Source: an uncultured Pseudomonadales bacterium
GTDB lineage: Bacteria > Pseudomonadota > Gammaproteobacteria > Pseudomonadales > Azotimanducaceae
DNA length: 64,000 nucleotides
NCBI GenBank assembly: GCA_958296165.1
Contig: OY282447.1
Span: 3,757,154 to 3,821,153 of the forward strand
Direction of reading: 5' to 3'
The translations under genes were made by a program, and so were the position numbers. The notes beneath the pieces were generated by a model. The model saw nothing but the letters and a program-made list of their open reading frames with translations, had not been told where the DNA came from and did no database searches. Positions 1 to 64,000 of the stretch are shown one piece after another. Each line of letters starts with the position of its first letter. Positions within the stretch are counted from its first letter, which is position 1.

Positions 1-807
1 GGCTTCGGCGACCGCCGCAAGGCCATGCTGCAGGACATCGCCATCCTCACCGGTGGCACCGTGATCTCCGAGGAAGTGGGCCTTACGTTGGAAGGCGCTT
101 CGCTGGACGATCTGGGCACCGCCAAGCGCGTGTCCTCCACCAAGGAGAACACGACCATCGTGGACGGCGCTGGCGCCAAGGCCGAAATCGAAGGCCGCAT
201 CAAGCAGATTCGCGCAGAGATCGACGAGACCACGTCGGATTACGACCGCGAGAAGCTGCAAGAGCGGTTGGCGAAGCTCGCTGGCGGCGTTGCCGTCATC
301 AAGGTGGGCGCAGCCACGGAAGTGGAGATGAAGGAAAAGCAGGCGCGCACCGAAGATGCGCTGCACTCCACCCGCGCGGCCGTCGAGGAAGGCATCGTGC
401 CCGGCGGCGGCGTAGCGCTGGTACGCGCGCTGCAGCAGATCGAGGGTCTCGTCGGCGACAACGAAGATCAGAACGTCGGCATCCAGATAGCGCTGCGCGC
501 CATGTCCATGCCACTGCGCCAGATCGCGGAGAACGCCGGCGACGAGCCGGCCGTGGTGTACGACAAGGTGCGCTCGCTGGAAGGCAACATGGGCTACGAC
601 GGCTCGACGGGAGACTACGGCGACATGATCGAACTCGGCATCCCCGACCCGGCTAAGGTAGCGCGCACCGCGCTGCAAGCGGCGGCGTCGGTAGGCGGGC
701 TGATGATCACCACCGAGGCCATGGTGGCCGAACTGCCAGAGGATCCTCCGGCAGGCGGCGGCATGCCTCCGGGCGGCGGCATGGGCGGCATGGACGGCAT
801 GATGTAG
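1..807 (+). CDS. groEL: Chaperonin GroEL, C-terminal part (5' end outside window)
   Basis: This is the 60 kDa chaperonin subunit, which forms double seven-membered rings in the cytosol and folds client proteins with GroES and ATP. The frame is open from base 1 and begins with the conserved [14 protein letters not shown] stretch of the apical domain, followed by the TGGTVISEE segment. The ATP-site region near VPGGGVAL is present. The C-terminus is the usual Gly/Met-rich tail ([16 protein letters not shown]). About half of a normal 540-residue GroEL is visible; the truncation is only the window edge. A strong terminator follows at 902, so groEL is the last gene of its operon. The identification is certain. 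Confidence 0.97.
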
Positions 808-901
808 CGCTCCTGCGCCCTTACGGTGCGCGGCTTGGCTTCACAAGTCCGCGCACCAGCGCTTTGTGCGACCACGCCCTAAGTTGCGTGGTCGTGCCTT
901 G

Positions 902-931
902 AACCCCGCCAAACGGCGGGGTTTCTGTTTG
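902..931 (+). terminator. Rho-independent terminator after groEL
   Basis: There is a 9-bp perfect stem (902-910 with 915-923), a four-base AAAC loop, and a T-rich run directly after it. It sits 95 bases downstream of the groEL stop and ends the chaperonin transcript before the next gene. Confidence 0.85.
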
Positions 932-982
932 TGGGCGTTTTGCTATGATCGGACGCACTCTTAAGAAAGAAAGGGGAATTCG

Positions 983-1636
983 ATGGACTACATGGACCTG
1001 CTTCAGTTCCTGTTCCGCTGGGGTCACGTGGTCTTCGGGATCGCTTGGATCGGCCTCTTGTACTACTTCAACTTCGTGCAGGGCGGCTATATGGCCGCGG
1101 CTTCCAACGACGCCAAAGTAGACGCCTTCACCAAGCTTGTGCCAAGTGCCCTGTGGTGGTTTCGCTGGGCGGCGATGATGACGTTCCTTACCGGCGTGGT
1201 GCTGCTCATGTACATCATGAGTGCGCTGTCGGTCGGCATCGTGTTGGGCGGGGTGATGGCGACGCTGATGTTCCTCAACGTCTGGCTCATCATCTGGCCC
1301 AATCAGAAGATCGTCATCGCCTCCAACGAGTCTGTCCGCGACGGTGGCGAGGCCGATCCCAACCAGGCTGCGGCAGCCGCAAAGGCGCTCTTGGCGTCGC
1401 GCACCAATACGCTGTTCTCGCTGCCGATGGCCTTGTTCATGGTTTCCCACAGCGCCTACACCTTGGGCGCTGGCAACCTGACCACGCTCGGCATGTGGAT
1501 TGGCCTCGCGCTGATCGTCCTGATCGAGGCCAACGCGATCTGGGGCAAGATCGGGCCCATCGCCAGCGTCAAGGGCGTCATCAGCTGGAGCGTGGCACTG
1601 ACCGTCGTGATGGGCGCGGTGGCGGGCTGGCTGTAG
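983..1636 (+). CDS. PuuD-like (urate hydroxylase N-terminal domain) membrane protein
   Basis: This 217-residue protein is very hydrophobic, with about five to six membrane helices (first near residues 8-28, others near 60-80, 85-105, 150-170, 175-190 and 195-217). It resembles the N-terminal membrane domain of PuuD-type urate hydroxylases. The conserved features are an early RWGHVVFGIAWIGLLYYFNF segment, WPNQK, and a SHS motif. The C-terminal cytochrome c domain of true PuuD is absent, so enzymatic function is not shown. The start ATG has a purine-rich ribosome site (AAAGAAAGGGG). A possible -10 TATGAT lies at 944-949. The gene stands alone between groEL and a coiled-coil gene. Confidence 0.7.
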   Translation: MDYMDLLQFLFRWGHVVFGIAWIGLLYYFNFVQGGYMAAASNDAKVDAFTKLVPSALWWFRWAAMMTFLTGVVLLMYIMSALSVGIVLGGVMATLMFLNVWLIIWPNQKIVIASNESVRDGGEADPNQAAAAAKALLASRTNTLFSLPMALFMVSHSAYTLGAGNLTTLGMWIGLALIVLIEANAIWGKIGPIASVKGVISWSVALTVVMGAVAGWL

Positions 1637-1776
1637 CCGCACGACCGCGCGAGCGGAGGTTCAACGTGCGCTGATCCGCCTGCCGTGCCGGCGGCACGGC
1701 CGCGTTGCGCAGCTGCTGGACGCCCGCCGGCCCGGAAAACGTGCTGGCGACCTTGAGACATGGCGGCGCACACGCT

Positions 1777-1809
1777 AATCTCTCGCACACTTTAGATGTG
1801 CGAGAGATT
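1777..1809 (+). repeat. 13-bp perfect inverted repeat at the start of the coiled-coil gene
   Basis: A perfect 13-bp inverted repeat (1777-1789 with 1797-1809) has a seven-base loop (CTTTAGA). The right arm overlaps the first codons of the next gene if ATG 1796 is used, and lies just upstream if GTG 1814 is used. It has no T-tract, so it is more likely an operator or a translational control hairpin than a terminator. Confidence 0.6.
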
Positions 1810-2548
1810 TCTCGTGTCCGAGCAGACGCAGCCCGGCTCGCTCGCCGCTCAGCCCCGCGACGGCACACGTTCGTCACGCCGCTCGCGCGGGCGGCAGCGC
1901 GACTCCATCTCGCCGCTGTTCAATTTCCTCTTCGCCATTCCCGTCATCGGCTTAGTCGCGGCAGGGTGGTTCATTTTCAATCAGCAGGAGCAGCTGGAGA
2001 GCGCTCAGCAAGCGTTGCAGGACGCGCAAAGCCGCATCGGCGTGCTCGAAGACAGGCTGCGCCTGACCGATGAGCAGCTGACGGAATCCGGTACCCAAAC
2101 CAACGAAACGCTCTCTTTCTGGGAAACCGAAATACGCAAGTTGTGGGACATGGGCAACAAGCGCAATCGTGGCTGGATCGAGACCAACCGCGAGAACGTG
2201 CGCAAGCTCACCAACACGGTGGCCGGTGCGGAGTCTTCGTTGAAGACCTTGCAGGGCACGGTCGCAACGCTCAGCGCGTCCGTCAGTCAGCAGCAGGAGA
2301 TCGCCGATCGCGTCTCGGCCGTGGACATGCAGGTGCAGCGCTTGGTGCGCCAACAGCGCGACTTGGTGGACAAGGTGAATGCCGCATCGCAGATCGCCTC
2401 CAGCCTGCAGGCCGGATTGGAGAAGCGTGTGCAGGAAAACGAGGAAGCCGTGCGCGCCTTTGACGCGCACCGCACCAAGCTCAACGCGGACATCATCGAC
2501 TTGCGCAATCAGATGCGCACGCCAAGCGCGGCTGTGCCCGGCGGCTAG
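1796..2548 (+). CDS. Single-pass inner-membrane coiled-coil protein
   Basis: The protein is about 250 residues. A charged cytoplasmic N-terminus rich in Arg and Ser is followed by one hydrophobic segment (about residues 44-62, LFAIPVIGLVAAGWFIF). A long periplasmic or cytoplasmic heptad-rich coiled coil rich in Gln, Glu and Leu runs almost to the end. I recognise no enzymatic domain. It may be an envelope scaffold or a regulator tethered to the membrane. ATG 1796 lies inside a perfect inverted repeat; GTG 1814, with GAGAGA upstream, is an equally good start and would shorten the protein by six residues. The stop overlaps the stop of the convergent phosphodiesterase gene. Confidence 0.7.
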   Translation: MCERFLVSEQTQPGSLAAQPRDGTRSSRRSRGRQRDSISPLFNFLFAIPVIGLVAAGWFIFNQQEQLESAQQALQDAQSRIGVLEDRLRLTDEQLTESGTQTNETLSFWETEIRKLWDMGNKRNRGWIETNRENVRKLTNTVAGAESSLKTLQGTVATLSASVSQQQEIADRVSAVDMQVQRLVRQQRDLVDKVNAASQIASSLQAGLEKRVQENEEAVRAFDAHRTKLNADIIDLRNQMRTPSAAVPGG

Positions 2549-3030
2549 AACTTCAGCAGCTCCGTCTCCAAGGTCGTCAGATCGATCACGCCTACGGCGT
2601 TGTAGCCCTTCATGTGGCCGGCGCACTCGCCGGGATTGAAGATCAGGCAGCGGTCGATGCGCTCGCGACGGTACATGTGCGTGTGGCCGTGCAGCGCCAA
2701 CTCGTAGCGCGTCATCGGCAACTCGCGCAAGTCCCAAGGATCGTGGGTGACGACGATGCGGCGTCCACTCCAGTCGAGTGCGAGCGGCGGCTCGCAGAAC
2801 GTGAAGCCGTGTACGCGAATGCTCGAGTCCAGCGCTTCACGCTCTAGGTCGTTGTTGCCGAATACGCCGTAGAGGGGCGCCGCCAAGCCGGCGAAGACAT
2901 CCAAGGTCTTGGCCTTGGTGATGTCGCCGGTGTGGATCACGCGGTCGACGTGGGCAGCGTTGAACAGCGCCACGATCTCGTACACGTTGGCGAGGTTGTT
3001 GTGGGTATCGCTGACGACGCCGACTCTCAT
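2545..3030 (-). CDS. YfcE/MJ0936-family metallophosphodiesterase
   Basis: This is a calcineurin-like phosphoesterase of 161 residues that would hydrolyse phosphodiesters using two metal ions in the cytosol. The complete metal-ligand set is visible in order: SDTH, HTGD, GNND, THDP and the final GHTH. The length matches the small YfcE/MJ0936 group. ATG at 3030 places the protein start directly at the first beta strand (MRVGVVSDTH); a longer frame upstream is non-conserved. The gene ends against the coiled-coil gene with overlapping stops. The physiological substrate is not apparent. Confidence 0.88.
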   Translation of the reverse strand: MRVGVVSDTHNNLANVYEIVALFNAAHVDRVIHTGDITKAKTLDVFAGLAAPLYGVFGNNDLEREALDSSIRVHGFTFCEPPLALDWSGRRIVVTHDPWDLRELPMTRYELALHGHTHMYRRERIDRCLIFNPGECAGHMKGYNAVGVIDLTTLETELLKF

Positions 3031-3139
3031 CGGCCGACTTAGCGGGCCGGTGCCATCAGCTTTCATAGGACTACAAGGCTCGCCCGGGGTCGGGCACCCG
3101 CCCGGGCGAGCCTCGTACTTGGGGCCGGCCTTAAGGCTG

Positions 3140-4285
3140 CTAGGCCGCCTTTTCGAGGATGTGGATTCCGCAGGCGCTGCCCAAGCCGATCACATGCGTC
3201 AAGCCAATGCGGGCGCCTTCCACCTGCCGCTTGCCGGCTTCGCCGCGCAGATGCGTGGACACTTCGTAGATGTTGGCGATGCCGGTGGCGCCGAGCGGGT
3301 GCCCCTTGGAGAGCAAGCCGCCGGAGACGTTCACCGGCACACGCCCGCCGAGTTGCACTTCGCCGTCGTCGATGAGCCGACCTGCCTCGCCGTCTTTGCA
3401 GAGGCCGAGATTCTCGTAGTGCAGGATTTCGGCAGTGGCGAAGCAGTCGTGCAGCTCGATCAAGTTGACATCTTCCGGGCCCAGGCCAGCCATGTCGTAG
3501 GCGGCAGCGGCGGCTTTGCGCGTACAGGTGTTGACGTCCGGCATCACCAAGTCGCGCTCTTGCCACGGATCGGATGTGAGCACGGATGCACGCACCTTCA
3601 CGGCGCGATCCATCAGGCCGAGTTCCCGCGCCTTCTTCTCCGAGGCGATCACCGCCGCCGCCGAGCCGTCCACGTTCACCGAACACATCAACTTGGTGTT
3701 GGGATAGGAGATCATCTCGGCGTTCATCACCATCTCCAGCGGCGTCTCGATCTGATACATCGCCTTCGCGTTCATGGTGGCGTGGTGATGGTTCTTCACG
3801 GACACCTTGGCGAACTGCTCGAACGTGGTGCCGTGCTGGCGAGTGTGCTCCATGCCCGCTTCCGCAAACACGGAAGGCATGGTGCCGGAACCGAGCAGCC
3901 CCTCTTTGGAGATGCCGCTGCCGCCGCCTCCGCCGCCGAGCAGGCCCCTGCCCATCTGCTCGACGCCGACCGCCAACACCAGATCGTAGAGGTCGGCCTT
4001 CACCGCCGTCCATGCTTCGCGGAAGGCGGTCGCGCCGGTGGCGCAAGCGTTGGAGACGTTCACCACTGGAACGCCGGTTTGGCCGATCTCCTGCAGGATG
4101 CGTTGGCCGACCATGCCGCTGGCTTGGCCTAGGTTGCCGCAGTACAGCGCCTGCATGTCTTGGATCGTCAAACCGCAGTCGTCGAGCGCCAGCAGGGCGG
4201 CTTCCGACCCGATTTGCGGCACGGTTCTATCTGGGAATCGCCCGAATTTGATCATGTCTACGCCGATGATGTAAGCGTCCGCCAT
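3140..4285 (-). CDS. Thiolase (SCP2/acetyl-CoA acetyltransferase family)
   Basis: This 381-residue thiolase-fold enzyme would act on acyl-CoA substrates in lipid or steroid-like degradation. The nucleophile Cys lies in SNACATG (about residue 80). The HDCFATAE segment and the SKGHPLGATG motif carry the second and third catalytic regions, and a C-terminal GLGSACG loop is present. A glycine-rich GGGGGG insertion follows MGRGLL. The DUF35 gene upstream on the same strand (37-bp gap) is its usual partner and probably forms a complex with it. A second, divergent thiolase/DUF35 pair lies at 26.2-27.8 kb. The exact substrate cannot be read from the sequence. Confidence 0.9.
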   Translation of the reverse strand: MADAYIIGVDMIKFGRFPDRTVPQIGSEAALLALDDCGLTIQDMQALYCGNLGQASGMVGQRILQEIGQTGVPVVNVSNACATGATAFREAWTAVKADLYDLVLAVGVEQMGRGLLGGGGGGSGISKEGLLGSGTMPSVFAEAGMEHTRQHGTTFEQFAKVSVKNHHHATMNAKAMYQIETPLEMVMNAEMISYPNTKLMCSVNVDGSAAAVIASEKKARELGLMDRAVKVRASVLTSDPWQERDLVMPDVNTCTRKAAAAAYDMAGLGPEDVNLIELHDCFATAEILHYENLGLCKDGEAGRLIDDGEVQLGGRVPVNVSGGLLSKGHPLGATGIANIYEVSTHLRGEAGKRQVEGARIGLTHVIGLGSACGIHILEKAA

Positions 4286-4321
4286 GGTGTGCTCCTAGTC
4301 GGTTGGGGTTGGGTGGGGGTG

Positions 4322-4738
4322 TTAGGTAAGAGGTTTGAAGAAGTAGGCGAGGTAGGCATTGCCGTCTCGATCCTTGCGGCCTAGAGCGTCGTCGTAGACC
4401 ACTTCCACCGGCATGCCGAAGTCGATCTTGGCAGGATCCGGTTCCACACCGATGAGGTTTCCCTTTACGGTACCGCCGCCGTCGAGATCGACGATGGCGG
4501 AAACGTAGGGCACATCGATGCCCGGGAACGAACGATGCACGATGCAGTACGAGTACAGCTCGCCGCGATTGGCCAACTGCACGGTGGCCATCTGCGCCCG
4601 TGCGCCGCACTTCGAGCAAATGTCGCGCTGGCCTAGAAACGTTGCGCCACAGCTACCGCAGCGGCTGCCTTCGAGATAGGGGTCGCCATCGTCGGGAATC
4701 TTCAAAAAGGCAACCGCTGGCAGGGGGCTCGTGGACAT
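4322..4738 (-). CDS. DUF35 OB-fold, zinc-ribbon acyl-CoA-binding partner protein
   Basis: This is a 138-residue protein of the Zn-ribbon OB-fold (DUF35) family. The zinc ligands are CGSC and CSKC, 14 residues apart near the N-terminus, followed by an OB fold containing YSYCIVH and VPYVSAIVDLD. Such proteins bind acyl-CoA and pair with thiolase-like enzymes; the thiolase gene directly downstream fits that. ATG 4738 has an AGGAG site nine bases upstream; an in-frame upstream start at 4753 has no support. The transcript probably covers DUF35 then thiolase. Confidence 0.88.
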   Translation of the reverse strand: MSTSPLPAVAFLKIPDDGDPYLEGSRCGSCGATFLGQRDICSKCGARAQMATVQLANRGELYSYCIVHRSFPGIDVPYVSAIVDLDGGGTVKGNLIGVEPDPAKIDFGMPVEVVYDDALGRKDRDGNAYLAYFFKPLT

Positions 4739-4789
4739 CGACACTCCTCGCATGAACGAGCTTGAGCATGGCGCGTTTGGCCAGTCAGG

Positions 4790-5606
4790 TCAATGGTCCC
4801 AAAGAGGCCCGATGCCAAGGGGTATGTGCGACAAATCGTAGGCCGGCGATTGCTTGTTCGCGCGGCAGCCGGCGGCGATGTCGCGGGGCGGCACGCAGGC
4901 GTATCTGCAAATGGTGGTCAACCCGCTTGACGCCGCCTCATGGTCGCCCAGCCGTTCGGACGGTCGGCGGCGCGGCGAGAGGACGTGGAGCTCAGGCTGG
5001 TCACGCCGCGGCCGGAACGGCGCCGTGGACTTGCGGAACAGCTCGTCGCGGGCGCGGTTCAGCGACTTGGCGGCCTGCATGTCGGTCTGCGCGGCGGCGG
5101 CGCGGTCGAGGGCGTCGAAGCCTGCGCCTTCCTTGAGGAAGCTGGCGGCGCCGGGCAGCGACTTGAGCTTCTCCAGCGGCGTGAGCACGTCCTCGCGACG
5201 GTAGGTTCGCGGCGCAGGATCTCGCAGGTCGCCAGCCCCGACATCACGCCGAACGCCTCGTCCACCTCCGCCAGCAGCCGGATGTCCGCCGGCGCGTAGA
5301 CCTGCTCGAACGGACGCCGCTGTTCCGCGCCCGCCGATCCGCCACGGCTCCGGCCTCCGCCTGCTGCCGGATCAGCCGGCTGATCTGCGCCGCCGAGAAG
5401 CCGCGCGGCTTGCCGATGTACGCCCGCAAAGGCAGCCCCGGTCGGCGCGGCCCAGCCGGTGTAGCCGAACGCCGCCAGCGTCCGCCGCACGAAGGCGTAC
5501 GCGGACGTGCGATCCTTGGGCTGCAGTCCACAGGCTCGGATCCCTCGACGAAGGCCCGAACCTGCTCCATGGTGCGCAAGCGCTCCGTTTGAAGTGTCAC
5601 GATCAT
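4790..5606 (-). pseudogene. Decayed, internally deleted DDE-type transposase (insertion sequence copy A)
   Basis: The N-terminal coding start at 5606 closely matches the transposase copy at 12030 (both begin MIVT, then a TER...EQVRAFVEGSE pattern). Further conserved pieces appear in different frames: a helix-turn-helix segment (SAAQISRLIRQQAEAG), LLAEVDEAFGVMSGLATCEILRRE, then a C-terminal stretch (TPLEKLKSLPGAASFLKEGAGFD). At least two frameshifts are needed to join them. The central catalytic core with the two Asp residues is missing, so this is an internal-deletion derivative that cannot make an active enzyme. The end repeats at 5640-5692 belong to it. Confidence 0.75.
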
Positions 5607-5639
5607 CCTCCCAGTGTGGAGGACTCAGCGCCCGTTCGT

Positions 5640-5692
5640 GCTCACCTAGCGTTGGACTCAGCCCTTCGGCTCATGCTCACTTAGCGTTGGAC
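5640..5692. repeat. Tandem terminal repeats of insertion sequence copy A
   Basis: A 17-bp unit of the form GCTCACYTAGCGTTGGA occurs at 5640-5656 and 5675-5691, with the same spacing as a matching pair at 12057-12108 beside copy B. The outer copy ends in GGAC and probably marks the element boundary at about 5692. Confidence 0.7.
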
Positions 5693-5788
5693 AGTTCTAC
5701 GCGTTGACACCGCGAGGTTCGGTAGGCACAGTTCGGATCAGGCGGCGCCCAGCGCCGGACTGCTCGCCCGATTGATGGTCGCAACGCC

Positions 5789-7081
5789 TTGGAAGACTTT
5801 TCGGAATATGTCGAGTCGATAGACCAGCTCACAAAGCCTGGCGTAACAATCTCCCCCCTCAAGTGGCGTAACGAACTCGCGCAATGTCTAGACGGCGGAC
5901 CCAATCGGATCCTCCGTCTGCAAGAGCATCAGGCTGACCTCAAGAAGCAAGGAGCCTATTTCACCGGGAACAAGCTGGCCAGACGCGTCGCCAACGTCGC
6001 AACCAAGGACTCGCCCCCGGATGCCCTCTACTACGATCCCGCCTGCGGCGCCGGCGACCTTCTACTAGCAGTCGCAAGGATGCTGCCCGTGGCCACGACC
6101 CTTCAGGGCACGTTGGATGAGTGGAGTACGCGCCTCGCCGGTTGCGACATCTCAGCGGATTTCATCCGGTTGGCTAAGACGCGACTGACCCTGCTAGCCG
6201 CCAAGCGGTGCGGAGTACGCCCTCCTCTGGAACCGTCTACGAGTGCCGACCTATTCCCGGCGATCGTCGAAGCCGACTCCCTTTCCGCCGACCGCCTCGC
6301 CTCTGGTGCCGACGTCATCGTGATGAATCCCCCTTTCGTGTACGCCAATGCGCCGGACGACTGCGACTGGGCCTCGGGGCGCATCAATCTCGCCGCGCTG
6401 TTCGTCGCGCGTGTTCTAAGCGACGTTGCCGTAGGCACACGTATCGTGGCCATCCTACCCGACGTCTTGCGGTCCGGCAGCCGATACGTCGCATGGCGGG
6501 ACATGACACGCGTCCACGGTCTAATACAAGCCGAGCGTTCGCTGGGTGTATTCGACGAGTGGGCAGATGTAGACGTCTATCTCCTACACGTTGTAAAGGC
6601 CGCCGCGCTTCGTAAGACCCAAAAGCCTGCTCAATCCGCCGCCGAACGAACACGCGGCGTTGGCAAACGCTTCCACATACACGTTGGCCCGGTCGTTCCG
6701 CACCGTCATCCCGAAACCGGCCCACTCGCGCCATACCTGCATGCGCGATCGATTCCACCTTGGACCGAATGCGACAGGATCGACGAGACCCGCCAATTCG
6801 AAGGCCGTCTCTTTCGGCCCCCTTTCGTCACCGTGCGCAGGACGTCCAGACCCGACAACGGCAAGCGTGCCGTCGCCACGCTGGTCCTTGGCGAGCGCGC
6901 GGTCGCCGTCGAGAACCACCTTGTCGTCTGCCTTCCCAAGGACGGCGCGCCTGAAACGTGCCGTGAACTCATCCGTCGTCTCCGTTCCCAGAGGACCGAC
7001 GACTGGCTCAACAGGAATCTCCGCTGCAGGCACCTCACCACTCGCCAATTGGCCGAGATACCTTGGTGGAACAAGCCATGA
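5789..7081 (+). CDS. N6-adenine DNA methyltransferase (HsdM/TaqI-like), first gene of a GHKL-REC-MBL operon
   Basis: This 430-residue enzyme should transfer a methyl group from S-adenosylmethionine to adenine in DNA. Motif I DPACGAG lies at about residue 83 and the catalytic motif IV NPPF at about residue 180. The YFTGNKLAR segment before motif I is typical of HsdM-like enzymes. The C-terminal 200 residues may hold a target-recognition region. The only in-frame start is TTG 5789, and the frame is open upstream only to 5726, just inside the insertion-sequence end. The true N-terminus may therefore have been cut off. Its stop overlaps the next gene (ATGA). No restriction nuclease with recognisable motifs is encoded within it. 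Confidence 0.85.
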   Translation: MEDFSEYVESIDQLTKPGVTISPLKWRNELAQCLDGGPNRILRLQEHQADLKKQGAYFTGNKLARRVANVATKDSPPDALYYDPACGAGDLLLAVARMLPVATTLQGTLDEWSTRLAGCDISADFIRLAKTRLTLLAAKRCGVRPPLEPSTSADLFPAIVEADSLSADRLASGADVIVMNPPFVYANAPDDCDWASGRINLAALFVARVLSDVAVGTRIVAILPDVLRSGSRYVAWRDMTRVHGLIQAERSLGVFDEWADVDVYLLHVVKAAALRKTQKPAQSAAERTRGVGKRFHIHVGPVVPHRHPETGPLAPYLHARSIPPWTECDRIDETRQFEGRLFRPPFVTVRRTSRPDNGKRAVATLVLGERAVAVENHLVVCLPKDGAPETCRELIRRLRSQRTDDWLNRNLRCRHLTTRQLAEIPWWNKP

Positions 7082-9144
7082 GCGACGCTCGTCTCAGGTT
7101 CTCCCCCGACATAGTCAGGAGACTCGGCGAGGAGCTCAATCCCACCTTAGACAAAGGCGTCCTCGAACTAGTCAAGAACGCCTACGACGCCGACGCTACC
7201 ACGTGCCGCGTTGAGCTTCGCAACACCGATCAAGCCGGCGGAACTATCATCGTCGAAGACAACGGCGACGGCATGACCGTGGAGCAGATTGTCAACGGAT
7301 GGCTTGTACTCGGGCGTTCCGAAAAATCCACCGCCCAGGAAACCCGACTGGGCCGTATCCCCGCGGGGAGCAAAGGCCTCGGCCGACTTGCCGCCCTCCG
7401 GATGGGTGCCACTGCTCTGTTGGAGACGTCAGCCACGTGCGAACCCGCTTCGAGCCACCGACTGCTCATCGACTGGGACGAATTTGACCGGGCGAATATC
7501 GTCGACGACTTCGCCCTCGACATCCAGACTAATCCTCACAAGAATCAAGTCGGCAGCGGCACCAAGGTCGTCATCGGCAACCTCAAGGCGGGCTTCGGCC
7601 GTGTCCCGGTTAAGCACTTGGCGCGCGAACTGATCATGCTCGCCGACCCCTTCGCGGACGACCCCTCCGGGTTTCGGCCGGAACTCCTTGTGCCCGAGTA
7701 CGACGATCTGGAAGTCCTCGTTCAAAACCGCTATTTCGACGATGCTGAGTACCATCTCCACGCCGAAGTCACCCAAGACGGCTACGCCACCGCCAAGGTC
7801 TCAGACTGGAAGGGCGCCGTCCTATACGAGGCGGGCCACGGACGCCTCTCCAAGTCGAACGGCGGTACGCCGTATGGATGCCCTCGGGCGACCTTTGACC
7901 TCTGGGTGTTCATCCTCAACCAGAAGACGTTCTCCACACGTCAATCCACGGTCGGTGACGTCCGCGAGTGGTTGAGCGAAGTTGGCGGGGTGCACTTCTA
8001 CTATAACGACCTGAGAGTAAGCCCGTACGGCAATCCCGGCGACGACTGGCTCGGCATGAACCTGCGGCGGGCGCAGAGCCCCGAGGAACGTCCCAGCACT
8101 AACACGTCGATCGGCCGCATCACGGTCTTGGACCACAGAGACGACCTCGTACAAAAGACCGACCGATCTGGCTTCATTGAGAACGAGGCGTTCATGCAGC
8201 TTCGTCTATTCGCACGCGACTCCCTTGAGTGGATGGCAGTCCGCCGGCTGGACGACGCCGAGAAACGACGCGAGCAAATACGGACCGAAGCCCCGAAACG
8301 CACAGGTACCGCGAAACGTAGAGTCGAAGAAGCGATCTCGGCAGCGCCGGAGCAAGAGCGCGAGGCAATCCAGCGAGCGTTTTCCTCCTACGAGAGTTCG
8401 CGGGATCGCGAAATCAACGTCCTCCAGCGCGAAGTGCAGCTCTATCGAACGCTCAGTACCGCCGGCATCACGGCCGCCACCTTCGCACACGAGTCCAACG
8501 CCAACCCCTTCAAGATCATCTCGCAGTCCATCGCTGCCATCGAACGACGCACGAAACAGCACGTTGGCGACTTGTACGACAAGCTGTTCAAAGGCCCCAT
8601 AAACGGGACAAAGCGCGCTTTGGGAAGCCTTTCGGTACTCAGCACCGCCACGCTTAGTCTGGTCGACCACGAGAAGCGGCGGACCGCGCGTATCGACCTC
8701 CATGAGTTTATCCACGACGTGCTGAAGACCTACACCCCATTCCTCGAAGGTCGGGACGTCAAGCTCATTGAGCACTTGGCCCCAGGAAACCCGTTTCTCC
8801 GCGGCCAGCCAGCTGCCCTTGAGTCCATCCTCACGAATCTCCTTAACAACAGCATGGCGGCGTTCGAGGACGCCGGAACGAGACATAGGATCATCCAGAT
8901 AGCCTCGCAGCTCTCCGGAGACCGATGGCAACTTTCGGTGAGTGACAACGGCCCCGGCATCGTCGGAATACCGACAGCTGACATCTGGCTGCCGGGCCAG
9001 ACGACCCGAAAGCACGGAACGGGCCTTGGACTCACCATCGTCAGAGATGCAACCAAGGATCTGGGCGGCAGTGTCCACGCTATCGAGAGAGGGGAACTGG
9101 GTGGCGCCGTCATCACCGTCGAACTGCCCATCATCGGAGCCTAG
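7078..9144 (+). CDS. Dual GHKL ATPase: MORC/Hsp90-like N-terminal domain plus histidine-kinase-like C-terminal domain
   Basis: This is a 688-residue soluble protein. The N-terminal GHKL domain shows an N box ELVKNAYDADA (30-40), DNGDGM (61-66) and a GSKGLGRLAALRMG lid (97-110). A middle domain follows, then a coiled coil at about 390-460. A second GHKL domain has FAHESNANP at about 470 in the place of the histidine-kinase H box, ILTNLLNNSMAAF near 585, DNGPGI near 623 and GTGLGLTIVRD near 647. The first half matches the MORC-like ATPases known from restriction islands; the second matches sensor kinases. No membrane segment is present. ATG 7078 overlaps the methyltransferase stop, and a receiver gene follows after three bases, which suggests a phosphorelay. 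I do not know a named family with this whole layout. Confidence 0.85.
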   Translation: MSDARLRFSPDIVRRLGEELNPTLDKGVLELVKNAYDADATTCRVELRNTDQAGGTIIVEDNGDGMTVEQIVNGWLVLGRSEKSTAQETRLGRIPAGSKGLGRLAALRMGATALLETSATCEPASSHRLLIDWDEFDRANIVDDFALDIQTNPHKNQVGSGTKVVIGNLKAGFGRVPVKHLARELIMLADPFADDPSGFRPELLVPEYDDLEVLVQNRYFDDAEYHLHAEVTQDGYATAKVSDWKGAVLYEAGHGRLSKSNGGTPYGCPRATFDLWVFILNQKTFSTRQSTVGDVREWLSEVGGVHFYYNDLRVSPYGNPGDDWLGMNLRRAQSPEERPSTNTSIGRITVLDHRDDLVQKTDRSGFIENEAFMQLRLFARDSLEWMAVRRLDDAEKRREQIRTEAPKRTGTAKRRVEEAISAAPEQEREAIQRAFSSYESSRDREINVLQREVQLYRTLSTAGITAATFAHESNANPFKIISQSIAAIERRTKQHVGDLYDKLFKGPINGTKRALGSLSVLSTATLSLVDHEKRRTARIDLHEFIHDVLKTYTPFLEGRDVKLIEHLAPGNPFLRGQPAALESILTNLLNNSMAAFEDAGTRHRIIQIASQLSGDRWQLSVSDNGPGIVGIPTADIWLPGQTTRKHGTGLGLTIVRDATKDLGGSVHAIERGELGGAVITVELPIIGA

Positions 9145-9147
9145 AAC

Positions 9148-9801
9148 GTGGAATTGCATAACCGTTCCATTTCCCGCGCCATCATCATCGACGACGATCC
9201 TGATGCACGCGAGAGCTACGAGTACGCCATTGAGGAACTCGATCTCCAAGCCCACCCTGTTGAGGGTCCGCTACCCGACGACCTAACGGCATTCATTGCG
9301 GGCCTTCAAGACTCGGATGTCCTCTTGTGCGATTATCATCTTCGGAAGCGCAGCGGCTACGCCACATGCAACGGTGATCGACTCATAGCCGAGTGTTACA
9401 GGGCGAAGGTGCCCGGCGTCCTTTGTACGACTTTCACCGATACGGTGCTTCGACGCGACTACCTCAGGTACATCCCGGGGTTGATCAAAGACAGTAGTCC
9501 CGAGCCGGAGGACCTCACAAAGGCTTGGGACCGCTGTCTAAGCGAACTCGATGGACACTTCGAACCATGGCGGGAACCATGGCGCACCCTCGTACGTGTC
9601 GACGAAGTCGACCACGAGCGTAAATTCATCTACGTCGTCGTGCCACCTTGGCGTGCTCGGCAGAAAGTCCGCATCGACATGGAGAGCCTTCCGCAAGAGA
9701 TACGCCAACGCGTCGCGCCCGACCGCCGCTTTCACGCGATGGTCAACACGGGCGCCGAGAGCCACGAAGACCTCTTTTTCGACAAGTGGGAAACGGAATG
9801 A
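9148..9801 (+). CDS. Response-regulator receiver protein with an unfamiliar C-terminal domain
   Basis: The protein has 217 residues and starts at GTG three bases after the kinase-like gene. Residues 10-120 form a receiver domain with the acidic cluster DDD (15-17), phospho-acceptor Asp62 (LLCDYHL), Thr near 95 (CTTFTDT) and Lys114 (GLIKDS). All residues needed for phosphorylation are present. The C-terminal 95 residues contain no DNA-binding helix-turn-helix that I can see; they look beta-rich (RKFIYVVVP, ARQKVRIDM) and may bind a partner protein. The next gene starts directly after its stop, so receiver and MBL protein are tightly coupled. The likely role is to carry a signal from the dual-GHKL protein to the MBL effector. 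Confidence 0.8.
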   Translation: MELHNRSISRAIIIDDDPDARESYEYAIEELDLQAHPVEGPLPDDLTAFIAGLQDSDVLLCDYHLRKRSGYATCNGDRLIAECYRAKVPGVLCTTFTDTVLRRDYLRYIPGLIKDSSPEPEDLTKAWDRCLSELDGHFEPWREPWRTLVRVDEVDHERKFIYVVVPPWRARQKVRIDMESLPQEIRQRVAPDRRFHAMVNTGAESHEDLFFDKWETE

Positions 9802-10806
9802 ATGGACCCCCCCACTCTTCGCCGTCACCTGTGTTTTCTGGATGTCGGCCACGGGAACTCTACCGTGATTGTAGACGGGACCCAGAACGTCGCTGTAATC
9901 GATGTTGGCAAGCAAAGCGCCCTCTCGCGGTTCCTTGCGGAACAGCAGATCACACGGATCAAGTACGTCTACATTTCCCACGCGGACGAAGACCACATCG
10001 GTGCATTGATCGGGCTGCTCGGCTCTCCACAAATCACCATCGACCACGTCTTCCTTAACTCCGATGCACAGAAGGCGTCCAAAGTTTGGGACGACCTCGT
10101 GTACGAACTCAACGCGGCCCACAGGGTCGGCAAGCTCGTATTCGCGACGAGTCTCACCGCCGGCCAGACCGAGCAGCTGTCGGACCGCGTATCCCTGGAA
10201 GTGCTTGGCCCGAGCCTCTACCTGGCCGCGAAAGGCCCCGGCAGCGTCCACCGGCACGGGGGGCGTATCCGATCCAACTCCATCAGCGCGGTCATCGCCA
10301 TCTCCATTAAGGGCCGACGCCTAGCGCTCGTCCCCGCCGACCTCGACGCTGTGGGGCTACGGGACTTGATGGATAGCGAAGCCAGCCTGGACGCGTCGAT
10401 CCTCGTGTATCCCCACCACGGCGGTCTGCCGGGCGGCATGGAACCGTCCGACTTCGCCAATGCCCTGCTCCCTATGGTAAGGCCGGATAAGGTCATCTTC
10501 TCGATCGGTCGCGGTCGCTACGGCACGCCCAATCCGCTTACTATCTCCTCTATACGCGCCGCGTTTCCGGGTGCCCGCATCGTTTGCACGCAACTCTCCG
10601 AGCACTGTTCTGCGGCCCCTCCCGCCGAACCAGCCGAGGCCCACCTAACGTCAGCGTTTGCCCAAGGTCGTCTCGGTGGCACCTGCTGCGGCGGCACGAT
10701 CGTCGTACCTTTGGACCAATCGAACGCTCTCCAGCCCGATCACCGAGCCCATACGAACTTCATACGGACCCATGTGCAGACACCCCTGTGCTTGCGAAAT
10801 GCGTAG
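9802..10806 (+). CDS. Metallo-beta-lactamase-fold hydrolase (ComEC-like), possible nuclease effector
   Basis: This 334-residue soluble protein carries a ComEC/Rec2-type MBL domain. Visible elements are FLDVGHGNSTVIV at the N-terminus, the metal motif HADEDH (60-65), a D in VPADLD, and PHHGG near residue 210. Proteins of this group are metal-dependent hydrolases, several acting on nucleic acid; no membrane segments are present, unlike ComEC itself. The gene begins at the base after the receiver stop. Within the operon it is the best candidate for the effector. The last 40 residues after the MBL core are low in conserved features, so the natural end could be slightly altered. Substrate is an inference. 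Confidence 0.82.
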   Translation: MDPPTLRRHLCFLDVGHGNSTVIVDGTQNVAVIDVGKQSALSRFLAEQQITRIKYVYISHADEDHIGALIGLLGSPQITIDHVFLNSDAQKASKVWDDLVYELNAAHRVGKLVFATSLTAGQTEQLSDRVSLEVLGPSLYLAAKGPGSVHRHGGRIRSNSISAVIAISIKGRRLALVPADLDAVGLRDLMDSEASLDASILVYPHHGGLPGGMEPSDFANALLPMVRPDKVIFSIGRGRYGTPNPLTISSIRAAFPGARIVCTQLSEHCSAAPPAEPAEAHLTSAFAQGRLGGTCCGGTIVVPLDQSNALQPDHRAHTNFIRTHVQTPLCLRNA

Positions 10807-10867
10807 CGATCAAACGCGGCAGGTCCGGTCCCGTCCGTCGCAGCAAGCACCTCTGCACGACTAACCC

Positions 10868-11165
10868 ATGGCCGAGCTGCATTTCAAGGGCAAGGAGTTC
10901 GTCTGTAACCACCACCTGTCCGTCCGTTCCGCCGCTCTTCATGGACGCCAAAAAAAGGCGTCGGGCGCCGGCCCCCAACGGCAACCTAGTCATTCACGCA
11001 ACAATCTACACGCGCGTTGAAAGCGTTGCTGTCCCTTTACGCGGGCAAGATGGACTGCATCGTCATCGACCCGCCTTGCAAACACGGGCAACTAGAACTG
11101 GTGCTACAACGACAACGTCAACGCCCCGATGATCAGGGAGTGGCTCGACGCCAAGCAGGGCAATC
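10868..11165 (+). pseudogene. Remnant of a type III-like site-specific DNA methyltransferase (N-terminal part)
   Basis: Reading across frames gives the familiar opening of Mod-type adenine methyltransferases. MAELHFKGKEFV starts at ATG 10868, NLVIH and a KALLSLYAGKMDCIVIDPP motif-IV segment follow near 11030-11075, and WCYNDNVNAPMIREWLDAK ends at about 11160. At least two frame changes and several substitutions separate these pieces. The gene is cut where insertion sequence copy B begins. It lies directly downstream of the MBL gene and may once have belonged to the same modification system. Confidence 0.72.
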
Positions 11166-11208
11166 GCATTTGAGATCGGTGGCTACTCAGACCTGCGAAT
11201 GCGGCGGA

Positions 11209-12030
11209 TCACGTCTCGTCCGAGTTCCTAGACGCTGGCGTTCTTGCTCTCGGCCAGGGCGTTGTCGTTGGAGCGTCGCGGACGCGAGCGGGTGAACTCG
11301 GCAGCTTCTCCAGCAGGTCGGCGACCGCGTGGTTGACGCATTCGGAGCCGTTGTCGGCGTGGAAGCCCTTGATCGCGAAGGGGAAAAGGCCGAGGAGGCC
11401 CTCCAGCACCGGGATCAGGAAACGCTCCGAAATGGCCTCGGTCGCGCCCACGAACTCGTACTGGGCGGCCTCGTCGACCAGGTTGATCTCGTAGACGCCC
11501 TTGCGTCCGTCGAGGTCGCCCTGGTGGACGGAATCCACCCGCACGAAGCCGGGCCGCCCTTCCTGGCGCTCGTAGGTCCTGGACTTGCGCAGGTTGTAGA
11601 GGCGGGCGTCGCCGAACACCTCGAACTCGCGCCGCATCACCGCCCGCGTCGCCTGGCCGCAGACCTGCCCCGGCGTCTCGTCCACCTCCGCCAGCAGCAC
11701 CGCGTCGACCGCCGCGTAGCGCCGCGCGAACGGCTTCGCCGGCGCGCCGCCACGGCGATCCTCGATCCGACCCGTCCCCGCGCGCTGCCGGATCAGCCGC
11801 GTCAGCTGCGCCCGCGACAGCCCCGTGGCCTTGGCCAGGAACCGCTTCGCCAGCCCCTTGTCCGCCCTGCCCAAAGTCCCGTAGTCGAACTCGCCAGCAT
11901 GCGCCGCACGAAGTCGTTCCGCGAGCCCCGGTCCGAACCGACGAAATCCAAACACTCGCTGCCTTCGACGAAGGCGCGCACCTGTTCCAAGCTCGAAAGC
12001 CGCTCGGTGGCCATTGTCACGATCATCCTC
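11209..12030 (-). pseudogene. Frameshifted DDE-type transposase (insertion sequence copy B)
   Basis: The gene starts at ATG 12030 and runs about 125 bases before a frameshift near 11905, where the remainder continues in another frame. The helix-turn-helix (SRAQLTRLIRQRAG), LLAEVDETPGQ, an Asp in VRVDSVHQGD and a second Asp in GFHADNGSE are preserved in the 11209-11955 frame. The expected Glu motif (AESKN) falls in a third frame near 11240. The C-terminus beyond this is missing. It is the less decayed relative of the copy at 4790-5606 and points the same way, so the two copies bracket the methyltransferase operon like the arms of a composite transposon. Confidence 0.78.
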
Positions 12031-12056
12031 CGATGATCCCGAATCCGCCCCTTTAG

Positions 12057-12109
12057 GCTCACTTCTCGTTGGAATCGACCTCCCGCTTTAGGCTCACTTC
12101 TCGTTGGAC
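12057..12109. repeat. Tandem terminal repeats of insertion sequence copy B
   Basis: Two identical 17-bp units GCTCACTTCTCGTTGGA lie at 12057-12073 and 12092-12108, with the same 35-bp period as the pair at 5640-5691. They mark the right end of copy B at about 12109. Confidence 0.72.
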
Positions 12110-12245
12110 ATGTATGGTCCGCCCCGCGTTTGCAAGGAGCGAGTTGTTGGCGATTGCCGAGATAAGGGTCAGTTGCTGACATGTATTCGGCCTCTCGACG
12201 GAAGCAAACGCTCCCGGGCCCTGATGGGTTCCGCGCGCGCCCGCC

Positions 12246-13448
12246 TCAACAAGACGACGGTCTCGAAGACCTTTGTCCAACGCAGGCTCCTGGCGCGCCG
12301 GTCCGACCTGTCTCGCCATCACTTCCAACTTCACTCCGCGCAACCGTTCGCGGCCCGTGCCGCCCGGAAGTCTTCCGTGTCCAAATGCGCCGCCGGCGGT
12401 TCGCCGGTTCCCAGGCCGCCTTGCCGACGTGGCCGGCGTCGAAGTCCGTCTCGCCGGCCAGCAGCGCCCACGCGGTTCGAGCGTTCTTGTTGGCCAGCGC
12501 GACCGCCGCCACGTTCGCGCCGCGCCGCTCCTGCAGATCCAACACCCAGCGGCTGCGCCGGTCGTCGCGCTTCGCCGCCGTGCGCAGCGCCGACCTCGCG
12601 CCGTGGATCATCAGCGTCCGCAAGTGCCGGTCGCCGCGCTTGCCGATCCCCGGCAGCGTCGGCTTGCCGCCGGTTGTGCGCTGCCGCGGCACGAGGCCCA
12701 GCCAGGCCGCCAGCTCGCGTCCGTTGCGGAACTCCGCCGCATTCCCCACCGTCGCCGCCAGCGCCGTGGCCGTCAGCGGCCCGATGCCCGGAATCGCCTG
12801 CAGCCTCCGGCACGCCGGCGTACGCCGGGCGATCTCCCCGATGCGCGCGTCGAACTCCTTCACGCGGTCGTCCAGCCGCCGCAGTTCCTCGCCCAGCTCC
12901 CGCAGCAGCCCGCGCGCATCGAACGGAACCTCGTTCTCCGCGTCCTCGAGAACCTCCGGCAGCCGGCGCAGCACCGCGCCCACCCCCTTCGAGGACTCGA
13001 TCCCGTACTCCAGCAGGAAGCCGTGGATCTGGTTGCACTGCGCCGTCCTCGCCTTCACCGCCAGCTGCCGCGCCCGATGCGTCTGCTGCGCGCACTGCCG
13101 ATCCACGTCCTTCACGCCCACGAAGCGCATCGTCGGCCGGCACGCCGCCTCCGCGATGCCGTCCGCGTCGTTGGCGTCGTTCTTGTTCGACTTGACGTAC
13201 GGCGACACGAACTGCGGACTCATCAGCAGCGCCCTGTGCCCCAGCCGCGACGCCAGACGGCCCCAGCGATGCGCGCTCCCGCACGCCTCCATCGCCACCT
13301 CGCAGCCCGCCGGCAGCTTCGCCAGATAGGACTGCAGGCCCGAGCGCCGCAGCCGCTTGCGCTCGACGATCCCTCCCTTCGCGTCCGCCGCCGTGACGTG
13401 GAAGACCCGCTTGCCCAGATCCACGCCAATCCGTCTGATCTCGTTCAT
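12246..13448 (-). CDS. IS110-family transposase
   Basis: This is a 400-residue DEDD-type transposase/recombinase. The N-terminal RuvC-like domain begins MNEIRRIGVDLGK and contains AMEACGSAH and NKNDANDADGIAEA. A coiled linker follows, then the Transposase_20 domain with AIPGIGPLTATALAA near residue 218 and GGKPTLPGIGKRGDRHLR. IS110 enzymes move by a bridge-RNA-guided reaction; the structured stretch just upstream (13464-13533) is the candidate RNA site. ATG 13448 is chosen because it starts at the conserved domain; an in-frame start at 13484 adds only unconserved residues. The C-terminal 55 residues look non-conserved and may read past the ancestral stop. Related fragments occur at 35.4 and 36.9 kb. 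Confidence 0.88.
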   Translation of the reverse strand: MNEIRRIGVDLGKRVFHVTAADAKGGIVERKRLRRSGLQSYLAKLPAGCEVAMEACGSAHRWGRLASRLGHRALLMSPQFVSPYVKSNKNDANDADGIAEAACRPTMRFVGVKDVDRQCAQQTHRARQLAVKARTAQCNQIHGFLLEYGIESSKGVGAVLRRLPEVLEDAENEVPFDARGLLRELGEELRRLDDRVKEFDARIGEIARRTPACRRLQAIPGIGPLTATALAATVGNAAEFRNGRELAAWLGLVPRQRTTGGKPTLPGIGKRGDRHLRTLMIHGARSALRTAAKRDDRRSRWVLDLQERRGANVAAVALANKNARTAWALLAGETDFDAGHVGKAAWEPANRRRRIWTRKTSGRHGPRTVARSEVGSDGETGRTGAPGACVGQRSSRPSSC

Positions 13449-13463
13449 GGTTCGCTCCGTTGG

Positions 13464-13533
13464 TTGATGGGAAACCCACGTCATTCTGGCCTCCGAGGCC
13501 GCGCGAGTGAAGCGGGGCGGACCATCCCATCAA
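13464..13533 (-). ncRNA. Candidate IS110 bridge-RNA region
   Basis: Directly upstream of the IS110 transposase start lies a non-coding stretch. Its outer arms form an 8-bp perfect inverted repeat (13464-13471 with 13526-13533) that encloses a GGCCTC/GAGGCC hairpin at 13488-13500. IS110-group elements carry their bridge RNA in this position. The loop-guide pairing cannot be verified without the target site, so only the location and fold support the call. Confidence 0.4.
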
Positions 13534-13583
13534 GACGACTCGTTGACGAAAGCGCGGACTCGGAGCAGGATTGGCCCGCGCAC

Positions 13584-14107
13584 AACTTGGTGGCGGCGAC
13601 GATCCGACTGCAGCGCAGCGCTTCGCCCGGCGAACTGCTGCCGGCCTGGTCGCGGAGACGCGGCGCTTCGCGGGTCCAGCGCACCGGGCGTTCCGGCAGG
13701 CGCTGCACGCCTGGGCGAAGGCGCTGTGGGCGGACAGGATGGGAGCCGAGGCGGCATTTCCATCGTTTGACGAATTAGAGCAGGAGGGGAACATGGCAAC
13801 CATGCTGCAGGCCCGCTGGGATCGACACGACGCCGGCGTGCGCGCCGAAGGCCGCGAACTGGGTCTCGCGCAGGGCCGCGAGTTGGGCCGCGAACAGGGC
13901 CTCGCGCAGGGCCGCGCGGACGAGTGCGCCAGGCTGCGCCGCCAAGCGGCGCTTAAGTTCGGCGTCGAGACGGCCGAGCGACTGTCGGACCGATTGGCAG
14001 GCATGGCGACGCGCGAGGATCTGGACCGCGTGGGCGACTGGATCGTCGAATGCGAGTCCGGCGATGCGCTGCTGTCGCGCCTGCGCACCATCGGCTCATC
14101 CGATTGA
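13584..14107 (+). pseudogene. Broken Rpn-family (recombination-promoting nuclease) gene, C-terminal part
   Basis: The C-terminal half of an Rpn/YhgA-like protein is recognisable. NLVAATIRLQRSASPGELL is read from 13584 in one frame, and the chain then continues in another frame as LVAETRRFAGPAHRAFRQALHAW. The Gly/Gln/Arg-rich repeats (RELGLAQG, RELGREQG) and a final DUF4351-like segment ending LLSRLRTIG follow. One frameshift near 13640 is required, and the N-terminal PD-(D/E)XK nuclease domain is absent, probably removed by the IS110 insertion. The open frame from 13571 may still be translated, but it lacks the catalytic part. Confidence 0.7.
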
Positions 14108-14155
14108 GCCCCACAACAACCATTTTATCGCATGCCCATGCCTAGGTCCGTTCCT

Positions 14156-14183
14156 TTGCACAGGGCCGGGCCTGGGCTACACT
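14156..14183 (+). promoter_or_regulatory. Sigma-70-like promoter of rpmE
   Basis: TTGCAC (14156-14161) and TACACT (14178-14183) are separated by 16 bp, 48 bases upstream of the rpmE start codon. Confidence 0.5.
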
Positions 14184-14230
14184 TGCCACTTCACGACACT
14201 TAACGCGCAACGAAGCGGATTCATCCACCA

Positions 14231-14446
14231 GTGAAAGCCCAGATCCACCCGGACTACGCCGAAATCACCGCAACTTGCAGCTGCGGCAATGTCATTAAGA
14301 CGCGCTCTACGTTGCGCCAAGACATCCACTTGGAGGTCTGCTCGGCCTGCCATCCCTTCTATACCGGCAAGCAGAAGATCGTCGACAGCGGCGGGCGCGT
14401 AGAGCGCTTCCGGCGCCGCTTCGGCAACCGCGCCACAACGCTGTAG
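14231..14446 (+). CDS. rpmE: 50S ribosomal protein L31 (zinc-binding type)
   Basis: This 71-residue protein is a component of the large ribosomal subunit near the central protuberance. The sequence starts MKAQIHPDY and carries the four-cysteine zinc site of the C+ type: CSC at 16-18 and CSAC at 37-40. It ends with the usual VERFRRRFG segment. The start is GTG. The full family length is present. It stands alone after the accessory patchwork and marks the return to core genome; a TTGCAC/TACACT promoter lies just upstream. Confidence 0.97.
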
Positions 14447-14616
14447 CTGCCCTTCGCGGAAGACGGCAGCGGAACTCGCCCTGCGGCCTTGCGTCCAACG
14501 GTTGTAGCGCCCGCCACCGAGCAGAGCCAAGAGCGAACGGCAAATGTTCCGTGGCAGGTCGGCTGAGCTGTGCCTTGGGGCGAACTTAGTTGCTTAACTT
14601 ACCGCGAGCGGCCGCC

Positions 14617-16008
14617 ATGCGAATCTCCACTACAACCATCGGCTGCGCTCTGGTCTGCGCAGCGCTCACGGTGAACGCCGGCACCGGCGAGGACCTCTAC
14701 GAGGAGTTCTTGGATAACAACCAGCTCTACCCGGACGAGCGTTGGCAGCAGTATGTGCGCGATATCGGCACGCGGCTGCTGGCGCACACGCCGGATCATG
14801 ACGAGCAATACCACTTCCATGTTCTCGATGGCGACCAGGTCAACGCGTTTGCCACCGGCGATGCCTACATATTCGTCAGTCGCGGCCTGCTTGCGTTCTT
14901 GGAGAACGAGGATCAGCTCGCGGCGGTGATAGGCCACGAGATCGGCCACGTGGTCGGTCGCCACGCCCGCAAGAGGCGCACGAGCGAGATCGCTGGCAAG
15001 TCCATCGGCATGATTGCCGCGCTCGCTACCGGGCGCGGCGAACTCTACCGCGACGTGGCGAACCCCATGACGGCGCTCATCGTTTCCGGCTACGGGCGCG
15101 AGATGGAGCTGGAAGCGGATCAGCTTGGCGGCGAGTTCATGGCCCGCGCTGGCTACGACCCCGACGCCATCATCGAAACGGTCTGGGTGTTGAAGGATCA
15201 GCAGACTTTCTCCAAGCAAGTGGCTGGCAAGGTGCCTAGCTACCACGGCCTGTTTGCGTCGCATCCGCGCAACGATCAGCGCCTGCACTCTGCGGTCGCC
15301 TATGCGCGCGGGCTGTCCACGGGGTCGTTTGTGGAGCCAATCGGCGATTTCTGGGAGCTCATGGACGGCCTGGCGTTCGGCGACGAGGCGGCAGCGGGGC
15401 TGGTAAAGGACGAGACCTACTACCACAGCAGCCTGCGTGTGGTGATCGAGTTTCCGGAAGGCTGGCAGGTCACCGCGCCGAAGACGCAGGTAATAGGCCG
15501 TGCCCCTGGAGGCAATCCGGAAGGCAGCATCACCGTGGCGCGGCACGAGTTCGTCAAGCGCAAGTCGCCTGAGGAATACGTCACGGACGTGCTCGCTCGC
15601 GACGACGTGACGAACGGCGAGGAATTGGAGATCAACGGCGCCGCGGCGTTCATCGGCGAGGTAGACACCGGCGAATCAGATGCCCAATTGCAGCTGATCG
15701 CGGTGCTCTATCGCCGTAAGGACGTCTTCTTGTTCAAGGGCGAATGTGGGCCGGAGGGAGACCCGGAACAGCTGCGCGAACAGTTCCGACAGACCTTGGA
15801 GAAGCTGCGCCAGATGAACGCGGAAGATGCCCAGACGGCCAATCGCCGCCGCATCCAAGTGATCGTGGCCGAGCCCGGCCTCACCTATGCCGACCTCGCG
15901 GCCGGCAGTTCGCTGCCGTCGTTTCCCGAAGACACGCTGCGGTTGATGAACGCGGACTACCCGCATGGCGAACCTACCGCCGGCGACTATCTCAAGGTGG
16001 TCAAGTAG
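14617..16008 (+). CDS. Periplasmic M48-family zinc metalloprotease (BepA/YfgC-like)
   Basis: The protein has 463 residues with an N-terminal signal peptide (about residues 1-22, RISTTTIGCALVCAALTVNA). The catalytic zinc motif HEIGHVVGRH starts at about residue 107, with a preceding SRGLLAFLENEDQLAAVI helix and the downstream EADQLGGEFMARAGYD glutamate ligand. A second half with no recognisable TPR carries a beta-rich segment. Such proteases act in outer-membrane protein quality control. ATG 14617 is chosen because it begins the signal peptide; a TTG at 14590 is in frame but unsupported. The gene converges on acpH with an 8-bp overlap of the two ends. Confidence 0.9.
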   Translation: MRISTTTIGCALVCAALTVNAGTGEDLYEEFLDNNQLYPDERWQQYVRDIGTRLLAHTPDHDEQYHFHVLDGDQVNAFATGDAYIFVSRGLLAFLENEDQLAAVIGHEIGHVVGRHARKRRTSEIAGKSIGMIAALATGRGELYRDVANPMTALIVSGYGREMELEADQLGGEFMARAGYDPDAIIETVWVLKDQQTFSKQVAGKVPSYHGLFASHPRNDQRLHSAVAYARGLSTGSFVEPIGDFWELMDGLAFGDEAAAGLVKDETYYHSSLRVVIEFPEGWQVTAPKTQVIGRAPGGNPEGSITVARHEFVKRKSPEEYVTDVLARDDVTNGEELEINGAAAFIGEVDTGESDAQLQLIAVLYRRKDVFLFKGECGPEGDPEQLREQFRQTLEKLRQMNAEDAQTANRRRIQVIVAEPGLTYADLAAGSSLPSFPEDTLRLMNADYPHGEPTAGDYLKVVK

Positions 16009-16606
16009 CCGTCATAGACGCCTCGATGACCTCCCGTTCAGAGTTGGCGAACGCTTGCAGCAAGGGGAAGTAAACGGTGCTGTCTGCGATGAAAGAGGGC
16101 AGGAGCTCGGCTAGCGGAGACCGCAGCAACGGTGCGAGATGGCGAAGACGCAGCCGTTCCAGAACGTGGTCCATGGCGCGCAACGCAACGCTCGGGTCCG
16201 AGTACCGCGCCAAGAGGTCGGTCTCCACCATATAGCGCACGAAGCGCTGCCCGCGCTCCGGCACGCAATCCTCGAAGCGCGCGATGGCGGCGTACACCTG
16301 CGCGGTAAACGCCGCAATGTCATCGTCGGAGTACCTTCGCCAACGCACGGCCAAACAGTGGTCGGCGACGATGTCGAGCAGCACCGGCGCCACGCGGCGC
16401 AGTGCCGGGTCGAAGCGGGCGACGCTCGGCTTCAGCGCTGGCAGGCGGTTGGAGTAGGAGTCGATGCGGCGGTGCAGGCGCACGCCGGCTTGCAGCTCGA
16501 CAGGCAGGCTCGCCGGAATCGGCCCTTTCACGAAGTCGCCGAGCACGGCGCCGGCGAGATAGCCGTCGCCAGGCCGAGCCAGCAGGCAGTGCGCGAGGAA
16601 GTTCAC
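16001..16606 (-). CDS. acpH: Acyl carrier protein phosphodiesterase (AcpH family)
   Basis: This 201-residue enzyme of the AcpH group hydrolyses the phosphopantetheine link of holo-ACP in the cytosol. The start MNFLAHCLLARPGDGYLAGAVLGDFVKG matches the family, including the metal-binding HD-like DFVKG segment; a later DIVADH contains further ligands. Its start overlaps the gshA stop by four bases, so the genes are translationally coupled. The length is usual for the family. Confidence 0.9.
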   Translation of the reverse strand: MNFLAHCLLARPGDGYLAGAVLGDFVKGPIPASLPVELQAGVRLHRRIDSYSNRLPALKPSVARFDPALRRVAPVLLDIVADHCLAVRWRRYSDDDIAAFTAQVYAAIARFEDCVPERGQRFVRYMVETDLLARYSDPSVALRAMDHVLERLRLRHLAPLLRSPLAELLPSFIADSTVYFPLLQAFANSEREVIEASMTAT

Positions 16607-18189
16607 TTGGGTTGGCCAACCGCTGGGCCTAGCTGGAGATAGCGCGCCAGATAGTGATCGAAGCGCTGTTGCTCGGCGGCCTCCACCTTGGCTTGTTCGG
16701 TCAACGAGTTCGCGCTCAAGCGCTGCAATTCGGCCGCCCGCGCCTCACTCAGGGGCCGCTTGGCGAACCAGTCACTTGTTGCGGCGGACTGGCGCAGGCC
16801 GAAGCCAAAGAACGATGCATCCTGCCCGATGGCCGCCAGCACCTGTGCCGATGGCGTAAGCGCCGGCTCAAGCACTTTGCGCCGTTGCGCCTGCACTGCC
16901 GCGGTGTGGCTGTCGTCGCCTGCGACGGCATCGATCTCGCCGGCCACTTGTGCGCACAGGTCGAGCAGTTCGGCCGCCCAAGCCGCCAACGACGTCCGTG
17001 CGCCGCCGGACGTCAGGGCGAGGTCTGACGCGCGGCCTCGTTCCACCACCGCCAGCTGATTGGCCGCCAAGGTCTCGGATTCGCTCTGGCTGTCCGGCGG
17101 GCTGGCGTCGAGCAGGCAGACCAGCAGGAAGACGTCCAGGAAGCGGCAGGCAGTGGCATCGATGCCCAGCGGCAGCAGCGGATCGAGATCCATGCAGCGC
17201 ACTTCCACATACTCCACGCCCCGCTCGCGCAGGGCGTCCAAAGGCCGCTCGCCGGAACGCACTCGGCGCTTCGGGCGGACGGTGCCATAGAACTCGTTCT
17301 CGATCTGCAGCAGCGCCGTGCAGAGCTGCCGGTATTCGTCCTCTTCGTCGGTGCCGGTCGCCTTCAGGCCAATGGCTTCGTAGGCCGGATGGGGAGTGGT
17401 CAGCGCGGTGCGCATCGTCGCCGCGTACTCCGCCAAGCTGTTGTAGGAGATGTGCAGCGTGGCCTGCGCTTCGCTCTGGTAGCCCAAGCGCCCCATGCGC
17501 AGCGAAGTCGCGTGCGGCAGATAGAGGGAGTCTTCGCCAAGCCGCTCTAGACCACTCGCCCCCTGCACGAACGACCGGCACGCCGCTGGCGATGCGCCGA
17601 ACAGATAGATCAGCAGCCAGGAATAGCGGCGGAAGTTGCGAATCAGGCCGAAGTAGGCACGGGTGACGAAATCTCGCTCCGCTCTCTCGCCACGACTGGC
17701 CGCGATGGCCGGCCACAGCGTCCCGGGCACCGAGAAGTTGTAGTGGATGCCGCTGATGGCCTGCATCCGCCGCCCGTAGCGATGGCTGAGGCCGATGCGG
17801 TAGATGGTCTTCGAGCGGCCGGCGTTGGAGGTGCCGAAACGGGCGATGGGGATGTCGCGCTCAGCGCCGAGGCGGCACGGCATGCTGGCGGTCCAAAGCA
17901 TCTCGTCGCCGATGTTGGCGTATACGAAGCGGTGGATGTCGGCCAGTTCGGCCAGCGCCGCCGCAGCGCTTGCATGAACGCCGGTGATGAGCTCAAGCTG
18001 CGCTTCGCTGAAGTCCGTGGTGATGTGCGGATGCAGAAGCGGCGAACCCAGCGCCCGCGGGTGTGCGCTGTGCGCCAGATCGCCGGCCGGCGTCACGCGC
18101 AGGCTTTCCTTTTCGATGCCGCGCCGCAAGGCGCCGATTTCGCTGCGCCCGCGAATCGCCGCCAGCGCGGCTGCCAAAGTGCCGGTCAA
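16603..18189 (-). CDS. gshA: Glutamate-cysteine ligase
   Basis: This is gamma-glutamylcysteine synthetase (528 residues), which catalyses the first and rate-limiting step of glutathione synthesis from Glu, Cys and ATP in the cytosol. The N-terminal RRGIEKESLRV and TTDFSEAQLELIT segments, GIHYNFS, and a central EVRCMDLDP motif are all in place. The start is TTG 18189, three bases beyond the pckA stop; this position fits the family N-terminus and no ATG lies nearby. Weak initiation coupled to pckA is likely. It is followed by acpH with a 4-bp overlap. Confidence 0.95.
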   Translation of the reverse strand: MTGTLAAALAAIRGRSEIGALRRGIEKESLRVTPAGDLAHSAHPRALGSPLLHPHITTDFSEAQLELITGVHASAAAALAELADIHRFVYANIGDEMLWTASMPCRLGAERDIPIARFGTSNAGRSKTIYRIGLSHRYGRRMQAISGIHYNFSVPGTLWPAIAASRGERAERDFVTRAYFGLIRNFRRYSWLLIYLFGASPAACRSFVQGASGLERLGEDSLYLPHATSLRMGRLGYQSEAQATLHISYNSLAEYAATMRTALTTPHPAYEAIGLKATGTDEEDEYRQLCTALLQIENEFYGTVRPKRRVRSGERPLDALRERGVEYVEVRCMDLDPLLPLGIDATACRFLDVFLLVCLLDASPPDSQSESETLAANQLAVVERGRASDLALTSGGARTSLAAWAAELLDLCAQVAGEIDAVAGDDSHTAAVQAQRRKVLEPALTPSAQVLAAIGQDASFFGFGLRQSAATSDWFAKRPLSEARAAELQRLSANSLTEQAKVEAAEQQRFDHYLARYLQLGPAVGQPK

Positions 18190-18192
18190 CGG

Positions 18193-19791
18193 CTACAGAC
18201 GCGGGCCGGCATTGACGATCGCGTCGGCCATATCGAACTTGCGGAAGTTGTCGATGAACTTCGCCGCCAACGCATCGCGAGCGCGCTCGTAGGCGGATTC
18301 GTCCGGCCAGGTGCCGCGCGGGTCCAAGAGCTTGGGGTCGATGCCCGGCACGTGGCTTGGGATGTTGAGATTCAGGCCGTCGAGGTGGCGGGTGTCTACA
18401 TCTCGCAGCGCGCCGGACTGGATTGCATGGATGATGGTGCGCGTGGCGTCGATGTCGAAGCGCGAACCGATGCCGTAGCCGCCGCCGGTCCAGCCCGTAT
18501 TGACAAGATAGACGGCAGCGTCGAACTGCTCGATGCGCTTCATCAGCAAGTCCGCATAGACGCTGGCTGGGCGCGGAAAGAAGGCGGCGCCGAAACAGGT
18601 GGAGAAGGTTGCGGAATACGCCTCCGTGGCGCCCACCACAGTGGAGCCGACGGTTGCCGTGTAGCCAGATAGAAAGTGGTAGGCGGCGGCTTCCTTGGAG
18701 AGCAGTGCCACCGGCGGCAGCACGCCGCTGACATCGCAAGTGAGGAAGATGACGGTGTTCGGTTCGCCAGCGCGGTTTTCCGCCACCTTGGCTTCGATGT
18801 GCAAGCGCGGATAGCAGGCGCGCGTATTCTCGGTGAGGCTGGAATCGGCATAGTCCGGTTCACGGCTGTGGTCGCCGATCACGACGTTCTCGATGATCGC
18901 CCCGAAGCGGATGGCATCGAAGATCAGCGGCTCTTTTTCTCGACTGAGATCGATGCACTTGGCGTAGCAGCCGCCTTCCAAGTTGAACACCGTGCCCGGC
19001 CCCCAGCCGTGCTCGTCGTCGCCGATCAGGCGCCGCTTGGGGTCGGCGGAGAGCGTCGTCTTGCCGGTACCGGAGAGGCCGAAGAACAGCGTTACATCGT
19101 CATTGACACCGGCGTTCGCGGAGCAGTGCATCGGCAGAACGTCTTGCTCCGGGAGCAGAAAGTTCTGCACGCCGAACATGGCCTTTTTCATCTCGCCGGC
19201 GTAGCGCAGCCCGGCCAGCAACACCCGCCGGCCGGCGAAATCGATCATCACCGTGGCGTCGGAGGCCGTGCCGTCGCGGCCTGGATTGCACGACAAGAGC
19301 GGCACGTTCACCACTTCCCAGACCGGCTTGGAAAGGGGGTTGAAGGTCTCTGGCGTGATGAACAGAGTCTTGGCGAACAGCGCATGCCAGGCGAACTCGG
19401 TACACACATGCATGGCCAGATAGTGGTTCGGATCGGCGCCGACATGCAGCGCCGCGCTGAACGTCTCGCGGCTTGCGAGGTGGCGCTGCGCCCGCGCCCA
19501 CAGCGCGTCGAAGATCGCCGGTTCTATCGGCAGGTTGACGGCGCCCCAGTCGATCAGCGCCGCGGTGCTTGGCTCGTACACGATGAAGCGATCTTGGGGC
19601 GATCGCCCGGTGCGCGCGCCGGTTTCCACCGCCACCGCGCCGTTGCTGGCGAATCGACCTTCGCGCCGCTGCACGGCCAGTTCGGCCAGCGCAGCGGGGG
19701 AGAGGTCGCGCCGAATGCGGGTGTTGGAGCACGTATTGGAAATGTCGTCAGCCGTGTCGAGCAAGTTGAGATGAAGCGCCATGGCCGTCAT
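18193..19791 (-). CDS. pckA: Phosphoenolpyruvate carboxykinase (ATP)
   Basis: The enzyme (532 residues) converts oxaloacetate plus ATP to phosphoenolpyruvate and CO2, the entry step of gluconeogenesis. Diagnostic motifs are [13 protein letters not shown] near the N-terminus, the kinase loop [22 protein letters not shown], and [22 protein letters not shown] 19791 is selected (ATG 19782 is also possible); a longer open frame upstream is not part of the enzyme. gshA follows directly, suggesting a pckA-gshA-acpH transcript. Confidence 0.96.
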
Positions 19792-19890
19792 TCGTCCCTG
19801 AATGGCACGAGTGTACACGAACCGACGCCACCTTCTCACCGGCTCGTGGCGTTCGTTGACCAAGATGGGAGGCCGGCGTAGGGTGCCGGA

Positions 19891-21540
19891 ATGCACAAAC
19901 GCAAGCTGCCCACCGGCATCCAGACCTTCCGCAAGGTCCGTGAGGAAGGCTGCTACTACGTGGACAAGACGGCCTATGTCCACCGCTTGGTCGCGCAAGG
20001 CACGCACTACTTCCTGTCGCGCCCGCGGCGGTTCGGCAAGAGCCTGTTCGTGGACACGATCAAGGAGTTGTTCGAGGGCAGCGAGGCGCTGTTCCGGGGC
20101 TTGTGCGTTCACGATCGATGGGATTGGTCGGCACGCCATCCCGTAGTGCGGCTTGACTTCAGCAGCGGCGACTATCTGGATCCAGACTGGCAAGCCGAGG
20201 ACCTGATTCCGCAGATCGCCCGCATGGAACGGGCCGGCGGCGTGACGCCCGCCAACGCGAGCGCGAGGGCGCGCTTGCGGCATCTCGTAACCGAACTGCA
20301 CGAACGCACCGGCCAGCGAGTCGCGTTGCTGGTGGATGAGTACGACAAGCCGATCCTCGACGCCATCGGTTCGCCGCAAGCAGCCGATGCCAGCCGACGC
20401 GTACTGCGAAGCCTGTATTCGGTCGTCAAGCAGTGCGACGCGCACATCAAGTTCAGTTTCTTCGCAGGCGTTACCAAGTTCAGCAAAGTCAGCCTGTTTT
20501 CAGACCTGAACAACCTAACGGACATCACCTTTGATCCATGCTACGCCGCCATCTGCGGCTACACGGACGAAGACCTGGACACGGTTTTCGCGGCCGAACT
20601 AGACGGCCTGGACCGGCAGGCGATTCGCGACTGGTACGACGGCTATCACTGGCTCGGCGAGGCCAACGTCTACAACCCTTGGTCCATGTTGCTGCTGTTC
20701 CAGACCCGCCAGTTCAAGGCGCACTGGTTCGAGACCAGCACGCCGACGTTCCTCGTGCAGACGCTGGCGGAGCGGCGCGTTGGCGGACCGGCGCTGGAGT
20801 GGGAGTACGCCACCGAGGAACTGCTCTCGGCGTTCGAGATAGAGGATGTCTCTACCGAGGCGCTGCTGTTCCAGACAGGCTACCTTACGATCGTCGACGA
20901 GAAGCGCGACGAGATGGGCGGGCGCTACCGGCTGGGGTGTCCCAATCGGGAAGTGCGGCAAAGCCTCAACGCCAGCCTGCTGCGCGCCATGTCGCCGGAC
21001 GGCGCGAATCGAGATCGGGAGCGGGAGCGGCTGCGCGACCTGCTGGAGCAGGACGACCTCGATGGCGTGGAGGCGCTCTTCCGCGCCTTCTTCGCCGGCA
21101 TTCCACACGAGTGGCACACGCGCAACAACATCGCCCGCTTCGAGGGGTACTACGCGAGCGTCTTCTATTCGCACTTCGCCGGCGCCGGGCTGAACGTAGC
21201 GGTGGAGGAAAGCGCCAACCGCGGCCGCCTTGACATGGCCGTGCGCTTCAAGGGCCGAATCTACGTGTTCGAGTTCAAGATGGTGGCGCGGCACGGCGAC
21301 GGCTCGGCCATGCGCCAGATCAAGGAGATGCGTTACGCGGACAAGCACAGGCGAGCGGGCGAGTCGGTGCGCCTAGTGGGCGTGGAGTTCAGCGAGGAGG
21401 AGCGCAACATCGTCCGATTCGACGTGGATTTCGCGGGCCCCAAGCCGTCCTTTATAAGGTTCTTGCTGGATTCGCCGCTGGCGGGCGTTGACCTAGACTT
21501 GAAACGCGACCGCTCTCCCGCTCGTCGCGTGCAGCTATGA
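19891..21540 (+). CDS. AAA-ATPase-like / PD-(D/E)XK nuclease protein (DUF1703 type)
   Basis: This 549-residue protein combines an N-terminal AAA-ATPase-like domain with a C-terminal PD-(D/E)XK nuclease-like domain. The start [23 protein letters not shown] and the P-loop region [14 protein letters not shown] (about 44-57) define the first; [10 protein letters not shown] is the Walker B segment. Near the C-terminus, [20 protein letters not shown] shows the D-ExK nuclease pattern. The family is common in Bacteroides and symbionts and often expands; its function is uncertain, possibly defence or selfish. It interrupts the otherwise conserved pckA-hslR-yrfG block, suggesting an acquired gene. Confidence 0.88.
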
Positions 21541-21608
21541 GCTTTCTCGTCGACAACACCGATCTCGACTTGGTGAATCCGTGGAACGAGTAGCCGTTCC
21601 CCCATAAC

Positions 21609-22000
<392 letters not shown>

Positions 22001-22004
<4 letters not shown>

Positions 22005-22657
22005 GGCATGATCTCGGCGAAATCGTAGACTGCCTCGAATGGCAGATCGGTGCGCGCGGCACCAGTCGAATCCGGCTGCGCGATGCACAGCAGATGGCCT
22101 ATGCCAGCCCGTTGTGCGGCGGCCAGCACGACGTCGTTGTCGTCAATAAGCAATGTGCGTGCGGGTTGATACCCGCCGGACAGGCGTTGCGCCAACTGCT
22201 GCCAATAGCGAGCATCTTCCTTGGGCGCACCGAGTTCGTGGGAGCTGTAGCAGGCGTCCAGACAATCCAACAGCCCAATTGCCGCGTGTTTCACGGCGAC
22301 GCTGCGCGGGTGCGCGTTGGTGGCGAGCACAAGGCGTTTGCCGGCGGCGCGCACCGCCGCGGCGAATGCCGGCGCTGCGGGGCGGTAGCGGATGAGCGTG
22401 CTCAGTTCCGTATGGATGGCGTCGATGTCCAGCCCCGTCCTGCGCGTCCAGTAGTCCAAGTCGTAGAAATCCAGGGTCGCCTTGCTGGCGAGCATGTCGC
22501 GGTAGAGGAGCTCGACGGCGCGTGGGCTATCCATTTGCTCGCGCTCGGCGTAGCGCTCCGGCACCACGACGTTCCACAGGTGGTTGTCGAAATGCAGGTC
22601 GATCAAGGTGCCGTCCATGTCGAGCAGCACGGTGTCGATCTCGGCCCAAGGCGGCAT
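22001..22657 (-). CDS. yrfG: HAD-family nucleotidase (GMP/IMP 5'-nucleotidase YrfG-like)
   Basis: This is a 218-residue haloacid-dehalogenase hydrolase. Motif I is LLDMDGTLID (about 11-20), motif II is VLATNAH, and motif IV is TLLIDDNDVVLAAA. It is expected to dephosphorylate purine nucleotides in the cytosol. The overlap with hslR and nearby cysQ and pckA match the gammaproteobacterial yrfG neighbourhood. The nudE gene usually seen beside it is missing; a hypothetical gene begins on the opposite strand instead. Confidence 0.9.
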
Positions 22658-22710
22658 GCGTCTATGCTAACGCGATAGGCACCATGCCATTCGGCATAGA
22701 GGTGACGGTG

Positions 22711-24585
22711 ATGAAGAAAATCGCTCTTATGGCCGCAGTACTGCTGATCTTCGTACTCGCTGGCATTCTGCTCGCACCAAAAGCGTCGCGCGAGAACGAG
22801 CACGCCGCGCTACGAAGCGAACGCTTGGACGAGCGCTCGGTGCCGCCGGCAGCCCAGGAAGCTTCGGCTCAAACCGACGACGGTTCTTTGCAGGACTGTC
22901 TTGCAGCTCTGGCCGCGCCGGAGGGGAGCAGGGCGCTGATGCTCCAGCAAAGGCGGTTGCGCATCGAGAGCTTCATCAACAGCCAGGGCAACCCACTTGA
23001 ACGGGAACTTGCCGTCGACATCAGCGGGATTCGGCGCACGAGCAATGCGTTACTCGAGAATGGCCTGCCGGCAAGCCTGTTCTGGACGTACAGCGCGCCC
23101 AGTCCGCCTGACGAGCGCCGGCTGTCGGCAGGCGAACGGCGGCGTCTAGAGGATCTGCTCCGAGCTGAGGGGATCGATGGATTGATCGCGCTGGGCGACG
23201 CTTCCATCTTCCAAGCCCGCTGGGACGACACCACCTTGGCTGGCCACCTGATCCGGGAGCACGGCGAGGCGCTGTATGCCGCCTTGCCAGCGCTAGGCGA
23301 CCGGCTTCCCATCCGGCTGCACGAACTGGCCATCGCCATTGAGGAAGGCGCCGTGCATGACGACTTTCTGGCGCTTCTCGATGCGAGCGCGATCGACCCT
23401 AGGGCGACCTGGCTGAACGGCGCCAATCTCGCCAAAGTGTCGGCAATCCACACGCGACCTGAACTTCTCCGCGTCTTGATATCGCACGGGGTAGATCCGA
23501 AGGCGAAGCCGCTGTGGGGACGCCGATCTGTGCTCGACGACATCGCGTTAATGTCTAAGCCACAAAGCGAGAGAGCGTTCGCCGACGTAGTGCGGCAGCT
23601 CGTTGAGGCCGGCGACCAACCCTACCTGCCTAGCACTTTGTCCACTCTGCAACATTGGCTGCCTGACGAGTCGATGCCGCCGCTGCATCCAGATGCCGCC
23701 GCTGCATTACGCGCTCCGTCGCTGACGGCAGCGGCCGAGACCATCGCTGCGATAGACGCCGAGTGGACGGTCAAGGCAGATGCAGCGGCGCGCTTAGAGG
23801 AGCGCTGCAAAGAGCTGATCGCAATAGCTGATCCTGGCACCGATGCCTTCCATCGCACCAGCTTTGCGGCAAAGCGACGCCATCAGGAAGCGTTGCAGAA
23901 GCACAAGGAACGCTGGCTGGAGGAACTTGGCCGCGCCGCCGAAGACGACGCGCACAGCACGGATGAGATTCCCGCCTATTTAGAGCGTGCCAAGCAGCAG
24001 CTGATCGACTTGGTCGCCGACGGCAAGTGGGATGAAGCCATCGCCATCGCGGACCACATCGGAGAAAACGCCCACTTGGCATTGCTGTACGTTGCGTTGG
24101 GCGCCGATGCGCCGCTCGAAGTCCTTCTGGAGTTGATACATCGCAACGGCGGCGTGCTCCCGAAGGAAGCCTCTTCGCATCTCATGCGAAGCCCGCGCCA
24201 AGACTTGCCGGCAATCGCAGACGCACTCGAACCTTTCGGCTTGGACGTCCACTACGTTGATGCAGAAGGTCAGAACGCATTCCACATCCTTGCCCGAGCG
24301 GACTTCGAGAAGGAAAGCACATGGCGGTTCGCCGAATATCTGGCAGGTCGCTCGGTGCCGGCTAAACCGAGCACGTTGGGGTTGGACCCGCTGGACAATG
24401 TGCTGATGGATCTGGCCGAGCATCCGCGACTGCGGCGAGGCCGGATCCGCTTCGTGCGCTTCTTAATCGATCATGGAGCGCCGGTGCAGTTGAGCCACTT
24501 GCAGCTCGCACAGTTGATCGCGCTCGCCGACGAGGACGTCTTCCGCCAATTGCTGAGCGTCGTGCCAGAGTTGGCCTCCTCATAG
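22711..24585 (+). CDS. Membrane-anchored helical-repeat protein of unknown function
   Basis: The 624-residue protein begins MKKIALMAAVLLIFVLAGILLAP, a signal peptide or N-terminal anchor, so the rest should face the periplasm. Several stretches resemble ankyrin-type helix pairs (for example RPELLRVLISHGVDPKAKP near residue 250 and VRFLIDHGAPVQLS near the end), while the centre is rich in Ala, Glu and Asp helices. No catalytic motif is visible. ATG 22711 is chosen because the hydrophobic segment begins there. The gene lies between yrfG (divergent) and cysQ. It may be a periplasmic binding scaffold; the function is unknown. Confidence 0.8.
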   Translation: MKKIALMAAVLLIFVLAGILLAPKASRENEHAALRSERLDERSVPPAAQEASAQTDDGSLQDCLAALAAPEGSRALMLQQRRLRIESFINSQGNPLERELAVDISGIRRTSNALLENGLPASLFWTYSAPSPPDERRLSAGERRRLEDLLRAEGIDGLIALGDASIFQARWDDTTLAGHLIREHGEALYAALPALGDRLPIRLHELAIAIEEGAVHDDFLALLDASAIDPRATWLNGANLAKVSAIHTRPELLRVLISHGVDPKAKPLWGRRSVLDDIALMSKPQSERAFADVVRQLVEAGDQPYLPSTLSTLQHWLPDESMPPLHPDAAAALRAPSLTAAAETIAAIDAEWTVKADAAARLEERCKELIAIADPGTDAFHRTSFAAKRRHQEALQKHKERWLEELGRAAEDDAHSTDEIPAYLERAKQQLIDLVADGKWDEAIAIADHIGENAHLALLYVALGADAPLEVLLELIHRNGGVLPKEASSHLMRSPRQDLPAIADALEPFGLDVHYVDAEGQNAFHILARADFEKESTWRFAEYLAGRSVPAKPSTLGLDPLDNVLMDLAEHPRLRRGRIRFVRFLIDHGAPVQLSHLQLAQLIALADEDVFRQLLSVVPELASS

Positions 24586-24646
24586 CGGAACTGACGGAAC
24601 TGCGGTTTGGTTGTTTCATGCAGCCAAAGAACCCTATGCTGCGGGC

Positions 24647-25453
24647 ATGATCGAAGCTCTCACGCACATCGTCCGCAACGCTGGAAGCGCCATCCTCGAA
24701 ATCTACAACGGCGACTTCAAGGTGCAGTCGAAGGCCGACGCCACACCCCTCACCGCAGCGGATCTGCGCGCTCACAGCATCATCGTGGACGCGCTGCGAG
24801 AACTCGCAGCCGACACGCCGGTGCTCTCCGAGGAGGCCGAGCCGCCGCCGTTCGCCGAGCGCCGGCGTTGGCGCCGCTACTGGCTGGTGGACCCGCTCGA
24901 CGGCACCAAGGAGTTCGTCAGCCGAAACGGCGAGTTCACCGTGAACGTCGCCCTGATCGAGGACGGTGTGCCCACGGTCGGCGTGGTCGGCGTGCCGGTT
25001 GCGGATGTCGTCTACGTGGGCGATCGCCGGGGTGGGCGCGCGAGTACAGCGTATCGCCTGGACGCGCACGGGCGAACGCCGCTGCGTACGCGCCCCATGC
25101 GCTCACAAGCCGTCACGGTCGTGGCCAGCAGGCGGCACGGCGGCGACCGTTTGGCGCGTTGTCTGAACGCGCTAGGAGAGCGCTTCGACGTGTCGCGCAA
25201 GCTGGTAGGCAGTTCGCTGAAGCTGTGCATCCTCGCGGCCGGCGAAGCGGATCTGTACCCCCGTCTAGGGCCGACTTCGGAGTGGGACATCGCCGCCGCC
25301 CATGCCGTGCTTGCCGCCGCCGGCGGTGCGGTGATGCAGCTAGACGGCGCGCCTCTCGTCTATAACGCCAAAGAGTCGTTGCTGAACCCGGATTTCGTGG
25401 CGGTCGCGGACCGTAGCTACCCTTGGCCTGCGGAACTGCGGCGCGGCATGTAA
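24647..25453 (+). CDS. cysQ: 3'(2'),5'-bisphosphate nucleotidase CysQ
   Basis: This 268-residue inositol-monophosphatase-family enzyme should remove the 3'-phosphate from PAP formed during sulfate assimilation. The metal site motifs are SEEAE (about 61-65), DPLDGTKEF (about 83-91) and the C-terminal WDIAAAHAVLAAAGG. ATG 24647 is preferred to the ATG at 24611, which adds a non-conserved stretch. Its neighbours, hslR and yrfG, match known gammaproteobacterial gene order. Confidence 0.94.
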   Translation: MIEALTHIVRNAGSAILEIYNGDFKVQSKADATPLTAADLRAHSIIVDALRELAADTPVLSEEAEPPPFAERRRWRRYWLVDPLDGTKEFVSRNGEFTVNVALIEDGVPTVGVVGVPVADVVYVGDRRGGRASTAYRLDAHGRTPLRTRPMRSQAVTVVASRRHGGDRLARCLNALGERFDVSRKLVGSSLKLCILAAGEADLYPRLGPTSEWDIAAAHAVLAAAGGAVMQLDGAPLVYNAKESLLNPDFVAVADRSYPWPAELRRGM

Positions 25454-25457
25454 CGCC

Positions 25458-26120
25458 TCAACGCTGCGCCGAGGCATCTTCCCCCGGCGCGTTCGGCGCG
25501 TTTAGGCGCCAGCGCTCGTGGAACTCGCCGGTGGTATTGACGTGCGGATAGGGTTCGTCCGGCACCGCCGCATCGAGCGCGTCGCAAAGCGGTCGCCAGC
25601 CGTCCTTCGGGTCGAACACGATCAGTCGATCTGCCGGCACGTCCCGATGCACGCGCGCGATGTTCGCCTCGTAGACGGCGATGGCGTTGGCTTTGTCGTC
25701 CAGATCGCCGCCGAACGTGCCTTCGACGATGATCTCGTGCGCCATCCGCAGCCGCTCGCGGCGCGTGGAATCCGGCGAACGCAAGCCGTCCTGCATGGAT
25801 CGGAAGATCGTATTCGCTGCGCTTGTGTACCAGCGCTCGGCGTCGCGCACGGTGAGCAGCACCTTCGCGTGCGGATAGAATTCCATCAGGCGCGGCCAGA
25901 ACGCCGCCGCTGGCCAATCCACCGCCGCCGCGTAGCCTTCGAACATCCGCTCCCACGGATCGTCGCCACGCCACGCATCGAGCCACAGCTCGGCGTGGCG
26001 GGGATGCCCCATCACCTCCGCCATGTGGTAGCACTTCGAGAAGCCGAGCCGTTCCAGCGCCAGCTTCAGCGACAGCGTGCCGGTCCGCCCGAAACCGGCG
26101 CCGATGATTTGGAGTGCCAT
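25458..26120 (-). CDS. Sulfotransferase-family protein (P-loop, Sulfotransfer_4-like)
   Basis: This 220-residue protein has the PAPS-binding P-loop IIGAGFGRTGTLSLKLAL at its N-terminus, then LERLGFSKCYHM and an LLTVRDAERWY segment corresponding to the 3'-phosphate-binding region. Proteins of this type transfer sulfate to alcohol groups of small molecules, or act as uncharacterised homologues. ATG 26120 is directly before the P-loop; the longer open frames on this strand are non-coding. It is divergent from the DUF35/thiolase pair. Confidence 0.85.
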   Translation of the reverse strand: MALQIIGAGFGRTGTLSLKLALERLGFSKCYHMAEVMGHPRHAELWLDAWRGDDPWERMFEGYAAAVDWPAAAFWPRLMEFYPHAKVLLTVRDAERWYTSAANTIFRSMQDGLRSPDSTRRERLRMAHEIIVEGTFGGDLDDKANAIAVYEANIARVHRDVPADRLIVFDPKDGWRPLCDALDAAVPDEPYPHVNTTGEFHERWRLNAPNAPGEDASAQR

Positions 26121-26196
26121 GAACGTCTGCCTGATCGTGAGCCGCAAGAGCGGCTTCGACTATACTGCGTCTTCTCCCCTGGCCAAGAGGAACGCA

Positions 26197-26607
26197 ATGG
26201 CGAATACTGCCAAGAGGCCGCGGCCCTTGCCGCAACCAACGCCGGAGACGCAGCACTTCTGGGATGGCACCAAGCACGGCGAGCTGCGTCTGCAACGCTG
26301 TGTGGATTGCAGCCACGTCTATTTCCCGCCCCGGCCGCTGTGCCCGGAGTGCAGCTCGCGCAACGTCGAAGTCTTTGCCGCCAGCGGCAAAGGCAAACTC
26401 TTGAGCTACGTGATCAACCACCGCCCGCATCCCTCGTTCGACTCTCCGTATGCCATCGCGCTCGTCCAACTCGACGAAGGTCCCACGCTGATGAGCAACA
26501 TCGTGGATTGCGAACAAACGCCGCAAGCGCTGCTGCTGGATATGCCGCTGACGGTGAAGTTCGAGGACCACGGCGAGGTCGCCGTGCCGTTGTTTCGGCC
26601 CGCCTGA
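26197..26607 (+). CDS. DUF35 OB-fold, zinc-ribbon acyl-CoA-binding protein (second copy)
   Basis: The 136-residue protein has a proline-rich N-terminus, the zinc ligands CVDC and CPEC at about 34-37 and 48-51, and an OB fold (KLLSYVINHR, FDSPYAIALVQLDEGP). It is a relative, not a duplicate, of the protein at 4322-4738. A thiolase gene starts 14 bases downstream, so the two almost certainly work together on an acyl-CoA substrate. ATG 26197 is selected by fit to the family; an upstream start would overlap the sulfotransferase. Confidence 0.87.
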   Translation: MANTAKRPRPLPQPTPETQHFWDGTKHGELRLQRCVDCSHVYFPPRPLCPECSSRNVEVFAASGKGKLLSYVINHRPHPSFDSPYAIALVQLDEGPTLMSNIVDCEQTPQALLLDMPLTVKFEDHGEVAVPLFRPA

Positions 26608-26621
26608 GGAGACTTGAAGCC

Positions 26622-27755
26622 ATGACCGTTGCCATCGTAGGCGCTGCAGAGACCACCGAACTCGGCAGGATTCCTAACATGAGCCAAATCCAGCTGCACG
26701 CGGACGCGGCCCTCAACACCTTGGCGGACGCTGGCCTCAAAGCCGCGGACATAGACGGCGTTGCCACCGCTGGCGAATCGCCCGTCGCCATCGCCCACTA
26801 TCTGGGCATTGCGCCGCGCTGGGTAGACGGCAGTTCCGTGGGCGGCTGCTCGTTCATGTTGCATGTGCGCCACGCCGCCGCCGCCATTGAAGCCGGCTAT
26901 GCGGATACGATCCTGATTACCCACGGCGAGAGCGGCCGTTCCGGCGTCGGGCGCGGCGGCGGAGGCGGCGGACGTGCCTCGCTGCCGGCGCAGTTCGAGA
27001 TGCCTTACGGCCCCATGGGGCCGACGACGATGTTCACCATCGGCGTGCTGCGCTACATGAAGCGCTACGGCATGACCCACGAGCAGCTGGCGGCCGTGGC
27101 CGTGGTGCAGCGCGAGTGGGCGGGCATGAACCCGCGCGCCTCGTTCCGCGAGCCGATCACGGTGCAGGACGTGCTCAACTCGCGCCTGATCGCCTATCCG
27201 TTCCACCTGTTCGAGTGCTGCCTGGTCACCGATGGCGGCGGCGCCTTGATCCTCGTCTCCGCCGAGCGCGCCAAGGACTTTCCGCACAAGCCGGTGTACA
27301 TGCTCGGCAGCGGCGAGAGCGTGGAAGCGCCGATGATCAGCCAAATGAAGGACCTCACCAGTTCGCAGGCATTCCGCATTGCTGGTTCCGAAGCGTTCCG
27401 TTCGGCTGGCATCAGCCACGGCGACGTCGATCACCTCATGGTGTACGACGCCTTCGCCCACCTGCCCATCTGGGGCTTGGAGGACTTGGGCTTTTGCCAA
27501 CGCGGCGAGGCGGCCGGCTTCATCGAGGACGGCAACACCCGGCCGGGCGCGAAGCTGCCGTTGAACACCAACGGCGGCGGCCTCTCGTACATGCATTCGG
27601 GCATGTACGGCATGTACGCCCTGCAGGAGAGCGTGCGGCAGATGCGCGGCACGGCCCCGGCGCAAGTGCCGGACGCGGAGATTTCCGTGTGCTTGGGCGT
27701 GGGGGGAATGTTCGCGGCGAGCGGCTGCATCGTGATGGGCAACGTCGCGCCGTAG
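26622..27755 (+). CDS. Thiolase-fold acyl-CoA enzyme (Ltp2/SCP2-like)
   Basis: This 377-residue protein belongs to the thiolase superfamily group typically paired with DUF35. It has GGCSFMLHVRHAAAAIE (nucleophile-loop Cys) near residue 85, YDAFAHLP near residue 273, and NTNGGGLSYMHSGMYGMY in place of the classic GHPxGATG. A final VGGMFAASGC loop closes the site. The altered third motif is like that of steroid side-chain Ltp2-type enzymes, some of which are aldolases, so carbon-carbon cleavage without thiolysis is possible. A glycine tract follows GVGRGG, as in the other thiolase of this window. ATG 26622 has a GAGGAGA site. Confidence 0.87.
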   Translation: MTVAIVGAAETTELGRIPNMSQIQLHADAALNTLADAGLKAADIDGVATAGESPVAIAHYLGIAPRWVDGSSVGGCSFMLHVRHAAAAIEAGYADTILITHGESGRSGVGRGGGGGGRASLPAQFEMPYGPMGPTTMFTIGVLRYMKRYGMTHEQLAAVAVVQREWAGMNPRASFREPITVQDVLNSRLIAYPFHLFECCLVTDGGGALILVSAERAKDFPHKPVYMLGSGESVEAPMISQMKDLTSSQAFRIAGSEAFRSAGISHGDVDHLMVYDAFAHLPIWGLEDLGFCQRGEAAGFIEDGNTRPGAKLPLNTNGGGLSYMHSGMYGMYALQESVRQMRGTAPAQVPDAEISVCLGVGGMFAASGCIVMGNVAP

Positions 27756-27808
27756 CTGGCGCCGCCGCGTCTTGCGGCTTGAGGCCGCAGGTTCGAGGCG
27801 AACGACGT

Positions 27809-28957
27809 TCAGCGCTGCGTAGCTGGTACAGCCGATGCTGGCGCGTGCTCCAGCACATAGGTCGTCAAGGAAGGTATGCCAGCACGCCAAATCACCGGCG
27901 GCTGCTGGCCCGGCGGACACCACACGTAGCTCAGGCGACTCAACCCGTCGCGTGCAGCGAACCGATCGGCTGCGTCGTCAAAGCCAGCGGAGGCTAGCGC
28001 CGAGTCGATCTCTTGATTGGAGGCGGTGGCGTCCACCTCATCTTGGAACAGCCGCGCTGTCGCAACGGCCGCCGGCACCAGCCCGCCAGCTTCCAATTCC
28101 TCGTACCGGCCCTGGTAGTAGTCGGCCACCTGCGCGGTTACGACCGGCCGCACCGCTGCAACGGTGGCGGCGGTCAAACGAGCCGAGCCGGTCGCCAAGT
28201 GTTCCTTCCACAGAGCATCGCCCCAAAGCTGGACGAAATAGGGGTAGCGCTGGCTGTGTTCAACGACGACGTCCAACGCGTCGACATCTATACGCACGCC
28301 ATGCGCCATCAGCGGTTTGACCAGGGCCTCGCGGGCGGCGGCGTGGCTCAAGCGGCCGATGCCCAGCAGCCCCTCGCCCAGGCGCCCCCAAAATGACGCA
28401 TCCATCGTGTTGAGCTGCGTTCGCAAGCCGGGCGTGCCGGCGAGAACGAGCAGAAACGGCGCCTTCGTGCGCATTTGCTGGCTTGCGTTCAGCAACACGC
28501 TGCCGACTTCTGGATCCAATGTATGCGCTTCGTCCAACAGCACGGCAAGTGGCCTGCGCCGGCAGCGAGCGGCAAGTTCGCGCACGAGCTCTCTTCGGCC
28601 ACTGCCGGACGCGACGCCAACCTTGCGCCGCGACAGCTTGACGATCCCTCGGCGCGGTACCAGCGCATCGCGGAGCGTGGCCAAGTCGGCAATAGCGTGC
28701 GGCGTTAGCGTCAGCACATCTATCAGCCGCTCGCCCTTCGCGCAGGCGGATTTGAGCCAATGCAGCAGCACCGTCTTGCCGTTTCCGCTCGGGCCGATCA
28801 AGACGACGTTGTGGGGCGGCGCGTTGCCGCTCGTCAAGTCGGCCAGACAGCGCGAGAGCACCGCCTGTTCAGCGCCGCGCCCAGCCAGTTCGGGCGGCGC
28901 CGCGCCGTCGCCGGGGGCGAATACACGCAGCTCCTTGGGTGGCATGGCTAGCAGCAT
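27809..28957 (-). CDS. AAA/STAND-like ATPase (divergent pair, member 1)
   Basis: The protein is about 382 residues. Near the N-terminus lies ELAGRGAEQAVL, followed by Walker A GPSGNGKT and Walker B LAVLLDEAHTLD, with LLVLAGTPGL as a sensor segment. A helical second half follows, with LSHAAAREALVKPLMAHG and an aromatic-rich winged-helix-like end. The fold is similar to TniB/Orc-like ATPases. Starts at 28957 or 28945 are both plausible. It is divergent from a related ATPase whose start is only 48 bases away, so the two share a control region. No catalytic effector domain is visible. Confidence 0.75.
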   Translation of the reverse strand: MLLAMPPKELRVFAPGDGAAPPELAGRGAEQAVLSRCLADLTSGNAPPHNVVLIGPSGNGKTVLLHWLKSACAKGERLIDVLTLTPHAIADLATLRDALVPRRGIVKLSRRKVGVASGSGRRELVRELAARCRRRPLAVLLDEAHTLDPEVGSVLLNASQQMRTKAPFLLVLAGTPGLRTQLNTMDASFWGRLGEGLLGIGRLSHAAAREALVKPLMAHGVRIDVDALDVVVEHSQRYPYFVQLWGDALWKEHLATGSARLTAATVAAVRPVVTAQVADYYQGRYEELEAGGLVPAAVATARLFQDEVDATASNQEIDSALASAGFDDAADRFAARDGLSRLSYVWCPPGQQPPVIWRAGIPSLTTYVLEHAPASAVPATQR

Positions 28958-29005
28958 ACGCGGTTGCGGCGCTCCTCTATGGTGTGGGCATGATACGGTT
29001 TGCCT

Positions 29006-30193
29006 ATGAGCACACCGGCACATCCCGTGCATCCAGTCGACATCCCCGGCGAGCGGGGCGTGGCGCCCCATTTCGCTGGACGACAGAAGGAACTAGCTGA
29101 ACTGCATCGGCGCCTGCGCGTTGCGTCGACCCCGGAAGGGCAAGCTGAGGGCATGACGCTTGTCACAGGCGTCCCCGGCATAGGAAAGACCCAATTGGGC
29201 ATGGAGTTCGCCCGGCAAGCGAAGATGGACTGGCAGGCGGTGGTGCTCGATGCCACCACGGGGTGCTTCAAGAACCCCACAGCCCTGTTCCTCGACATTG
29301 GCGATTCCCTGGGTGTGCGGGCCGATTTCGAGAAGGTGGCCGGCGTGGCGGCGGGCATCGCGACGATCAGCGCCCAAGTGGCCGGAACAGGCGGCGCCGT
29401 AGGCGTGCAGACTCCGCAACGCGGTGCAGACGCCGGCCTGAACTCCATGCTGGCCAACACCAGGCGGCACACCGCTTGGCGACACACCGTCCTAGTGGTC
29501 ATGGTTGATGAACTGCAGAACATCGAGCCAGAGGGAGCAGCCAATCTCAGAGTGCTGCATGAGGGCAGACACGGATGCCCCATTCTCCCCATCGGCATCG
29601 GATTGCAGCACACGCGCCGCGTGCTTTCGGGCGGTGGGATTTCCAGATGTTCGGGGTTCGCGCTGGGGCTGCTGTCACGCGACGAAACGCGCGAGGCCAT
29701 CTCGAAAGGAGTGCAGGCTTTAGGGGCCGACATCCCTCACACCGCAACCGAATCTTTGGCTGCGGCTTCAATGGACTTCCCGCAGCACGTCAACGGCTAC
29801 ATCAGAGCCGCAGTGGAAGTGTGCCGCGAACGAGGCGGATTGGAGAGTGAGGACAATCTGCGTGAAGCCCATCGTCGCGGCGACATGGCCCGCGCCGCCT
29901 ACTATGAATACAGACTGGCGGCGATGGAAAGAGCGGATCGACTCTTGCCTTTGGTGGGCCACATGATGCACTCGGGACAAGATGCGGTCGGCCAAAGCGA
30001 AGCAAGAGCCATCTTGCGCGACGATGGCGAACTCATTGACTCCGCCGTCGCACACGGCGTCCTGACGCAGAGCCCCAGAGGCGATCTCAGCTTCGCCGTC
30101 CTTTCGTTTGCGAACTACATGGAGGCGTGGCACAGGAACGCGGCGTCCAAATATCGCGGAGCGCGTGTACGTCCGGTAGGTGTGGTTCCTTAA
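29006..30193 (+). CDS. AAA/STAND-like ATPase (divergent pair, member 2)
   Basis: The 395-residue protein has the same plan as its divergent neighbour: HFAGRQKELAELHRRL, Walker A GVPGIGKT, Walker B VLVVMVDELQNIE, and LLSRDETREAISKGVQALGADI. A glycine/alanine-rich segment (AGVAAGIATISAQVAG) follows helix 4. The remainder is helical. ATG 29006 is used; TTG 29000 is also in frame. The pairing of two paralogous ATPases across a short shared promoter suggests that they form a hetero-oligomer or antagonistic pair. Function unknown. Confidence 0.75.
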   Translation: MSTPAHPVHPVDIPGERGVAPHFAGRQKELAELHRRLRVASTPEGQAEGMTLVTGVPGIGKTQLGMEFARQAKMDWQAVVLDATTGCFKNPTALFLDIGDSLGVRADFEKVAGVAAGIATISAQVAGTGGAVGVQTPQRGADAGLNSMLANTRRHTAWRHTVLVVMVDELQNIEPEGAANLRVLHEGRHGCPILPIGIGLQHTRRVLSGGGISRCSGFALGLLSRDETREAISKGVQALGADIPHTATESLAAASMDFPQHVNGYIRAAVEVCRERGGLESEDNLREAHRRGDMARAAYYEYRLAAMERADRLLPLVGHMMHSGQDAVGQSEARAILRDDGELIDSAVAHGVLTQSPRGDLSFAVLSFANYMEAWHRNAASKYRGARVRPVGVVP

Positions 30194-30320
30194 CCGAGGT
30201 GGCCCGCAAGAACATGGCCCATCTCGTGACCGAGAATCGCCCTGAACTCGTCGGCGTTTTGGATCGCCGCGATCCGAGTCGAGTACCATGCGCACTCTGC
30301 CGACCACGGAGCCGAACCCT

Positions 30321-31961
30321 ATGAACAGCGTCGAGTACGTCGCCAGCATCCTCAAGGCCGAGGGCGTTGCTTGGATGTCCTGCTACCCCTCCAATCCGCT
30401 GATCGAGGCGGTGGCCAAGGAAGGCATCCGGCCAGTGGCGTTTCGGCACGAGCGGGGCGCGGTGATGGCGGCGGACGGCTACTCGAGGCTTTCGGATCGC
30501 AAGCGTTTCGGCGTGGTGGCCGTGCAATCCCAGGCCGGCGCCGAGAACGCCGTGGGCGGCTTGGCGCAGGCGAATGCCGACAACGTGCCGATTCTGGCGC
30601 TGCCCGGCGGCAACCCGCTGGACATGTTCTTCGTGCGCCCCAACACGGTGGCGGCGCGCACTTGGGAACCAGTGCTCAAGCGCGTTGAAGTGATTACCCG
30701 GCCGGATCAAACCGGCAACGTGATGCGGCGCGCCTTTCACGCCTTGCGCAGCGGCCGGCCCGGCCCGGTGCTTGTGGAGATGCCGGGCGATGTGTGCATG
30801 GCGCCGATCCCGGAGAGCGCACCGGCCTACGTTTCGCCGAGCGCTGCCGTCTATGCGCCGTCGGCAGGGCTGATCGACGATGCGGCGCGGCAGCTGGTAG
30901 AAGCCAAGGAGCCCCTCATCTGGGCTGGCGCCGGCGTGATGACCGCCGATGCCACGGCGGAACTGCGCGCCCTCGCCGAGCTGCTCGATGCGCCCGTGTA
31001 CACCACCATGCCCGGCAAATCCGCGTTCGACGAGCGGCATCCGCTATCCGTGGGCGCAGGTGGCTCTACGGTCGCTGGCCCGGCGCGGCAGTGGCTAAAC
31101 GACTGCGACGTGCTGTTCGCGGTTGGCAGCTCGCTTACCGCAACGCCCTATGGCCAGCGTTTCTCGCATGACAAGTTCCTCATCCACGCCGTGATCGCCG
31201 ACGACGAGATCAACAAAGATACGGCCGCGGACATCGGCCTGGTGGGCGACGCCAAGCTCACCTTGGCTGCGATGATCGACGCGGTGAAGGGCTTGATCGG
31301 CGAAGCTGGGCGCGACACGGGCGTGCGGGCTCGCATCAAGGAAGCGCGCGACGATTGGCTGCGGCAGTGGCGGCCCTACCTCACCAACGACGACGGCCCG
31401 CTCTCGCCCTACCGCGTGATCCACGAGATGAACCAAGTGCTCGATGGCGAGAACAGCGTGGTCACCCACGACGCCGGTGCGCCGCGCGATCAGATCGTGC
31501 CGTTCTATCTCGCCACCACGCCGCACAGCTATGTCGGCTGGGGCAAGACCACCCACTTGGGCTTCTCCATTCCCCTGATGATCGGCGCCAAGATGGCGGC
31601 CCCGGAACGGATGTGCGTGAACCTGATGGGCGATGGCGCGTTCGGCATGTCTGGCCTGGACATTGAAACGTCCGCGCGAGCGCAAATCCCGATCACCACC
31701 ATCGTCCTCAACAACGGCATCATGGCGACGTATCCAGGCGGCTTTCCCACCGCCCGCGAGCAGTTCGGCGTCTCGCACATGCAGGGCGACTACGCCGGCT
31801 TGGCGCAAGCGATGGGCGCCGAAGGCATCGCAGTGGGTCAGGCCGCCGAGATGGCGCCCGCTCTGGAACAAGCCAAGCGCCTGAACGCGGAAGGCAAGAC
31901 GGTGCTGATCGACGTGCGTACGCGAGCGGAGGATTCGCGCGCTCCGGCGCGGTTTGTTTGA
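30321..31961 (+). CDS. Thiamine-pyrophosphate-requiring enzyme (acetolactate synthase/decarboxylase type)
   Basis: This 546-residue TPP enzyme has the three-domain layout: N-terminal PYR domain with HERGAVMAADGYSR (catalytic Glu region), a central domain with LIWAGAGVMT, and the C-terminal PP domain with GDGAFGMSGLDIE and LNNGIMATY (the GDG...NN motif binding Mg-TPP). Substrate specificity is not evident; candidates are 2-oxo acid decarboxylation or carboligation. ATG 30321 starts the conserved region. It is followed by an alpha/beta hydrolase and an LLM oxidoreductase on the same strand, suggesting a catabolic cluster. Confidence 0.88.
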   Translation: MNSVEYVASILKAEGVAWMSCYPSNPLIEAVAKEGIRPVAFRHERGAVMAADGYSRLSDRKRFGVVAVQSQAGAENAVGGLAQANADNVPILALPGGNPLDMFFVRPNTVAARTWEPVLKRVEVITRPDQTGNVMRRAFHALRSGRPGPVLVEMPGDVCMAPIPESAPAYVSPSAAVYAPSAGLIDDAARQLVEAKEPLIWAGAGVMTADATAELRALAELLDAPVYTTMPGKSAFDERHPLSVGAGGSTVAGPARQWLNDCDVLFAVGSSLTATPYGQRFSHDKFLIHAVIADDEINKDTAADIGLVGDAKLTLAAMIDAVKGLIGEAGRDTGVRARIKEARDDWLRQWRPYLTNDDGPLSPYRVIHEMNQVLDGENSVVTHDAGAPRDQIVPFYLATTPHSYVGWGKTTHLGFSIPLMIGAKMAAPERMCVNLMGDGAFGMSGLDIETSARAQIPITTIVLNNGIMATYPGGFPTAREQFGVSHMQGDYAGLAQAMGAEGIAVGQAAEMAPALEQAKRLNAEGKTVLIDVRTRAEDSRAPARFV

Positions 31962-31983
31962 GGAGCGCGGGCCAGCGCTCGAC

Positions 31984-32056
31984 AGGCTTCGGCCGATAGC
32001 GGCAGGCTTGGGGCGATAGTTGTAGGCTTAGGCCAAGAGTTTGGGCCAAGAGTTTG
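31984..32056 (+). repeat. Short direct repeats between the TPP-enzyme and hydrolase genes
   Basis: Three degenerate 20-bp units starting AGGCTT follow one another at 31984, 32004 and 32024. A perfect 13-bp tandem pair GGCCAAGAGTTTG follows at 32031-32056. They fill the 110-bp gap upstream of the hydrolase and could arise by slippage. Confidence 0.7.
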
Positions 32057-32071
32057 GGAGAGAGGGTGCCA

Positions 32072-32866
32072 ATGTCCGAAACCGCGTACACCGAGCGCCA
32101 AGTTGCGCTTGCCACGGGCAAGATCAAGCTGCTCGAACGTGGCACGGGAACGCCGGCCGTAGTCCTGCACCACAGCTGGGGCAGCCCTGGCTGGCTGCCA
32201 TTCCACGACAAGCTCGCCGAGCGCCATCGCGTGATCGTGCCGGACATGCCCGGCTGGGGCGGTTCCGAACGACCGGCTTGGGCGCGCGAGCCGCGCGACA
32301 TCGCCATCATCGTCGGCCGGCTGCTGGCTGCTTTGGAGGTGGAAGGCGCGAAGCTCGTCGGCTTGGGTTTCGGCGGCTTCGTGGCCGCGGAGTTGGCCAC
32401 CATGGCCCCGTCGCGTCTCGCCGCATTGGTGCTGGTGGGCGCGGCCGGCCTGCAACCGAAGCACGGCGAGATTCTCGACCAGATGATGCTCTCGCACCGC
32501 AAGTACATCGAAGAGAGCTTCCGCGACGCCGAGACCTATGCGAACTACATCGGCGAGGAGCCGCCGGACGACGTGCGCGATTTGTGGGATTTCTCCCGCG
32601 AGATGACGGCTCGGATCACTTGGAAGCCCTACATGTTCAATCGCCGCCTTGAACCGCTGCTCGGCGACATGGCCGTGCCAACGCTCGTGGTTTGGGGCGA
32701 GAATGACAAGGTGGTGCCCTTGGAGTGCGCCGAGCGATACGCCGCCGCCATCCCGACGGCCACTACGGTCGTCGTCGACGGCGCCGGCCACGTTGTGGAA
32801 TTGGAGGAACCGGATCGGCTGGCGACTCTGGTCGCCGACTTCCCAGCCGTCCCAGCGGGCCTATAG
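32072..32866 (+). CDS. Alpha/beta-hydrolase-fold protein lacking the nucleophile serine
   Basis: This 264-residue protein shows the alpha/beta-hydrolase order: VVLHHSWG oxyanion region, DMPGWGGSERP, VGLGFGGFVAAELA, WGENDKVVPLE (acid) and GAGHVVELEEPD (histidine). The nucleophile elbow reads G-L-G-F-G, with Gly where Ser, Cys or Asp is normally found, while the acid and the His are retained. It may be a pseudo-enzyme, a cofactor-free lyase or a binding protein. The start ATG has a GAGAGAGGGTG site. The LLM oxidoreductase follows within 14 bases. Confidence 0.85.
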   Translation: MSETAYTERQVALATGKIKLLERGTGTPAVVLHHSWGSPGWLPFHDKLAERHRVIVPDMPGWGGSERPAWAREPRDIAIIVGRLLAALEVEGAKLVGLGFGGFVAAELATMAPSRLAALVLVGAAGLQPKHGEILDQMMLSHRKYIEESFRDAETYANYIGEEPPDDVRDLWDFSREMTARITWKPYMFNRRLEPLLGDMAVPTLVVWGENDKVVPLECAERYAAAIPTATTVVVDGAGHVVELEEPDRLATLVADFPAVPAGL

Positions 32867-32880
32867 AAAGGAGAAACAGC

Positions 32881-34176
32881 ATGTTCATCGGACACTTCAC
32901 GGAACGGCCTTACCAAGACCGCAGTTCCGGCTATTTCGGCGCCACCGGGCGCAGCATCATGGACTTGGGGATGTCCAACAGCAGTTACGACCCGAAGCTC
33001 GGCGCCGACCTCTACAACCGCTACTTGGACGAGCGCGTATTCGCCGAGGAAATGGGCTTCGACGGCTTGATGCTGAACGAGCACCACTCCACGCCATTCT
33101 GCATGGGCGGCGTGATGAACCTGGAAGCCGCCATCCTCGCGCGCATCACGCGCCGCGCCAAGATCGTCTTGCTCGGCAACATCCTGCCGATCTGGGACGA
33201 TCCGTTGTTTCTAGCCGAGGAGCTGGCCGAGATCGACATGATCTCGCGCGGCCGCCTCGTCACAGGCTGGGTGCGCGGCACCGGCCGCGAGAGCGTCGCC
33301 CACAACGCCGTGCCGCCGTTCAACTGGGAGCGCTTTCAAGAAGCGCACGACTTCATTGTGCGGGCGTGGACCAAGCCCGGCCCCTTTCGCTGGGAAGGCG
33401 AGCACTACCAGTACCGTTACGTGAACCCGTGGGCGCGCCCTTACCAAGAGCCGCATCCGCCCATTTGGATCCCCGGCGTGATGAGCCGCAACACCGTTGC
33501 CTGGGCCGCCAAGCATCGCTATCCCTACGTGATGCTGGCAACCGAACTGCAGCCCACGGTGGAATCCTTCCAGTACTACGACGAAGTGGCGGCCCAAGAG
33601 GGCTTCGAGGCCGGCACGCAGCATCGCGGCTACCTGTTCAAGGTGCATGTGGACGAAACCGAAGAACTGGCGGAAGAAGCGGGCCGCAAGTACGTGCAAG
33701 GCCCCAGCAATCCGTTCCTCGAAGGCAATCAGGGCATCGTCCGGCCGTTCATCCAGAACTTGCCCGGCCTCACGCAGCGCAACAACCTGCTGCCGACCAT
33801 GAAGAGTTTCGCGGCGGCGGCCTCGCGCGGGCGCGCTGGCCAGCACTTGAAAGACAGCAAGCAGGAAGCGGCACCGCAGCCGCCGAAGGACATCTACACC
33901 GACCAAACCGACAAGCTCTCCATTATCTCCGGCACGCCTGACACGGTGATCCCGAAAGTGCGCAAAGTGTTGGAGACGATCCGCCCCGGCACCATCTTCT
34001 TCTGGGACGGCGACGGCGCCATGAGCCACGACGACCAGATGCGGAGCCTTCGGCTGATGGGATCGGACGTGATTCCGGCGGTGCGCGAAATCAGCGCCGA
34101 ACTTGACCTCAAGGGGCCGTTCGAGGTCGATCCGGCGCAAGAGGGCGGGCAGGCGACGGAGGAAGCGGCCGGATAG
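32881..34176 (+). CDS. LLM-class (bacterial luciferase-like) flavin-dependent oxidoreductase
   Basis: The 431-residue enzyme starts MFIGHFTERPYQDRSSG. A TIM-barrel luciferase-like core follows, with EEMGFDGLMLNEHHSTPFC, ILARITRRAKIVLLGNILP, and GRLVTGWVRGTGRES. A C-terminal segment ISGTPDTVIPKVRKVLE is the family end motif. It would use reduced flavin from a partner reductase to oxygenate a small molecule. A GAAAGGAG site precedes ATG 32881. An acidic, Pro/Gln/Glu-rich tail follows the core. Substrate unknown; the hydrolase and TPP enzyme upstream probably act in the same pathway. Confidence 0.88.
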   Translation: MFIGHFTERPYQDRSSGYFGATGRSIMDLGMSNSSYDPKLGADLYNRYLDERVFAEEMGFDGLMLNEHHSTPFCMGGVMNLEAAILARITRRAKIVLLGNILPIWDDPLFLAEELAEIDMISRGRLVTGWVRGTGRESVAHNAVPPFNWERFQEAHDFIVRAWTKPGPFRWEGEHYQYRYVNPWARPYQEPHPPIWIPGVMSRNTVAWAAKHRYPYVMLATELQPTVESFQYYDEVAAQEGFEAGTQHRGYLFKVHVDETEELAEEAGRKYVQGPSNPFLEGNQGIVRPFIQNLPGLTQRNNLLPTMKSFAAAASRGRAGQHLKDSKQEAAPQPPKDIYTDQTDKLSIISGTPDTVIPKVRKVLETIRPGTIFFWDGDGAMSHDDQMRSLRLMGSDVIPAVREISAELDLKGPFEVDPAQEGGQATEEAAG

Positions 34177-34383
34177 CGCGAGTCGGAGGCCAGAATGAAC
34201 GACTACCTCGCGGCTTTCGCCTGTCGTCGCACACCCTTTGACACACCGCTCCGTGATTTTGTGATATTTCGTTGCGACGAAAAAGTGGCGGACAAGCTAG
34301 GCGACGACGGCTCTAGGGTCCAATCCTAGCTACATCAAGCTTTCCGAAACATCGGCGCTCGTCGGCTCGATATCGAGCCCACC

Positions 34384-34635
34384 ATGTGGTCGTCTTCCTC
34401 GCCGAGTAGTCAATGGAAGGCCGAGCAGCACTTCCTTGACGCCATGTTGAGAGCTGGAGACACGTTCATCTTCTCCTCGAACCCTCGACTTGCCCGCCCG
34501 GGATCTTGGTTTTTCCTTGAGTTGAGCTATCTCCTCGGGCAGGGCAGAAGACCTCATAGGCTCCCTCCGTTGAACTATATCGATAGCAGCGGCCATGTGA
34601 GTGCTCTTCCGCCCCATTATTGGCGGGGCTGCTGA
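34384..34635 (+). CDS. Short ORF resembling the C-terminal tail of a polymorphic toxin (possible remnant)
   Basis: The 83-codon frame contains WKAEQHFLDAMLRAGDTFIFSS and LARPGSWFFLELSYLLGQG, a pattern I associate with the last domain of large Rhs/haemagglutinin-type toxins. No N-terminal part is visible, and the region upstream (34177-34383) shows no matching toxin core. It ends 15 bases before the next gene, as toxin and immunity genes often do. The resemblance is by eye and weak; it could also be an orphan cassette or a chance frame. Confidence 0.35.
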   Translation: MWSSSSPSSQWKAEQHFLDAMLRAGDTFIFSSNPRLARPGSWFFLELSYLLGQGRRPHRLPPLNYIDSSGHVSALPPHYWRGC

Positions 34636-34650
34636 TTGCAGGAGGTCTCG

Positions 34651-35130
34651 ATGGCCGAACCCCACGACGCTGATCTCATCCCGGACGAGATTCGACGCCT
34701 TCTTGGCGATGATTGGGACTACCACGCCGATGTTGAACCGGTAATGGCTGAGGGTCAGATCCATTCTATGGCCTGCAAGGCACGCTACCACGACGGTCGT
34801 CTTGTCGTCGATGTCAATGTCGACCGCGGGGCGTACTCCATCCTCGTCGGTACCGATCGACCGGATGATATGTATCCCTTCGAGGACGTGGCAGTTCACC
34901 GTAATTGGTCCAATGCCGCAGACCTCCACACACTGATCGCCAACGATGACAACGAAGCGGTTATTGAGCCGTTGATGCCTTGGCGGCAAGCACTCCAATT
35001 ACTCAACAACAACGCCGGGGTCCTAAATGACCTCTTTGCGCCCGAAAACGGTCAACTGCGCGATGGACTCAGGGCCGTTGCCTGCAAGTTCCGCAATGCC
35101 GCTTGGCCTGGTGTCGATTGGCCTGATTGA
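34651..35130 (+). CDS. Small acidic protein of unknown function (possible immunity protein)
   Basis: The 159-residue protein has a CAGGAGGT ribosome site directly before ATG 34651. It is acidic and soluble, with beta-like strands (RLVVDVNVDRGAYSILVG) and the C-terminal ACKFRNAAWPGVDWPD. I do not recognise the family. Position just after the toxin-like tail suggests immunity. A further frame to 35245 (ERNASKSWEQSFDVALTQ) overlaps its end and could reflect a frameshift or another small gene. Confidence 0.6.
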   Translation: MAEPHDADLIPDEIRRLLGDDWDYHADVEPVMAEGQIHSMACKARYHDGRLVVDVNVDRGAYSILVGTDRPDDMYPFEDVAVHRNWSNAADLHTLIANDDNEAVIEPLMPWRQALQLLNNNAGVLNDLFAPENGQLRDGLRAVACKFRNAAWPGVDWPD

Positions 35131-35381
35131 AACAGAAGAACGAAACGCCTCTAAGAGCTGGGAGCAATCGTTCGATGTGGCTCTCACGCAGGCAGTCGCA
35201 TTGAAGCTCGCGGGACGATACCACTTCTACCGCGTCGTCGAGTAGGGCTGCGTTGGATGCAGCGCAGCCCGCTAACGACATGTGAGTATCCGTGTCGCAA
35301 GTGTTGATTTAGCGCTGCACGTGCATGTGCCTCTTCCTCGGCCACCTCCGGTGTCGGAGCTGCGGCCGGGCTCGCCGGGGT

Positions 35382-35650
35382 CTAGGGCCGGTTCTGCCGC
35401 AGCAGCAGGAGCTTGCGCATGGCGGCGGCCAGCGCCTCCTTCGGCGGCTTGCCGGTCGACGAGGTCGTGGTACTTGCGGCCGAGATCGGGGTTTGTGCCG
35501 GGCGACGGCGACGGCCAGCATGTAGAGCATGCGGCGCACTCGCGCGGGACAGCCTAGATGAAGCGCTTGCCTTGCCATTGGCCGGACTCGCGCGCCACCG
35601 GCGCAAGGCCGGCCAGACTCGCCGCCTCCTTGGCGTCGTTCTACCGGCCC
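35382..35650 (-). pseudogene. Degraded C-terminal fragment of an IS110-family transposase
   Basis: Read on the minus strand across frames, the pieces AASLAGLAPVA, a GQWQGKR-like turn, CPARVRRMLYMLAVAVA and GKPPKEALAAAMRKLLLL follow the order of the Transposase_20 domain C-terminus. Several frameshifts separate them. No N-terminal half is present. A five-base-offset duplication of CTTCAGGGAAACAGACATCG follows near 35699-35739. The fragment is inert. Confidence 0.65.
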
Positions 35651-35881
35651 TGGCCTTCGGCCACGACGCCCCCAAACCGCGCTCGGACGCCTTGCCTCTT
35701 CAGGGAAACAGACATCGCCTTCAGGGAAACAGACATCGCCGCCCACGCATCCGGACAAACGCGGAGGCCGGGTCTCGCCCGTTCCCTCGGAAGACCACGC
35801 CGCAACCCGACTCGCGACACTCGCGACCAACCAGTGTCGTAAGCGGGAGCCGCTGACTTACTCTACTTACTCTACATATTC

Positions 35882-35909
35882 TTGACGCCCCATAGACGAG
35901 GCGTATAGT
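35882..35909 (+). promoter_or_regulatory. Promoter of the TIR-like/membrane-protein operon
   Basis: TTGACG (35882-35887) and TATAGT (35904-35909) are separated by 16 bp. A tandem pair of TTACTCTAC (35858-35866, 35867-35875) lies immediately upstream and could be an operator or activator site. The transcript would carry about 90 bases of leader with a 20-codon open frame from 35917. Confidence 0.55.
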
Positions 35910-36008
35910 CGCCGACATGGCCCAGCAAGCGCAGCGCGGCGCCCGCTCTGAAGCCGATAGGCTCGTGGAGTCGACTTAACTGAACGCCGAATGCGAAGGA
36001 GACAACCT

Positions 36009-36419
36009 GTGAGAACTCATCACCTGTTCATCAGCCACTCTTGGACCTACGGGAATCAATACAAGAATCTAGTCACGCTTCTCAGGGCGCGATCGTACTT
36101 CCGATTCAAGAACTACTCGGTTCCACGTGACGATCCTATTCACAATGCGCGGTCCGTGGCCAAGCTGCGTGCAGCGATCAAGCAGAAGATGGCGCCCACC
36201 GGCGCCGTTCTCATCTTGGCGGGCGTCTACGCGACTTACAGCAAGTGGATCAACGAAGAGATCAGCTTGGCGGAGCACGAATTTTCGTCACCAAAGCCAA
36301 TCATCGCCATCGAACCGTGGGGTAGCGAGCGGACATCTGCCCGCGGCAAGAGCGCCGCAGACCGAGTTGTTGGCTGGAACACCGAGAGCATTGTCAATGC
36401 CATCAGGGAGCTCGCGTGA
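36009..36419 (+). CDS. TIR-like domain protein (ThsB/MTH538 type)
   Basis: This 136-residue protein is essentially one TIR-like domain. It starts HHLFISHSWTYGNQYKNLVTLL, and carries the conserved VPRDDP turn, a long helix RSVAKLRAAIKQKM and a core strand AVLILAGVYATYSKWINEEI. A later segment PIIAIEPWG completes the fold. Such TIR-like proteins act in antiphage systems, where they make or degrade nucleotide signals. The start is GTG 36009 with an AAGGAGA site; the ATG at 35991 has no site. The next gene overlaps the stop by one base (TGATG), so the two are translated together. Confidence 0.8.
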   Translation: MRTHHLFISHSWTYGNQYKNLVTLLRARSYFRFKNYSVPRDDPIHNARSVAKLRAAIKQKMAPTGAVLILAGVYATYSKWINEEISLAEHEFSSPKPIIAIEPWGSERTSARGKSAADRVVGWNTESIVNAIRELA

Positions 36420-36883
36420 TGGACGAGAAAAGGCAAGAGCTTCTGGAAATATACAAACTCCACGCGGAACTAGCCGATCGCGTCAGCCAGCGGCGTGAAG
36501 GTGCCAATCGCCTCTACGTTAGCCTGTTGAGCGGCTTGGTGTTGTTCGTGGCAGCTCTCCTGAGGTTCGGCACGGACGGCCTATCGACGGACGTCGTGTT
36601 GTTTGGGGCTGGCGTCCTCGGCATGATCTTCTCGGTATCTTGGTACATCGTCATCCGCTCCTATCGCCAACTCAACACAGGCAAGTTCAACGCCTTGCAG
36701 GACTTGGAGTGTTGTCTGGCGTATCCCTTCTTCCGCAAAGAGTGGGAGCTGTTGGGAGAGGGCAAAAAGCGCGGCCGATATTGGATGCTGACCAAGGTCG
36801 AGACCTTCCTTCCACTCATGTTCTTTTTTCCGTTGTCCCTCTTCGCGGCTGTTTTCGTGGCTACTCGCTGGTTTGTGCGATAA
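36419..36883 (+). CDS. Small membrane protein of RipA-like type, TIR partner
   Basis: The 154-residue protein has a soluble helical N-terminus (ELLEIYKLHAELADRVSQRREGANRLY), two close membrane helices at about 38-57 and 60-85, and a third/fourth near the C-terminus (LPLMFFFPLSLFAAVFVATRWF). The layout matches RipA-type octameric membrane proteins, which are found beside TIR genes. It is the probable membrane effector that responds to a signal from the TIR-like protein. The coupled TGATG junction supports a two-gene module. Confidence 0.7.
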   Translation: MDEKRQELLEIYKLHAELADRVSQRREGANRLYVSLLSGLVLFVAALLRFGTDGLSTDVVLFGAGVLGMIFSVSWYIVIRSYRQLNTGKFNALQDLECCLAYPFFRKEWELLGEGKKRGRYWMLTKVETFLPLMFFFPLSLFAAVFVATRWFVR

Positions 36884-36899
36884 AACGTAGATCAGCAGT

Positions 36900-37150
36900 C
36901 ACTCGCCGGCCAGCAGCGCCCATGACCGTTCGAGCGTTCTCGCGGCCCGCCGGCGGCTCTTGCAGTTCCAAGGCCCAGCAGCTGCGCCGGCCACCTGGCT
37001 TCGCCGCCGCTGTCAGCGGCCGGCACGTGAATCGCCTAGTCACCACGCATTAGGTCGGAAGACGCCGCTGATCTCCCGCTCCGCCACTGGCGAGCGGTGG
37101 CCATGAGCGTCCGCACGTCGATCTTGGATCGTGCCCGTCGCCGCCGAGCG
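36900..37150 (-). pseudogene. Degraded IS110 transposase fragment related to the 12.2-13.4 kb copy
   Basis: Nucleotide blocks matching the intact IS110 gene occur in the same order: GCCAGCAGCGCCCA, GTTCGAGCGTTCT, CTGCAGxTCCAA, CAGCxGCTGCGCCGG, CTTCGCCGCCG and CATxAGCGTCCGCA. The reading frame is lost through many indels. It covers roughly the C-terminal region. From 37151 to 37734 no gene is seen; a TTGACA at 37598-37603 and CCATTTTGTTT tandem repeats near 37566 may form the promoter of the TonB receptor. Confidence 0.6.
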
Positions 37151-37734
37151 CCGCCTTGGAGATGCCGCCCGAGCAGATGGTGCATGGGATCCGTACTTGC
37201 CGTAATCGTGCGCCCTTGCCTTTCACCACGATGCGCTGCAGCCAGCTCTCGCGCCGCTCGGCTTCATCGCCAGCATCCAGTCCGTGCCCGTGGCCGTCCG
37301 CCGGCCACTCCACGTGCTTGGTTTCATCGAGTGCGTCGCGGCCTTGGCGGCCGTCGCCGTAAGCGGTCTGCTGCGCATTCCGTGGCTGCACGCGGATGCC
37401 AGCAAGCGTCAACGGACTGCCACGGAACACATGTCTAGATAAATCAATTACTTGATGCAGATACGGACGCCTCCGCGGAACTATGCGAACCAACGGCTGG
37501 CGGACGGCCAGGCGGCGAACATTGGCGTCCCTACACTGCCAGCGGTGCAGCAACCCCGTTTTCGACCATTTTGTTTCCATTTTGTTTCACAAAGTGCTTG
37601 ACAAGCCCCGTTTGAGGTGTTGTGGTAGGCGTTCGTGCGCCGCCTCGGTGCGTTGCCTCTAACGAGGCACCAGCGAGGCGGTCGCGGGTCACGTTAGTGG
37701 CCATGTGGTCTTCCATACACGAGGGGAACGGGAT

Positions 37735-40700
37735 ATGGATCTACGGCTCAAGCAAGCGGCTCTATGGGCACTCGTATTCGCTTTCGCGCTCGGCACTCTT
37801 GGTGCCAGAGCAGCCGAGGATGAAGACGAGGACGAGGACGAAGAGGACGACGAAGAAGTCGAAGAGATGGTGGTCACCGGGTCTTACATCCGGCGCACCA
37901 ACTTCGATCTGCCTTCGCCGAAGTCGGTCATCGACAACATCGATATCGAGCTTTCCGGCAATGCCGAACTCGGCGATGTGATCTTCGATCAATCCTTTCA
38001 ACTTGGCGTGAACGCCAACGCCGCGCCGTTCGAGGGCATCTGCTGCTCGGAATCCGGCCAAGACGGCTTGGCGAACGACGAGTGGGGCGGCCAGACGGAC
38101 AACCAGCAGGGCAACCAAGGCACCGAGGTGTGGGCCAACCTGCGCGGCTTGGGCACTCGCGCCACCATGACCATGATGGATGGCCACCGGCTGCCAGCGG
38201 ACACCACACCGCGCGGCGAACGTGCCGGCGTAGACATCAGCGGCATGTACCCCGCCATCGCGGTTGGTCGCGTGGATACGATTCTAGACGGCGCATCCGC
38301 GCTGTACGGCGCTGAAGCGGTGAGCGGCGTTATCAACATGGTGCCGCGCAAGGATTTCGAGGGCCTGATGGTGAGCCTGGACTACGGCCAGCCCTTCGAG
38401 AACGGCGCCCCGCAGACGGGCTTCAGCATGCTCGGCGGTGTGCAGGGCGATCGCGGCAGGGCCATCTTCGCCATGGAGCTGCGCGATACAGAGCGCATGC
38501 GATTCACGGATCGGCCGCGCTACATCATCGACACCAAGAATCCGTGGGCGCGCCACACCACCACCGGCAGCGACTTCTACAACTTCGGCCAATGGTCGCG
38601 GTTCTGGAAGGACGCCTACGACGCCGGCAGCAGCCCCGCCAGCCGCTTGACCGTGCCCATTCGCTCACCCAGTGGCGATCTGATGACGCCCGCTGAGCGG
38701 TCGGCTCTTTCGGGTCTCGGCGGTACCGAACAGGAAGGCGCCCGCAGGTGGGACGACTACGAAGGCACGATTGCCGTCGGCCAAACGCAAGACCCGTCTT
38801 GCGCTTACGGCTTCGGCGCGGGGTTGGACGACGAAGGCCCCCCGCCGCTTAACCCCTATGGCCCGTTCTATGGGCTCGGTGTCGCCTACTACGAGCGCTA
38901 CACCGTGGGCGCTAGCCCGGAGGATTCCGCCGAAGCCTACGAGCAGTATCGGCGCGCCTGGCAGAACGAGTTCGGCCCGAACTTCGGAACGGACTTCCGC
39001 AACGTCTACGGCGAAACATACGTGTACAACGACGTATCGCGGCACGGCAACTTCTTGAACGGCTACATGGACCCCAACGATCCCGCCTATCACTGCCGCA
39101 TGGTCGATTCGGACTATCAGGATGTGCAGGCCGAGAGCGAACGGCGCAAGGGCATGGGCTACTTCGAGTACGAGTTCAACGACTACCTCACCGTGCGCGG
39201 CGAGTTCGTCGCGAGTTCGGTGGACTACAACACGCGGCTCTACGCGCCCGGCTTCAACGACTTCTTCGATGGCGGCGGCTTGGCAAACAACCGCATGGGT
39301 ATCGCCGTTGGCTCCAATCCGGGCAATCCATTCCGCGCATTCGCCGATGGTTCCAGCTGGCTCGGCTGGGACGTTAACGACAACAACCGGCGCCTGCCGC
39401 CAGGCACGGATCTCTTTTGGCCGGGCGTCACTCCGGATGTTTGGCCCGGCGGCTCCGCCACCGGAACGGCGAGGCCACACCGCCAACTGGATTTTCGTGA
39501 CGTGAACGGCAACGGCCGCTACGACTATCTGGAGGAACCCGGGGAATTGCTGGTGTTCGCGCAGGACGTAAACGGCGACGGCATTCCGGATCGTGATTGG
39601 AACGCGGACGGTCTGCCCGATAGCAACGCCCAACGCAACCCGGCCGCTCGCGTATTGCTGATGGGCTTGACCGACAGCGATGGCGACGGCTTGGCGGACC
39701 GTTTCGACCCCGACGCCGGCGGCATCCCGCTCTATGAGGACGTGCGGTTCGGCACTCGGCGACTATTCGCCTTTCCCAAGCATCCGCGCAACAACGATCT
39801 GGACTGGGCGGAGGACGATGGCATCCTGCATTTCCTGCGCCGTACCAAGCGCCAAGACATCCGCATCCGCTTGGGTGCCGAGTTGCGCGTGCCGGATACC
39901 GACTGGATCGTGGACGCAGACTGGATTTGGTCGCAAGGTAGTCGCGAGCAGAACCAATTCCAAGAGGTGACGCCGTCCATGATTCTGGCGTTGCGCTGTC
40001 AAGCCGGGCCCAACGGCGATTCCTGCTGGAACCCGTTTGGCACCACCTACCTGATGATGGATCCGCAAACCGGCCTGCCGATCGGCGATCCGACCACGAA
40101 GTTCCCCGGCGTCAACGACGGCGGCTGGACGCCGCCGGCAGGTCAGGAACATGTCAACTTCGATGCCAACTACTATCGGAATCTGGGCCTGGCCCACACT
40201 GCCGCAGATTACGCCAACACGGAAGAAGAACATCGCTTGGCGGGCAACGTGATGTCCTACAACATCCAAGATCTCGGCATGACGATCCTGGACGTGGTCG
40301 GCCAGAACAACAACCTGTTCGATCTTTGGTACAACGACCAGCCTGTTGGCTTCGCCGTTGGCATCCATTGGCGTTTGGAGACCGAGGAGTACAAGCCGCA
40401 TGCGTTGGCGCAGGCCGCCATCGGCGGCAATCGCTTCGCTCTGCGCAAGAGCGAGCAGGAATCGCGCGCCATCTTTGCCGAGTTGGGTCTGCCCCTCTTG
40501 CAGCATGAGACCTGGGGCGAAATGGAAGCGCAGATTGCGGTGCGCTACAGCGAGATCGAGGCGCAAGGCATTTACGGACAGCCGGGCACGGCGAAGTTCA
40601 CCACCACCATTCCAAAGCTGGCGGTGCGCTATGCGCCGACGGACTGGCTGGCAGTGCGCGGCAGCATCACGCAGGGCTTCGTAACGCCAGGGCTGTACGC

Positions 40701-42165
40701 CTTGTTTGGCGATGCGGAGATCACCAATCTCGTCACGTTGCGCGACTATGTTTGCGACATGCTGCCAGACGTCCAAGACTGCGTCGACTCCGGCGCCAAC
40801 AAAGGCGGCGGCACACCCAACGTAAGAGTCGCCAATGCGGGCAGCCCGGATTTGGATCCCGAGACTTCCGACCTCTACAACATAGGCTTCTCGTTGAAGT
40901 TCCTGGAAGGCGACTTGGTATTCGATATGGACTACACCTCGGTGGAGTTCCGCGGCAGCATCGAAGAAATGGATGCGGGTTCGCATGTGAGCCTGAACGA
41001 GAATGGCTTTACGGCGTATGTGGAGGCGGCTTGTCCGGGCACCTTGGTAGACTGGGACAACAACCGCAAGCACGGCGACGACGTTCTCAACTCGCTGACG
41101 CAAGAGGAGTTCCGCGCCTCTGACTACACCAACCCCGCCGATCTGGAGTGCCGCCGCAATGCAGCGCTCAGCTGGATTCAATCCGGTGCCAATGCCGGCA
41201 CGGGCGAGCGCAGTTTCGCCGGCGCTGCCCTGGAACGTGGGCGCCAGATTCCCGACGCCGACGGGAACCTATATTCCAGCCCGCTCGCGCTGCGCTATGT
41301 GGAGTCGCCTTGGACGGCACAAGGCTCGCGCGTTGCGGAGACGATCATCTACGGTCTCCGCTATGCCTTCCAGATGCCGGAATCGCGCTGGACCAACTGG
41401 CTGGGTGAAGACACCGGCTCCTTCATGTTCACCTTCAGCGCCACGCAGTTCTTGACGCAGAGCCTTACCAAGTACAAGAGCTTCGGCTGCGACGATGCAA
41501 ACAGGAACGAAGGCGGCTTCTGCATCGGCGACCATGTACTGGCTGGCATTGAGGTGGACGGCGTGGGCAATCGCAACTCGCAGTACTTCTCGCCCCCCAA
41601 CATGCACCTCTATTCGGACTTGCCGCCGACGCCCGAGTGGCGCGCCGATGCCGCTCTGCGCTGGTTCCGCGGCTCGCACACCGCGCAGATACGAGTGCGC
41701 TGGCATGACCGGGTGACCAACCTCAATGTGGCTTGGTCCGCGCAGAAGGAGCGGGAGGCGCAGGATCCACGCCAGGTAATACCAAGTTGGACATGGTCGA
41801 ACTTGGGCGCAATCCTGGACGATCCGCTCGGCTCGTATCCGCACCATGTTCCCTACCAGGGCTACACGGAAGTGACGATCCCAGGCACGGAAATCACCAA
41901 GCGGATTCCGAACGAGGTGGAGGCGCAGCGTTGCGCATACCAGCCTTGGCCTGTGTGCGACATCGACTCGCGCCACTACTGGGACGTGAGCTACACCTAC
42001 CGACGTCCGGACGTCTTCGGCCTGCGGGCGCTGTCTGCGAGCTTCTCCGTTCGCAACGTGTTCGATACCTACCCGGATCCGATCACGCAGTTCTCCGCCC
42101 ACGAGCCGTACTTGGACAACATCATGGGTAGGATGTTCCTGTTGCGGTTGAACCTAACGCTGTAG
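37735..42165 (+). CDS. Large TonB-dependent outer-membrane receptor with calcium-binding-type insert
   Basis: This 1476-residue receptor has a signal peptide (to about residue 27), a highly acidic run of Glu and Asp, then a TonB-box-like EEMVVTGSYI. The plug follows (NLRGLGTRATMTMMDGHRLP, SALYGAEAVSGVINMV). The beta barrel continues to the end, closing on a hydrophobic strand ending LNLTL. A segment near residues 588-665 contains three calcium-type repeats (DVNGNGRYD, DVNGDGIPD, DSDGDGLAD), as in thrombospondin type 3. It would import a large ligand across the outer membrane with TonB energy. ATG 37735 has a GAGGGG site. A terminator and a CRTAC1-like gene follow. Confidence 0.92.
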   Translation: MDLRLKQAALWALVFAFALGTLGARAAEDEDEDEDEEDDEEVEEMVVTGSYIRRTNFDLPSPKSVIDNIDIELSGNAELGDVIFDQSFQLGVNANAAPFEGICCSESGQDGLANDEWGGQTDNQQGNQGTEVWANLRGLGTRATMTMMDGHRLPADTTPRGERAGVDISGMYPAIAVGRVDTILDGASALYGAEAVSGVINMVPRKDFEGLMVSLDYGQPFENGAPQTGFSMLGGVQGDRGRAIFAMELRDTERMRFTDRPRYIIDTKNPWARHTTTGSDFYNFGQWSRFWKDAYDAGSSPASRLTVPIRSPSGDLMTPAERSALSGLGGTEQEGARRWDDYEGTIAVGQTQDPSCAYGFGAGLDDEGPPPLNPYGPFYGLGVAYYERYTVGASPEDSAEAYEQYRRAWQNEFGPNFGTDFRNVYGETYVYNDVSRHGNFLNGYMDPNDPAYHCRMVDSDYQDVQAESERRKGMGYFEYEFNDYLTVRGEFVASSVDYNTRLYAPGFNDFFDGGGLANNRMGIAVGSNPGNPFRAFADGSSWLGWDVNDNNRRLPPGTDLFWPGVTPDVWPGGSATGTARPHRQLDFRDVNGNGRYDYLEEPGELLVFAQDVNGDGIPDRDWNADGLPDSNAQRNPAARVLLMGLTDSDGDGLADRFDPDAGGIPLYEDVRFGTRRLFAFPKHPRNNDLDWAEDDGILHFLRRTKRQDIRIRLGAELRVPDTDWIVDADWIWSQGSREQNQFQEVTPSMILALRCQAGPNGDSCWNPFGTTYLMMDPQTGLPIGDPTTKFPGVNDGGWTPPAGQEHVNFDANYYRNLGLAHTAADYANTEEEHRLAGNVMSYNIQDLGMTILDVVGQNNNLFDLWYNDQPVGFAVGIHWRLETEEYKPHALAQAAIGGNRFALRKSEQESRAIFAELGLPLLQHETWGEMEAQIAVRYSEIEAQGIYGQPGTAKFTTTIPKLAVRYAPTDWLAVRGSITQGFVTPGLYALFGDAEITNLVTLRDYVCDMLPDVQDCVDSGANKGGGTPNVRVANAGSPDLDPETSDLYNIGFSLKFLEGDLVFDMDYTSVEFRGSIEEMDAGSHVSLNENGFTAYVEAACPGTLVDWDNNRKHGDDVLNSLTQEEFRASDYTNPADLECRRNAALSWIQSGANAGTGERSFAGAALERGRQIPDADGNLYSSPLALRYVESPWTAQGSRVAETIIYGLRYAFQMPESRWTNWLGEDTGSFMFTFSATQFLTQSLTKYKSFGCDDANRNEGGFCIGDHVLAGIEVDGVGNRNSQYFSPPNMHLYSDLPPTPEWRADAALRWFRGSHTAQIRVRWHDRVTNLNVAWSAQKEREAQDPRQVIPSWTWSNLGAILDDPLGSYPHHVPYQGYTEVTIPGTEITKRIPNEVEAQRCAYQPWPVCDIDSRHYWDVSYTYRRPDVFGLRALSASFSVRNVFDTYPDPITQFSAHEPYLDNIMGRMFLLRLNLTL

Positions 42166-42172
42166 CCCAGTC

Positions 42173-42251
42173 GCGAATCCCGCCGCCTCGGCGGGATTCG
42201 CACGAGGCCAGGGAGAGCCCCGTGCCGCTAAGGCCCGGGGCTTCTTTTTTT
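42173..42251 (+). terminator. Double terminator after the TonB receptor gene
   Basis: The first hairpin has a perfect 12-bp stem (42173-42184 with 42190-42201). The second, with a 7-bp AGCCCCG stem (42216-42222 and 42236-42242), is followed by a run of T (42243-42251), which makes it the functional Rho-independent terminator. Confidence 0.85.
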
Positions 42252-42275
42252 GGTTCCTCTTTGACGGGTTGCCGA

Positions 42276-43979
42276 GTGCTTCAGGCAGGCGGTGCCGCGA
42301 AACGGTTGCTGGCGCTGGCAGCGTTCGGCGCGTGTGCGTTCGACGCTGGCGGCGAGTTGACATTCGGCGAACTGAGGTTCGTCGATGTCGCGCAGCCGGC
42401 GGGCCTGGAGTTCACGCACCGCAACGGCATGACAGGCAAGCTTTGGCTGGCGGAGATCGTCGGCGCCGGGGCGGCGGTGTTCGACTTCGACGGCGACGGG
42501 CGCTTGGACGTTTGGCTGGTGCAGGGCGGCCCGCTCGCTAACCGCGCCGATGAACTGCCAAGCGATCAGCTATACCGCAACGTGAGCGCCGGCGACGGGC
42601 TGCGCTTCGAGAACGTGACGCTGCAATCCGGCGTAGAAGCCAACGGCTATGGCATGGGCATGGCCACCGGCGACATCGACAACGATGGCGATCTCGACGT
42701 CTTCCTGGCCAACTTCGGAACCAATCAACTGTTCGAGAACTCAGGCCGCGGGCGGTTCCGGGACATCACGGCGAAATCGGGTTTGGGCGGCCCCTCGGAG
42801 TGGTCCGTGAGCGCCAGCTTCGCGGACTTCGACAACGATGGCCGCCTGGATCTCTACGTCGGCAACTATCTGCATTTCAGCTTGGCCAATCACAAGGATT
42901 GCCGCGACACGGCCTCACGCCTGGGCTATTGCGCACCGGACGCCTATCACCCTGTACCGGACCGTTTGTACCGCAACCTCGGCAAGGGCCGCTTCGCCGA
43001 AATCACAGCCAGCTCAGGCATTGCGACAGCGGCGCCCGGCGGCGCACTAGGCGTGGTGGCGGAGGACTTCGATGGCGATGGCCGGCTAGACATCTACGTG
43101 GCCAACGACGGTGTGGCGAACCATCTCTGGCTGCATCGCGCCAGCGAGGGCAACACCCTCCGCTTTGTGAACGATGCAATGCTCGCCGGCGTCGCTCTGA
43201 ACGGCAACGGCGCCGCGGAAGCGAGCATGGGCGTAGACGCGGAGGACTTCGACCAGGATTGCGACGTCGACCTGTTTCTAACGCACTTGGGCACAGAGAC
43301 GAACACCCTCTACATCAACCACGGCGGCTGGTTCGCCGACGCATCCAACCGCGCCGGCATCGCCGCTTCGAGCGGCCCCTACACGGGCTTTGGCACAGCC
43401 TGGTTCGATGCCGACAACGATGGCGACCTGGATTTGTTCAGCGCCAACGGCGCCGTGCGCGCGGTGGCCGCTCAGCGCGACGCCGGCGCGCCGTATCCGC
43501 TGCGTGAACGCAATCAGATCTGGCTGAACGACGGCCGCGGACGCTATCGAGAAGCCCACGGCGGCCCCGCCTTCGATCTCGTGGAAGTGAGCCGCGGCGC
43601 CGCTTTCGGCGATCTCGACAACGACGGTGACACAGACATCGTAGTCACCAACAGCAACGGCCCTGTACGCCTCTACCGCAACGATTCCAACGCCGGATCG
43701 CGCCAAGCGGCTTGGCTGGGTCTGGAACTGCGCGCTGGCCACGCCAAGTTGACCACCGGCACACTGGTACAGCTGGAGGCAGACACTTGCCGTCGACACC
43801 GCGTAGCCACAGACGGCAGCTACGCATCGGCCAACGACCCACGCATCGTCTTCGGCCTCGGCGACAACGCGACGCCGCGCACCGTGCAAGTCGTCTGGCC
43901 GAGCGGGGTTGAGGAACGGTTCGGGCCGCTTGCCGCCAACCGCTACCACTTGCTGCGGGAAGGCGCGGCTGGCGACTAG
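42276..43979 (+). CDS. CRTAC1-like FG-GAP/VCBS repeat protein with ASPIC/UnbV C-terminus
   Basis: The protein is about 567 residues. At least seven repeats of the form DFDGDGRLDVW, DIDNDGDLDVF and DFDNDGRLDLY predict an extracellular calcium-binding beta propeller. The end domain with WLGLELR, VATDGSYASANDPRIVFGLG and VVWPSGVEERF is the ASPIC/UnbV module. A hydrophobic N-terminus (LLALAAFGACAF) has a possible lipobox Cys. Starts are unclear: GTG 42276 is used; TTG 42261 is in frame; the longest frame begins inside the terminator and is rejected. Such proteins pair with TonB receptors in marine gammaproteobacteria and are often encoded with TPR proteins. Confidence 0.88.
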   Translation: MLQAGGAAKRLLALAAFGACAFDAGGELTFGELRFVDVAQPAGLEFTHRNGMTGKLWLAEIVGAGAAVFDFDGDGRLDVWLVQGGPLANRADELPSDQLYRNVSAGDGLRFENVTLQSGVEANGYGMGMATGDIDNDGDLDVFLANFGTNQLFENSGRGRFRDITAKSGLGGPSEWSVSASFADFDNDGRLDLYVGNYLHFSLANHKDCRDTASRLGYCAPDAYHPVPDRLYRNLGKGRFAEITASSGIATAAPGGALGVVAEDFDGDGRLDIYVANDGVANHLWLHRASEGNTLRFVNDAMLAGVALNGNGAAEASMGVDAEDFDQDCDVDLFLTHLGTETNTLYINHGGWFADASNRAGIAASSGPYTGFGTAWFDADNDGDLDLFSANGAVRAVAAQRDAGAPYPLRERNQIWLNDGRGRYREAHGGPAFDLVEVSRGAAFGDLDNDGDTDIVVTNSNGPVRLYRNDSNAGSRQAAWLGLELRAGHAKLTTGTLVQLEADTCRRHRVATDGSYASANDPRIVFGLGDNATPRTVQVVWPSGVEERFGPLAANRYHLLREGAAGD

Positions 43980-44044
43980 GGCTGGCGAGCGTCATCCAAA
44001 GCCGGATCAGCGCATACTACGAACACTACCAAGGAGCCATTGCC

Positions 44045-44599
44045 ATGCCACGTCTTGAGATGCCTCGCGTCGCCCCTTTGCCCGCGTCCGACTGGAGCGA
44101 GGCACAGCAGGAGATCATGAAGCCGTTTGTCGCCCAGGGGCGCGTGTTCAACGTCTTCGCCACGCTTCTCAACCATCCCGACCTGTTCCGCCGTTGGTTG
44201 GTGTTCGCCAACCATGTGCTCGGCAAATCCACGCTCGATCTGCGCGACCGCGAAATCCTCATCTTGCGCACGGGGCTGCTGGCGGGTTGCGACTACGAAT
44301 GGCATCAGCACATCGGCATCGCCCGCAACGCGGGCATGACGGACGACGAGCTCCGCGCCGTGCGGGAAGGCCCGGCTGCGGCCGTCTGGTCGGAGCGGGA
44401 ACGTCTGCTGCTTCGCGCCGTCGACGAATTGAAAGGCGATTCACACCTCTCGGATGCGGTGTGGAACGGATTGTGCGCCCACTACGACACGCGCCAGATC
44501 ATGGATGTCGTGTTCACCGTCGGGCAATACAACATGCTGGCGATGGCGCTCAACACGCTGGGCGTGCAGCTGGACGAAGGCCTGGCAGAAGACGTGTAA
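44045..44599 (+). CDS. Carboxymuconolactone-decarboxylase-family protein
   Basis: This 184-residue AhpD-like helical protein has LRDREILILRTGLLAGCDYEWHQHIGIARNAGMTDDEL (His-rich active site; the Cys-x-x-Cys pair of true AhpD peroxidases is replaced by DYEWHQH). The rest is helical (YNMLAMALNTLGV). The family includes decarboxylases and peroxiredoxin-like proteins; its function here is unknown. An AAGGAG site precedes ATG 44045. No operon partner is evident. Confidence 0.85.
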   Translation: MPRLEMPRVAPLPASDWSEAQQEIMKPFVAQGRVFNVFATLLNHPDLFRRWLVFANHVLGKSTLDLRDREILILRTGLLAGCDYEWHQHIGIARNAGMTDDELRAVREGPAAAVWSERERLLLRAVDELKGDSHLSDAVWNGLCAHYDTRQIMDVVFTVGQYNMLAMALNTLGVQLDEGLAEDV

Positions 44600-44615
44600 A
44601 CTGCTCGTCGAGTGC

Positions 44616-45191
44616 CTACTGTAATGGTGGTGGCCGCCGGCGATCTGTGTCAGCAGCAAGGAAGTACCGCAACGGCCAAGCCTTAGCGGCGCCGACGCCG
44701 ACACGTGGGCTGGTCTCGAAAGCGAGCTCGCACTCCGCGCCGGCGAAGATGCCGAGCTCGCCAGCAGTACACAAATCGACGCCGTAGTGGCGCTTGTCGA
44801 TGGCGAACGCCTGGCACAGCTTGGCCGGGCCGTCGCAGAGTCGCCCGTCCGGCACGCCGCCACGCCGCGAACGCATGGTGGCAATGCCCGCCAGCGGCGC
44901 CACCGCGCGAATCAACACGCAGCCTGGCACGCCTTCTTCCTGCACGGCCACGTTCAGGCAGTGATGTTGGCGAGTCTGATACACATAGGCGTGGCCGGCG
45001 GGGCCGAATAGCACTTCAGTACGCGGGGTGCGCCCCTTGAAGGCGTGAGCGGCAGGATCGCCAGCGGCCAAGTAGGCTTCCGTCTCGACGATGCGGCCAG
45101 TCGTGTGGCCATGCACCAGCAACGCCCCAAGCAGTGCCGGCGCGACAGTGCGCGGGTCGCGCTCGAAGAAACAGCGCGGTAGCGGCTTCAA
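44616..45191 (-). CDS. mpg: 3-methyladenine DNA glycosylase (AAG/MPG family)
   Basis: The 191-residue base-excision-repair enzyme removes alkylated purines such as 3-methyladenine. Conserved parts are PRCFFERDPRTVAPALLG, the catalytic glutamate in RIVETEAYLAAGDPAAHAF (the ETEAY motif), AYVYQTRQHHCLNV, and CDGPAKLCQA. The length is the short bacterial type. Its stop lies 17 bases from the convergent end of the CMD-family gene. Start ATG 45191 follows the family N-terminus. Confidence 0.93.
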   Translation of the reverse strand: MKPLPRCFFERDPRTVAPALLGALLVHGHTTGRIVETEAYLAAGDPAAHAFKGRTPRTEVLFGPAGHAYVYQTRQHHCLNVAVQEEGVPGCVLIRAVAPLAGIATMRSRRGGVPDGRLCDGPAKLCQAFAIDKRHYGVDLCTAGELGIFAGAECELAFETSPRVGVGAAKAWPLRYFLAADTDRRRPPPLQ

Positions 45192-45237
45192 GGCAACGAC
45201 GGCTCCCTCACACGCAGTGGGGCGAGAAGCGACTGGC

Positions 45238-45243
45238 TATAAT
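45238..45243 (+). promoter_or_regulatory. Candidate -10 element for dgkA
   Basis: A perfect TATAAT lies 92 bases upstream of the dgkA start, in the gap after the glycosylase gene. No clear -35 is seen at the expected distance, so the promoter is only tentative. Confidence 0.35.
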
Positions 45244-45334
45244 CCGCCTGCCGAGTCGGCCTCGATCGCAGTAGAGATCGCCGACGCCATCCGGGACGAA
45301 TCATGAATCTGCCTGTATTGAGGGTACGCTGCAC

Positions 45335-45703
45335 GTGAAGCCCGGCCACGCCGGGTTGCGGCGCATCGTTAGGGCGTTCGGCTTTTCCATGCGCGGCTTT
45401 CAAGCGGCCTGGCGCCACGAATCCGCCTTTCGGCAGGAGTGCTTTGCGGCCGTCGTATTGGTGCCGGGTGCGTTTCTGTTGGCGCAGACGCTCACGCAGG
45501 CGGCGCTGTTGATCGCCACGGTGGGATTGGTGTTGATAACCGAACTCTTGAACTCCGCGCTGGAAGCTGTGGTGGATCGCATTGGCCCTGAACGCCACCA
45601 CTTGGCCGGGCGAGCGAAGGACATGGGGTCTGCAGCGGTGTTCGTCAGCTTGGCGATCGTCGTCGCAACGTGGGCGTTGGTTGCTGTCGAGCGGTTCGGG
45701 TAG
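45335..45703 (+). CDS. dgkA: Diacylglycerol kinase (DgkA type)
   Basis: The 122-residue inner-membrane enzyme phosphorylates diacylglycerol with ATP to phosphatidic acid. It has an amphipathic N-terminus (RIVRAFGFSMRGFQAAWRHESAFRQE) and three membrane helices (about 38-55, 57-75 and 95-118). The catalytic signature ELLNSALEAVVDRI (conserved Glu and Asn) lies between helices two and three. The start is GTG 45335 after a weak ribosome site. Confidence 0.94.
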   Translation: MKPGHAGLRRIVRAFGFSMRGFQAAWRHESAFRQECFAAVVLVPGAFLLAQTLTQAALLIATVGLVLITELLNSALEAVVDRIGPERHHLAGRAKDMGSAAVFVSLAIVVATWALVAVERFG

Positions 45704-45751
45704 CTACCCTCCCACTCGAAGCGCAGCGGCGCCGTGCAGCCAAAGGAGCGG

Positions 45752-46813
45752 CTAAGCGAGCCCATCTACATTCGTTTGGAACAACGCTTCGCAGCCCGTG
45801 CCGGCCAGCGCGTCGTCCACCGTTGCCCGTGCTGTGCCGTCTAGCCGGGCATATTCCTGCCGCACCCATTGCAGGCACTTCGCCTGATACGGGAACGGCT
45901 TCTGCACCCAAGGCTGGCCGTCGATGGCCGTTTCCACTTGCTCCGCGTTGGCATCGATGGCTCGCGCGTTGGCCAACAGCGCCGGCACGTATGTGCGGCC
46001 CACCTCTCGCAACAGCGCGTGCAACGAGGCGGGCAGTGCGTCCGCCGCCCGCCAATGCGCTTCTTCCGGTTCCAAGCCGGAGAGATCTTCGGCGGTATGC
46101 ACCCATGCGACCACCCGTGGCGCCATGCTCTGCGTGAGCTGCGCCGGGGTCGGATCGAAAGCGGCCAGTTGCGTGAGTTGCCCGAACAGGCCGAAGTCGG
46201 CCGATGCCGGGCGCTGGCCAAACAGGAACGGGCCGTCTTGGATGCATGCGTCGAAGCAGCGCAGGAGCCGCTTGTAGCTGTCCTCGATGAGGGGCGCGGT
46301 GGTGGCGTTGCTGCCCACCACATACAGGCGCGCGATCTGCCGTTCGCGGACGAACTGTGTGCGCGGGGCGATTTGCGCATCGCTGGAGGTGAGATCGCGC
46401 CAGCGCGGCAACACTTCGCCGGCCAGTTCGATATCGGCCGCGTAGTGCCAGCGGTAGTGGAACATCGCCTTGGTGAGCCACTCGTCTGCATAGTCCTCCA
46501 GCAGGTAGTTGAGGAAGGCGAGGGCGGGATCGTTCGGAATGACGGAGCGGCCGAGCGCCTCCGCCTCTAGCCGACGGATGATGGGCGTGGAATCCACAAC
46601 CGCCTCCAACTGCCCGTCCTCGGCCTCGAAGTAGAAGGTTGGCAGCAATTCCACTTTGGCTCTAGGCAGGGCCTCGTCGAGCGGGCCCAGCCCGCCCACC
46701 AGAAAACGATACGGAATGCGCCGGTAGCGCAGCACGGCGAGCATCTTGCGCGTGTAGGGCGAACCGGGCGCCCCGCGCAGGGCGATTGGGGCGGTGGAGT
46801 AGCTGATCGTCAC
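45752..46813 (-). CDS. Glutathione S-transferase-like protein
   Basis: The 353-residue protein starts with a thioredoxin-like GST N-terminal domain (GAPGSPYTRKMLAVLRYRRIPYRFL) and a partial VDSTPII/RRLE glutathione-site segment. A long helical C-terminal domain with ARPAS-like ADFGLFGQLT follows. The middle is longer than usual for GSTs. No conserved catalytic Ser/Cys can be confirmed by eye. GTG 46813 is the start at the conserved domain; the open frame reaching to 46876 is not supported. Confidence 0.8.
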   Translation of the reverse strand: MTISYSTAPIALRGAPGSPYTRKMLAVLRYRRIPYRFLVGGLGPLDEALPRAKVELLPTFYFEAEDGQLEAVVDSTPIIRRLEAEALGRSVIPNDPALAFLNYLLEDYADEWLTKAMFHYRWHYAADIELAGEVLPRWRDLTSSDAQIAPRTQFVRERQIARLYVVGSNATTAPLIEDSYKRLLRCFDACIQDGPFLFGQRPASADFGLFGQLTQLAAFDPTPAQLTQSMAPRVVAWVHTAEDLSGLEPEEAHWRAADALPASLHALLREVGRTYVPALLANARAIDANAEQVETAIDGQPWVQKPFPYQAKCLQWVRQEYARLDGTARATVDDALAGTGCEALFQTNVDGLA

Positions 46814-47030
46814 GATGTCTCCGGCGGTCGATGGGCTTGGCGTAGCGCAGCATACACGCCCGCTGGCTGTGGGCACGCATGCCTGCTACGCATGACGCAC
46901 GGTTGCAATGGCTCTTGACGAAGGTAAGGTCGAGCGCTGGACGGTGCTCTTACGCTCCGATCGCGGCAAAGGACCCGGCGCCATCCGAGGTCTTGACCGC
47001 CGGTACGATGGCTCACTGGGAGGAGCTTGC

Positions 47031-48587
47031 GTGGCTAGGTTGTACTTCCTACTGGCTGCACTCGCTTGCGTTGGTTTCATTGCCGCATCCCATGATGCAG
47101 CGACGCCGCTCGCCAACGAGCCCAGGCAACTAGACGATTTGCCGGCCGATCTGGCGACAACACTGCGCACTGCCCACGCAGAGGCGCAACGGCTTGCCAG
47201 CAGCGCGAAGGAAGCCGGTGCGAGGGCCGACGCTTGGGGCAGGCTGGCGATGCTCTATCACGGTCAGCGTTTGCACTCGCTGGCCGAACACGCCTACGGC
47301 CGCGCGGTGGCAGAAGCCGACAGTCCGCGCTGGCGCTACTTGCGGGCCATCGTGCTTTCCGAACAGGGCGACATCGAACGCGCCGTGGCCGACTTTCGGC
47401 ATGCAGCGCAAAGCTGGCCCGAAGACGCAACCGCTCGCTATCGGTTCGGCGTCGCGCTGCTCTTGACGGGCGACGTGGCCGGCGCCGCAACGGAACTCGA
47501 AGCCGCCAACCGAGCCAGGCCGAACTCGGCGCTGATCCTATCCGCGTTGGCGGATGTGGCGATGGCACGCGAAGACGCAACCACTGCGCTAACGCTGCTG
47601 CAGCGCGCTTGGGAACTCGAACCACAGGCCGGGCAGCTAGCCTACAAGCTGGCCATGGCGCAGCGCGGCCTCGGCAACATGGCGGCGGCGCGAGAGTGGC
47701 TCGACCGACAGCCAGACAACAGCTTGGCACCCAGCATCAACGACCCCCTGCTGCTCGAAGTCGCACGCACAAGCCGCTCTGCCCGCTTTCACGAGATGGC
47801 GGCGGAGTGGGCGTTGGCGCGCGGCGACCGTGAGCAAGCGGCGGCTGCGCTGCGCCAGGCGGTTGAGCTTGCGCCTGCGGATGCCGCTTTGCGCCTGCGG
47901 CTGAGCGCCGTTCTCGGCGCCGCCGGTCAACGCGAGGAAGCCTTAGCGGAAACTAGGCAAGCGCTTGCGGTCGACGCCGATTCCGCGCAAGGCTGGTATC
48001 TGCTTGCCTGGCTCCTGGCCAAATCGGAAGACGCCGCAGATTGGCAGGAGGCAGCCCGCGCCGCTGCTCGCTCGCTCGCTCTGCACGACGACGGCCAAAT
48101 ACGCGCTCTTGCGGCAGCGCTTGCCATGCGCGCCGGCCGCTTCGCCGCCGCAACCGCCCACTTCCAACGCTTAGTTGAACGAGACGCCACGCAAGCGGCG
48201 CATCACTACTGGCTGGGGCTCGCCCAGCTTGGCGCTGGCGACTGCGATGGTCGCCAAGCACTCAAGCGAGCGCTGCAACTGCGCACCAACTGGGGGCAAG
48301 CGCACCTGGCCCTCGCGCGCGCCGATGCGGCCTGCGGCGATGGCGCCGCAGCCATGCGCCGGGCGCGTGCGTTGCTCACGGCCAAAAACGAGACAGACAC
48401 ACGGCTCGCACTCGCATTCGTGGAACTGCACCTCGGCCGCCGGCAGGAAGCCGCCGAGTTGGCGAAGCCAGAGCTACCGCATCCAGACGCCCGCCTAGTG
48501 ATCGATGCGCTGCACTCGGAATCGACGGCGCAGTTGCCGGTATTCGCCGCCGAGTCGGAGTGGTGGCTGCCGGCGGAAGTGAGGTGA
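47031..48587 (+). CDS. Exported tetratricopeptide-repeat protein
   Basis: This 518-residue protein begins with a signal peptide (ARLYFLLAALACVGFIAASH). A series of TPR-like helix pairs follows (for example WGRLAMLYHGQRLHSLAEHAYGRAV, ARYRFGVALLLTGDVAGAATELEAA, DAALRLRLSAVLGAAGQREEALAETRQAL). The repeats run almost to the end. A GGGAGGAG site precedes GTG 47031. Such TPR proteins often accompany CRTAC1-like and TonB proteins in marine gammaproteobacteria; the CRTAC1-like gene is 3 kb upstream. Confidence 0.85.
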   Translation: MARLYFLLAALACVGFIAASHDAATPLANEPRQLDDLPADLATTLRTAHAEAQRLASSAKEAGARADAWGRLAMLYHGQRLHSLAEHAYGRAVAEADSPRWRYLRAIVLSEQGDIERAVADFRHAAQSWPEDATARYRFGVALLLTGDVAGAATELEAANRARPNSALILSALADVAMAREDATTALTLLQRAWELEPQAGQLAYKLAMAQRGLGNMAAAREWLDRQPDNSLAPSINDPLLLEVARTSRSARFHEMAAEWALARGDREQAAAALRQAVELAPADAALRLRLSAVLGAAGQREEALAETRQALAVDADSAQGWYLLAWLLAKSEDAADWQEAARAAARSLALHDDGQIRALAAALAMRAGRFAAATAHFQRLVERDATQAAHHYWLGLAQLGAGDCDGRQALKRALQLRTNWGQAHLALARADAACGDGAAAMRRARALLTAKNETDTRLALAFVELHLGRRQEAAELAKPELPHPDARLVIDALHSESTAQLPVFAAESEWWLPAEVR

Positions 48588-48636
48588 TGGTGGAAGGGCG
48601 TCCTTGCCGTCAGTTAGGCGCCGTAGAACGATTCGA

Positions 48637-49851
48637 TCAAGTGCGGTACTCCGCGTTGATGCGCACGTATTCATAGGATAGATCGGACGTCCACACCGTT
48701 TCCGTAGCATCGCCGCGGCCGAGTTGAACGCGCACGGTGAACTCGTCCTTGGCCATCACGCGAGCGCCTGCTTCCTCGGTGTAGGTGGGCACCACCAGGC
48801 CGCCGCCGGCTACTTGGACGTCGTCCAGATACAGGCACACGGTGGCTGGGTCCAAACCACTCACGCCAGCGCGGCCGATTGCCATGCAGAAGCGGCCCCA
48901 GTTCGGGTCGCCGGCGAACAGGGCCGTTTTCACGAGGGGCGAGTGGGCGATGGCGTAGGCTACTCGCAGGCACTCCGCGCTGTTCGCTCCCTGCTCTACG
49001 CGGACGGTGACGAACTTTGTGGCGCCTTCGCCGTCGCGGGCCGTGCGCTTGGCCAGTTCCACCACCAATGGCGTTAGCGCTTCCAGCAACTCGCCGTAGC
49101 CGGGGCTTGCTGGATCGTCGATGGTTCGGCCGCTAGCGCGGCCGGTGGCCATCAGCACGAACGAGTCGTTGGTGGAGGTGTCGCCATCGATGGTCACGCG
49201 GTTGAAGCTGCGCTCTGCCAAATCGCGCGCCAGCGTCTGCGCCAGCGGCGCGGAAACTGCGGCGTCCGTGCCTAGGAAAGCCAGCATCGTGGCCATGTCG
49301 GGCCGGATCATGCCCGAGCCTTTCACCATGCCGGTGGCGCGGATGGGCGTGCCGGCTACGTCGGCTTGGACGGAGACGGCCTTTGGCGCGGTGTCGGTAG
49401 TCATGATGGCGCGCGCGGCATCCGCCCAGCCGTTCGGGCCGGCGGCGGCGATGGCTGTGTCGATGCCGCTGCGCATGGCGTCCATGTTCAGGAACTCGCC
49501 GATCACGCCGGTGGAGAAAGGCATCGTTTCGGCTTCGGGTACGTCTAGCTGCGCTGCCAAGTGGGTGCAGCTGGCAATGGCGTCGGCCATGCCGCGTTCG
49601 CCGGTGGCCGCGTTGGCGTTGCCGCTGTTCGCCACCAAGGCTCGGGCGCGGCCGAGCCGCTCTCTGGCGACGCGCACCGGCGCTGCTTGGAATGCGCTCT
49701 GGGTGAACACCCCGCCGGCGACGCTGCCCTCGGCGAGCAGGATCACGGCAAGGTCCAAGCGGTCCTGGTATTTGATGCCAGCGGCAGCTGCACCGAGTTC
49801 GATGCCGTCGATGGGCAGCAGCTCGCCCAGCGCCGGCAGATGGACGGCCAT
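48637..49851 (-). CDS. argJ: Bifunctional ornithine acetyltransferase/N-acetylglutamate synthase
   Basis: The 404-residue enzyme recycles acetyl groups in arginine synthesis. The self-cleavage motif MIRPDMATML lies at about residues 181-190, with cleavage before Thr188 to give alpha and beta chains; NTGNANAATG-like ANSGNANAATGERG and GDPNWGRF segments are also present. ATG 49851 begins two bases after the secA stop, the common gammaproteobacterial order. The longer frame from 50364 is a shadow of secA. Confidence 0.95.
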   Translation of the reverse strand: MAVHLPALGELLPIDGIELGAAAAGIKYQDRLDLAVILLAEGSVAGGVFTQSAFQAAPVRVARERLGRARALVANSGNANAATGERGMADAIASCTHLAAQLDVPEAETMPFSTGVIGEFLNMDAMRSGIDTAIAAAGPNGWADAARAIMTTDTAPKAVSVQADVAGTPIRATGMVKGSGMIRPDMATMLAFLGTDAAVSAPLAQTLARDLAERSFNRVTIDGDTSTNDSFVLMATGRASGRTIDDPASPGYGELLEALTPLVVELAKRTARDGEGATKFVTVRVEQGANSAECLRVAYAIAHSPLVKTALFAGDPNWGRFCMAIGRAGVSGLDPATVCLYLDDVQVAGGGLVVPTYTEEAGARVMAKDEFTVRVQLGRGDATETVWTSDLSYEYVRINAEYRT

Positions 49852-49853
49852 TT

Positions 49854-52655
<2,802 letters not shown>

Positions 52656-52758
52656 CTTGCGCTGTTGGTTGGGCTATGCGTTGGCGGCGATTCTACTCCG
52701 CTCGGTTGCCGGACGCGAAAGACATCGGCCTTTGTCGCTGTAAGCAGTTGGCCATGTG

Positions 52759-53286
52759 TCAATGGCCTGTCAAGATCGCCACGCCCTGCTCGAAGGCGGC
52801 TTCGGCGCGGCCGCGCAATTCCGCCAATGTGCGGCTGCCGATGGGATGCTCCACTAGCGCGAACGGGTAGTCCGCCAGGCCCAATGAGCGGGCGATGTTG
52901 CGGCCGGTGGGCTCGAATGGGTGGGTGCAGATCACCAGCGCTGGTTTGCCGAGTTGTTCGAAGAAGATGCCGTCATGCACACTGCACGTTGAGCAGCTTC
53001 CTCAGTCGCCCACGGCGGTGATGAGGAAATCCGCCGCGGCGGCCAGTTCGCGGTGGTGTTCCGGCAGCGCCGGGCGACCGGCGTTGCGCTTGTCCACGAA
53101 ATGCGCCGTGCGGCACCCATATGCGTCCACGAACAAGGCCGCGGTTTCGTTCAGCAGCACGTCCGCGTTGGCCTTGCCGTTCGATAACAAGCCGATGTTC
53201 AAACCCGCCAAGCTCTCAAGACGAGGCGCGGCCGTGCGAGCTGCCGACGAGCGCCGACCGGCCGGGTCTACCAAGGTGATGGCCAT
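52759..53286 (-). CDS. UGSC-family selenoprotein (in-frame TGA read as selenocysteine)
   Basis: The gene is split by a single in-frame TGA at 53002-53004 (codon 95) exactly where the family motif U-G-S-C is expected: codons read TGA GGA AGC TGC. Upstream, MAITLVDPAGR to LITAVGD is one Rossmann-like half; downstream, HDGIFFEQLGKPALVICTHPFEPTG to AEAAFEQGVAILTGH is the other, in the same frame. Together they give 175 residues. A paired hairpin right after the TGA fits a bacterial SECIS. The function of UGSC proteins is unknown to me beyond a redox-type motif. ATG 53286 has an AAGGA site. Naive gene callers would report two fragments or a pseudogene. Confidence 0.82.
52963..53004 (-). promoter_or_regulatory. 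SECIS-like hairpin directly after the in-frame TGA
   Basis: Starting one base after the TGA, a lower stem (bases 2-10 with 31-39, one mismatch and one G-U) and an upper 6-bp stem (14-19 with 23-28) enclose a GUG apical loop about 20 bases from the TGA. The distance and the G-U loop match the bacterial SECIS consensus for SelB binding. Confidence 0.6.
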
Positions 53287-53366
53287 GCGTTTTTCCTTGC
53301 CTATTTGCGATGGGGCGAAGGTTGCACGGCGCGGCTGCACTCGTCAATCGCCGCTATGATGGGCAC

Positions 53367-53636
53367 ATGAGCATCGGCGCCATCGTCATCCCGCTCGTCG
53401 CGCTCGCCGTTTGCGGCGCTGCCATGTGGCTGGCGTGGCGCATCGTCAAGTTCGCGGATACGGAAGGCGACGGCCTCGCACCCATTGCGCCCACTCAGGT
53501 GGAGCTCTCTCAGGTAGAAGGCGAAGTGCGGCGCCCAAGCACGACCAGAAAGGCAGGAGTCGTCATCGCCGTGCTGGCGATGGCGGTTGGCCTCGGCGGC
53601 ATCGCGTTCGTCGTCTGGCGGGCCTTTGGCGGCTAG
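53367..53636 (+). CDS. Small two-helix inner-membrane protein of unknown function
   Basis: The 89-residue protein has two hydrophobic segments (about 3-25, GAIVIPLVALAVCGAAMWLAW, and 64-84, AGVVIAVLAMAVGLGGIAFVVW). A soluble linker (EGDGLAPIAPTQVELSQVEG) lies between. ATG 53367 lies seven bases after a TATGAT, so the transcript may be leaderless. It ends 17 bases before the methyltransferase gene, with which it probably forms an operon. No family recognised. Confidence 0.65.
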   Translation: MSIGAIVIPLVALAVCGAAMWLAWRIVKFADTEGDGLAPIAPTQVELSQVEGEVRRPSTTRKAGVVIAVLAMAVGLGGIAFVVWRAFGG

Positions 53637-53653
53637 AGGCGGCCAGAGGCGAA

Positions 53654-54286
53654 ATGAGCGAGGCCGATCGGCGCAAGTGGGATGCTCGCTATCGCGACGG
53701 CGCCTATGCGACGCGGCCCCATCCAAGTGCGTTTCTACAAGAGTGCGAGGCGTTGCTGCCGCGCCGCGGTCGAGCGCTGGACTTAGCCTGCGGCGCCGGC
53801 CGCAATGCGTTGTTTCTGGCCCGGCGGGGCTTGCTTGTGGACGCCGTGGACATCTCCGCTGCCGCACTTGCGGAGGGGCGCAAGCGGGCCGGCGATCTGC
53901 CCATCAACTGGCTGGAACAGGATTTGGACGACGGCTTTGAGCCCACGCGGCCCTACGACGTGATCGTCAACATCCGCTTCGTGCAGCTGGACTTGGTGCA
54001 ATCGCTCGTGCCGGCGCTGCACGTTGGCGGCTTGTTGCTCGTAGAACAACATCTGCGTACGAATGCCGAAGTAGCCGGCCCGCGCAATCCCGCATTCCGA
54101 GTTGCCCCAGGCGCACTGCTGGCTCTTGCCGGGTCGCTCGTGATCGAGCGTGCGGAAGAAGGATTGTTTGTGGAGCCAGACGGTGCCCGCGCCGCCCTGG
54201 CAAGGCTGGTCGCGAGACGCGGGGACGAGTCAATTCCACCGCATGGTCCTAGCTCCGCGGCATCCGAAATGCCCGTCACAGGCTAA
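53654..54286 (+). CDS. SAM-dependent methyltransferase (TehB/class I type)
   Basis: The 210-residue protein starts MSEADRRKWDARYRDGAYATRPHPSAFL, followed by the SAM-binding motif ALDLACGAGRNALFLARRG and VDAVDISAAALAEG. NIRFVQLDLVQSL and LLLVEQHL complete the class I fold. It resembles TehB-like methyltransferases that act on small molecules such as tellurite or thiols; substrate unknown. The C-terminal tail is unconserved. Confidence 0.85.
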   Translation: MSEADRRKWDARYRDGAYATRPHPSAFLQECEALLPRRGRALDLACGAGRNALFLARRGLLVDAVDISAAALAEGRKRAGDLPINWLEQDLDDGFEPTRPYDVIVNIRFVQLDLVQSLVPALHVGGLLLVEQHLRTNAEVAGPRNPAFRVAPGALLALAGSLVIERAEEGLFVEPDGARAALARLVARRGDESIPPHGPSSAASEMPVTG

Positions 54287-54337
54287 TCGGCGTTCAAAAC
54301 GGCCCAGCGAAATGACGTTGACGCCCAGCACTGATGC

Positions 54338-54628
54338 CTAATGTTCCAAAACCCCAAGGTCCGTGAGTTCTTGCTCGTAGTCGTCCTGTGAGAGGCTGCA
54401 GTCAACAAGCTGTCTGAACTGTTGGTTCGTGATCCGACACTGCTGCGCCATGCGGCTCACCACGTCGTCCTTGATGTCGTTGCCTCCGCGTCCGTGCGAA
54501 GTCTTCGTATGCACGGTCGTCTTTTCGCCTGCTGCCGTGTGATAGATGAAGAAGCGGTGGTGGCGGTCTTCGCGCCTGAAGCCCTTATTCCTGAGTGCGC
54601 GTTCGACGGCTCTACGCTGTAGCGTCAT
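54338..54628 (-). CDS. HicA-like mRNA interferase toxin
   Basis: The 96-residue basic protein shows the HicA-type double-stranded-RNA-binding fold order: RAVERALRNKGFRREDRHHRFFIYH, GEKTTVHTKTSHGRG and DIKDDVVSRMAQQCRITNQQFRQLV. The catalytic His region HH followed by FF is intact. Its start overlaps the upstream 350-residue gene by four bases (54625-54628). In canonical pairs hicB follows; here the partner precedes it and is not HicB-like in size. The predicted role is ribosome-independent mRNA cleavage on release from the partner. Confidence 0.72.
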   Translation of the reverse strand: MTLQRRAVERALRNKGFRREDRHHRFFIYHTAAGEKTTVHTKTSHGRGGNDIKDDVVSRMAQQCRITNQQFRQLVDCSLSQDDYEQELTDLGVLEH

Positions 54629-55677
54629 GAGACTGGTACCAGGCGCCTCTTGAGTTCGGCCTGTAGTCTTCGTGCGTCCTTAGAAAGGCGGGCGGGATCC
54701 TCTTCGGCGTATTCATGCCAGAGCACATCGAGCTCTTCGTGCAAATCAGCTTCTAGCTCAGCCCGAGACTCGGCAAACGCCGAGATATTGAAGTCGCCAG
54801 CGAGGTCGTATAGCTGCGCTTGCGGATCAAAGCGGACATTGAAGCGCAGGGGCGGCGTTGCACGGTACGGCATGTTGTCGAAGTGTAGTCTCTTGATTTC
54901 GAGGGAGCTTTCGACACCATGAACTTCATCCACGTCGGTGATGTGGCGGATGTTGCGGCGCTTGTCGTAATGAACGACGCCATGCACTTGCACAAGGCCA
55001 GGCGAATGTTCGAGGAGCTTCGACTGCACTTCGATGTTGTAGGCTGCCCTTATGTTTTGGCCGTTGTACTTGAGCCAGCAATTCTGTTTGGCGAAGTCGA
55101 TACGGATTAACTCACCCGTCACATAGTTGGACGTCAACCCCACATCCTCGTCTGATGGCGTGGAAAGGCGCTTAAGTGCCTGCTTTATGTCGGTGCCGTC
55201 AAGGAGCTTCTCGCGCTGCTGATTCTCAATGGAGCAGACGACGCCGTGGCGTGTCGGTGGCTGCATGGCCTTGTATGCCGCAATGATGGCCAACCTATAC
55301 TCGGAGTCTGGTATGGCCTTGTCGAGCGACTCGCGATGCCCGGATCCTACCGCTCGGGTTACGGCTTGGAACCGCTCGCAGACACTAGAGAGCTCAAATT
55401 CGTCGTGATCCACTCTCTCCGCCACGTCGCCAATCTGGACGGGAAGCGCGAAGCCGCCAAGCTCAGGCACCATGCAGGTGATACCGTAGCGGTCTTCTAG
55501 GTCGCGGCCTGCGGCGGATCGGATGTCGGCACCCTGCTCAAACCGCGCCAAGAGGTAGACGATGCGCTGCAACTGCCGAACCGATCTGATAAGCACGCCA
55601 GCGGGCAGTGAGCGAGCGAGCGTACCGCCGCCTTCAAAGTGCAACCACTGCAGGCGAGCGTCGAGTTCGCGTGACAT
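54625..55677 (-). CDS. Large partner of the HicA-like toxin (unfamiliar family)
   Basis: The 350-residue protein has an AAGAGGAG site before ATG 55677 and ends four bases into the HicA-like gene. The N-terminus is mixed (SRELDARLQWLHFEGGG), the middle is beta-rich (IRAAYNIEVQSKLLEHSPGLVQVHGVVHYD), and the last 60 residues form a small segment AGDFNISAFAESRAELEADLHEELDVLWHEYA. That last segment resembles the partial-RNase-H fold seen in HicB antitoxins, which would explain the coupling to HicA. The extra 250 residues are unexplained; they may sense a signal. No known family is recognised. Confidence 0.7.
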   Translation of the reverse strand: MSRELDARLQWLHFEGGGTLARSLPAGVLIRSVRQLQRIVYLLARFEQGADIRSAAGRDLEDRYGITCMVPELGGFALPVQIGDVAERVDHDEFELSSVCERFQAVTRAVGSGHRESLDKAIPDSEYRLAIIAAYKAMQPPTRHGVVCSIENQQREKLLDGTDIKQALKRLSTPSDEDVGLTSNYVTGELIRIDFAKQNCWLKYNGQNIRAAYNIEVQSKLLEHSPGLVQVHGVVHYDKRRNIRHITDVDEVHGVESSLEIKRLHFDNMPYRATPPLRFNVRFDPQAQLYDLAGDFNISAFAESRAELEADLHEELDVLWHEYAEEDPARLSKDARRLQAELKRRLVPVS

Positions 55678-55785
55678 AGCACTCCTCTTGGAGGTCGAGT
55701 CAGCTCATGCATGCGACTATGCCACAGAACTCGAGCAGAACGGCGTGTGCTTGGTACGGCCCATCCTGATTGAGACGCAAGGAAG

Positions 55786-55813
55786 TTGACGCCAGCCAAG
55801 GCACCGGCATAAT
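55786..55813 (+). promoter_or_regulatory. Promoter of tRNA-Phe
   Basis: TTGACG (55786-55791) and CATAAT (55808-55813) are 16 bp apart. The tRNA starts 12 bases after the -10 box. Confidence 0.6.
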
Positions 55814-55824
55814 ACGCGCCCCAC

Positions 55825-55900
55825 GGCCAGGTAGCTCAGTCGGTAGAGCAGGGGACTGAAAATCCTCGTGTCGGCAGTTCGATTCTGCCCTTGGCCACCA
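55825..55900 (+). tRNA. tRNA-Phe (anticodon GAA)
   Basis: The 76-base gene folds as a cloverleaf with a 7-bp acceptor stem (GGCCAGG with CTTGGCC, one G-U pair), D arm AGCTCAGTCGGTAGAGCA, anticodon stem GGGGA/TCCTC around the loop CTGAAAA giving GAA, T arm with TTCGATT and an encoded CCA end. The sequence is close to gammaproteobacterial tRNA-Phe. It lies at the left edge of the mobilizable region and may be its integration site. Confidence 0.97.
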
Positions 55901-56141
55901 AACTGGCGGCGCGTCCGTCCGCCACTGCCATCCTATATCTTATTGATTTCACTGCGATTTATGCAGGTTCCACCTGCTGTTTGTGCCAATTCTTGTTCCT
56001 TTTCGGCCGCGACGTGGACGCATCGACGGCGCATGATCCGCCCGCCGCGACGTGGAAAAACGCCACTTGGCGGTTTTTTTGCCACTTCGTATGGTAGCGT
56101 CACGGGACATTCAACTGAAGACGAGTCAGAAGGAGGTTCTG

Positions 56142-56642
56142 ATGCGCTACTTTCTCGCTGCGTTGAGCGCCCTGGTGCTGGTTCTGCCTGCCGGGAGCAA
56201 TACCCTAGCAACCAAACACTACTTCACGGTGGTGGACAACACTGAAGCAAGTCCGGACTGCCCCCCGGACGGCATCCAAGTCAAGTGTTCGACGGAGACT
56301 ACTTGGCAGTCTCCGCCGTGGACCATCCGTCAGTGCGACGATGGGGCCAGTCTTGAGTACCGGGATGCGAGCTGGGAAGCCATGGGGCAAAGCGGAAAGC
56401 GCACCATCGCGTGGCAATGTGAAAACCCGCCCGCCGATCTGATTCCCGAGCGATGGGCAGGCGCGCCAGTTAGAAAAACACAGGTTGTCACGATCTCCGG
56501 AACGCTAGGAGCTTATGGCTGCTGGACAGCGGACGCCGCGCAAAGCAGTTGCGAGTTCGCTTGCGGCATCATCGGCGAGTGGAGAGATTGCGACTTTGTA
56601 AAACCTGTTCGTCCGAAAGGCTCTACTGAGCCTGACTACTGA
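56142..56642 (+). CDS. Secreted cysteine-containing protein of unknown function
   Basis: The 166-residue protein starts MRYFLAALSALVLVLPAGS, a clear signal peptide, followed by a soluble domain with about eight Cys (for example DCPPDG, KCSTETT, RQCDDG, YGCWTA, SSCEFACG), suggesting several disulfide bonds. No family is recognised. An AGGAGG site precedes ATG 56142; the frame from 56052 is not needed. It is the first gene downstream of the tRNA and probably belongs to the acquired region. Confidence 0.65.
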   Translation: MRYFLAALSALVLVLPAGSNTLATKHYFTVVDNTEASPDCPPDGIQVKCSTETTWQSPPWTIRQCDDGASLEYRDASWEAMGQSGKRTIAWQCENPPADLIPERWAGAPVRKTQVVTISGTLGAYGCWTADAAQSSCEFACGIIGEWRDCDFVKPVRPKGSTEPDY

Positions 56643-56826
56643 GCCTGAAGGCTAACGCCTACTTCCCTCAAAGCCGCCGGCCCGCGGTTCGTCGGACCAG
56701 CGCTCGCCGGCGCCACCGCCGAGCAAGGCGCGGTGGCCAAGTACCTGTAGGCGGACGTGGGGGCCGTCTGAATGCGCCGCGCTCGGCGGCGCCGCCATCG
56801 AAGGCGAGCCAGGGCCAGCGACCTAC

Positions 56827-57366
56827 CTACCGGCCGCATGGTCCGCCCGCTTGACGCTGCGGCCGTTCCCCGTCCACGCCGACCTTTCTTCGATGGCGCA
56901 CTCGCGCAGCAAGTGCGTATGTTGATGGAGCTAGTCGTCTCGTATGTCGAACTTGCACGCCGTCGAATTGATGCTCGGTTACACCGCTTGAACGCCGCCG
57001 GTCAACGGCGTACTGTAGATGCTGTGACCGATCTGAACCCAATGTCTGCCGCCGGCCGCTTCGTGCCAGATCGGTCACACGTTCCTGTGCGGGCGCATCC
57101 GCGCCCACCTCTGGCCGCGGATGGTCAGTCCGTGGGGATCGGGAGCATTGCTCGCGTTCGGCCACGGCGTCCACGAGCGCCAGATCGTCGGGTGCGAGGC
57201 GCAACAGCATTTGGTGGCTGCGGTTGTCGGTGACTCGCACCTTCGCCACACGGCCGGTCATGCCTTGCAGGGTCTCGGTGGTACGAATCGCGCTTACAGG
57301 GCCGGTCATGCCTTTGGGCTCGGTGGTGAAAGCCTTGTTCCTGTTCGGTCGCTTTCTGGTGGTCAT
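56827..57366 (-). CDS. Possible small MobC-like/RHH protein, probably degraded
   Basis: A minus-strand frame from ATG 57366 begins MTTRKRPNRNKAFTTEPKG and contains RSHQMLLRLAPDDLALVDAVAERE, resembling the ribbon-helix-helix part of mobilization accessory proteins. After residue 75 the sequence becomes unlike a folded protein, and an overlapping frame (57373, HQKATEQEQG) competes. A frameshift may have inactivated it. The region 56643-56826 shows no gene. Confidence 0.3.
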   Translation of the reverse strand: MTTRKRPNRNKAFTTEPKGMTGPVSAIRTTETLQGMTGRVAKVRVTDNRSHQMLLRLAPDDLALVDAVAEREQCSRSPRTDHPRPEVGADAPAQERVTDLARSGRRQTLGSDRSQHLQYAVDRRRSSGVTEHQFDGVQVRHTRRLAPSTYALAARVRHRRKVGVDGERPQRQAGGPCGR

Positions 57367-57441
57367 GGTTCAAGCGGGCTTGTTCCTCGGCAAGCTCGCG
57401 GAGCGCGCCTTGCAGGACCCACGGTGCGATGCCGTGGGCGT

Positions 57442-58443
57442 CTACGGCTGTGGGCGTCTACGCGCCGCCTGCAGTTGCAGCACGGCACTTGAATCGTTAC
57501 CAACCGCATAGCACTGCACTGGCACGGATTTCGCGTGTTCCTTCAGCTCTTGCGACAGCTCGTTTTCAACGACAAGCAACGACTTGACTTCGCGAGTGCT
57601 ATTGGAGTGATCGACGCGTTGCCGCACCTTTTCTACTGCCTTGTACTTGACGCACTGATACAGTCCGCGTCTGATGTCGCTCTCCGTCGATATTTTGGAT
57701 TTGACCTCAATGTGCCAGATAATGTCTTCGGCGCGAGCCGTGACGTCTACTCGGTCACCGCTCGGTAGTTCGCATTCCATATCCCGGCTAATGACGTTCA
57801 CCTGTCGACCGCTGATCTTGCTCAAAATCCTCTCGCAATTCTCACACACATACTCCTTCAGCGTCTTGTGCTCAATTCCCTCACCCTCGCCACCGAACTC
57901 GGCGAGGTTGACCGTCGGCGCAGATGCCCGGGAACCAACGGAACGCGCGTCACGCTCTTGCAGGAGCTTCCGTCCAGCGTCCGTCGCGTATAGCCTTCTA
58001 TCCTTCTTTTCCAACATCCCCGCGGACTGCAGCCACCCTCGTCGCCACTGGATCTGGCGGATGTCGGAGGTAAGGCCATACTTGCTCTTGGCAAGCGAGG
58101 CAAGCTCGTCTTCGCTGGCACCATCCCGAGCCTCATTCAACATGTCCAAGATGAATTCAACCTTGCCATCGATAGTCTCAATGATCTTACGGTCTCTATT
58201 CTTGGTTCTTGGAAACGCGCACTCGATATGGTCGCTCTCTTTCAAGAGTCCGCATCTGACCAAAGAGTTGATATAGCGCTGTGCGTTGTCGATCGGAGTC
58301 TTGAACTCTCGGGCGTACCAAGATTCGAGGTCCTCCTTCGTCGAGGGCCGCTCTGCCTCGACGTACCCGCGGATGTCGACGAGAGTCTTGATATAGCCTC
58401 CGAATCCACCATTCAGAGGTTGTATCGATAGTGCTTTGGCCAT
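57442..58443 (-). CDS. Winged-helix plus PD-(D/E)XK endonuclease-like protein
   Basis: The 333-residue protein has several winged-helix-like segments in its first half (EDLESWYAREFKTPIDNAQRYINSLVRCGLLKE, EDELASLAKSKYGLTSDIRQIQWRRGWLQSAGML). The second half contains a PD-(D/E)XK nuclease-type core: SGDRVDVTARAEDIIWHIEVKSK (Asp and Glu-x-Lys near residue 230-250), then IRRGLYQCVKYKAV. A CENCERIL zinc-like pair occurs just before it. It may be a type IV-like or DNA-modification-sensing nuclease. ATG 58443 fits the start. It lies between the mob-like remnant and a hypothetical gene on the mobilizable element. The last residues (about 325-333) are low in complexity. Confidence 0.68.
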   Translation of the reverse strand: MAKALSIQPLNGGFGGYIKTLVDIRGYVEAERPSTKEDLESWYAREFKTPIDNAQRYINSLVRCGLLKESDHIECAFPRTKNRDRKIIETIDGKVEFILDMLNEARDGASEDELASLAKSKYGLTSDIRQIQWRRGWLQSAGMLEKKDRRLYATDAGRKLLQERDARSVGSRASAPTVNLAEFGGEGEGIEHKTLKEYVCENCERILSKISGRQVNVISRDMECELPSGDRVDVTARAEDIIWHIEVKSKISTESDIRRGLYQCVKYKAVEKVRQRVDHSNSTREVKSLLVVENELSQELKEHAKSVPVQCYAVGNDSSAVLQLQAARRRPQP

Positions 58444-58580
58444 TGTCCCTTTTCCCGCCGGTTTAGCTGAGACCTAGCTTACTACCATCTTCGGGCGGCG
58501 TCGAGTCGGCGAACTACCGACTACCGACCGAGGCCGCCACCTGGGCCACGAGGGCCACGACTCCCGCGCCACTCGCGCTC

Positions 58581-58874
58581 GTGGGACAGTTGGTTCTCCA
58601 CTTCATCGCGGCGGACGTGCAAGCGGAGTTCTTCCTGCAAGTCATCCCGGAAGACGTGGAGGACCTGCCGGCCGACCGCCGGCAGCACGGCTTCGACAAC
58701 ATGCATTTCCACTACGGGGAACACGCCGCCCTGGCCTTTGGCGGCCAGTGCATCGCGGAGCGGACGCTCCCCGGCTATCCCGTCGCCCGCATCCGCACCG
58801 GGCAGTTCAACCCCGAAGGCGACTTGATCTGGACGGCCGAGTTCCCCGTTGCTCCACAGCTAGTATCTGAATGA
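58581..58874 (+). CDS. Small protein of unknown function
   Basis: This 97-codon frame with GTG start encodes an acidic, folded-looking protein (LVLHFIAADVQAEFFLQVIPEDVEDLP, FGGQCIAERTLPGYPVARIRTG). There is no family match by eye and no clear ribosome site. It lies alone on the plus strand between the nuclease gene and the relaxase. It may be real or a chance frame. Confidence 0.35.
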   Translation: MGQLVLHFIAADVQAEFFLQVIPEDVEDLPADRRQHGFDNMHFHYGEHAALAFGGQCIAERTLPGYPVARIRTGQFNPEGDLIWTAEFPVAPQLVSE

Positions 58875-59129
58875 AGCGGAATCAGGAGATATGCACGGTG
58901 CGAAAGAGCCTCGACAGCACGGTTAGCGTCTTTGGTTACCTGGGCGCGATAGCGTAGCCGTTGGCTCGATCCACTGGCCGTGACGCCTAGAGCCGTACCA
59001 TTCGCGCGGCTCGGCGGCGGCGCGGCTCGCGGCGATGTCGACCACGGCCTTGGCCAGCCGGTCCATGCCCGGCGGTCGCTGCAAGTCGCAATCGCATTTG
59101 AGATCAGGGACGCTGGCGCGGGGAACACG

Positions 59130-59213
59130 TCTACCACCGTTTTCTTTGGTGGTAGAAACACGCTGTGCCGCATGCGCGGGGTGACGTCGGCAACCAAAAA
59201 CAAAAGGTTGCCG
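59130..59213. repeat. Two perfect hairpins downstream of the relaxase gene
   Basis: The first has a 9-bp TCTACCACC/GGTGGTAGA stem (59130-59138 with 59148-59156). The second has an 8-bp CGGCAACC/GGTTGCCG stem (59188-59195 with 59206-59213). Both loops are A/T-rich. They could be a terminator for the relaxase transcript or part of a transfer origin. The rest of 58875-59236 shows no gene. Confidence 0.6.
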
Positions 59214-59236
59214 AAGTGAGCGCCGCGCCGCCACGG

Positions 59237-60529
59237 CTACCGCTGCGGCCGGAAGTCGACGACGTTGCTCGGCTTGCGGCGACGGCGCTTGCGTCCCGTC
59301 TTGCGCGGCGGCGTAGGCGGCGGCGGCTCTGGTTCGGGTTCGACGATCGCTTCGATCTCGTCGACGTCGTCGGGGCTGCCGATGAGCGCTTGGTGAGCGA
59401 GTTCCTGCCAGCGATCGAAGTCGCTGATGACGCAGGTGGAGGCGTGCGTCATGCATGCCATGCTGACAAGGATGCGACGTTCCTTATCGGCGTTTTCCGC
59501 TTGCTTCTTCTCGTTGACTTCTTCCTTACGTTGCGCTGCGCGTTGGCGGCGATGCAGTGATTCGGCGAGTTGGCGCATCTGCTGTTGAAAGTGTGCCAGT
59601 TCTTCGGCGGCCGTGGCGATCTGCTCGGCTTGCGCTGCGACTTCGGCTTCGCGTTCGGCCATTGCACCCTGCTCAGTTTCGACGGCTTGGATGCGGCGTT
59701 CGCGCTGCGCTAGGCGCTTAGAAAACTGCGCGGCCTTGCGCCTTGATGCGGCGACGGACTTGGCCACTTCGCGGACGTGGCCGATGGCGGCGGTCATCTT
59801 ATCGACAGCTTGGTGCTTAGCCTTCGATCCACGCTCACCACGTAGCAAACCGAACGGCTCGCCGACGTGCGCGTGGCAATCGTTTTGCATAATCGACAGC
59901 GCCTTCTTCGCGTTTGTCTTGTTTAAGTGCGCGAACGGCTTGCGCTTGCGTGGCTTGCGCTTGCCGCTAGCGGCAGCTTTGGCGGCTTGGAACTCGTCGG
60001 CGATGAACTGCACCGCTTGATTTCTCGCGTGGCACCACCCCCACTGCCGCTGGCCCTTCGAGTCCAGGCTTTGCGGCGACAGCACGATGTGCAGGTGGGG
60101 CGCAGTTTCATCGCGATGAATCGACGCTGCGGCTATTACTGAGTGCGGAAAACGCTTTTTGACCCAATCGACTGCGGCCGATGCCCACAGGAACTCTTGC
60201 TCGACTGGCCAAGGCGCATCGGAGCCATATTGCGGAGGACCAGCCACCAAAAACTCGACGTAGCTCTGCGGTGGACGGCCGCGACGGCCACGAAGCCACG
60301 CCGCACGGTCGGCACGGTCGCGCTCGACTTCTTCATCGGTAGCCGAGCCGACGTCCACCACCCCGCGCTTAGCGGCGGCCTTGTTGATTTGGGCAGCAGC
60401 CTGCGTCACCGCGCCCCGCGCTTCGCCGCGGGCGTGACGGATGCGCATGGTCGACTGGCTTTCCGGGATGGGCGACATGTGCCAGACAGTGTGACGGTCT
60501 GGCGATGCGTGGGCTGTGGTCTTGGCCAT
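59237..60529 (-). CDS. MobV/Pre-type relaxase (plasmid recombination and mobilization)
   Basis: The 430-residue relaxase nicks DNA at a transfer origin and carries the strand to a recipient cell. The N-terminal catalytic motif HRDETAPHLHIVLSP at about 138-152 (H-x-D-E-x-x-P-H-x-H) is typical of MobV. The N-terminus contains SQSTMRIRHARGEARG. A coiled region (AAQFSKRLAQRERRIQAVETEQG onward) and a basic Lys/Arg/Pro-rich tail (PPRKTGRKRRRRKPS) follow. ATG 60529 fits. The gene points toward the tRNA and is divergent from a set of secreted and membrane proteins. Confidence 0.85.
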   Translation of the reverse strand: MAKTTAHASPDRHTVWHMSPIPESQSTMRIRHARGEARGAVTQAAAQINKAAAKRGVVDVGSATDEEVERDRADRAAWLRGRRGRPPQSYVEFLVAGPPQYGSDAPWPVEQEFLWASAAVDWVKKRFPHSVIAAASIHRDETAPHLHIVLSPQSLDSKGQRQWGWCHARNQAVQFIADEFQAAKAAASGKRKPRKRKPFAHLNKTNAKKALSIMQNDCHAHVGEPFGLLRGERGSKAKHQAVDKMTAAIGHVREVAKSVAASRRKAAQFSKRLAQRERRIQAVETEQGAMAEREAEVAAQAEQIATAAEELAHFQQQMRQLAESLHRRQRAAQRKEEVNEKKQAENADKERRILVSMACMTHASTCVISDFDRWQELAHQALIGSPDDVDEIEAIVEPEPEPPPPTPPRKTGRKRRRRKPSNVVDFRPQR

Positions 60530-60658
60530 GACGGGATCATGGCACAGGCACTAGGCGTGGTGGGTGGTACTCACGCTATCCGCCAACACTCTCAGCCGGC
60601 ACGGGCGCGGCAGTGTGCCTTGGCGGCCGTCGAACGCTGCCAGGGAGATTATCCAAAA

Positions 60659-60672
60659 CCGACAATTGTCGG
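60659..60672. promoter_or_regulatory. 14-bp perfect palindrome (candidate operator)
   Basis: CCGACAATTGTCGG is a perfect palindrome ending two bases before the ATG of the 60675 gene, in the divergent spacer with the relaxase gene. It fits a dimeric repressor site. Confidence 0.45.
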
Positions 60673-60674
60673 AA

Positions 60675-60956
60675 ATGAATAGAAACTCGATGTTCTCGCA
60701 GTTCGACGACGCCTACATACGCAGGCGCGACCGTGAGCGCCGCTTCGAGTCCATCGTCCGCGTCATCGTGATCTACACGGGCGGCGCGGCGTTGGGTTGG
60801 CCTGCAGGCTATCTCGCGGCCACGCTGCTCTACTTCGTGACGTTCTCGGCAGGTGGTCTCTACACCGGCCCGATCACGGACTGGTGCGTGTGGGGCAGAC
60901 ACGTCGGCTTCATCGCCAGCACCATCGCCGTGCTCGTTGTAGTCTTCCGGTCGTGA
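60675..60956 (+). CDS. Small inner-membrane protein of unknown function
   Basis: The 93-residue protein has a basic N-terminus (FDDAYIRRRDRERRFESIVRV) and two hydrophobic stretches (about 28-55 and 70-91). It is the first gene of the plus-strand group of the mobilizable element. The palindrome at 60659-60672 lies just upstream. The following gene begins 14 bases after its stop. No family known; may be an entry-exclusion or pilus-associated membrane protein. Confidence 0.6.
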   Translation: MNRNSMFSQFDDAYIRRRDRERRFESIVRVIVIYTGGAALGWPAGYLAATLLYFVTFSAGGLYTGPITDWCVWGRHVGFIASTIAVLVVVFRS

Positions 60957-60970
60957 CGTTCCAACGGCAC

Positions 60971-61687
60971 ATGAAACCGAGCAGGCTAGCCGCAGTGCTG
61001 GCGTTGGCGGCACTGCCTGCCGTCGCGCAAGAACTCAGCCTTGACGCCATCTGCGCCACGGCCGTCGTGCCTGAGACGCTAGCGGACTTTGACCCGATTG
61101 AGCATGCCGACAACTTCTGCGCCTTGGTGAAGTACCGGCCTAACAGCGCCAGGAAGCAACTTGACAAGACCGTGCGCACGGCGCGGCGGCTCGAGAACCC
61201 CAACCGCTACTACTTCGATCCGCTACGTGGTGATGGCGGACACATCCAACTGCGCAGACCGTGGATGGATGAGAACACCGAACGCGACAGCCAATGGACG
61301 GTGCGCAGGCGGCACCTAGCGACTTGGCCGGGGGGCTTCACAGTCACGCACATACTCATCAGTGATGAAAGTGCTAGGAATCTCTGCACATGGGGGACAC
61401 GGGCGTACTCCTTATCGATTGTCGAGTTCGGTGCTTACCCTGCGCTACGCGGGGAGTACGCGGAAAATCCTTTCACAGGAAAGAGCTTCTACCTACCGCC
61501 TAGCAGCAGGAATGGAACGATGGGCTACGGTGTCACGCTAGCAACGTCTTCCAAAGGGAGAATCACACCCGACAGCGAGTATGACAGCTGGTTAAGCATC
61601 ACCGGTGCCGATGCCGCAGAGAGGTTGAAATGGGTGGTCGAAAACATGATCGACAACAACCTTCCCGACCCATTCTGCCCACAATGA
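60971..61687 (+). CDS. Secreted paralogue A of unknown function
   Basis: The 238-residue protein begins with a signal peptide (KPSRLAAVLALAALPAVAQ) and carries LDAICATAV, DNFCALVKY, RKQLDKTVRTARRLENPNRYYFDPLRGD and a QLRRPWMDEN segment. These blocks recur in the next gene at the same positions. It has four Cys. No family is recognised by eye. The stop overlaps the start of paralogue B (ATGA), so the two are translationally coupled. The tandem arrangement suggests two related periplasmic or surface components. Confidence 0.65.
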   Translation: MKPSRLAAVLALAALPAVAQELSLDAICATAVVPETLADFDPIEHADNFCALVKYRPNSARKQLDKTVRTARRLENPNRYYFDPLRGDGGHIQLRRPWMDENTERDSQWTVRRRHLATWPGGFTVTHILISDESARNLCTWGTRAYSLSIVEFGAYPALRGEYAENPFTGKSFYLPPSSRNGTMGYGVTLATSSKGRITPDSEYDSWLSITGADAAERLKWVVENMIDNNLPDPFCPQ

Positions 61688-62430
61688 TGACACCGAGACG
61701 GCTCACCCAAACGCTCGTGCTGCTGGCGGCACTAGGCGCTGCAACGGCGTCCGGACAAGGTCTGCTAGACACCATCTGCGATGCCGCGACAGAGCGTGGC
61801 GAGACGGCCGCAGCGGTCGAATACCGCGCCAACCCAGGCGCACACTCAGACGACTTCTGCGCCTTGGCCCGGTTCGGAGACGCGCACAAAGCGGCGCGGC
61901 AACTCAACAAGAGCATCCGCATCACGCGGCGGTTTGAGAACCCAAACCGCTACTACTTCGACCGCTCGCGCAACGACAACGGCGGCTATGAAGATGCATC
62001 GTTCATCCAACTGTTGCGACCGTGGATGGCCGACGAGAACGCTGATGGAGTGGCTCAGTGGAGAGTGTCACGCACAGTGGATGTATGGCGAGAACTCCAC
62101 CCGACCGCAGCTGTGTTGATTCACGATGAGAGCGTTCGGTGGCCATGTACGCGAGCGTACAGGTTGGACATCGAAGGTGGTAAGCCGTGGCTTGCGCGCT
62201 CACGGCCCAACGGTGCGGATGGTGCATTCGATGTGTGGTTCGCCGATGACCCCATGAAACCACAAGGCTATAGGTCTGAGCCTTTTGAGTGGTCGCTACG
62301 CTCGTCGACCACCGGAGCGCCGCATGGCGGGCTGCTATACCGAACGTATGCCGACTCTGCCACCGCTTTGCGGCTGGACGTAGAGGCAGCACTCGACGAC
62401 ATCGAGTACCGCCCCATCGGTTGTGGCTAA
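61684..62430 (+). CDS. Secreted paralogue B of unknown function
   Basis: The 248-residue protein has a signal peptide (RLTQTLVLLAALGAATASGQG) and the same pattern as paralogue A: LDTICDAA, DDFCALARF, ARQLNKSIRITRRFENPNRYYFDRSRND and IQLLRPWMADEN, then a distinct second half (VAQWRVSRTVDVWRE, ESVRWPCTRAYRLDIEGG). Start ATG 61684 overlaps the stop of the gene before. Function unknown. Confidence 0.65.
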   Translation: MMTPRRLTQTLVLLAALGAATASGQGLLDTICDAATERGETAAAVEYRANPGAHSDDFCALARFGDAHKAARQLNKSIRITRRFENPNRYYFDRSRNDNGGYEDASFIQLLRPWMADENADGVAQWRVSRTVDVWRELHPTAAVLIHDESVRWPCTRAYRLDIEGGKPWLARSRPNGADGAFDVWFADDPMKPQGYRSEPFEWSLRSSTTGAPHGGLLYRTYADSATALRLDVEAALDDIEYRPIGCG

Positions 62431-62648
62431 CGTAGCGAACCACCTGCAGGCAGTTCGAGTTGGACGCACCGGATCGCGCCGAAGGCACTCACCGGCGCTC
62501 TGAGCAGAGCAAGGTTTGCGCCAGCATCCACGCCCTTACAGGACGCGGAAACTGCCGAGTTGGAAGCCGTCAACCAGTAGCCGACGACCCAGGAAAATAA
62601 ACACCGTAGATGGCCGCGTCGGTGGCGCGGGAGGGCGGCGCGGCGTTA

Positions 62649-62826
62649 TTTATGGAGATGGAGACCCACTCCATAAACCACATCTAACGATGCCGCTACG
62701 CTTGGATTTATGGGCGTTCGCTAACGCTCTCTAGTGCGCCAAAGGGGTGAACCCCCTTGGAACCCCGTGCGGCTACGCCGCACCCACGTTAATCGCGGCT
62801 ACGCCGCTCACTGGCCGCGTAGCGGC
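62649..62826. repeat. Palindrome-rich spacer of the mobilizable element
   Basis: The 595-base gap 62431-63024 shows no gene. It contains TTTATGGAG/CTCCATAAA (62649-62657 with 62669-62677), CCAAAGGGG...CCCCCTTGG near 62739, GTGCGGC-TAC-GCCGCAC (62767-62783) and GCGGCTACGCCGC (62795-62807), plus related GCGTAGCGGC at 62817. The density of hairpins and G/C-rich ACCCCCTTGGAACCCC fits a replication or transfer origin. Confidence 0.55.
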
Positions 62827-63024
62827 ATGTCTAGTTTGGCTTCGCGTTGCAACGCATTGCAATGCCGTTGGCGCGTCTACCGACGCTGATTGTTGATGGC
62901 TGGATAGTCGCGGTTGCCGCAGTATCCCCGCGCGGCGGTAGGCGCACCTGCTCGGCTGTCGGTGCTGGCCGTGGTGCCTAGCGGCGCGGTTACACTCCGC
63001 CGACTACGACACGCGGTACTCACC

Positions 63025-64000
63025 ATGAACCTACTTGAAGCTCTGATCGGCCTTGGCTTGCTGATGGGCGTGATCGGCACCGCGGCGGTTGTCCTTGAGC
63101 ACGACGCGGACAGTGCGCGTGCCGAGCACTTTCGCGATGACTGGCTGGCGCTTCACGACGCGGTTGCCGAGTACCAGCGGCGATGGCCGCTCGATGCTCC
63201 GGTGGCGTGGTTCGAGCACGGCGCACCCGACGCGGCGACCGTGCCGGCTCCGCGCTGCACGGCCGATCTTCCGTGCTTGGATGCAGACCACTTCGACTTG
63301 CTCGAGCCGGCGTTGCGCGACCGCTTCCGCGACAGCGGCCAGATAAACCGCCGGCGCATCGGCGCCACGCCGTTCTCGGCAGAGCGCCCCTACGCCATCA
63401 GGTGGGCCGCCACGGCCGCCGAACCGATGGCGCTGGCATTCGCCGTGGTGGACGGCGCGGGCGACGCGAGGGCGGCCATGCGGCATCTAACCGGCTTGCC
63501 GATCGACGTCATCCACGTCGGGCGCGACGCCATAGGCATCCTTCCAACCGACGGCCCCGCCGACGAGTACCGCTTCGAGTACCGCATCCTTCCGACGAAC
63601 AAGTCGCTGCTGGCGGCAGGCACCAAGGGCATCGGTTCCGACGTCACCTACAACGCCACCACGACTGGCGTGGTCATGCGCGAGCAGTTGTTGGATCGCC
63701 GCCTTGCCTTTGCCGCCGACCAGGTAATGAGCGAGTCGGTGTTCAGCACCACCACGCCGGTGACCATCGGCAACGCCTGCACCGTCAATGCGATGACCGT
63801 GCTGCCTTCCGGCGAGTTGGCGTTCTGCCGCGAGTCGGGGACGCCGCCGACGCGCCAGTGGGCCACGTTCTCGACCGGCGTCGCCACGGCGCCGACATGC
63901 TCCGCAGACAGGACGCTCAAGGGCACGTCGCCCGCCGACTGGCGCTGCGAGTGCAATGCGTCGTGGCCCGCCAGCGCATCGCAGGCGCTCAAGGACAGCG
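63025..64000 (+). CDS. PilV-like type IV minor pilin (3' end outside window)
   Basis: The frame from ATG 63025 stays open to the window end (325 residues so far). The N-terminus LLEALIGLGLLMGVIGTAAVVLEHDA is a type IV prepilin-like helix. A helix with RDDWLALHDAVAEYQRRWP follows, then a long globular part. Toward the end, ACTVNAMTVLPSGELAFCRES and a W resemble the motif before the variable tip of PilV, the minor pilin of thin conjugative pili. It carries several Cys pairs. No strong ribosome site is seen. On the element it may provide mating contact. Confidence 0.6.
   Translation, partial: MNLLEALIGLGLLMGVIGTAAVVLEHDADSARAEHFRDDWLALHDAVAEYQRRWPLDAPVAWFEHGAPDAATVPAPRCTADLPCLDADHFDLLEPALRDRFRDSGQINRRRIGATPFSAERPYAIRWAATAAEPMALAFAVVDGAGDARAAMRHLTGLPIDVIHVGRDAIGILPTDGPADEYRFEYRILPTNKSLLAAGTKGIGSDVTYNATTTGVVMREQLLDRRLAFAADQVMSESVFSTTTPVTIGNACTVNAMTVLPSGELAFCRESGTPPTRQWATFSTGVATAPTCSADRTLKGTSPADWRCECNASWPASASQALKDS

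Follow-up and report, generated by a model that had tools for sequence, protein, structure and literature searches.

Results

Gene organization and flanking sequence

Four touching genes on the + strand occupy positions 5789 to 10806 of the window, the whole 64,000-nucleotide stretch of DNA that was analyzed (Table 1). According to the ORF list, they encode, in order, a methyltransferase (MT), a dual-GHKL kinase (HK), a receiver (REC), and a metallo-beta-lactamase (MBL), with spacings of -4, +3, and 0 bases; the tight packing noted in the preliminary description (an ATGA overlap, a three-base gap, and a zero gap) is borne out. The TTG start of MT aligns with the ATG start of its closest relative (L009), and the 688 aa of HK are counted from the ATG within the ATGA overlap; an earlier TTG, at 7063, is given by the ORF tool. 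Diverged copies of an IS-like element, a label given by reading, lie on either side of the operon.

A system known to PADLOC was rejected, as the operon proteins gave only single-protein resemblances: MT to type II methyltransferases and to mad2 (2e-11), the N-terminal part of HK to type II restriction enzymes (1e-13), and MBL to LmuA, RTasMBL, and PDC-M48B (1e-8 and weaker), with no match for REC. The mad2 resemblance concerned MT alone, MAD models being absent for HK, REC, and MBL. Among the matches listed in an NCBIfam scan of the operon proteins, nothing came near a cut-off.

Table 1. Features of the operon and its flanks (positions in the window)
Feature	Position	Strand	Basis
IS-like element remnant upstream of operon	5254..5693	.	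69.6% identity over 454 columns to 11674-12110
MT, N6-type DNA methyltransferase, 430 aa	5789..7081	+	ORF; TTG start; Pfam N6_Mtase 4e-8
HK, dual-GHKL histidine kinase, 688 aa	7078..9144	+	ORF; two HATPase domains (Pfam)
HK N-terminal MORC/MutL-like GHKL ATPase domain, residues 25-142, motif ELVKNAYDADA	7150..7503	+	HATPase_c_3; profile
HK predicted phospho-histidine H471, FAHE H-box	8488..8490	+	invariant 16/16
HK C-terminal HATPase_c kinase domain, residues 577-684	8806..9129	+	Pfam, alignment
REC, receiver protein, 217 aa	9148..9801	+	ORF; fold searches
REC predicted phospho-acceptor D62	9331..9333	+	invariant 17/17
REC C-terminal domain, residues 137-217, possibly OB-like	9556..9798	+	model secondary structure
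MBL, ComEC-type metallo-beta-lactamase, predicted nuclease, 334 aa	9802..10806	+	ORF; Pfam Lactamase_B 1e-8
MBL metal motif H60-x-D62-x-D64-H65	9979..9996	+	invariant 16/16
MBL D180	10339-10341	+	invariant 16/16
MBL H205	10414-10416	+	invariant 16/16
MBL C-terminal part, invariant C262, C269, C296, H317, C330	10585..10791	+	16/16 aligned
Diverged copy of the same IS-like element downstream	11674..12110	.	repeat of 5254..5693, same orientation

Properties of the four proteins

The DNA methyltransferase motifs of MT are intact by Pfam, alignment, and profile: motif I reads DxxCGxGDLL, the catalytic NPPF falls at residues 180 to 183 (6326-6337), and D83, C86, G87, G89, N180, P181, and P182 are invariant among 11 aligned sequences. 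The nearest match in profile searches, and the nearest solved relative, was M.BseCI (5e-11), followed by the EcoKI M subunit. The sequence of MT points to an N6-adenine methyltransferase acting on DNA.

HK carries Pfam HATPase_c_3 (7e-20) toward its N terminus and HATPase_c (2e-21) at its C terminus, and both families are present in 16/16 aligned HK sequences. Profile matches of the N-terminal part were MORC3 (1.8e-6), MORC2, and MutL; alignment and profile show GHKL ATPase motifs of the MORC/MutL type, as in paraMORC ATPases, with E30, N34, D37, D61, G63, G65, and K99-R103 invariant in 16 sequences. Residues 443 to 684 match solved kinases by profile, for example ZraS (2e-21). The H-box His, N-box, and G-boxes of a two-component kinase are all kept (16/16), and N587, N591, D623, G627, G649, and G651 are invariant in this half.

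The Pfam Response_reg match of REC (0.0028) fell short of its cut-off, while fold searches support a receiver: in VIA, the AlphaFold2 model (pLDDT 94) matched Rv1626 with a Z score of 12.8 and CheY with one of about 12, and the Foldseek rows after the top one, an RpiR sugar-isomerase domain (1e-4), were mostly receivers. D15, D16, and D62 are invariant in 17/17 aligned sequences, as is the Thr/Ser; the usual receiver Lys is found in only 4 of the 17. The C-terminal tail is possibly OB-like, judging from its modeled strand order (b1-b2-b3-a-b4-b5) and from two weak viral Foldseek rows, one an S1-motif protein (E 0.03) and one a CSD protein (0.08), other short viral rows being phage minor tail proteins and proteins without a name. 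When the tail was searched by sequence, two engineered proteins, OR276/OR277, matched at 5e-5 and all other matches were at 0.1 or above; in the VIA search with whole REC no row covered just the tail, which does not indicate a new fold. REC has no Pfam-known DNA-binding output domain.

MBL matches ComEC by profile (1e-17), and its structure model (pLDDT 88) superposes on the ComEC domain 9ic4 with a VIA Z of 27.2 (rmsd 2.9, 252 aligned), the next-best matches being Pce (21.4) and RNase J (16.4). On the model, the ComEC nuclease domain is far closer to MBL than any other match. H60, D62, D64, H65, D180, and H205 of MBL align to ComEC H598, D600, D602, H603, D700, and H725, of which the available text of PMC12455585 treats the first five as metal ligands and H725 as a putative DNA-binding residue. 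The beta-lactamase-like domain thus retains these ComEC active-site residues, with G208 in the place of ComEC S728. The invariant Cys/His residues of the C-terminal part may form an extra zinc site. The competence membrane channel is absent from the MBL chain, for which Pfam lists MBL families alone. These assignments agree with the preliminary description, which had read the set as a methyltransferase, a dual-GHKL protein, a receiver, and an MBL family member, and they specify that the GHKL protein combines a MORC/MutL-like ATPase with a histidine-kinase half and that the MBL is of the ComEC nuclease type.

Conservation and spread

The order HK-REC-MBL is colinear in 25/25 distinct loci across eight phyla, plasmids, and viral contigs, and a chance neighborhood was therefore rejected; the recurrence of the set across genomes, proposed earlier as a check, was found. 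Of one list of 32 loci, L026-L040, which match only parts of generic GHKL/kinase domains, were dropped, as was L025; L067 was dropped as a repeat of L066, and L080, where a contig edge leaves MBL with part of REC, was uncounted. REC of L024 was assigned by position and alignment, L018 is cut by a contig edge, and L045 and L068 have interrupted genes. In 17 of the 25 loci MT adjoins the other three genes, in the same operon order in 15 and divergently in 2 (Streptomyces); a homologous MT is not adjacent in 8, one of them at a contig edge. No MT of the window type stands beside the six cyanobacterial sets, and a profile search (E 1e-15) of five cyanobacterial genomes, a Pseudanabaena plasmid, the L018 genome, and the L068 record yielded none. 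Self-marking by this MT family is therefore not universal. A C5 methylase gene adjoins L068.

Pairwise distance matrices of HK, REC, and MBL are strongly correlated (22 loci, without L018, L045, and L068; r of 0.96 for HK-REC, 0.94 for HK-MBL, and 0.93 for REC-MBL), and those of MT correlate with the other three at r 0.67 to 0.78 (17 loci); none of 2,000 permutations reached any observed r.

HK was found in 2 of 398 genomes of the host's phylum at E 1e-60, its own genome included, a count in which rare members may be missed because two candidates per listed genome were scored; the second match (L062) reads as a C5-methyltransferase set. No match was found in 57 other close relatives of the host, 15 of them of the same genus, nor, at the DNA level, to the HK gene in E. 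coli complete genomes. Phage records gave seven HK matches, two of them long (at 24 to 27%). Some HK match occurred in 639 plasmid records, 17 of them at 80% coverage, of which 3 belong to the window HK family; 15 plasmid and 3 phage stretches, then one more plasmid, were inspected. In reciprocal plasmid searches REC retrieved only the 3 HK plasmids, and MBL retrieved the same 3 ahead of nine ComEC proteins.

Seventeen divergent dual-GHKL loci were distinguished (L025, L046, L047, L050-L062, and L081), with L048 and L049 excluded for matching at the N terminus only. An HNH endonuclease gene follows the receiver-like gene in four of them, from Klebsiella (L058, which also carries an MT of the window family), Deinococcus (L046, whose receiver-like gene matches the REC profile weakly), Salipiger (L051), and Ensifer (L053). 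The other 13 have no HNH gene after the receiver, several having a long gene there. L025 (27%) looks like a C5-methyltransferase set that lacks MBL, and L061 is a divergent set within the window genome itself, its kinase homologous to HK over the full length.

Defense genes in the neighborhood

An enrichment near defense genes had also been anticipated. At 1e-20, the flank proteins of 17 loci gave 95 PADLOC models and control flank proteins 13, which is only suggestive because these are counts of models, not of proteins, the protein counts not being clean. The test covered 94 of 163 called flank proteins (at most the six closest of each locus, with a length of at least about 170 aa) and the control 92 of 102, the ten shortest omitted by hand, with ORFs called greedily by length. 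Type I specificity models made up 13 of the 25 flank models listed, with one matching member each, perhaps the same protein.

Discussion

Our results lead us to favor, with modest confidence, the reading that the operon is a mobile, restriction-modification-like defense module in which a His-Asp phosphorelay controls the nuclease. We infer all of the signaling and cleavage steps, the DNA trigger, and the defense role from features of sequences and models: the gene set, the conserved catalytic residues, the folds, the coinheritance, and the presence of another nuclease in the same slot of some relatives. In such a module, the N6 methyltransferase MT would mark host DNA, and HK would sense or clamp DNA via its MORC/MutL-like ATPase half; an unmarked or invading DNA state would lead to autophosphorylation of HK at H471, and the phosphate would move to D62 of REC. 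Phosphorylated REC would then engage the ComEC-type MBL, its possibly OB-like tail perhaps supplying DNA binding, and would thereby make a weak stand-alone nuclease efficient. According to the available text of PMC12455585, the ComEC nuclease became no faster when an OB domain was supplied in solution (0.26 to 0.29 per min), so tight binding between REC and MBL would be required. As the ComEC domain, a metal-dependent nuclease, naturally sits outside the membrane (PMC8579336, in the part available), a cytoplasmic role of MBL would be a transfer of function.

The preliminary description had proposed signal-controlled restriction or defense, with the methyltransferase marking self and the MBL protein cutting. 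The recurrence of the set across phyla, the identities of MT, HK, and MBL, and the HNH genes of the divergent loci are in keeping with the general proposal; a strict scheme of marking self and cutting foreign DNA is poorly fitted, since no MT of the window family accompanies the cyanobacterial sets or genomes. Loci lacking MT, at which REC and MBL would function without it, would suit a phosphorelay-controlled suicide by abortive infection, in which the relay sets MBL loose on the nucleic acids of the host and MT, instead of defining self sites, modulates or shields a portion of the genome; no sequence specificity is reported for the ComEC domain in the accessible part of PMC12455585, which would also agree. 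Against this stand the window-family MT at 17/25 loci, the divergent Streptomyces arrangement included, and the methylase gene beside L068, and we regard abortive infection as unlikely. A regulatory two-component module, in which methylation would be tied to repair or the control of genes and MBL would be no DNase but a phosphodiesterase or nucleotide hydrolase, draws on the occurrence of the MBL fold in esterases and phosphodiesterases (Pce was second in VIA, and Apyc1 was among the fold matches). The lack of a Pfam-known output domain in REC, the closeness of MBL to the ComEC nuclease domain, and the HNH genes in 4/17 divergent loci argue against regulation, which we judge very unlikely.

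We also give a low probability to the operon being no more than another case of HEF_HK/Response_reg_2, a published two-component-like family with links to restriction-modification genes. The layout of HATPase_c_3, H-box, and HATPase_c with adjacent receiver and methyltransferase is the same (PMC8011034, in the text available), and the L061 kinase of the window genome is homologous over its full length. By hmmscan, PF19191/PF19192 were not listed for 16 HK and 17 REC sequences, though no positive control matched either; whole-genome searches with both families matched nothing, divergent loci included. MBL, moreover, is not named in the main text of PMC8011034, where lactamase or MBL has 0 occurrences.

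Within the favored reading of a phosphorelay-gated defense module, we tentatively put forward a more specific form, possible but doubtful: true phosphorelay-controlled restriction, in which a MORC-type DNA-sensing ATPase-kinase acts on a receiver-OB adaptor that assembles a ComEC-like OB and MBL pair in trans, with MBL and HNH cutters, and N6 and C5 methyltransferases, being interchangeable. If true, phosphorelay signaling and DNA restriction, two fields that rarely meet, would be joined; a cutter that stays off until a DNA-sensing kinase signals an invader could explain why a nuclease with little specificity does no harm, dual-GHKL kinases beside methyltransferases would gain a working role, and a competence nuclease fold would have been put to defense use. 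Small and self-contained, and present here in eight phyla, the module lends itself to direct testing in E. coli.

Comparison with known systems

Detocs is a two-component-type signaling system for phage defense in which the effector is fused to the receiver; MBL, by contrast, shows no receiver domain by Pfam. ComEC is alike in fold, in the HxDxDH motif with D180 and H205, and in a possible OB partner (PMC12455585 and PMC8579336, each in part); MBL differs in being a stand-alone ORF adjoining a receiver, without the membrane channel, and in having G208 for S728 and the invariant Cys/His residues of its C-terminal part. The GHKL-Shedu protein VcSduA/paraMORC3 likewise combines an N-terminal GHKL ATPase with a nuclease domain, both required for anti-phage activity, but there the nuclease, a PD-(D/E)xK one, is part of the same chain, and the portion of PMC12137116 available describes no kinase half, receiver, or MT with it.

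The preliminary description had taken the set to be without a name, which holds only in part. ParaMORCs in restriction-modification operons were described in 2008 (PMC2292703, in the part available); they share a MORC/MutL-like GHKL ATPase adjoining methyltransferases and nucleases, whereas in HK such an ATPase is joined to a histidine-kinase half that has a receiver of its own, and the four-gene set has no helicase gene. The words receiver, two-component, and lactamase are absent from PMC2292703. The restriction-modification-linked HEF_HK/Response_reg_2 pairs, described in 2021, have the same double-GHKL kinase (HATPase_c_3, DHp, and C-terminal HATPase_c), an adjacent receiver, and a restriction-modification neighborhood, there with Vsr and HNH; the available text of PMC8011034 left the function of dual-GHKL kinases beside methyltransferases open. 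C5 methyltransferases are conspicuous in those pairs, in contrast to the N6-type MT and constant ComEC-type MBL here. No description of the four-gene set with a ComEC-type MBL was found in the open-licence literature, nor such a set in the accessible parts of PMC12839542 and PMC7159879. Restriction-modification-linked pairs of a dual-GHKL kinase and a receiver are thus already known, and the variant in which the MT is of the N6 type and a ComEC-type MBL is constantly present appears to be new.

RESULTS

Four tightly packed genes, spaced by -4, +3 and 0 bases, encode an N6-type DNA methyltransferase (MT), a histidine kinase (HK) whose single chain contains two distinct GHKL domains, a receiver protein (REC) and a metallo-beta-lactamase (MBL). 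Pfam recognizes the N6 methylase, GHKL and MBL domains, and the weak REC match, below the cut-off, is backed by model alignment. The positions, packing and domains given in the preliminary description hold. The operon is bracketed by two copies of an IS-like element that have diverged from each other.

Motif I and NPP(F/Y) of MT are intact in all 11 aligned sequences, and its closest solved relatives are M.BseCI and type I M subunits. The N part of HK carries ELVKNAYDADA, DNGDGM and GSKGLGRL, an ATPase signature of the MutL/MORC kind, and matches MORC3, MORC2 and MutL; its C part, with an invariant H471 within FAHE, an N-box and G-boxes, matches kinases such as ZraS. Receivers, among them Rv1626 and CheY, align with the REC model (pLDDT 94) at Z of about 12-13; in Foldseek, an RpiR sugar-isomerase domain takes the top row and subsequent rows are mostly receivers. 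The acidic pair, D62 and the Thr/Ser are kept in 17 of 17 sequences, the usual Lys in 4. The REC tail (residues 137-217) has an OB-fold strand order in the model, and its profile hits the engineered PDB proteins OR276 and OR277 at 5e-5. Viral Foldseek rows of about 70-80 columns, including one S1-motif (E 0.03) and one cold-shock protein (E 0.08) as well as phage minor tail and unnamed proteins, presumably match this tail, in a listing without residue ranges; judged by the model, the tail is possibly OB-like.

The MBL model is closest to the ComEC nuclease domain (Z 27.2; next kinds, 21.4 and 16.4). MBL residues H60, D62, D64, H65 and D180 align with ComEC metal ligands H598, D600, D602, H603 and D700, and H205 aligns with H725, a putative DNA-binding residue, whereas ComEC S728 is G208 here and the MBL, unlike ComEC, is a separate small protein. 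In PMC12455585, alanine mutants of most ComEC metal ligands are virtually inactive and D600A is about fivefold lower. In its C-terminal part, the MBL keeps four Cys and one His in 16 of 16 sequences, a possible extra zinc site.

Coordinates of features in the window and in other loci
Locus	Feature	Position	Strand
Window	MT-HK-REC-MBL operon	5789-10806	+
Window	REC tail	9556-9798	
Window	MBL C-terminal part	10585-10791	
Window	ORF directly past the operon region, presumably resembling an IS110-type transposase	12246-13484	-
L019 (Nostoc)	Phage-type integrase and Cap17-like TIR protein flanking the set	6822-7454, 11860-13215	
L043 (Burkholderia aenigmatica plasmid)	Gene annotated anti-phage-associated helicase HerA, ~6.5 kb upstream of the set	1-128	
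L045 (Pseudanabaena plasmid)	MBL gene, split by an IS982 element	10833-12786	
L049 (phage PhiR44_1)	paraMORC3-annotated gene with a Dcm-annotated neighbor	5001-6959	
L061 (host's own genome, C1:720500-738500)	Dual-GHKL kinase	7951-10215	-
L068 (viral contig)	C5 DNA methylase gene convergent with the MBL gene	11725-13254	-

Scanning a genome collection with HK yielded 32 loci, 16 of them (L009-L024) full or contig-cut relatives at 38-67% identity and one, L025, more distant. REC and then MBL follow HK in all 16 (REC of L024 being assigned from position and alignment, not tblastn). Three plasmids and six viral contigs, two of them near-duplicates, add eight distinct loci. The proposed co-occurrence in other genomes was borne out for HK, REC and MBL, found together in 25/25 distinct loci including the window (one truncated by the end of its contig and two having interrupted genes), and MT is adjacent in 17, in operon order in 15 and divergently transcribed in two (Streptomyces). 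Going by record titles or taxonomy lines, the hosts span eight phyla (Gemmatimonadota, Planctomycetota, Bacteroidota, Verrucomicrobiota, Actinomycetota, Cyanobacteriota, Thermodesulfobacteriota and Pseudomonadota). The HK tree intermixes these phyla, grouping the window with one Gemmatimonadota and one Bacteroidota locus, and no HK was found at E 1e-60 in 57 relatives of the host genome, 15 of them within its own genus; together with the flanking IS-like copies, we read this as horizontal spread.

Pairwise distances of HK, REC and MBL correlate at 0.93-0.96 (22 loci), those of MT with the other three genes at 0.67-0.78 (17 loci), and none of 2000 permutations reached any observed correlation. 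Among 72,556 plasmids, REC matched exactly the three HK-bearing ones; MBL placed the same three on top (37-44% identity), followed by nine ComEC proteins (23-26%). The four MT matches were two of the HK plasmids plus one plasmid each from Klebsiella variicola and Rhizobium phaseoli, each of which has a divergent dual-GHKL kinase close by. HK, REC and MBL therefore form the core, with MT a looser partner.

We also compared 17 divergent dual-GHKL loci, whose kinases are mostly 21-29% identical to HK. An HNH gene lies second after the kinase in four and at that place in none of the other 13, four of which, on plasmids (L050, L054, L055 and L057), have an unnamed gene of ~640-680 aa after the kinase. 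On profile comparison, the gene between kinase and HNH appears receiver-like, only weakly so in L046.

Divergent loci with an HNH gene second after the kinase
Locus	HNH match	Intervening gene against REC profile (hhalign)	Other features
L058 (Klebsiella)	3.4e-4, just below Pfam cut-off	92%	MT of the window MT's family; kinase interrupted
L046 (Deinococcus)	3.8e-10	11%	Intervening gene: Pfam Response_reg 0.002, below cut-off
L051 (Salipiger)	5.7e-5	66%	Methyltransferase downstream of HNH; intervening gene 47% identical to L053 counterpart
L053 (Ensifer)	1.4e-5	93%	Methyltransferase downstream of HNH

C5 methyltransferases adjoin some of the 13 divergent loci that lack such an HNH gene, one of them accompanied by a Vsr gene. 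Viral contig L068, in which the kinase and receiver frames are interrupted, has its C5 methylase without an N6 methyltransferase of the MT family. The host's own genome holds a second, divergent set (L061), comprising a kinase homologous to HK over its full length and a protein of 362 aa whose receiver match falls below the threshold; nearby genes read as two methyltransferases, one of them of the C5 type, and a large helicase. Cutters and markers vary around a kinase-receiver pair, as expected for a restriction-modification (R-M)-like module.

DISCUSSION

The function we consider most likely for the set, with somewhat better than an even chance, is a phosphorelay-gated R-M-like defense module. 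The initial proposal of a signal-controlled restriction or defense system is partly supported: the set is conserved and its families are as stated, but the proposal fits less well with the cyanobacterial sets. No methyltransferase of the MT family lies beside these six, and none turned up by profile search in five cyanobacterial genomes or the Pseudanabaena plasmid record. Either other methyltransferases serve in this clade or the core operates without self-marking. Five of nine neighboring proteins scanned there were recognized (an elongation factor, two integrases, a Cap17-TIR protein and an AAA ATPase) and four had no recognized match; a methyltransferase from a different family may lie farther away. 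An integrase also adjoins the set in locus L022. For the suggested enrichment near defense genes, comparison of flanks gave an outcome that was suggestive at most.

In an R-M-like module of this kind, HK may sense DNA and its methylation state, given its MORC/MutL kinship and the accompanying methyltransferase. We hypothesize that the phosphorylated receiver would bind the MBL, thereby completing the nuclease, and that the conserved Cys/His cluster of the MBL could serve as the docking site.

Parts of this arrangement have precedents. As the preliminary description stated for MORC-like GHKL ATPases of restriction islands, paraMORC ATPases are known from R-M operons (PMC2292703). Kinase-receiver pairs linked to R-M systems and sharing the double-GHKL layout, with HNH and Vsr neighbors mentioned, are described in PMC8011034, whose main text mentions neither MBL nor lactamase. 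The claim that the four-part set is unnamed is narrowed by these published pairs; in the open-license PMC literature, no description of the set was found among the matches listed. We regard the four-part combination with an MBL as a variation on these known R-M-linked kinds.

What the first reader, a model, noticed from the sequence alone, without database searches (positions are those of the whole stretch)
52759..53286. Selenoprotein hidden by an in-frame TGA
TGA at codon 95 falls exactly at the U of a U-G-S-C motif, both halves stay in one frame, and the downstream half has no start of its own with a ribosome site. Standard gene calling splits it into two ORFs.
Basis: partly seen in the sequence, partly recalled or inferred. 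Interest (0 to 1): 0.85.

Follow-up and report, generated by a model that had tools for sequence, protein, structure and literature searches.

The report
UGSC selenoprotein, a known family
The stop-like TGA inside this bacterial gene almost certainly codes for the rare amino acid selenocysteine, making the gene one more member of an already described but functionally uncharacterised selenoprotein family called UGSC.

Summary
On the minus strand (53286-52759) one frame is broken only by TGA at codon 95 (53004-53002), at the U of UGSCSTC. The read-through protein matches Pfam UGSC (170 bits, cut-off 25) end to end. The genome has selA-selB-selC (tRNA-Sec, anticodon UCA) in one cluster plus selD. 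Of 41 distinct UGSC relatives compared, 40 have TGA here and one has a Cys codon. Among 294 genomes of the order, all 25 with a TGA-type UGSC have selB; the single Cys-type genome lacks it. A hairpin just after the TGA is conserved, with silent codon positions frozen (permutation p<5e-5). Function is unproven.

Additions here:
- A predicted Rossmann-like fold (pLDDT 92), with Sec at a helix start, against the published 'Trx-like' guess.
- Weak but coherent similarity to GrdB/PrdB reductase selenoproteins.
- A partner gene of unknown family beside UGSC in essentially all relatives. It often carries a C-terminal CxxC tail or a fused CPTC domain. In this genome it lies 2.37 Mb away beside a transposase.

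Best guess: a two-component selenolate reductase.

The parts
52759..53286 (-). UGSC-family selenoprotein gene, 175 aa, ATG at 53286-53284, stop TGA at 52761-52759
   Evidence: Translation with TGA=U; PF24696 170 bits over residues 5-173; NF041046 123.8 bits over 28-173
53002..53004 (-). TGA read as selenocysteine, codon 95
   Evidence: TGA in 40 of 41 distinct family sequences, TGT in one; column 95 invariant Sec/Cys
52984..53004 (-). U-G-S-C-S-T-C motif (UxxCxxC); Sec95, Gly96, Ser97 and Cys98 invariant in the alignment, second Cys (101) only in part of the family
   Evidence: Alignment A1
52974..52988 (-). apical hairpin of the putative bacterial SECIS: CGTGCA-GTG-TGCATG, with the loop about 20 nt after the TGA
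   Evidence: Fold -20.1 kcal/mol, z -1.9; consensus stem in 29 sequences, 97% of cells paired, one compensatory pair; silent positions of codons +3 to +10 nearly frozen
52959..53004 (-). longer helix enclosing the apical hairpin in the close relatives, starting at the TGA itself
   Evidence: Single-sequence folds; the lower stem is not shared by all subfamilies
53294..53298 (-). AAGGA, plausible Shine-Dalgarno 7 nt before the ATG
   Evidence: Read from sequence

Best explanation
The gene encodes a UGSC-family selenoprotein. Shown by sequence: SelB, tRNA-Sec(UCA), SelA and SelD are present, and a conserved hairpin follows the UGA, so codon 95 is read as selenocysteine. Inferred: the protein is a Rossmann-like alpha/beta domain with the selenolate of Sec95 at the start of a helix, and Cys98 three residues on as resolving thiol (selenenylsulfide Sec95-Cys98). 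It acts as the reductase subunit of a two-component enzyme whose other subunit is the conserved partner protein. The partner's redox module, a C-terminal GVCIDC tail in this subfamily or a fused CPTC domain in the paralogue's subfamily, re-reduces the selenenylsulfide. The chemistry would resemble GrdB/PrdB: nucleophilic attack by a selenolate on a small electrophilic substrate. The substrate is unknown. In this genome the subfamily-1 partner sits at 1.44 Mb, beside a transposase-like ORF, and would act in trans. The confidence given is for the selenoprotein claim; the reductase-with-partner mechanism is about 0.5.
For: Sec decoding: selA 525 bits, selB 406 bits, tRNA-Sec 71.6 bits, clustered at 3.103-3.106 Mb, and selD 245 bits; anticodon tca. 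TGA in 40 of 41 family sequences, Cys in the other. 25 of 25 genomes with TGA-type UGSC have selB among 294 genomes of the order (40 have selB), and the Cys-type genome G323 does not (Fisher 3.5e-26). Silent-site freeze after the TGA: 0.79 against 0.48 and 0.82 against 0.39 third-position identity, permutation p<5e-5. Hairpin conserved in 29 sequences. A second TGA-type UGSC gene in the same genome. Fold: AF2 pLDDT 92.4. Partner beside UGSC in all fetched relatives with enough flank and fused to it in L038. Partner CxxC tail or fused CPTC domain. Subfamily-1 partner elsewhere in this genome, 77% identical. GrdB/PrdB similarity: hhalign E 7e-4, Sec aligned on Sec, score 32.8 against a best of 19.2 in 150 column-permuted controls.
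Against: No peptide or selenium data. hhalign probability for GrdB/PrdB is only 27-30%; single PrdB-like sequences rank from 3rd to 65th among 230 targets, so the kinship is not secure. Hairpin conservation could partly reflect codon preference, and only one pair shows compensatory change. G135 has a related TGA-containing (USSC) protein but no selA over the cut-off. The partner gene is not adjacent in this genome. No substrate evidence. The second Cys of UxxCxxC and the partner CxxC tail are not universal.
Confidence: 0.95

Rival explanations
1. The gene is a selenoprotein but a free-standing thiol oxidoreductase with thioredoxin-like chemistry, as the 2008 GOS paper guessed, rather than a subunit of a GrdB/PrdB-like reductase.
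For: UxxC motif; [quoted passage not shown] partner proteins carry thioredoxin-like CPTC domains or CxxC tails.
Against: The high-confidence model is a Rossmann-like alpha/beta fold; best structural matches are flavodoxin, receiver, lumazine synthase and similar domains. The partner gene is adjacent in essentially all relatives, which argues for a complex.
Confidence: 0.3
2. Real stop codon: the two halves are separate proteins or a decaying pseudogene.
For: The copy has lost its usual neighbour and table-11 calling gives two ORFs.
Against: Both halves evolve under purifying selection; the TGA is shared by 40 family sequences; the hairpin after it is identical at bases +12 to +34 in ten close family members; the downstream half has no usable start site.
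Confidence: 0.02
3. Sequencing error or a different recoding (TGA as Trp or Cys).
For: None specific.
Against: The same TGA is found in independent assemblies. In the order, genomes with TGA-type UGSC have selB without exception, and the one without selB has a Cys codon. Neighbouring genes such as secA run normally under table 11.
Confidence: 0.01

Closest known systems
UGSC family (Pfam PF24696, NCBIfam NF041046; 'UGSC-containing protein' of the GOS selenoproteome paper, PMC2398784)
   Same: Full-length match, Sec at the UGSC motif, SECIS-like hairpin, partner (probably the paper's 'Unknown_1') fused in some members
   Different: Scores 1.2 bits under the NCBIfam cut-off; its usual partner gene is not adjacent in this genome
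GrdB/PrdB selenoproteins (glycine/sarcosine/betaine/D-proline reductase, Pfam PF07355)
   Same: UxxC(xxC) with Sec at the start of a helix, same order of strands and helices after it, later HPIG segment aligned to FPLG; profile similarity above permuted controls
   Different: Low identity (13%); PF07355 does not match UGSC in the Pfam scan; no GrdA or PrdA neighbour identified; UGSC is shorter
Thioredoxin-like selenoproteins
   Same: UxxC redox motif
   Different: Predicted fold is Rossmann-like, not thioredoxin-like

Membership tests
UGSC family selenoprotein (PF24696 / NF041046) | Profile match over the curated cut-off | tested here: met
   PF24696 170.4 bits against a cut-off of 25; NF041046 123.8 against 125, marginally below
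UGSC family selenoprotein (PF24696 / NF041046) | Sec or Cys at the first position of the [U/C]GSC motif | tested here: met
   TGA at codon 95 followed by GSC; 40 TGA and 1 TGT among family sequences
Bacterial selenoprotein | selA, selB, selC and selD in the genome | tested here: met
Bacterial selenoprotein | SECIS hairpin immediately downstream of UGA, with G at the loop start | tested here: met
   Stem and GTG loop about 20 nt after UGA, conserved with frozen silent sites; SelB binding itself not testable here
Bacterial selenoprotein | Selenium incorporated in the protein | not testable with these tools
   Needs mass spectrometry or 75Se labelling
GrdB/PrdB (PF07355) | Profile match to PF07355 | tested here: not met
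   Only UGSC is reported by Pfam up to E 10; the PF07355 match in PrdB-like proteins stops at about the Sec position, so the profile cannot see the downstream half
GrdB/PrdB (PF07355) | Sec-centred alpha/beta core shared with GrdB/PrdB | tested here: inconclusive
   hhalign E 7e-4 at 27-30% probability, above permuted controls; same element order in models, PrdB-like model only pLDDT 63 overall; ranks mixed against real proteins
Thioredoxin fold | Thioredoxin-like topology | tested here: inconclusive
   Predicted model alternates beta and alpha in Rossmann fashion; none of the listed structural matches is a thioredoxin, but absence from a list is not proof

The most novel reading that the evidence does not exclude
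UGSC proteins are an unrecognised branch of the GrdB/PrdB selenolate reductases. They work in a two-component enzyme with a partner of unknown family whose redox relay is exchangeable (C-terminal CxxC tail or fused thioredoxin-like domain). In this genome the pair has been pulled apart next to a transposase, yet both genes are kept.
Probability: 0.35. Interest if true: 0.55.

Novelty: new member of a known kind. Interest (0 to 1): 0.3.

Why it matters
UGSC is one of the commonest marine bacterial selenoproteins (PMC2398784) and has no known function. The near-universal partner gene, the predicted fold and the possible GrdB/PrdB kinship make its function testable: co-express the pair and screen for selenolate-dependent reductive cleavage. 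The gene itself is a clean example of a selenoprotein that stop-based gene callers break in two.

Tried and rejected
PDB sequence searches with the UGSC, PrdB-like and partner profiles gave no usable match, so no solved homologue was found in that copy. Pfam and NCBIfam scans of the partner gave nothing above cut-offs. Rfam found no SECIS family hit here. Weak PF24696 hits in 500-aa proteins (L066-L068) looked at first like possible GrdB; L067 and L068 read as FAD-binding dehydrogenase-like proteins (by eye) and were taken as chance matches. The structural comparison with the PrdB-like model gave only generic Rossmann-type matches, Z under 8. Reading the second TGA (codon 176) as Sec was rejected: it ends the family's length.

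Full report
The gene. On the minus strand from 53286 to 52759 there is one reading frame of 175 codons plus stop, interrupted only by TGA at codon 95 (53004-53002). Read with TGA as Sec it gives MAITLVDPAGRR...FLITAVGD-U-GSCSTCSVHDGIFFEQLGKPALVICTHPFE...ILTGH. Table 11 breaks it into two ORFs. The ATG has AAGGA at a normal distance; the listed start in the downstream half is a GTG without one.

It is more than a chance open frame. The read-through protein matches Pfam UGSC at 170 bits from residue 5 to 173 and NCBIfam UGSC_fam at 123.8 bits, just under that model's cut-off of 125. Fourteen relatives were fetched from the GTDB genome collection. All 13 that cover the codon have TGA there. With further loci from the order and class, 40 distinct family sequences have TGA and one (L061) has TGT. 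Sec/Cys95, Gly96, Ser97, Cys98, Asp105, Pro8 and Pro148 are invariant in 31 aligned proteins. Both halves are under purifying selection against the nearest relatives.

The decoding machinery is in the genome: selA (525 bits), selB (406 bits) and tRNA-Sec (71.6 bits, anticodon tca) lie in one cluster at 3.103-3.106 Mb, and an oxidoreductase-fused selD at 4.406 Mb. In 294 genomes of the order, 40 have selB over the cut-off. All 25 genomes with a TGA-type UGSC are among them, and the one genome with the Cys type is not. Fisher's p is 3.5e-26, ignoring relatedness. In nine of the 25 a UGSC gene lies 2-7.5 kb from selB. One exception at class level: G135 has a TGA-containing relative with a USSC motif, fused to the partner, but no selA over the cut-off. 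It is a draft genome; the cause was not resolved.

The SECIS. The RNA after the TGA folds into a hairpin, CGUGCA-GUG-UGCAUG, whose loop begins about 20 nt after the UGA. In ten close family members bases +12 to +34 are identical, third codon positions included. Among codons whose amino acid is invariant, third-position identity is 0.79 in the 12 codons after the TGA against 0.48 elsewhere for subfamily 1, and 0.82 against 0.39 for the paralogue's subfamily (permutation p<5e-5 in both). Over 29 sequences 97% of stem cells pair, with one compensatory U-A to G-U change. The strongest evidence here is the silent-site freeze; covariation is slight because the stem scarcely varies.

Fold. AlphaFold2 with 31 family members gives pLDDT 92.4: alternating strands and helices, with Sec95 immediately before helix 96-110. 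The best solved-structure matches are generic alpha/beta domains (best Z 10.9, a designed protein, then a methyl-coenzyme M reductase activation complex chain at 10.2). The 2008 paper on the family supposed a Trx-like fold (PMC2398784); the model argues against that.

Possible kinship with GrdB/PrdB. The same genome has a PF07355 (GRDB) selenoprotein at 4.639 Mb with TGA in a U-P-L-C motif. Profile comparison of UGSC (A1) with eight such proteins (A2) gives E 7e-4, probability 27%, aligning Sec on Sec and the later HPIG on FPLG. 150 column-permuted controls reach at most 19.2 against 32.8 for the real pair, and reversed profiles about 12. Against 222 ORFs taken from the window and loci, two PrdB-like proteins rank highest after true UGSC relatives, but others rank as low as 65th. 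The PrdB-like model shows the same order of elements after the Sec, at moderate confidence. This is suggestive, not proof. The PF07355 match ends at about the Sec, so Pfam could not show the link.

Partner. In every fetched relative with enough flanking sequence a gene of about 350 codons (about 490 with the extra domain) with no Pfam or NCBIfam family lies next to UGSC, usually just upstream, and in L038 it is fused in frame behind the UGSC domain. This appears to be the 'Unknown_1' domain of the GOS paper; that identification is my inference. In subfamily 1 it mostly ends in ...KPIGVCIDC; in the paralogue's subfamily it has instead an N-terminal domain with CPTC. Swapping one redox module for another suggests that the partner supplies electrons to Sec95. 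In the window's genome UGSC1 stands alone next to secA, while its partner, 77% identical to that of L033, is at 1.4385-1.4395 Mb with a mutator-type transposase ORF just downstream (transposase identification by eye). The second UGSC gene at 1.547 Mb keeps its CPTC-type partner.

Mechanism and confidence. That this gene is a selenoprotein: about 0.95. That it works as a selenolate reductase subunit with the partner: about 0.5. That it is homologous to GrdB/PrdB: about 0.35-0.4. The substrate is not known.

Novelty. The family has been in the literature since 2008 and is reviewed in PMC9312934 and PMC13188914, where its function is still uncharacterised. This is a new member of a known kind. 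The partner anatomy, the fold and the GrdB/PrdB lead are the parts worth following up.

Noticed in passing
L002 1498-2013 (genome 1547407-1547919, +): Second UGSC selenoprotein gene in the same genome, with TGA at the same codon and a CPTC-domain partner gene directly upstream.
   Followed up: yes
L073 796-1932, - (genome about 4639411-4639818): GrdB/PrdB-like selenoprotein (PF07355) with TGA in a U-P-L-C motif in the window's own genome.
   Followed up: partly
L078 397-981 and 1498-2547: The subfamily-1 partner gene stands without UGSC; soon after its stop a mutator-type transposase-like ORF follows, so the pair was probably split by a rearrangement.
   Followed up: partly
L038 (genome G135): UGSC-like domain with a USSC motif at TGA fused in frame to the partner, in a draft genome where no selA over the cut-off was found.
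   Followed up: partly
G315, G454, G495, G475, G430, G493, G526, G451, G302: A UGSC gene lies within 2-7.5 kb of selB in nine genomes, so it may travel with the selenocysteine machinery.
   Followed up: no
L061 326-1486 (partner) and L062-L064 UGSC N-termini: A CGDxxC motif occurs at the N-terminus of UGSC in one subfamily and of the partner in another, perhaps another movable redox module.
   Followed up: no
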